Below are positions 1-17,890 of a stretch of DNA of 17,890 bases, one piece after another. The translations under genes were made by a program, and so were the position numbers. The stretch's first letter is position 1. Each line of letters starts with the position of its first letter. The stretch is from Candidatus Fermentibacterales bacterium (lineage in GTDB: Bacteria > Fermentibacterota > Fermentibacteria > Fermentibacterales > JAFGKQ01), in the NCBI GenBank assembly GCA_016928495.1, contig JAFGKQ010000237.1, positions 1-17,890 on the forward strand, in the 5' to 3' direction. The notes beneath the pieces were generated by a model. It was not told the DNA's origin. It did no database searches and saw only the letters and a list, made by a program, of their open reading frames with translations.

Positions 1-51
1 AGGGTGCTCTACGATCCCGAGAAGGTCTGGAGAGTCGCCATAGCCGACTGA
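1..51 (+). CDS. C-terminal end of an unidentified protein (partial)
   Basis: Frame 1 is open from the first base and ends at a TGA, giving the last 16 residues (ending DPEKVWRVAIAD). The rest lies outside the window. It is too short for a family assignment. It converges with the methyltransferase gene, whose stop lies only three bases away, which is typical of the tight convergent junctions across this window. Confidence 0.6.
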   Translation, partial: RVLYDPEKVWRVAIAD

Positions 52-54
52 TCG

Positions 55-1083
55 CTACTGGCGGCCCCCGCCGAACATGCCTCCCTTGCGGGCCCTGATC
101 ATGTCCTCGTGGATGAGGTCAACCTGGCGGAAGCCGCTCTCCTGCAGGGCGGAGCGGTACTCCTCGAAGCTCCTCACCTCGCTTCCGGGGGCGAACAGCA
201 GGAGCTGGAACGCGGCCATCAGTGCTGCCTCGCTCTCGCACTTCCACTCATCTGCGATGGGCTCCTGGACTATCAGGGCGCCGCCCTGCCTGAGGGACTT
301 CGATATCCTCGACAGCATCTCCGCAAGTCTTCTTCCCGAGAAGTAGTAGAGCATGCTCCCGCAGATCACCAGATCGTACCTGGACTCGCCCAGATCCACC
401 TCTTCCATGTTCCCGGGGAGAGGCTCGACCTGAGAGATGAGCCCGGCATCAGCCGCTATCTTCCTCGTGAGCCTCAGGATCCCGGGGAAGTCGTTCAGCG
501 TCACCCTCGCTTCGGGATTGCCTCTCAGCAGCGCCATCGACTTCAGCCCCGGCCCGCAGGCCAGCTCCAATATGCGCTGCTCTCCGGAGGGAAGAGGCAG
601 CACGCCGACCGACTTCCAGAGACGAGTGAAGTACTCGAGGCGCGCCGGCCAGTTCATCATCGCGGGCCCGAAGTCCGCTACCCAGTCATCCTGCTTGCTC
701 TGATCCGAGTAGTCGTCTACCAGGGCCTCGCCGGTCCTGACCGCATCGGCGCTGCGCGCCCTGATCGGCCAGGCGAGCTGGGCAGTCAGGCACCAGTCCC
801 CGTAGAAGGTCTCTTTCCCCCTGACCAGGTAGGCATCGGAGACGGGGGTAAGCTCGTAGCCGTTCTCGTTCCTCTTCAGGAGCCCCAGGGGGCACAGGGC
901 ATTGAGAAGGACCTCGAGGCCCTTCGGGCTGCAACCCGAGGCCAGGGCGATGGAATCCAGGAACGGCCCGCTGCCCGACACGACCGTGAAGATGTCCAGC
1001 TCGAGCGCAGTCTTGAGCACCGTCGCCCTCCATGCGCCGTACTCGATGTCGCATACCACGGCAAGGCTGGGGATCTCCTCCAT
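55..1083 (-). CDS. SAM-dependent O-methyltransferase-like protein (methyltransferase 2 family)
   Basis: Likely 342-residue methyltransferase. Residues 1 to about 90 read as the winged-helix dimerisation domain of plant- and bacteriochlorophyll-type O-methyltransferases (helices around ALELDIF, then SPKGLEVLLNAL and the L-K-NENGYELTP wing). The Rossmann SAM domain follows, with motif I ELACGPG at residues 173-179, an acidic residue in VTLNDFPG about 20 residues on, and the downstream YDLVICGSMLYYF and GGALIVQEP segments. The substrate cannot be told; a small hydroxylated or aromatic molecule is usual for the family. I chose the ATG after GGAGAGG (4-base spacing) because residues encoded upstream of it, up to an ATG at 1347, do not look like this family. 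It is divergent from a winged-helix regulator, which may control it. Confidence 0.85.
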   Translation of the reverse strand: MEEIPSLAVVCDIEYGAWRATVLKTALELDIFTVVSGSGPFLDSIALASGCSPKGLEVLLNALCPLGLLKRNENGYELTPVSDAYLVRGKETFYGDWCLTAQLAWPIRARSADAVRTGEALVDDYSDQSKQDDWVADFGPAMMNWPARLEYFTRLWKSVGVLPLPSGEQRILELACGPGLKSMALLRGNPEARVTLNDFPGILRLTRKIAADAGLISQVEPLPGNMEEVDLGESRYDLVICGSMLYYFSGRRLAEMLSRISKSLRQGGALIVQEPIADEWKCESEAALMAAFQLLLFAPGSEVRSFEEYRSALQESGFRQVDLIHEDMIRARKGGMFGGGRQ

Positions 1084-1119
1084 CACACCTCTCCGGAGAG
1101 TGCAGCAGCAGCTCTGCGT

Positions 1120-1128
1120 TGGTATACT
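1120..1128 (+). promoter_or_regulatory. Extended -10 promoter candidate for the winged-helix regulator
   Basis: TGGTATACT matches the extended -10 form TGnTATAAT with one mismatch in the hexamer. No good -35 is seen at 17 bases, as is usual for extended -10 promoters. Predicted start is about 60 bases before the regulator's ATG. It sits inside the 113-base divergent spacer shared with the methyltransferase gene. Confidence 0.4.
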
Positions 1129-1196
1129 CTTCAATGCCGGCGGGATGGAGTCCAGTCGGCCACTCAGGGCACGAGACACCGGAAGGGGCTCCCGGC

Positions 1197-1550
1197 ATGG
1201 CAAGCAACCTGATCCTCCCCCCGGAGCCCGAACGGGCCAGGAACAGCCTGATGAAGGGCCGTGACAGCGTCCTCGAGGATCACGCTGCTCTGGCAGTCCT
1301 GTCCATGCTCTCGGTGCTGGAAGAGGCGGCTCTGGGCCTGCTGGCACGCACCTCCGGTCTCAGCGAGGCGGAGATGACCGGCATCCTGCCGAAGCTCCGG
1401 GATGAAGGCTATCTCAGCACCGATGACCCTTCCGGAGCGTGGGAATCGACCGTGATCAGGATCACGCCGCGGGGTCGAGACGCCTACCGCAGTCACACGG
1501 CGGCCATGCGGAGGTTGCTCCCGGGGCCCGGAGACGGGGACAGGGATTGA
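1197..1550 (+). CDS. Small winged-helix DNA-binding regulator (MarR/HTH_34-like)
   Basis: A 117-residue protein made up almost wholly of one winged-helix domain. Helices run through VLEDHAALAVLSMLSVLEEAALGLLARTS, then the recognition-helix region LSEAEMTGILPKLRDEGYLS, a wing around DDPSGAWESTVIRITPRG, and a closing helix RDAYRSHTAAMRRLL that resembles the end of HTH_34/MarR-like regulators. No effector domain is present. The ATG has GGAAGGGG about 8 bases upstream; longer starts run into the divergent promoter region. Its position head to head with the methyltransferase suggests it acts on that spacer, but no operator is recognisable. The TGA stop is 34 bases before the next plus-strand gene, so the two may be co-transcribed. 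Confidence 0.7.
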   Translation: MASNLILPPEPERARNSLMKGRDSVLEDHAALAVLSMLSVLEEAALGLLARTSGLSEAEMTGILPKLRDEGYLSTDDPSGAWESTVIRITPRGRDAYRSHTAAMRRLLPGPGDGDRD

Positions 1551-1584
1551 ACGCCCTGGCCTCCGGAGAGTAGAGGCAATCGGC

Positions 1585-2172
1585 ATGACGCTCCTGGTTC
1601 CTCTCTGCATTCTGCTCGCACAGGGCCCACCTGTGGGCGATGCGGACACCGATCCTGCTGAAGCTGCCGGGTTCGGCGCCTGCCAGTGGGCCTATGCAGT
1701 GGCTGCGGACCGGGGGGGCTGTGATCGCGGTGAGCTCTTCTGCGCCACGGATGGCTACGTTCTCTTCCCCCTAGGCAGCGGCAGGGGGCGCTGGTCTCTC
1801 GGAGGTCAGGTCAGCGCTCTCTGGGGAGGTGGTGGCGCCCTGCTGGGTGCCGGGCCCATGCTGGCATACCGGCTCGATCCGGACTGGTCCCTCAGGGCCG
1901 GGCTCGAGGTGTTCCCGCTGGCAATCGGGGGTGGCATGCTCCGGGGACCCTTGATCTACGGCTTGCGCCCCTCCATCGGATACAGGTTCCTGGACCTGGG
2001 GCTGTTCCTGGGACATCTGTCTTCCGGCAACGGCGAGCACGACGAATCCAGGGTCTTCGCGGCCGCGGGGCTCGGCCTGGATCTTGCTCCGGATCTCCTG
2101 GGCACCGAGGGTCTGTTGATGGCGATCGTCGCCATCGCAGGGGTGGCGGTGTTCGCGAGCGGGGAGTGGTAG
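1585..2172 (+). CDS. Exported protein, probably small outer-membrane beta-barrel
   Basis: 195 residues. A short hydrophobic N-terminus (TLLVPLCILLA, then a polar QGPPVGDADTD) looks like a signal peptide. The rest alternates glycine- and aromatic-rich strands in the manner of a small barrel: RWSLGGQVSALWGGGGALLGAGPMLAYRL, WSLRAGLEVFPLAIGG, YGLRPSIGYRFLDLGLFLGHL. It ends at a hydrophobic LLMAIVAIAGVAVFASGEW segment rather than the canonical terminal aromatic strand, so an inner-membrane attachment cannot be excluded. GAGG lies 8 bases before the ATG. No specific family recognised. Converges with msrA across an 18-base gap. Confidence 0.65.
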   Translation: MTLLVPLCILLAQGPPVGDADTDPAEAAGFGACQWAYAVAADRGGCDRGELFCATDGYVLFPLGSGRGRWSLGGQVSALWGGGGALLGAGPMLAYRLDPDWSLRAGLEVFPLAIGGGMLRGPLIYGLRPSIGYRFLDLGLFLGHLSSGNGEHDESRVFAAAGLGLDLAPDLLGTEGLLMAIVAIAGVAVFASGEW

Positions 2173-2190
2173 CGGCTGTTTCCGGCCGGC

Positions 2191-2697
2191 CTAGGCTCTC
2201 CCCGGCAGACCGAACCTGTTCACGCACGTGTGGCAGATCGGGGCTTCCCGGTTCTTCTCGAAGTAGTCCTGGTGGTACTCCTCCGCCCTCCAGAAGGCAC
2301 CCGCAGGGCTCAACTCGGTGACAACGTCGAAGCCCTTTCCTCTCAGGACAGCTATCAGCCTCTCGGCTGCCCCCTTCTGGCCCTCGTCGAAGTAGAAGAC
2401 CGCCGACCTGTACTGCTTGCCGACGTCAGCGCCCTGCCGGTCCCTCTGAGTCGGGTCGTGTATCTCGAAGAACCTTCTCACCAGCTGCTCGAAGCTGAGC
2501 GTCTCGGGATCGAACGTGATCTCGACGGCCTCGGCGTGGCCCGTGCTGCCGCTACAGACCTGCTCGTAGGTCGGCTGCGGCACGCTCCCGCCGCTATAGC
2601 CCACCTGAGTGGAAACGACGCCCGGTAGGGTCTTCAGGCGGTACTCCACACCCCAGAAGCAGCCGCCCGCGAGTATAGCCTTCTCTTGCTTGGCCAT
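2191..2697 (-). CDS. msrA: Peptide-methionine (S)-S-oxide reductase MsrA
   Basis: Reduces the S epimer of methionine sulfoxide in proteins, using a nucleophilic cysteine that is recycled by thioredoxin. The 168-residue product has the catalytic signature GGCFWG (Cys13), the VGYSGG segment, YEQVCSGSTGHAEAVEI, the FFEIHDPTQRDRQGADVGKQYRS core, and AEEYHQDYFEKN. Two further cysteines, C155 and C158 near the C-terminus, are placed to serve as resolving cysteines. The nucleophile is Cys, not selenocysteine. The start follows AGGGAG at about 7 bases; no signal peptide, so cytoplasmic. It lies 87 bases downstream of msrB on the same strand, so the two probably form one transcript that repairs both epimers. 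Confidence 0.97.
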   Translation of the reverse strand: MAKQEKAILAGGCFWGVEYRLKTLPGVVSTQVGYSGGSVPQPTYEQVCSGSTGHAEAVEITFDPETLSFEQLVRRFFEIHDPTQRDRQGADVGKQYRSAVFYFDEGQKGAAERLIAVLRGKGFDVVTELSPAGAFWRAEEYHQDYFEKNREAPICHTCVNRFGLPGRA

Positions 2698-2728
2698 GCA
2701 CGGCTCCCTTGCCTGAACGGCGGTGAGA

Positions 2729-2759
2729 GCCCGCCCCAAAGGGGAGACGGGCATGCCCG
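2729..2759 (-). promoter_or_regulatory. Two mutually exclusive hairpins between msrB and msrA
   Basis: A stem-loop pairs GCCCG at 2729-2733 with CGGGC at 2748-2752, enclosing CCCC-AAA-GGGG. The same CGGGC is also half of a perfect 12-base palindrome, CGGGCATGCCCG at 2748-2759. The RNA can form only one of the two. Neither is followed by a U-tract, so this is not an obvious terminator; it could tune expression or RNA processing between the two genes. Chance in GC-rich DNA is possible. Confidence 0.3.
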
Positions 2760-2784
2760 GTTCCGGACAGGGAGCACTAGCTCC

Positions 2785-3147
2785 CTATACGGCCGGCTCG
2801 AAGTCCAGGGAGAGCGAGTTCACGCAGTGTCTGGTGTTCTTCGGCGTGAAGCCCTCTCCGGTGAACACATGCCCGAGATGCGCGCCGCAGGAAGCGCAGA
2901 CGATCTCGGTACGGATCCCATCGGTCTCGGGCATTCTCAGCACGGCTCCGGGGATCTCGGCATCGAAGCTGGGCCAGCCGATGGTCGACCGGAACTTGGC
3001 CTGAGAGTCGTACAGAGCTGCCCCGCACCGTCTGCAACGGTACAGGCCTCGGCGGAAATAGTTGTGGTATTTCCCGCTGAAGGGCAGCTCCGTGCCCTTG
3101 TACACGATGATACGGGTTTCCTCCAGGGTTAGGTGCCTGTGGGGCAT
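2785..3147 (-). CDS. msrB: Peptide-methionine (R)-S-oxide reductase MsrB
   Basis: Reduces the R epimer of methionine sulfoxide. The 120-residue SelR domain is complete: zinc-binding pairs CRRC (C38, C41) and CASC (C84, C87), GWPSF at 57-61, HLGHVF at 90-95, and the catalytic RHCVNS with Cys108. It is slightly shorter than usual, with a compact N-terminus and no signal peptide, so cytoplasmic. The ATG is preceded by a strong GGAGGT at about 6 bases. It is the first gene of the msrB-msrA pair. The 165 bases upstream (to the next gene end) hold no promoter I would trust; oxidative-stress control is known for the family but is not visible here. Confidence 0.97.
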   Translation of the reverse strand: MPHRHLTLEETRIIVYKGTELPFSGKYHNYFRRGLYRCRRCGAALYDSQAKFRSTIGWPSFDAEIPGAVLRMPETDGIRTEIVCASCGAHLGHVFTGEGFTPKNTRHCVNSLSLDFEPAV

Positions 3148-3312
3148 ACAGGACCTCCAGTCCCAGGCAGCCTGCTCTGCTACCCCTCTGCTCCGGACCG
3201 GTCACCCCCGGAATATCTCCAGCGGCCCCATGACAAAGGTAAGCGAATCCTTCGGAAAAGCAAGGGGCAAACCGGAGGCTAGCACGGGCGCCCGGTGCCA
3301 GGCAGGCCACGT

Positions 3313-4092
3313 TCAGGAGGCGGGCCCGGGGAAGGCAAGCAGCTTGATGCGCGGCCAGGTCCCGGGTATCAGGGCCGATCCGGCAGGATCGATCCTGTAG
3401 ATCAGCCCGTTGGGGTTGTCGGCTGCCCATAGCATGCCTTCGGGATCGATCGCCAGGCCGGTCGCGCAGGGAACCAGAGACCTGTCTATGGCATCCACCT
3501 GCTGCCCGCTCTGGTCGTAGCGTATTATGCTGTTCGCTGCGTTGTCGCAGCCCGCCCAGACATCGCCCTCGTCGAAGGCGATGTCGTGGACCTGGACGGC
3601 TCCCGGCATCTCGCCGATGTAGTCCTCCAGGCTATCCGCCCAGGCGTATTGGAGCATGTCGCAGAAGAGGGCGGTCTGGCTGGCCAGGTAGAGCGTGTTG
3701 TCGAAGCAGGCCAATCCCTTCGCCGAAGGGATGCCCTGGCCTCAACACAGGTCGATGATGTCGATCAGGGCACCCGTCCATGCGTCGTGCATCATGAAGT
3801 AGGAGTCGGGGCCTCCATACTTGAGCCAGGCGACGAAGAGAGTATCGTTGCTGATGGCGAGCCCGTAGCACTCGTACCCGGTGATGTAGGAGAGGCTCAG
3901 GGTGTTGACTATGCCGCCGGAGGTGGGATCGATCACGAAGACGGTTTGCTCATCGGTGTCCAGGGCCCAGAGCAGGTCCTGCCCGAACGCCAGGCCGCTG
4001 ATGGATAACGCGGGTGAAGCGAGCGTATCCACAACGCTTGCGGCGGAGGCCAGAGCGACCACTACCGGAAGCACGGCCAGGACTGGTCTCAT
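3313..4092 (-). CDS. Exported beta-propeller protein with in-frame TGA at codon 117 (candidate selenoprotein or nonsense mutant)
   Basis: A 260-codon frame, open except for one TGA at 3742-3744. Signal peptide at residues 1 to about 18 (RPVLAVLPVVVALASAAS). Five repeats of roughly 40-45 residues follow, each opening with GLA or DIA: GLAFGQDLLWALD, GLAISNDTLFVAW, GLACFDNTLYLAS, DIAFDEGDVWAGC, GLAIDPEGMLWAAD. This is a beta-propeller, likely with further strands closing it. The TGA lies in the linker between repeats 2 and 3 (DLC, TGA, GQGIPSAKGLA), directly after Cys116. The repeat pattern continues in the same frame after it, so there is no frameshift. A stem-loop begins at the base after the TGA (see 3709-3744). 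ATG has AGGA about 6 bases upstream. Readthrough gives 259 residues; termination gives a 116-residue fragment. TGG to TGA mutation, sequencing error and selenocysteine are all open. Confidence 0.7.
3709..3744 (-). promoter_or_regulatory. SECIS-like stem-loop immediately after the in-frame UGA
   Basis: Read on the coding (minus) strand, UGA (3744-3742) is followed by GGCCA, a 4-base bulge GGGC, then AUCCCUUC, a GGC loop, GAAGGGAU and UGGCC. The 8-bp upper stem and 5-bp lower stem are both perfectly complementary. The loop starts with G and lies 17 bases after the UGA. This matches the bacterial SECIS consensus as I recall it (a hairpin close behind the UGA, apical loop about 16-37 bases away with a G in the first two loop positions). 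No U-tract follows, so it is not a typical terminator. Function is inferred only. Confidence 0.5.
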
Positions 4093-4183
4093 GGGGATCC
4101 TGCCTTTCGGGCTGCGTCGTGCGTCAGCGGGGCGGGGCTGTCCCGGTGCTGTCTTCCGATGGTCCATGCCGCATGCTGGTGCA

Positions 4184-4211
4184 AGAATAGCCCGAAGGCA
4201 GCACGAGTCAA
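4184..4211 (-). promoter_or_regulatory. Sigma-70-like promoter for the TGA-containing beta-propeller gene
   Basis: On the minus strand TTGACT (4211-4206) and TATTCT (4189-4184) are separated by 16 bases. Predicted start is near 4177, giving a leader of about 85 bases before the ATG at 4092. A live promoter argues mildly that the TGA-interrupted gene is still expressed. Confidence 0.45.
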
Positions 4212-4261
4212 CAGGCAGAACGGAGCCGTAGCAGTTGATACTCATCTGAATGGAGATAGCA

Positions 4262-5086
4262 GTGACTAAACGGACAAGTAAGTTAAGTTTGTTTAACTAC
4301 GTCCCCGTCCCCGCAGGGCTGGCGCTGTTCGAGCTGGTGGGGTTCTCTCCGGGCGGACGGTTCCTGGCGTGGGAGCAGTACGGCATCCAGGACGGGAGCG
4401 GCTTCCCGTTCTGCGAGATCAGCGTGATGGACGTCGCCTCCTGCTCGGTCCTGGCAAGGCACTCGGAGCTCTACAGGTTCGATGAGCAGGAGTTCTTCTC
4501 CATGGATGTCCCCGTGGAGTGGGATGCCGTGCTCGACACGGAGGAGAGAGAGCAGCGGTTCTGGGAGGAGTACGCGAGGCCCCTGGCCAGGCAGGAGCTG
4601 CAGCCTCTCCTGGACAGCCTGGGAATCGTGGAGGGCAACACGGGCATGCACCTGGTGCACCATCCGGCATGCGATCTCACGGACATGGCGGCCCCGGTGA
4701 GGTTCACTCCCGGCCTCGCGGGGCCCGGATTCCACAGCGGTCCGGTCTACGAGCTGCTGCTCGAGCAACCCTCCGTGGAGGACCCCGGCATCGCCATGTG
4801 GGAGCACGGCTTCATGGCGGAGCCCAGCTGCCTGCTGCTCGCGCTCTCCGAGCAGGACTCGGACAGCCTCGTCATCCTGGTGGACGAGACCGGCGGATGG
4901 GTCGATCCCCAGAGGTGGGCCTACGACTTCTCCATACGGGACGTGTTCGTCTACCGCGACGGCTGGATCGCGGTCGTGCTGCGCATCAGCGTTCCGGGCT
5001 TCGAGGGGCCGGACATCGAGTACAGGGTGGTAACCGCCAGGATACCGGACATGAGCCCGGGCTACTGGTACTCGAGCACCGGGTAG
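4262..5086 (+). CDS. DUF2259-like (COG5497-type) predicted secreted protein, odd N-terminus
   Basis: The FSPGGRFLAWEQYGIQDGSGFPFCEISVMDV segment (given here in parts: FSPGGRFLAWEQYG, then IQDGSGFPFCEISVMDV) is the hallmark of DUF2259 proteins, and the C-terminal SIRDVFVYRDGWIAVVLRIS, then FEGPDIEYRVVTA, also fits. Function of the family is unknown to me. Family members are normally exported, but here residues before LALFELVGFSP are polar (TKRTSKLSLFNYVPVPAG) and do not form a convincing signal peptide. I chose GTG 4262 because GGAG lies 6 bases before it; ATG 4250 is in frame but has no ribosome site. The first 40 bases are AT-rich, unlike the rest of the gene, and contain an inverted repeat. 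The 5' end may have been altered or acquired. Divergent from the beta-propeller gene. Confidence 0.65.
   Translation: MTKRTSKLSLFNYVPVPAGLALFELVGFSPGGRFLAWEQYGIQDGSGFPFCEISVMDVASCSVLARHSELYRFDEQEFFSMDVPVEWDAVLDTEEREQRFWEEYARPLARQELQPLLDSLGIVEGNTGMHLVHHPACDLTDMAAPVRFTPGLAGPGFHSGPVYELLLEQPSVEDPGIAMWEHGFMAEPSCLLLALSEQDSDSLVILVDETGGWVDPQRWAYDFSIRDVFVYRDGWIAVVLRISVPGFEGPDIEYRVVTARIPDMSPGYWYSSTG
4281..4298. repeat. AT-rich inverted repeat in the start region of the DUF2259-like gene
   Basis: AGTTAA and TTAACT are perfect inverted copies separated by GTTTGT. They stand out because the surroundings are strongly GC-rich. It could be an operator or a relic of an insertion; it falls inside the predicted coding region. 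Confidence 0.35.
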
Positions 5087-5096
5087 GGCCGGCCGC

Positions 5097-5759
5097 CTAC
5101 TCGTCCTCTCCGTAGTAGCGCACGTCCATGCGACCCGTTCTCGCGTAGCTGCCGTCGAGAACGCTGCGTATCCTCTCGACGCGGACGGCATTCTCCATGG
5201 GATGATCGACAGGGTCGTACCGGGAGGGGTCGAGCAGCATCGCAACCAGGGAGAGGAACTCGTCGTCCTCGAGATCGGGGAGCTGCTTCTCGAAGTAGGC
5301 CTCCGCGGCCTGAGCGAAGCCCCTGACCTGCGCTCCGCTCACCTCTCCCAGCTCGACGCAGTTGACGTAGATGAGCAGTTGTACGTCCTTTGCGACCTTC
5401 GGATCGAGCACGAAGAAAGCTATCAGGCTGACGCGGAGCTCCTCCATGAACGGCAGGAAGTCCGAGGGGTAGAGCTGGCCGGCAAGGTACTGCGTGATGG
5501 TCCGCTCTCCCGCGCCCGGCGTCCTGAGGTCTACCCCGTGGTGAGTCAGGAAGGCGGGGTCCTCTATCTCGACCAGCGCGTCCAGCCACTGCTCCGGGAA
5601 TTCATCGAGAGGGGTGGGAAGGCATCCGGGAGACATGAGGGAGTCGACGACGGGCCCGGTGCGGCTGATGGCGTCCACTATGACGTACCCGGAGTAGGCG
5701 AGCAACGCGACAAGGGCCAGTCCGACCAGCCTCAGCAGCAGCTTCACGAACCTCCACAC
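5097..5759 (-). CDS. Monofunctional peptidoglycan glycosyltransferase-like protein (GT51)
   Basis: Probably polymerises lipid II glycan chains at the periplasmic face of the inner membrane. One N-terminal membrane segment (about residues 7-28, LLLRLVGLALVALLAYSGYVIV) precedes a GT51 domain: EIEDPAFLTHHGVDL holds the catalytic-type Glu66 in the EDxxFxxHxG motif, GERTITQYLAGQLY is the STITQQ-like motif, then YVNCVELG, AQAAEAYFEKQLPDL and ALLDPSRYDP-like segments in family order. No transpeptidase domain, as in MtgA. The motifs are divergent (RTITQY for STITQQ), so activity is less certain than the fold. The start is a GTG with only a weak site upstream. It is the last gene of the minus-strand cluster, 24 bases after the GGDEF gene, and converges with the DUF2259-like gene over 10 bases. 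Confidence 0.8.
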   Translation of the reverse strand: MWRFVKLLLRLVGLALVALLAYSGYVIVDAISRTGPVVDSLMSPGCLPTPLDEFPEQWLDALVEIEDPAFLTHHGVDLRTPGAGERTITQYLAGQLYPSDFLPFMEELRVSLIAFFVLDPKVAKDVQLLIYVNCVELGEVSGAQVRGFAQAAEAYFEKQLPDLEDDEFLSLVAMLLDPSRYDPVDHPMENAVRVERIRSVLDGSYARTGRMDVRYYGEDE

Positions 5760-5783
5760 GGCCTGTCGTCCCCCCCTCCCTGG

Positions 5784-6797
5784 CTATCCCGAGGAACCGG
5801 CCCTGATCCGGTAGAGCCCGGAATCCGCTTCCGCTACCAGTCTCTCGAGGCAGCCCATGACCTCGTCGCAGTCTATCCTGCCGGTTGCCGATCCTATGGT
5901 CGCCCCGGTCCCGAAGCGTGTCCCGAGCGCGCGGTCGATCGCCTCCTCGACCTTCCCCGCCAGCTCTGCGACCGAATCGGTCTCCGGCAGGAGGACCACG
6001 AACTCGTCCCCTCCATACCTGCTGACGATGTCAGATTCCCTGAGGGCGCCGGCGGTGGCCTCTGCCGCACACCTGAGGGCTTCGTCCCCCGCGGCGTGCC
6101 CCATGGTGTCGTTGATCCTCTTGAACCCATCCAGGTCTATCATCAGGACGCTCACTGAGGCCTCCCGCCTCCTCATCAGGGCACAGACCTGACCCGCGAG
6201 GCTGAAGAACCCCCTCCTGTTGAGCACCCCGGTCAGGCTGTCGGTCAGCGCGTGCGCAGCCAGACTGCGGTTCTCCTTCCAGAGGCGCTCCAGGGTCAGG
6301 GCCAGCAGACCGGTCTCCTCGGAACCCCCTCCGAACCTGACCATGCCGTCCACGAAGGTCGCGATGTGCTCCTCGTACTCCGAGACCGGATCGAAGTCGC
6401 TCTGAAGGAACCTCAGGGACTGGAACAGCGTCTGGAAGGACGGCTCGAGCATGTAGAACTCGAGGCGATACGCGGTGAGCAGGGCCTTCGTGACTCCGAT
6501 CCCGGACGATGCGTCGTCCATGATCCGTCGAACGGAGTCCCTGGTGGCCGAGAGCGATTCCAGAAGCCCCCGGGGATCGTCCAGGAGCATGCTGAACGGG
6601 GTCGTCTTCCCGATCTCCCTCAGGTTCCCCCAGAACTCCAGGTGAGAGGTCTCGTCCCTGGACATGGCATCCCAGAACGTCCTGAGATCGGCGGATCGGA
6701 ACTGCTGCGCCCAGGCCGCGTAGAGGTCCCTGGCCATGACCTCGATCTCGTAGGCAACGTCAACGATCGCCAGAGAGACGGCCTCTGCCCCGGTCAT
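5784..6797 (-). CDS. Ferritin-like (rubrerythrin-type) domain fused to GGDEF diguanylate cyclase
   Basis: Predicted to make cyclic di-GMP under control of an N-terminal four-helix domain. Residues 10 to about 155 show E19 seven residues before Y26 and DETSH with E49 and H52, the spacing seen in rubrerythrin di-iron sites; a second half carries E113 and E118 in one helix and E140/E143/H144 in the next, where the ExxH is shifted by one, so metal binding is not certain. The GGDEF domain (about 180-337) begins with LTDSLTGVLNRRGFF, has D221 in IDLDGFKRIND, an intact RYGGDEF at 260-266, and an RxxD inhibitory site (R253, D256) exactly five residues before it, implying an active enzyme with product feedback. 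No membrane segment or signal peptide, so cytoplasmic. The ATG has a distant GGAGG only. Gaps of 27 and 24 bases to its neighbours suggest an operon. Confidence 0.85.
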   Translation of the reverse strand: MTGAEAVSLAIVDVAYEIEVMARDLYAAWAQQFRSADLRTFWDAMSRDETSHLEFWGNLREIGKTTPFSMLLDDPRGLLESLSATRDSVRRIMDDASSGIGVTKALLTAYRLEFYMLEPSFQTLFQSLRFLQSDFDPVSEYEEHIATFVDGMVRFGGGSEETGLLALTLERLWKENRSLAAHALTDSLTGVLNRRGFFSLAGQVCALMRRREASVSVLMIDLDGFKRINDTMGHAAGDEALRCAAEATAGALRESDIVSRYGGDEFVVLLPETDSVAELAGKVEEAIDRALGTRFGTGATIGSATGRIDCDEVMGCLERLVAEADSGLYRIRAGSSG

Positions 6798-6824
6798 CGC
6801 GGGGCCGTGCCCGCCTCCAGCCGC

Positions 6825-7577
6825 TCAGACACTGAAGAGCCGCCGGATCGAGAAGCCCAGATAGAGGTCGTTGTCCATGGTTCCCCGGAGCTGGTCGGTG
6901 CTGCCGATGCCGTGGCCGTTGCCGACGATGAAGAGGAACTGGTGGCCGGGGGTTGCAAGCCTTATCCCTGCGTCCCAGGCATCCTCCGGAAGAACGGTAC
7001 CTTCGGGCTCCTCGTCGTCCCTGTCGAGGATCGGGAAGTACTCGCCAAGGAGTGACACGGTCGGGCTCGCGGCCATCTCGATGCCGACTCCGATGCCATG
7101 CCGCTCGTCGATGCCGTCATAGAAGTAGCTGAAGACGGGCCGCGCCCTGCCGCCGAGGGTGTAGCCCGAGAGGGTCACTCCCGCGACGAGGCCGCCATGG
7201 CGCCCGTCCTCCTCGCTCCACTCCTCGCTGACGTAGCCGGCGAACACGCGTGAGCGGAGCGAGCCGCTGAGGGCCTCGTTCCAGCCCGCACCCGCGCGGA
7301 GCTGCTTCCCGGCCCTCGTATGCCCCAGCTCGAAGTCGAACTGCGGCGAGTAGAAGTAGCGCATCCCGACTGCGACGTTAGCGCCGGCGTCCATTCCGAA
7401 GAAGGTATCGAAAGGCTCGTCCTCGAAGGCCCTGCCGTAGAACCTGTGGCAGAGCGAGAGCTCGAAGCTCTTCTCGTCCATGCCGAGGTAGGGAACCACC
7501 ATGTTCGGGAAAGCCATCTCGAACGCCACCGCGCCCGTGGAAACCAGCAGGGCCACTATCCAGACGCCAAGCCTCAT
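6825..7577 (-). CDS. DUF5777-like outer-membrane beta-barrel protein
   Basis: 250 residues with a clear signal peptide (RLGVWIVALLVSTGAVA, cleaved near FEMAF). The mature part opens with a segment resembling DUF5777 barrels: KSFELSLCHRFYGRAFED, FDTFFGMDAGANVAVGMRY, then FDFELGHTRAGKQLRAGAG. Amphipathic strands continue to the end, including VSLLGEYFPILDRDDEEP, AWDAGIRLATPGHQFLFIVGN and the closing DLYLGFSIRRLF, whose terminal aromatic fits an outer-membrane signal. Family function is not established to my knowledge; such barrels tend to occur near redox carriers. Here it sits 52 bases after the DOMON lipoprotein, consistent with a shared role at the cell envelope. ATG follows a GGGGAAGGGG stretch. 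Confidence 0.75.
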   Translation of the reverse strand: MRLGVWIVALLVSTGAVAFEMAFPNMVVPYLGMDEKSFELSLCHRFYGRAFEDEPFDTFFGMDAGANVAVGMRYFYSPQFDFELGHTRAGKQLRAGAGWNEALSGSLRSRVFAGYVSEEWSEEDGRHGGLVAGVTLSGYTLGGRARPVFSYFYDGIDERHGIGVGIEMAASPTVSLLGEYFPILDRDDEEPEGTVLPEDAWDAGIRLATPGHQFLFIVGNGHGIGSTDQLRGTMDNDLYLGFSIRRLFSV

Positions 7578-7629
7578 TCCCGTGCCCCTTCCCCGGAGGT
7601 CGGCCCCGCCCCTCGGACGGAGTCGATGA

Positions 7630-8214
7630 TCAGAAGTCTGCCTCGACCATCGTGGCCCATGAGTGGTGACTCGTGAAGTCATCGGCCCCTTCTCTGCCAT
7701 AGGCGAGCAGCACCGTGTGGGTCGCTCCTGCCGACAGAGGCCTGTCGTAGGGGTCACCGCTGTCCATGGGGATCAGGAAGCTGATGCTGGTGATGCCCTC
7801 CCGCTCCGAGCCGTCCGCCCCGAAGAAGTCACTCGTTCCGCCCAGCCCGGTGTCGGGCGAGTGACCGGTCACGGAAGTGCCGAAATCGTCCCTCAGGAAC
7901 AGCTCTCCCTCGGGCGTGACGTAGCCGATCACCAGGTCGGCATCCTTCATCATCGCGGTCGGGTCGAAGCCAACGGCAACCCAACCGGTCGTGGGCGCGC
8001 TGAGACGGACGGACAGAACCGAGTCCCCGACCGCTTCGATCTCCGCCAGGAAACCGTCTTCCTCGAACCGGAGCCCTGCTCCTGCCGCCGGGCCGGGAGC
8101 TGCGTCCTGCCCCTGCTGCCCGGAGGCCTCTTCGCCGGAGCAGGCGAACAGGGCGACCAGGAGAGAGACCGTCAGGGCAAGTCCATAACCAGATCCATGG
8201 ACAGCGCGGATCAT
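7630..8214 (-). CDS. DOMON-domain lipoprotein, probable haem b carrier
   Basis: 194 residues. N-terminal hydrophobic stretch ends in a lipobox-like LFAC (Cys25), followed by a linker rich in Ala, Gly and Pro, so it is likely anchored in the envelope. Residues 45-194 form a DOMON domain: GWVAVGFDPTAMMKDADLVIGYV, RDDFGTSVTGHSPDTGLGG, ITSISFLIPMDSGDPYDRPL, HTVLLAYGREGADDFTSHHSW. In haem-binding DOMON proteins such as the cytochrome domain of cellobiose dehydrogenase, Met and His ligate the haem; M88 or M89 and H183 or H184 are correctly placed. The start has GGAGG at 4-5 bases and overlaps the stop of the preceding gene as ATGA, which suggests translational coupling. Electron transfer to or from the barrel's compartment is an inference. 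Confidence 0.85.
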   Translation of the reverse strand: MIRAVHGSGYGLALTVSLLVALFACSGEEASGQQGQDAAPGPAAGAGLRFEEDGFLAEIEAVGDSVLSVRLSAPTTGWVAVGFDPTAMMKDADLVIGYVTPEGELFLRDDFGTSVTGHSPDTGLGGTSDFFGADGSEREGITSISFLIPMDSGDPYDRPLSAGATHTVLLAYGREGADDFTSHHSWATMVEADF

Positions 8215-8969
8215 CCCGCCTCCAATCCGGCACGGCAACAGGTCAGCATCGACGGACGTCGCGGCGGAACGGGTCCGCCGCCGGGGGCACCGGTCATACC
8301 TAGGAATAACCCGGCGGCGGGCTCCGGGGAAGAGGCTGCAGGAGCCCTGCCCTGTCTCGACAGAACGGACTTGACTCCAGCAAACGTGAGACCCTGAAGC
8401 CCGAGACTGCCCGAGATCATCAGTTGACTCATGGAAGTCAGAACCGATCCGGAGACGGCTCCGGGGTAGCTACCCTTGACGCATCTCCCGGACCCGGTCT
8501 CCCACCTGTAGGAGTAGAAGCTGCCCGAGCCGCCCGCCCACTGGACCTCTACAATCAGGTTGGAGCTGCCGTCGTACCAGAACGGCGTGTCCAGCTCGAT
8601 CGTCGCCCACTGCTCCGCCTGCGCCGCTATGGTGTGCAGCATGGTCGAGTAGACCAGCTGCCGAGTCCCCGGCACGTAGTTGTCCTCGAAACTCTGTCCC
8701 AACTCGTCGCTCGCACAGAGGCCCATGTAGATCCGGAACTGCACGAACTCAGCCGAGGAGGAGCCCACCGAAGTCCTGTGCCAGGACAGGCTCTCGATCT
8801 CCATCGCCCCGGCGAGCTCCTGCTCCAGCGCCATCACCTGATAGCGAATGGCAGAGCCTCAACCCCCGCAGAACGGGTCCGTGCCCGGGGCCTCCCCGGA
8901 GCCTACCACGAGGTCCGCGGCAAGGACCATCCCCGGCAGCAGAGCCGCGATTCCCACCGATCGGAGCAT
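8211..8969 (-). CDS. Secreted beta-sandwich-like protein with in-frame TGA at codon 37 (candidate CxxU selenoprotein or nonsense mutant)
   Basis: The frame from ATG 8969 (GGAG 5 bases upstream) encodes a signal peptide (LRSVGIAALLPGMVLAA, cleaved before or near Asp19), then GSGEAPGTDPFCGG, a TGA at 8859-8861, and continues in frame as GSAIRYQVMALEQELAGAMEIESLSW. After that come strands such as FVQFRIYMGLC, WATIELDTPFWYDGSSNLIVEVQW and YSYRWETGSGRCV, typical of secreted proteins that share a PF..G..xRYQ...ExE opening in FCB-type genomes. The export signal lies before the TGA and the domain after it, so readthrough is needed for an exported full protein. The TGA makes Cys34-Gly-Gly-TGA37, a CxxU pattern. 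The last 60 residues are low-complexity and may be unselected. No identified function. Confidence 0.6.
8830..8861 (-). promoter_or_regulatory. Weak SECIS-like hairpin behind the second in-frame UGA
   Basis: On the coding strand, six bases after the UGA, GCCAUUC (8852-8846) pairs with G-U-GAUGGC (8837-8830), leaving a single bulged U and an 8-base loop that starts with G. A bulged U and a leading G in the loop are features of known bacterial SECIS elements. However the loop starts only 13 bases after the UGA, closer than the consensus I recall, and one pair is a U-G wobble. Confidence 0.25.
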
Positions 8970-8990
8970 CGTGTCTCCATCCGTGTTGCG

Positions 8991-9008
8991 CCGCCCGTCG
9001 AAGGGCGG
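8991..9008 (-). promoter_or_regulatory. GC-rich hairpin in the leader of the TGA-containing secreted-protein gene
   Basis: CCGCCC and GGGCGG are perfect inverted copies around a six-base loop, about 20 bases before the ATG at 8969. No U-tract follows on either strand, so a terminator is unlikely. It may be an operator or leader structure. Confidence 0.3.
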
Positions 9009-9074
9009 TCAATGTGTTTTCCTGGTTCTCTAATAGGAAAAGCTCCTCGTGGTTCCCGCGCGACCCCGAGCGCA

Positions 9075-9109
9075 CCCGGGCTGACGCCCGGGACACGCCG
9101 TCCTATTGT
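9075..9109 (+). promoter_or_regulatory. Promoter with a palindrome over the -35 box, upstream of the beta-helix gene
   Basis: CTGACG (9081-9086) and TATTGT (9104-9109) are separated by 17 bases, each matching four or five of six sigma-70 positions. A perfect 7-bp inverted repeat, CCCGGGC-TGAC-GCCCGGG (9075-9092), is centred on the -35 box. This geometry suits a repressor operator. The predicted start is about 35 bases before the TTG start codon. Confidence 0.45.
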
Positions 9110-9138
9110 CCATTCACCGGGACTGAGCTGTCCTGATG

Positions 9139-9144
9139 AGGAGG
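9139..9144 (+). promoter_or_regulatory. Perfect Shine-Dalgarno that fixes a TTG start
   Basis: AGGAGG is followed after six bases by TTG at 9151. An in-frame ATG at 9136 overlaps this site and has no ribosome site of its own, so the TTG is preferred; the protein differs by only five residues. Confidence 0.65.
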
Positions 9145-9150
9145 TACGTC

Positions 9151-10713
9151 TTGCCCCTTTCGCGCTTCTACCTGCCGAGGCCTTCCGCGGGCCTGCTCCT
9201 GGCACTCTGGATCGCCTCCGGCGTATCCGAGTCCGCGACCTACTACGTCTCACCCGACGGCAACGACGCCTGGAGCGGAACCTCCCCTGACTCGGCTTTC
9301 GCCAGCTTCCAGCACGCCGCGGACATCGTCCTGGCCGACGATTCGGTCATCGGCCTCGATGGCGACTATGCCGGCTTCGATTTGCGGACATCGGGCACGC
9401 AATCGGCCCCGATCGTCTTCCACTGCCCCGGCGGCTCGGTCTGGATAGACGCCGAGAACCCCGTCACCCCGGACGGCATCAACATCGAGGGCGCCGACTG
9501 GGTGACCGTCAGCGGCTTCAACGTCACCGGCATCGATCGCAACGGCATAAGGGCAGCCCTGGGCGGGCACATCACCATAACGGGATGCTACTGCGAACAC
9601 TGCTACGAGAGAGGCATCTTCACGGCTTTCGTCGACCATGCAGTCATCGAGGAGAACGAGTGCTGCTACAGCACGGACGAGCACGGCATCTACCACTCCA
9701 ACAGCGGTGACTACCCCAGCATCAGGTTCAACCGCTGCCACCACAACAACGCCTGCGGAATACACATGAACGGGGACCTGAGCGCGGGCGGCGACGGCAC
9801 CATCTCGTTCGCGACGGTCGAGGGCAACACGGTCTGGGAGAACGGAGCGGGAGGCGGAGGCTCTGGCATCAACTGCGACTGCGTCGTGGAGTCGGACTTC
9901 TTCAACAACCTCCTCTACGGCAACCACGCAAGCGGCATCAGCCTCTACCGGATAGACGGCGCGAGCGGCTCCACCGGCAACAGGGTCTTCAACAACACCG
10001 TGGTCCAGCCTTCCGACGGACGCTGGTGCATCAACATCAACACGGGCTCTACCGACAACCGGCTCCTCAACAACATCCTGCTCAACGCCCATTCCTGGAG
10101 GGGCAGCATCGCCATCGACGCCTCGTCCCACGCGGGCTTCCAGAGCGACTACAACGCAGTGCAGGACAGGCTGAGCGCCGATGGCGGAGACACGGTCATC
10201 CCCCTGGCGGACTGGCAGCAGCTCGGCTGGGATCTCTGCTCCATGCTTGCAGACGACTGGGGAGACATCTTCGTCGACTGGCAGTCCGGGGATTTCCACC
10301 TGGAGCAGAGCAGCCAGGCCGTCGACGGAGGCTCGGCGGAGGCGGCAAGCCTGGTCCTCTACGATCTCGACTGGGTGCCCCGCCCCCAGATGATCACATG
10401 GGACATCGGCTGCTACGAGCTCTGCCCCGAGGGCCTGGAGCCGCCAGGAGCACAGCAGCCCGGCGGTGGTCCCGCATGGCAGGCCAGCCCGGGGTGCGTG
10501 GTGTTCACCGGTCTCGGTCCGGGATGCCGCGTGGACGTGCTAGACCTGACCGGCAGACTCGTGGCGTCGCTCGGGCCCGCACTATCCGGCAGCCTTGCCT
10601 GGAACGGCAGCGGGAAGCCCGTGGGCATCTACCTAGTCAGGGTGTCCTCTCACTCGGGAGAGACCCTCGCGGCGGGCACGGCCCTGATGCTGCGCTCGCG
10701 GGCCGGCAGGTAG
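9151..10713 (+). CDS. Secreted right-handed beta-helix protein with FlgD/T9SS-like C-terminal tail
   Basis: 520 residues. Signal peptide PSAGLLLALWIASGVSESA, then TYYVSPDGNDAWSGTSPDSAFASFQHA, the standard opening of parallel beta-helix proteins (DUF1565/pectate-lyase-like). Many short coils follow with N-rich turns (ENECCYSTDEHGIYHSNSG, FNRCHHNNACGIHMNG, NRVFNNTVVQ, DNRLLNNILLNAH), consistent with a polysaccharide-binding or lyase fold; I see no sure catalytic residues. The last 80 or so residues form a small beta-sandwich tail (CRVDVLDLTGRLVASLG, LAWNGSGKPVGIYLVRVSS) of the FlgD/Por-secretion type, used for export or surface anchoring in FCB bacteria. It is unusually cysteine-rich in the helix. 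Transcribed alone and convergent with the next gene over 14 bases. Confidence 0.85.
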   Translation: MPLSRFYLPRPSAGLLLALWIASGVSESATYYVSPDGNDAWSGTSPDSAFASFQHAADIVLADDSVIGLDGDYAGFDLRTSGTQSAPIVFHCPGGSVWIDAENPVTPDGINIEGADWVTVSGFNVTGIDRNGIRAALGGHITITGCYCEHCYERGIFTAFVDHAVIEENECCYSTDEHGIYHSNSGDYPSIRFNRCHHNNACGIHMNGDLSAGGDGTISFATVEGNTVWENGAGGGGSGINCDCVVESDFFNNLLYGNHASGISLYRIDGASGSTGNRVFNNTVVQPSDGRWCININTGSTDNRLLNNILLNAHSWRGSIAIDASSHAGFQSDYNAVQDRLSADGGDTVIPLADWQQLGWDLCSMLADDWGDIFVDWQSGDFHLEQSSQAVDGGSAEAASLVLYDLDWVPRPQMITWDIGCYELCPEGLEPPGAQQPGGGPAWQASPGCVVFTGLGPGCRVDVLDLTGRLVASLGPALSGSLAWNGSGKPVGIYLVRVSSHSGETLAAGTALMLRSRAGR

Positions 10714-10727
10714 CGGCAGCGGCCCGG

Positions 10728-11654
10728 TCAGTCCTCCAGGCCCAGACGCTCCTTGAGCCATGAGCCGAGTGGCTCGAGCACCTCGATCTCGTCGATGGCC
10801 TCAGGGATGCCGTAGTAGTCCTCGTAGACCGGCACGACGAGCTGGTTCAGGTTCCCGGCGGCACGATCCCGGGGAATCTGCTCGTGGAGGTGAAGGGGGT
10901 AGCTGTACTCCATCGGCAGCTCGCGTATCCCACCTCTCCCTAGCATCTTGACGACCAGAGCGCTGAAGACCGCCTGGTGGAGGAAGATCCTGTGATTAGC
11001 GTCCTCGCAGGCCGCGCTCTGGAAGCTCTCGTCGGACACCAGCGCCATGAAGCGGTCCCTCCACTGCCTGAGGATGCCCGCGGAGGGGTCGACGGAGAGG
11101 ATGTGGGTGTTGTAGTAGGGCCTGAGCAGCTCCCCATCCACGAGCGACTCGACCGCGTATCCCGCCTCATCCAGGCCCACCGCCCGGTAGACCTTCTGCC
11201 AGAAGGCATCAATGGGCTCGTCGGCGGGAGAGCCGACGTTCCTTATGTGAACGGGCCTGAGGGCTGCCCTCAGGGCGCCGCTCAGCAGGAACTGCTCGGG
11301 AGGCGCGAGCACAAGGCTGTGTGAGCTGAGCCACACGAGGGTCGAGACACCCTCCTTCTCGGCCAGGGCCTCGGCCTGGGAGCAGGCCGACACCTTGCTG
11401 CTGAATATGTATTTGCGGAGATTGCGATCGAATCCCTGAGGTATGACCCGAAGCCCGTCCTGGCCCTTCATCCTCGGGGAGGAGATGACGGCCCCCCCCT
11501 GGATCAGCCAGACCGGGCAGCGGGCCAGGTCGCCCCCGAATGTCCGAAGGCTGTCCACCAGGAGGGCTGCCTGCATCTGGCCCTCGACTGAGCTTGCCAG
11601 AACGGCGAAGACCACGCCGCCTCCCACGGAGGAACCACCCTTGGCCCTGCCCAT
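10728..11654 (-). CDS. Unrecognised protein, possibly GT-A-like nucleotide-sugar transferase fold
   Basis: 308 residues, no signal peptide or membrane segment. The first half (GVVFAVLASSVEGQMQAALLVDSLR, CPVWLIQG, TLVWLSSHSLVLAPPEQFLL) alternates strands and helices as in GT-A glycosyltransferase N-termini, with 'LASS...SLR.FGG' reminiscent of family members that retrieve a sugar donor, but no clear DxD motif is seen. The second half has conserved-looking ALRPVHIRNVG, PYYNTHILSVDPSAGILRQW and HRIFLHQAVFSALV, then SYPLHLHEQI. I do not recognise the family with certainty. The ATG has GGGGGT at 5 bases; an in-frame GTG at 11615 with GGAGG four bases upstream is an equally plausible start. Divergent from the paralogue cluster. 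Confidence 0.6.
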   Translation of the reverse strand: MGRAKGGSSVGGGVVFAVLASSVEGQMQAALLVDSLRTFGGDLARCPVWLIQGGAVISSPRMKGQDGLRVIPQGFDRNLRKYIFSSKVSACSQAEALAEKEGVSTLVWLSSHSLVLAPPEQFLLSGALRAALRPVHIRNVGSPADEPIDAFWQKVYRAVGLDEAGYAVESLVDGELLRPYYNTHILSVDPSAGILRQWRDRFMALVSDESFQSAACEDANHRIFLHQAVFSALVVKMLGRGGIRELPMEYSYPLHLHEQIPRDRAAGNLNQLVVPVYEDYYGIPEAIDEIEVLEPLGSWLKERLGLED

Positions 11655-11685
11655 CTCCTACCCCCGGTTCGGGTCAAACGGCAGT

Positions 11686-11694
11686 ACTATACCA
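11686..11694 (-). promoter_or_regulatory. Extended -10 promoter candidate
   Basis: On the minus strand TGGTATAGT matches TGnTATAAT with one hexamer mismatch, about 30 bases before the ATG at 11654. It is nearly the same as the element at 1120-1128 (TGGTATACT). Confidence 0.4.
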
Positions 11695-11815
11695 GGAATG
11701 CGCGGAATAGTGATAGCCAGGGGCTGACGGGCTTCCCCATGGCCCCGCCAATCATCATCTTGCGGGTCGAGAGCCGCGTCTTTCTCGGGCCATGGCCCTG
11801 GAGAGGAAAAGGGAA

Positions 11816-12787
11816 ATGCTGCCACTGCTGCTCCCCGTCCTGATGGACACCGTGATCTGCGAGCCGGACTACAACGTGGTAAGGGTGCACGAGCTCGGCG
11901 TGGTCGTCTTCCGCGAGGGTTGCGACGCGGCAGCCCGGGGAGCCCCGGAGTGGGGAGATGCCAACGTCTATCTTCCGGAGGAGGACAGGGCGCCGATCGT
12001 CTTCTTCCACGGGATCCCGTTCACCGGGGACTTCAGAGTGGAGGCTCCCGGAGGCAGCCTGACGGCCATCTGGCCGGAGCCCTCCCGGACAGTGATCGCC
12101 AGCTCTGCAGACAGCACGAACCCGATGCCGGTCTTCTCCGCGACATGGCAGGGCATCGAGGCCGGCCTGCTCTTCGAGCAGGGCTACGTCCCGGTCACGC
12201 CATGTCCCAACGATCTGCCCTTCGCATGGGCTGTTTCGATCTGGCGACAGGTGCCAGCCCTTCCCCTGCGAGCCTCGGACTCCTCCTGGACCGAGATGTT
12301 CATCTACTACGAAGCCAACGTGGGCCCGTTCTTCAGGGAGCTGGCAGCAGGCGCCGGGGAGAAGGACTTCGACATCCTCGACTACTACAGGGGAGAGGCC
12401 CTGCTCTTCCATCCTCCGGGGCGGGACTGGCCCAAGCCGGCAGACATCCTGGTGTCGCGCGTCTCGGTACTCGACGGGACGATATCCATGAGAGGGACCG
12501 GGCCACAGACCTACGACGAGATGAGCGTGATCGAGGAGCTCCTCAGATGGTCTCTGAGCGAGATCGAGCCCGAGGAGGCGCAGGCCTTCTGGCAGACATG
12601 GGAGGAGTCGGTCTGCGATCCCTGGGCAGAGGACGGCTGGCTGCTCTTCCCTCTCCCGCAGGACATGGTCTGGGGGATGACGACGATCGAGCTGACCACC
12701 GAGCAGGCCGGGAGAGTCGAATACCACAGGCTGGTGCTCGGTCTGGTGTCTCCGGGTCTCGAGCGCTTCCCGGAGGCTCTGCAGTGA
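11816..12787 (+). CDS. 'VHEWG'-family exported protein of unknown function, paralogue A
   Basis: 323 residues, paralogous to the product of 13229-14188. The ATG was chosen because its N-terminus MLPLLLPVLMDTV lines up with MLPFMFPFIADTV of the paralogue, and GAGAGGAAAAGGG lies just upstream; an in-frame ATG at 11792 is less likely. The N-terminus is a short hydrophobic export-like signal without basic residues. Shared blocks: NVVRVHELGVVVFRE, APIVFFHGIPFTGDF, EAPGGSLTAIWP, WRQVPAL, WTEMFIYYEA, GEALLFHP, WQTWEESV, AEDGWLLFPLP and TIELTTEQ...YHRLVLGL. No enzyme motif I know. Its TGA overlaps the GTG start of the cupin by four bases, so the two are probably translationally coupled. Confidence 0.75.
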   Translation: MLPLLLPVLMDTVICEPDYNVVRVHELGVVVFREGCDAAARGAPEWGDANVYLPEEDRAPIVFFHGIPFTGDFRVEAPGGSLTAIWPEPSRTVIASSADSTNPMPVFSATWQGIEAGLLFEQGYVPVTPCPNDLPFAWAVSIWRQVPALPLRASDSSWTEMFIYYEANVGPFFRELAAGAGEKDFDILDYYRGEALLFHPPGRDWPKPADILVSRVSVLDGTISMRGTGPQTYDEMSVIEELLRWSLSEIEPEEAQAFWQTWEESVCDPWAEDGWLLFPLPQDMVWGMTTIELTTEQAGRVEYHRLVLGLVSPGLERFPEALQ

Positions 12788-13146
12788 CGCTGGAGGCGCT
12801 TCGCGGGGAGAACCTCCTTGCCGGGCCTGCGGCGACGGAGACCGAGCTCATGCAGGACCTTCTGCGCCACGACGGCAGCGTCAGGCTGGAGCGCATAGTC
12901 TCACCGCCAGGCTTCTCAAGTCCCCGGGGGTTGTGGTACGATCAGGCATGGGACGAGTGGGTGCTGGTCCTGAGAGGAAGCGCCAGGCTCGGGCTGGATG
13001 GAGCAGAGCCCGTCGCCCTGGCGCAAGGGGACCATGTCCTCATCCCCGCGGGCACTAAGCACCGCGTGGAGTGGACCGATCCCGGAGCCGACACGGTCTG
13101 GCTGGCGCTGCACCTTCTGCAAGCGCATCCGGGGCCCGGACCATGA
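12784..13146 (+). CDS. Small single-domain cupin
   Basis: 120 residues, one conserved barrel. The core reads RGLWYDQAWDEWVLVLRGSARLGL, ALAQGDHVLIPAGTKHRVEW and VWLALHLL, matching the short cupins with WYDQ-DEWV and IPAxTxHRVE motifs. E58 with H93 and D53 are possible metal ligands, but the first motif lacks the usual HxH pair, so metal binding or catalysis is unsure. The GTG start overlaps the TGA of paralogue A (GTGA) and has GGAGG seven bases upstream, both strong evidence. No signal peptide, so it acts in the cytoplasm, unlike its neighbours. Its place between two paralogues suggests a role linked to them, but the substrate is unknown. Confidence 0.9.
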   Translation: MTLEALRGENLLAGPAATETELMQDLLRHDGSVRLERIVSPPGFSSPRGLWYDQAWDEWVLVLRGSARLGLDGAEPVALAQGDHVLIPAGTKHRVEWTDPGADTVWLALHLLQAHPGPGP

Positions 13147-13228
13147 GCTGGCCTCGCCGGCAGCCTCAGGTCGATGACAGGACCGGCACCGCAAGGACCG
13201 TAGCGCTCATACCGGGGAGGAGGCACGG

Positions 13229-14188
13229 ATGCTGCCCTTCATGTTCCCTTTCATTGCCGACACGGTAGCAGTCCCCTACGACGACAACGCTATCAAGGTC
13301 CACGAGTGGGGCGTCGTGGAGTTCCAGGAGGCCGGGCTCACCGCCATTGGCGCCCACTGGGGAGAGCTGGGGCCCGACGGCATCCTCTACGACTACTTCC
13401 CCGACGAGGTCGAGGCCCCCGTTGTCTGGTTCTATGGTCCCGACTTCACGGGGAGCCTCAGCATCGAGGTCTCGGGCGGCAGGATCACGGAAGCATACCC
13501 CGCTCCGGATGTCGAAGACCTTGTCGAGATGCCCCCGCCCTTCGGCTCCTCGCTTCCACCCGTTTCACACAGGATGGAGTGGACCGGTCTCAGCTTCGGA
13601 AGCGGCACGGCTGCCGTGGAGCAGGAAGAGCTAACGAGGCGGGCCGGCTTCGGTGAGACCTGCTGGGGCTGGGCGGCCGGCTACTGGAGGGATGTCCCGG
13701 CGCTTTCCGTTCAGAGGCAATCCGACGGGTGGACGGACGGCTTCATCTACTACGAGTGCACGGCCTCTCAGGCTCTGTCAGACCTCGACTGGACGCTCGA
13801 CAGCCTTCGACCGGCCTACGGGCAGGCGCTGCTGTTCGGCCCGGGCGAGGGGGACAGCCTCAGGGCAGCCCTGGTCGGCGTTGGCGGCTCTCTCGAGCTG
13901 ATCCGGGGCGATCTGCAGGATGGCCCGATCAGGTCCGTCATCTGCGGCTGGGGAGGCAACCTGCTCGACTCCCGGGAGGTCTCCGCCATCTGGAACACCT
14001 GGAAGCCCAGGATAAGGGCAAGGATAGCCGAGGACGGGCAACCCATCCTGCTGTTCGCCCTGCCCCCGGACCTCGCCGCCCTGATCAGCACGATAGAGCT
14101 TACCGTCGATCAGGGCTACGAGGTAAGCGTCCAGAGGCTGTTCCTGGGTCTGATGCCGGTTGCCGGAATGGCCTGGCCGTGTGACTGA
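13229..14188 (+). CDS. 'VHEWG'-family exported protein of unknown function, paralogue B
   Basis: 319 residues; GGGGAGGAGG lies 5 bases before the ATG. Same architecture as paralogue A: short hydrophobic start MLPFMFPFIADTV, then NAIKVHEWGVVEFQE, APVVWFYGPDFTGSL, EVSGGRITEAYP, MEWTGLSFG, YWRDVPAL, WTDGFIYYEC, GQALLFGP, WNTWKPRI, AEDGQPILLFALP and STIELTVDQ...VQRLFLGL. Identity is clearly that of an old duplication, not recent. The VHEWG/VHELG block near residue 25 is the best conserved. It follows the cupin after 82 bases. No catalytic triad or cofactor site recognised. Confidence 0.75.
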   Translation: MLPFMFPFIADTVAVPYDDNAIKVHEWGVVEFQEAGLTAIGAHWGELGPDGILYDYFPDEVEAPVVWFYGPDFTGSLSIEVSGGRITEAYPAPDVEDLVEMPPPFGSSLPPVSHRMEWTGLSFGSGTAAVEQEELTRRAGFGETCWGWAAGYWRDVPALSVQRQSDGWTDGFIYYECTASQALSDLDWTLDSLRPAYGQALLFGPGEGDSLRAALVGVGGSLELIRGDLQDGPIRSVICGWGGNLLDSREVSAIWNTWKPRIRARIAEDGQPILLFALPPDLAALISTIELTVDQGYEVSVQRLFLGLMPVAGMAWPCD

Positions 14189-14417
14189 GACCCGTGGCCT
14201 GCTCCCTGCCCTGAGGAGGCTAGCGAGGCGCTGGTGGTTCTGGCAGGCCGTCTTCCTGGTTCTCGGTCTGGCGGTGTTCTGGACGGGGCTGGACATGCTG
14301 CTGGGGCGTGTTCCCACGGTCTGCTTCGCGCCATTCGCGCTGGCGACCCTCGCGGGGGCTCTGTGCGCCGCCAGATGCGCATGGGGGCTGCTCAGGAGGG
14401 TCCTGTTCCGGCAGTAG
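14181..14417 (+). CDS. Small two-span membrane protein
   Basis: 78 residues with two likely membrane segments: WWFWQAVFLVLGLAVFWTGLDML and VCFAPFALATLAGALCAARCAWGLL. Arg-rich ends (ALRRLARR, LLRRVLFR) favour both termini in the cytoplasm. The GTG start overlaps the end of paralogue B; a TTG at 14160 is the other in-frame choice, and neither has a strong ribosome site. Overlap with the previous stop supports an operon. No family recognised. It converges with the next gene over 18 bases. Confidence 0.55.
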   Translation: MTETRGLLPALRRLARRWWFWQAVFLVLGLAVFWTGLDMLLGRVPTVCFAPFALATLAGALCAARCAWGLLRRVLFRQ

Positions 14418-14435
14418 GGTGGGCGACCCCGCCAC

Positions 14436-15563
14436 TCAGTCCTGGAGCTCCAGCACGTAGAGCTTCTGGTAGCCGGCTTCCGGATCCAGCGAGTAGGCCA
14501 GGATGCCCTGCTCGTCTATGTCTATCTGCCACAGCGGCCCCAGTGGGCCCCGGATGGACGGGATCGTGGCCGTGAAGACCTGATTGCCTTCCATGTCGAA
14601 AACATCGAAGGTGGGGGTTTCCTCGGTTCCTCTCCTGACCCACAGCCTGCCCAGGGCGTCCACGCCCATGGAGTGGATCATCCAGCGATAGGGATCGGGC
14701 TGGTAGTTGAACGGGCCCGACGCCCCCATGTTCTCGGCACGCAGGTTCCAGAAGGCGGCCTCATCAGCCATCTCTTCGTCAGCCTTCCTCACCCTCTCCA
14801 GCTCTCGCGAGATCTCCAGGAAAGCTTCGCCAGAAGCATCGAAGCCGCTCACCTGATAGACCTCTGATGACCTGGGAGCGATGAAGACGTTCCCGTCCCT
14901 GTCGGAGGCCCAGGTGCGGGCAAAGTACGAGCCCTCAATCAGCGGCGTGATGTCCCGGAAGTCCCAGACGAACGAGCTCTCCCAGAGGGTGTCGAAAGGC
15001 TCCGCCCGGTCCGCCTCGTACCTGCCGACCACGGCCGTCACCACCAGTCCCTGCTCGCAGAAGTCGAAGCAGTTCTGCGTCCCGACGTAGGTGTTGCCCT
15101 CCGACTCGGTGAGCCACAGGACCGGCTCGTTGGTCATCTCCGCGGAGATGCCCTGCCACCGGCCTTCGCTATCGAAGGTCTGCATGCCTCCCGTGTAGAG
15201 GTCGAGCACGGCAACCCTGCCGTCACCAAGGCGGACCATGGAATGAGGGTTGCTGAGCTCGCCCGGACCGCTGCCGCGACGCCCGTACTGCCGGACGAAC
15301 TCCCCCTCGGGGGTGAACTCGCGCACGCAGCAGTTGGGCCTGTCGAGCACGAGGATGCTGCCATCGATCGTGTGCCCCGTAGCCTCGATCGACGCGAAGA
15401 CGTAGGCCGAGTCCCCGATCTCGACTCCGATCGAGTCGACCGCCACGATCGTCCTCCCGGGGATGTCCGCATCAGCCGGGCACTCCCCGCCCGGTCCCTG
15501 CCCGCATGCGGCGCTCAGAAGACAGCCCGCTACCAGAATCCGGCCAGTCAGACTCATCTGCAT
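14436..15563 (-). CDS. 6-bladed beta-propeller lipoprotein
   Basis: 375 residues. Signal sequence with a lipobox-like SAAC (Cys about residue 20), so probably a lipoprotein. Repeats follow: DGSILVLDRPNCCVREFTPEGEFVRQYG with GRRGSGPGELSNPHSM, LGDGRVAVLDLYTGGMQTFDSEG, DRDGNVFIAPRSSEVYQVSGF, ALGRLWVRRGTEETPTFDVFD, and a closing IDIDEQGILAYSL...YQKLYVLEL. The GSGPGEL..P segment is a signature of the 6-bladed beta-propeller group common in Bacteroidetes and related phyla (BF-type DUF5128 relatives). Clearly paralogous to the gene at 17105-17890: both carry FVAPRS/FIAPRS, an ERE.ERVRK..EEM helix and GYQKxYxLEL. ATG follows AAGGCGGG. It lies 46 bases after the antiporter. Confidence 0.85.
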   Translation of the reverse strand: MQMSLTGRILVAGCLLSAACGQGPGGECPADADIPGRTIVAVDSIGVEIGDSAYVFASIEATGHTIDGSILVLDRPNCCVREFTPEGEFVRQYGRRGSGPGELSNPHSMVRLGDGRVAVLDLYTGGMQTFDSEGRWQGISAEMTNEPVLWLTESEGNTYVGTQNCFDFCEQGLVVTAVVGRYEADRAEPFDTLWESSFVWDFRDITPLIEGSYFARTWASDRDGNVFIAPRSSEVYQVSGFDASGEAFLEISRELERVRKADEEMADEAAFWNLRAENMGASGPFNYQPDPYRWMIHSMGVDALGRLWVRRGTEETPTFDVFDMEGNQVFTATIPSIRGPLGPLWQIDIDEQGILAYSLDPEAGYQKLYVLELQD

Positions 15564-15609
15564 CCCGCCTTCTTGCTTCGGGAAGAGCCTGCCAGGGGCA
15601 ACACTCCTC

Positions 15610-16908
15610 CTAGGCCCTCCTGCCCGGGGGTCTCCCCCTGCCGGCAATGGCAACCAGCAGCGGCGGAGTAATGACCGCAGTCACGAGGATCATCATCATC
15701 ACGGCCCCCATGTCTGCCCCGCTTATCACGCCCTGGACCAGAGCCATGCTCGCGGCAACCAGCCCCACTTCCTGCCTCGCGAGCATCCCCGCCCCTATGA
15801 TGCCCGAGGACCTCAGGTCGAAGCCGGACGCCCTGGCCGGGATCATGCAGCCCAGGAACTTGCCTACGACGGCCAGAAGGCTGAAGACCACCGCCAGAAC
15901 CAGCACGGAGCCGAACGCACGCACGTCCACCATCATCCCGGTCGCGCAGAAGAAGACCGGCACGAGCAGCTCGCGCACCACCGTGAGCTGCTCCGTTATC
16001 CTGTGCGCCGTCCTCGTCCCGGACAGACCCAGTCCCATGACGTAGGCGCCAACCACCAGCGCCAGCCCGGCGGCCTCCGCCACGCCGGCCGCCAGCAGCC
16101 CCAGGGCAAGAGCAACGACTGCCTGGGCAGGCTCACTTCCCGCCTTGCCCAGCAACCTGACTATCAGCCCCCTCAGGGAGTAGCTGAGGAACAGCAGGGC
16201 AGCGAAGAAGCCGAACCCTCTCAGGGCGATCAGCCCCACGAGGCCCGCCGAGAGACCGCGTCCCGACGAGCTGCTGGTTCCGGCGACGCCGAAGACGATG
16301 CTCAGGGCAACCAGCCCCAGTACATCGTCTATCACCGCGGCGGACAGGATGGTGGAGCCCTCGGGGCTGTTCAGCCGCCTGATGTCTCTCAGTATCCGCA
16401 CTGTCAGACCTATGGACGTCGCCGTAGAGACGGCACCCATCGCCAGAGCCCTGGGGGAGGTGATGGGGTCACCGGTTGCTAGTGCCACCGCGGCGGCTCC
16501 GGCCACGAATCCACCCACGGCACCGCCGAGCCCGGCAGCGAGCCCCTTGGGCGCGAATCGCACGAAGCGCCTGAGGTCGGTCTCGAGGCCTGCGCTGAAA
16601 AGCAGGGTGACGACACCCGTGACGGTGATCGCGTGCAGTATGCCCTCGTTGAACATCCCGTCCGGGCCGGACAGGAAGAGGGGGCCGAGGCCTGGAACAC
16701 GCAGCGTCCCGAGCAGCGGCAGCCCGAGAGACCAGGCTCCCGTGCTGAGCCCCCCCAGGGCGTAGGGCCCGATGATCATCCCCGCAATCATCTCGCCGAG
16801 CACCGGAGGCTGTCTCAGGAGCTTCTGGAACACTCTGCCGGACACCTTGGCTACCATGATTATGGCAGCCAGCTCGATCACGAACCGGACCTCGACGGTG
16901 TTCACCAT
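15610..16908 (-). CDS. CPA2-family monovalent cation/proton antiporter (Kef/NapA-type)
   Basis: Exchanges Na+ or K+ for H+ across the inner membrane. 432 residues of near-continuous membrane helices, about 12. Family features: PPVLGEMIAGMIIGPYALG near the start, LLFSAGLETDLRRFVR, STATSIGLTVRILRDIRRL, and VIDDVLGLVALSIV with the two adjacent Asp residues typical of electrogenic CPA2 transporters. The C-terminus ends at a basic GRGRPPGRRA, with no RCK/TrkA-N domain, so it resembles NapA-like members rather than full Kef channels. The ATG follows GGAG at 4 bases; an upstream in-frame start at 16965 gives an N-terminus without family similarity. It lies between two paralogous beta-propeller genes on the same strand. 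Regulation is not visible. Confidence 0.92.
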   Translation of the reverse strand: MVNTVEVRFVIELAAIIMVAKVSGRVFQKLLRQPPVLGEMIAGMIIGPYALGGLSTGAWSLGLPLLGTLRVPGLGPLFLSGPDGMFNEGILHAITVTGVVTLLFSAGLETDLRRFVRFAPKGLAAGLGGAVGGFVAGAAAVALATGDPITSPRALAMGAVSTATSIGLTVRILRDIRRLNSPEGSTILSAAVIDDVLGLVALSIVFGVAGTSSSSGRGLSAGLVGLIALRGFGFFAALLFLSYSLRGLIVRLLGKAGSEPAQAVVALALGLLAAGVAEAAGLALVVGAYVMGLGLSGTRTAHRITEQLTVVRELLVPVFFCATGMMVDVRAFGSVLVLAVVFSLLAVVGKFLGCMIPARASGFDLRSSGIIGAGMLARQEVGLVAASMALVQGVISGADMGAVMMMILVTAVITPPLLVAIAGRGRPPGRRA

Positions 16909-17104
16909 CGGCTCCGCCCGGACAGCCCGGCAGCTTTGCGGGACATGCCCGGGGACGAATCGCAAGAAGTGGGAAGCCTCAAGCGGGGGAGTCCTTTCGA
17001 TCTGACCGGATCAGACACCTATCCTGAGCATACCGCGGTGTCTCCACCAGTGCCGGATCTGCGCCGGGACTCGCGACCGGGGAGCCAGGGTGCCCGCCAT
17101 GCCT

Positions 17105-17890
17105 TCAGAGGTCGCTCCGAGCGGGCACCTCTCCCGTCCGTAGCTCCAGCAGGTAGACCTTCTGGTATCCCTCCGCAGGGTCCTCCGCCCAGGCCAGGAT
17201 CCCCGGCTCCCCCACATGGAACCTCCAGCTTGCCCCGTCGGGAGGAGAGTGGTCCAGAGCAACGTGGAATGCCAGCTCGCCGCTGCGGTCGTAGACATCG
17301 AAGAAGGGATCGGTCACCCCGCCCCGCAGGACCCACAGGTTGCCGCTGTTATCGACCTCGAGGCCCCGGATCATCGGCCTGTAGGGATCCGGGCTCATGG
17401 CCGCCTGCGACTCGATGCCCATCGCCGAGGCCTTCATCCGCAGGAGCATCTCCTCGGTCTCCATCTCCTCCGCAGACCGCCGGACCCTGCCCATCTCCCT
17501 CTCGATCTCCAGGATCGGGGTACCGTCATCGGCCCATGCGTAGACGAGATACTCGTCCGTGGACCTCGGGGCAACGAACACGCGGCCGTCGAGACCGGTC
17601 GCAATGTCGTAGCCATACCAGGTCTTGCTGATAGCCTCGGTGAGGTCCGAGTAGTCGATCTCGAAGCTGTCCTCGTAGTAGACCGTCAGCGGCTCCTCAT
17701 CCTCGAAGCCCTTTCTTCCGAACTCGACCGCTCCGAAGGGGACGTCGCCGCGCACCTCGAGGCCTATCTGCTTGTATACGTAGGTGTCGCCATAGCCCCC
17801 CTCGAGATTGGTCGGGGGCTGTCCCCCACTGGGATAGGAACCCAGCCAGTCGCCAGTCGCGTAGTCGAACACATGCAGCCCGAGCACTCC
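17105..17890 (-). CDS. 6-bladed beta-propeller protein (partial, N-terminus outside window)
   Basis: The frame is open to the window edge, so the first residues and any signal are missing; about 261 residues remain. Blades read as LDGRVFVAPRSTDEYLVYAW, NSGNLWVLRGGVTDPFFDVYDRSGELAF and WRFHVGEPGILAWAEDPAEGYQKVYLLEL. Shared with the lipoprotein at 14436-15563: APRS, an EREMGRVRRSAEEME helix, PDPYR.MI, and the GYQKVYLLEL end. This is a paralogous pair. The TGA stop lies 196 bases before the antiporter start, where I see no clear promoter or terminator. Confidence 0.8.
   Translation of the reverse strand, partial: GVLGLHVFDYATGDWLGSYPSGGQPPTNLEGGYGDTYVYKQIGLEVRGDVPFGAVEFGRKGFEDEEPLTVYYEDSFEIDYSDLTEAISKTWYGYDIATGLDGRVFVAPRSTDEYLVYAWADDGTPILEIEREMGRVRRSAEEMETEEMLLRMKASAMGIESQAAMSPDPYRPMIRGLEVDNSGNLWVLRGGVTDPFFDVYDRSGELAFHVALDHSPPDGASWRFHVGEPGILAWAEDPAEGYQKVYLLELRTGEVPARSDL

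Follow-up and report, generated by a model that had tools for sequence, protein, structure and literature searches.

A predicted family of exported beta-propeller selenoproteins in the Fermentibacterota

An open reading frame that resembles an exported beta-propeller but is crossed by a single in-frame TGA raises the question of whether the codon marks a damaged gene or is translated. The gene lies on a contig of 17,890 bases, hereafter the window, from a draft genome of 2.31 Mb that is 81% complete; all sequences used here are genome-assembly data. When TGA is translated as selenocysteine (Sec, U), the gene encodes 259 residues followed by a final TGA, and the sole internal TGA is codon 117, directly after Cys116 (Table 1). 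The first-pass annotation had described a frame that is intact around this codon, with the propeller pattern running on without a frame change, and the translation agrees on each point. It had also proposed that the UGA may be read as Sec, with a simple TGG to TGA mutation as a strong rival.

Table 1. Coordinates of the selenoprotein gene, its elements and two neighboring genes in the window
Feature	Position	Strand	Basis
Selenoprotein gene, predicted exported five-bladed beta-propeller, 259 residues	3313..4092	minus	Translation, homologues, structure model
Probable signal peptide MRPVLAVLPVVVALASA	4042..4092	minus	Sequence; N-termini of homologues also hydrophobic
Predicted beta-propeller domain, residues 19-235, five four-stranded blades, N-terminal strand closing	3388..4038	minus	Structure model and matches
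Cys116, invariant partner of Sec	3745..3747	minus	Cys in 116/116 members
UGA codon 117, read as selenocysteine	3742..3744	minus	Conserved alignment column
Whole hairpin including window-specific outer 5-bp stem	3709..3741	minus	Folding; outer stem not conserved
bSECIS core: 8-bp stem, GGC loop 3722-3724, 17 nt after UGA	3714..3732	minus	Folding and covariation
C-terminal TWPRIKLL, candidate surface-sorting or anchoring tail	3337..3360	minus	TWxxIK motif in members without sorting domain
Terminal stop TGA of selenoprotein gene	3313-3315	minus	Translation
msrB, downstream	2785..3147	minus	SelR domain; context only
msrA, downstream	2191..2754	minus	PMSR domain; context only

Conservation of the UGA codon across the family

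Of 60 genomes searched, the 42 that belong to the same order all yielded homologues, and almost every good match contained exactly one in-frame TGA. These relatives belong to Candidatus Fermentibacteria (Hyd24-12; Aegiribacteria, Sabulitectum) of the phylum Fermentibacterota, and the genome of the window itself carries four such genes (C335, the window; C169, C184 and C285). In total, 120 genes, all from genomes of the one order, have an in-frame TGA in a single alignment column, always after an invariant cysteine (116 of 116 members). The motif is CGGU in 46 genes and CU in most others, while CxGU also occurs. Three further TGAs are present in the alignment: two are at the C-terminal end (L006 and L049) and are likely true stops, and one is in the damaged copy L125 (G003:C7:43772-44497). 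This member has two in-frame TGAs, and its Trp codons are altered; it is apparently decaying, in contrast to the intact members.

Where one draft assembly shows a lone in-frame TGA, the usual interpretation is a TGG to TGA point mutation or a sequencing error that affects an ordinary propeller gene and makes it a pseudogene or an artefact, and the relative L125 does resemble such a decaying copy. This rival is refuted because the TGA column is conserved in 120 genes: across it the homologues keep TGA, not TGG, and none has Trp there. Moreover, the synonymous share of differing codons in 205 moderately diverged gene pairs is 0.602 upstream and 0.599 downstream of the TGA, and the part of the gene after the TGA is therefore under the same constraint as the part before it. 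We give mutation or error practically no credence.

Many family members contain an in-frame TGA, as would be expected if UGA had been reassigned throughout the phylum to an ordinary amino acid such as Trp or Gly. However, all 711 Trp codons in the family genes are TGG, and TGA was found at no conserved Trp column. TAG, TGA and TAA are all used as terminators in the same genes, TGA being the normal terminator of many members, including the window gene. Reassignment to Trp is excluded because Trp is always encoded by TGG and all three stop codons end genes, and the presence of a single TGA in each gene, invariably behind a Cys, likewise argues against a general change of code, whose probability we consider negligible.

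SECIS hairpin and selenocysteine machinery

The hairpin that starts directly 3' of codon 117 consists of an outer stem (GGCCA/UGGCC, 5 bp), a bulge on the 5' side (GGGC) and an inner stem (AUCCCUUC/GAAGGGAU, 8 bp) that carries the loop, a geometry identical to that given in the first-pass annotation. Its folding energy corresponds to z = -3.69 relative to dinucleotide shuffles, none of which (0/200) folded as well. With the criteria for bacterial SECIS elements taken from PMC13188914, such an element was identified in 106 of 116 genes, the window gene included, compared to 53.6 expected when synonymous codons were permuted within each gene. The mean hairpin z was -1.39, and in 94% of genes the native sequence folds more stably than its synonymous shuffles do on average.

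Two classes of hairpin can be distinguished, a main class of 76 genes, in which the loop (GGC or GGU) lies 17 nt from the UGA, and a second class of 42 genes, in which it lies about 3 nt further away. In an analysis of 29 distinct main-class sequences, 95.3% of cells are paired, compared to 37-63% when the partner strand is slid by 1-3 columns, and five of the eight stem pairs show compensatory changes on both sides. The covariation score of this class, 0.399, was reached by none of 500 shuffles, but these ignore relatedness, and for this reason the slide and synonymous-codon controls weigh most. Some compensations alter the amino acid, as in CCU...AAG (Pro, Lys) of the window gene versus CCA...AUG (Pro, Met) of L006. 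The second class covaries as well (GACCGG/CCGGTC, GACCAG/CTGGTC, GACCTG/CAGGTC), with a change from CGG/ACC to CAG/ACT as a further example. Of the hairpin first described in the window, the family keeps the 8-bp stem, with compensatory changes, and the loop, whereas the outer 5-bp stem is not conserved.

The machinery for Sec insertion is encoded in the genome of the window. Matches to SelB (306 bits, above the cut-off) and tRNA-Sec (74 bits) were accompanied by a C-terminal fragment of SelA adjoining selB, which scores below the cut-off because it is truncated at a contig end. Two neighboring selD genes (G000:C329:357-2646) are selenoprotein genes in their own right, with TGA in frame as the codon of the catalytic residue (CAGUAGK and CAGUASK); one of the two reads with an acidic, proline-rich region preceding its N-terminus. 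Strong tRNA-Sec matches were obtained in 36 of the 42 genomes of the order, and the absence of a match in the remaining genomes may reflect incomplete assembly.

Decoding of Sec is often incomplete, and the UGA could instead serve as a programmed stop or a site of leaky readthrough, in which case a truncated propeller would be the main product and some other amino acid would be inserted occasionally. Against this stand the Sec pathway of the genome and a hairpin with bSECIS geometry and a GGC or GGU loop. A chain of 116 residues would, according to the structure model described below, contain only about two of the five blades. Furthermore, the invariant Cys before or near the UGA forms CU and CxxU, which are Sec motifs of known selenoproteins (PMC13188914). 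Such a stop is in our estimation very improbable, though not quite as negligible as a mutation or a change of code. Taken together, the conserved column, the covarying hairpin and the Sec machinery support the original proposal that UGA is read as Sec, and Sec decoding is strongly supported for the family at the level of sequence. Those refuting conditions of the first-pass annotation that were checked here (missing Sec machinery, Trp in the homologues together with an unconserved hairpin) all turned out in favor of Sec. We conclude, with a probability of roughly 0.94, that the window gene encodes a selenoprotein with a propeller fold, in which Sec is inserted at UGA 117 of a five-bladed beta-propeller. 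In the mechanism that we propose, SelB and Sec-tRNA(Sec) would be recruited by the hairpin directly 3' of codon 117 and would insert Sec there.

Fold, export and possible chemistry of the Cys-Sec pair

An AlphaFold2 model (27 members), in which Cys was substituted for Sec, has a pLDDT of 85.9 and a pTM of 0.84. Its strands form five four-stranded blades, the last of which is closed by the N-terminal strand, and the product is predicted with high confidence to fold as a five-bladed beta-propeller. The nearest solved structures are glutaminyl cyclases (Z 21.9-23.8, identity 14-18%), with 3mbr as the top match (Z 23.8, rmsd 2.4 over 211 residues), and the YjiK C-terminal domain also matches (Z 21.5). 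In Pfam the matches are to DUF6923 and, weakly, to SMP-30 and NHL. The blades are alike in sequence profile to these propeller repeats (PknD, Pizza6, Vgb lyase), which differ, however, in that they contain no Sec and in that the solved Pizza6 and PknD structures are six-bladed. In the model, Cys116-Sec117 is located between strands 109-114 and 124-130, in the loop that connects blade 2 (strand D) with blade 3 (strand A). In propellers, inter-blade loops of this kind conventionally mark the face that bears the active site. The Sec would be placed in this loop 1-4 residues after the invariant Cys in all motif variants (CU, CGGU and CxGU, and CPGGU in a second phylum).

The window protein begins with a signal peptide-like sequence, with cleavage placed by eye after ASA, and it is probably exported. 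Most members have an FlgD-like or type IX sorting domain at their C-terminus (NCBIfam, Pfam), which suggests a surface location for the family members. The window protein ends instead in TWPRIKLL, resembling the short TWxxIK tails that are found in members without the FlgD-like sorting domain (L006, L026, L050, L071, L110, L116 and the window gene) and that are perhaps an uncharacterized sorting signal.

Paralogues without the TGA occur in the same phylum. They share the propeller, and some share the C-terminal sorting domain, but they lack Sec and most of them lack the Cys, too: Ser-Gly or a similar pair replaces Cys-Sec in L134, L138, L140, L141 and L143, while L139, L144, L145 and L147 keep a Cys nearby, though not in the Sec column. 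Cys at the Sec column itself was not found among the homologues examined; such Cys forms are a classic mark of selenoprotein families, which lends support where present but is not obligatory. On a tree built without the motif columns, only six changes account for five motif states, with CLCU genes counted as CxGU by the pattern used.

The search for further relatives used an alignment of the CGGU members, and the wider scans covered up to 385 genomes. One genome outside the order (G099; another phylum; 5.0 Mb in one contig) contains three members that carry CPGGU at the same loop; one has about 424 residues, and the other two are far larger. A tRNA-Sec match of 65.8 bits was found in this genome, and in two of the three genes a hairpin with a CGUGA loop lies at about the right distance. 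In other phyla, 11 genomes gave weak matches of partial length that lacked the TGA.

What the Cys-Sec pair does is less certain than its presence. The likeliest chemistry, to which we give about even odds, is that of a redox pair that would cycle via a selenenylsulfide and act on thiols, disulfides or peroxides outside the cytoplasm; the propeller loops would determine which substrate each of the many paralogues accepts. With the same evenly balanced confidence we propose that these phylum-wide, multi-paralogue and surface-sorted exported selenoproteins of the Fermentibacterota and at least one other phylum, with Cys-Sec in an inter-blade loop, are selenium-dependent extracytoplasmic redox enzymes. 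The main rival to redox catalysis is metal binding, because several CU selenoproteins (SaoL, SaoC, HgcA and MbdU) are metal-linked (PMC13188914): the Cys-Sec pair would then coordinate selenium or a soft metal or metalloid (Hg, As, Cu), and the many paralogues per genome could serve sequestration. No conserved metal-resistance neighbors were seen in the few contexts inspected, however, and an invariant pair in an inter-blade loop suits catalysis equally well; a ligand role appears rather unlikely, at about half the weight of redox catalysis.

A third possibility, that the protein is a selenium-dependent relative of the glutaminyl cyclases acting on peptide N-termini, would fit the top fold match, which is to a type II glutaminyl cyclase, and the position of one CGGU member next to a Glu_cyclase_2 gene. 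The type II glutaminyl cyclases (PF05096; 3mbr, 2faw, 3nol) share the five-bladed propeller of about 230 residues, but no Sec has been reported there, and the low identity to the solved structures speaks against this reading. Glu_cyclase_2 (PF05096) did not match the window protein at E 1 or any of the 27 members scanned at E 0.001. Cyclization is not known to need Sec. A cyclase is accordingly improbable, and far less probable than a metal ligand.

Relation to known selenoproteins and genomic context

The 2026 inventory of prokaryotic selenoproteins comprises 119 families, among which no propeller, NHL or DUF6923 family is named or typed in Table 1 of that work (PMC13188914). In NCBIfam 20.0, the window protein has no match and its relatives match only sorting-tail or generic models. 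The first-pass annotation had likewise pointed to no Sec family in a periplasmic or surface propeller. Leaving preprints and most subscription papers aside, we found no relevant published report of selenocysteine in Fermentibacteria or Hyd24-12, and papers combining selenoproteins and propellers were all unrelated. The family shares with prokaryotic CU and CxxU selenoproteins such as SaoL, HgcA and GrdA an in-frame UGA with a bSECIS just 3' of it, a Cys 1 or 3 residues before Sec and a genome with SelB and tRNA-Sec, but those proteins are not propellers (PMC13188914). The exported beta-propeller selenoprotein family is therefore new to the catalogue as a protein family and fold, while the decoding mechanism is standard.

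This adds a sizeable selenoprotein family, with about 120 genes and several per genome, on a fold without a catalogued selenoprotein, and the Fermentibacterota emerge as a phylum unexpectedly rich in selenium. With standard gene calling, the family genes would be split at the UGA, and they are therefore probably annotated as short fragments. If the redox proposal is true, selenium would be used catalytically on a fold distinct from the thioredoxin-like and metal-cofactor settings that are usual for it. The family raises the question of which extracytoplasmic chemistry requires so many selenocysteine propellers.

The msrB and msrA genes beside the window gene hint at oxidative repair. A functional link, suspected from the window, was rejected, as the synteny is not conserved: by tblastn, the homologues inspected had neither gene nearby. 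Elsewhere, CGGU members in two genera adjoin a gene for an M48 peptidase (L158 4714-5649; L159 2322-3305 and 3353-3997), and the L159 member directly follows the glutaminyl cyclase gene, which encodes the closest known fold; both neighbors are absent from the window and for this reason played no part in the main reading.

In the window, the divergent neighbor of the selenoprotein gene (4250-5086, plus strand) encodes a predicted secreted DUF2259 protein. An exported six-bladed propeller with a weak DUF5128 match and a vicinal Cys-Cys (RPNCCVREF), probably a lipoprotein, is encoded at 14436-15653 on the minus strand, and a gene resembling it occupies the far end of the window (17105-17890). Finally, two related-looking genes on the plus strand (11792-12787 and 13229-14188), separated by a cupin-like frame, encode VHELGVV or VHEWGVV near their N-termini and have no Pfam match.
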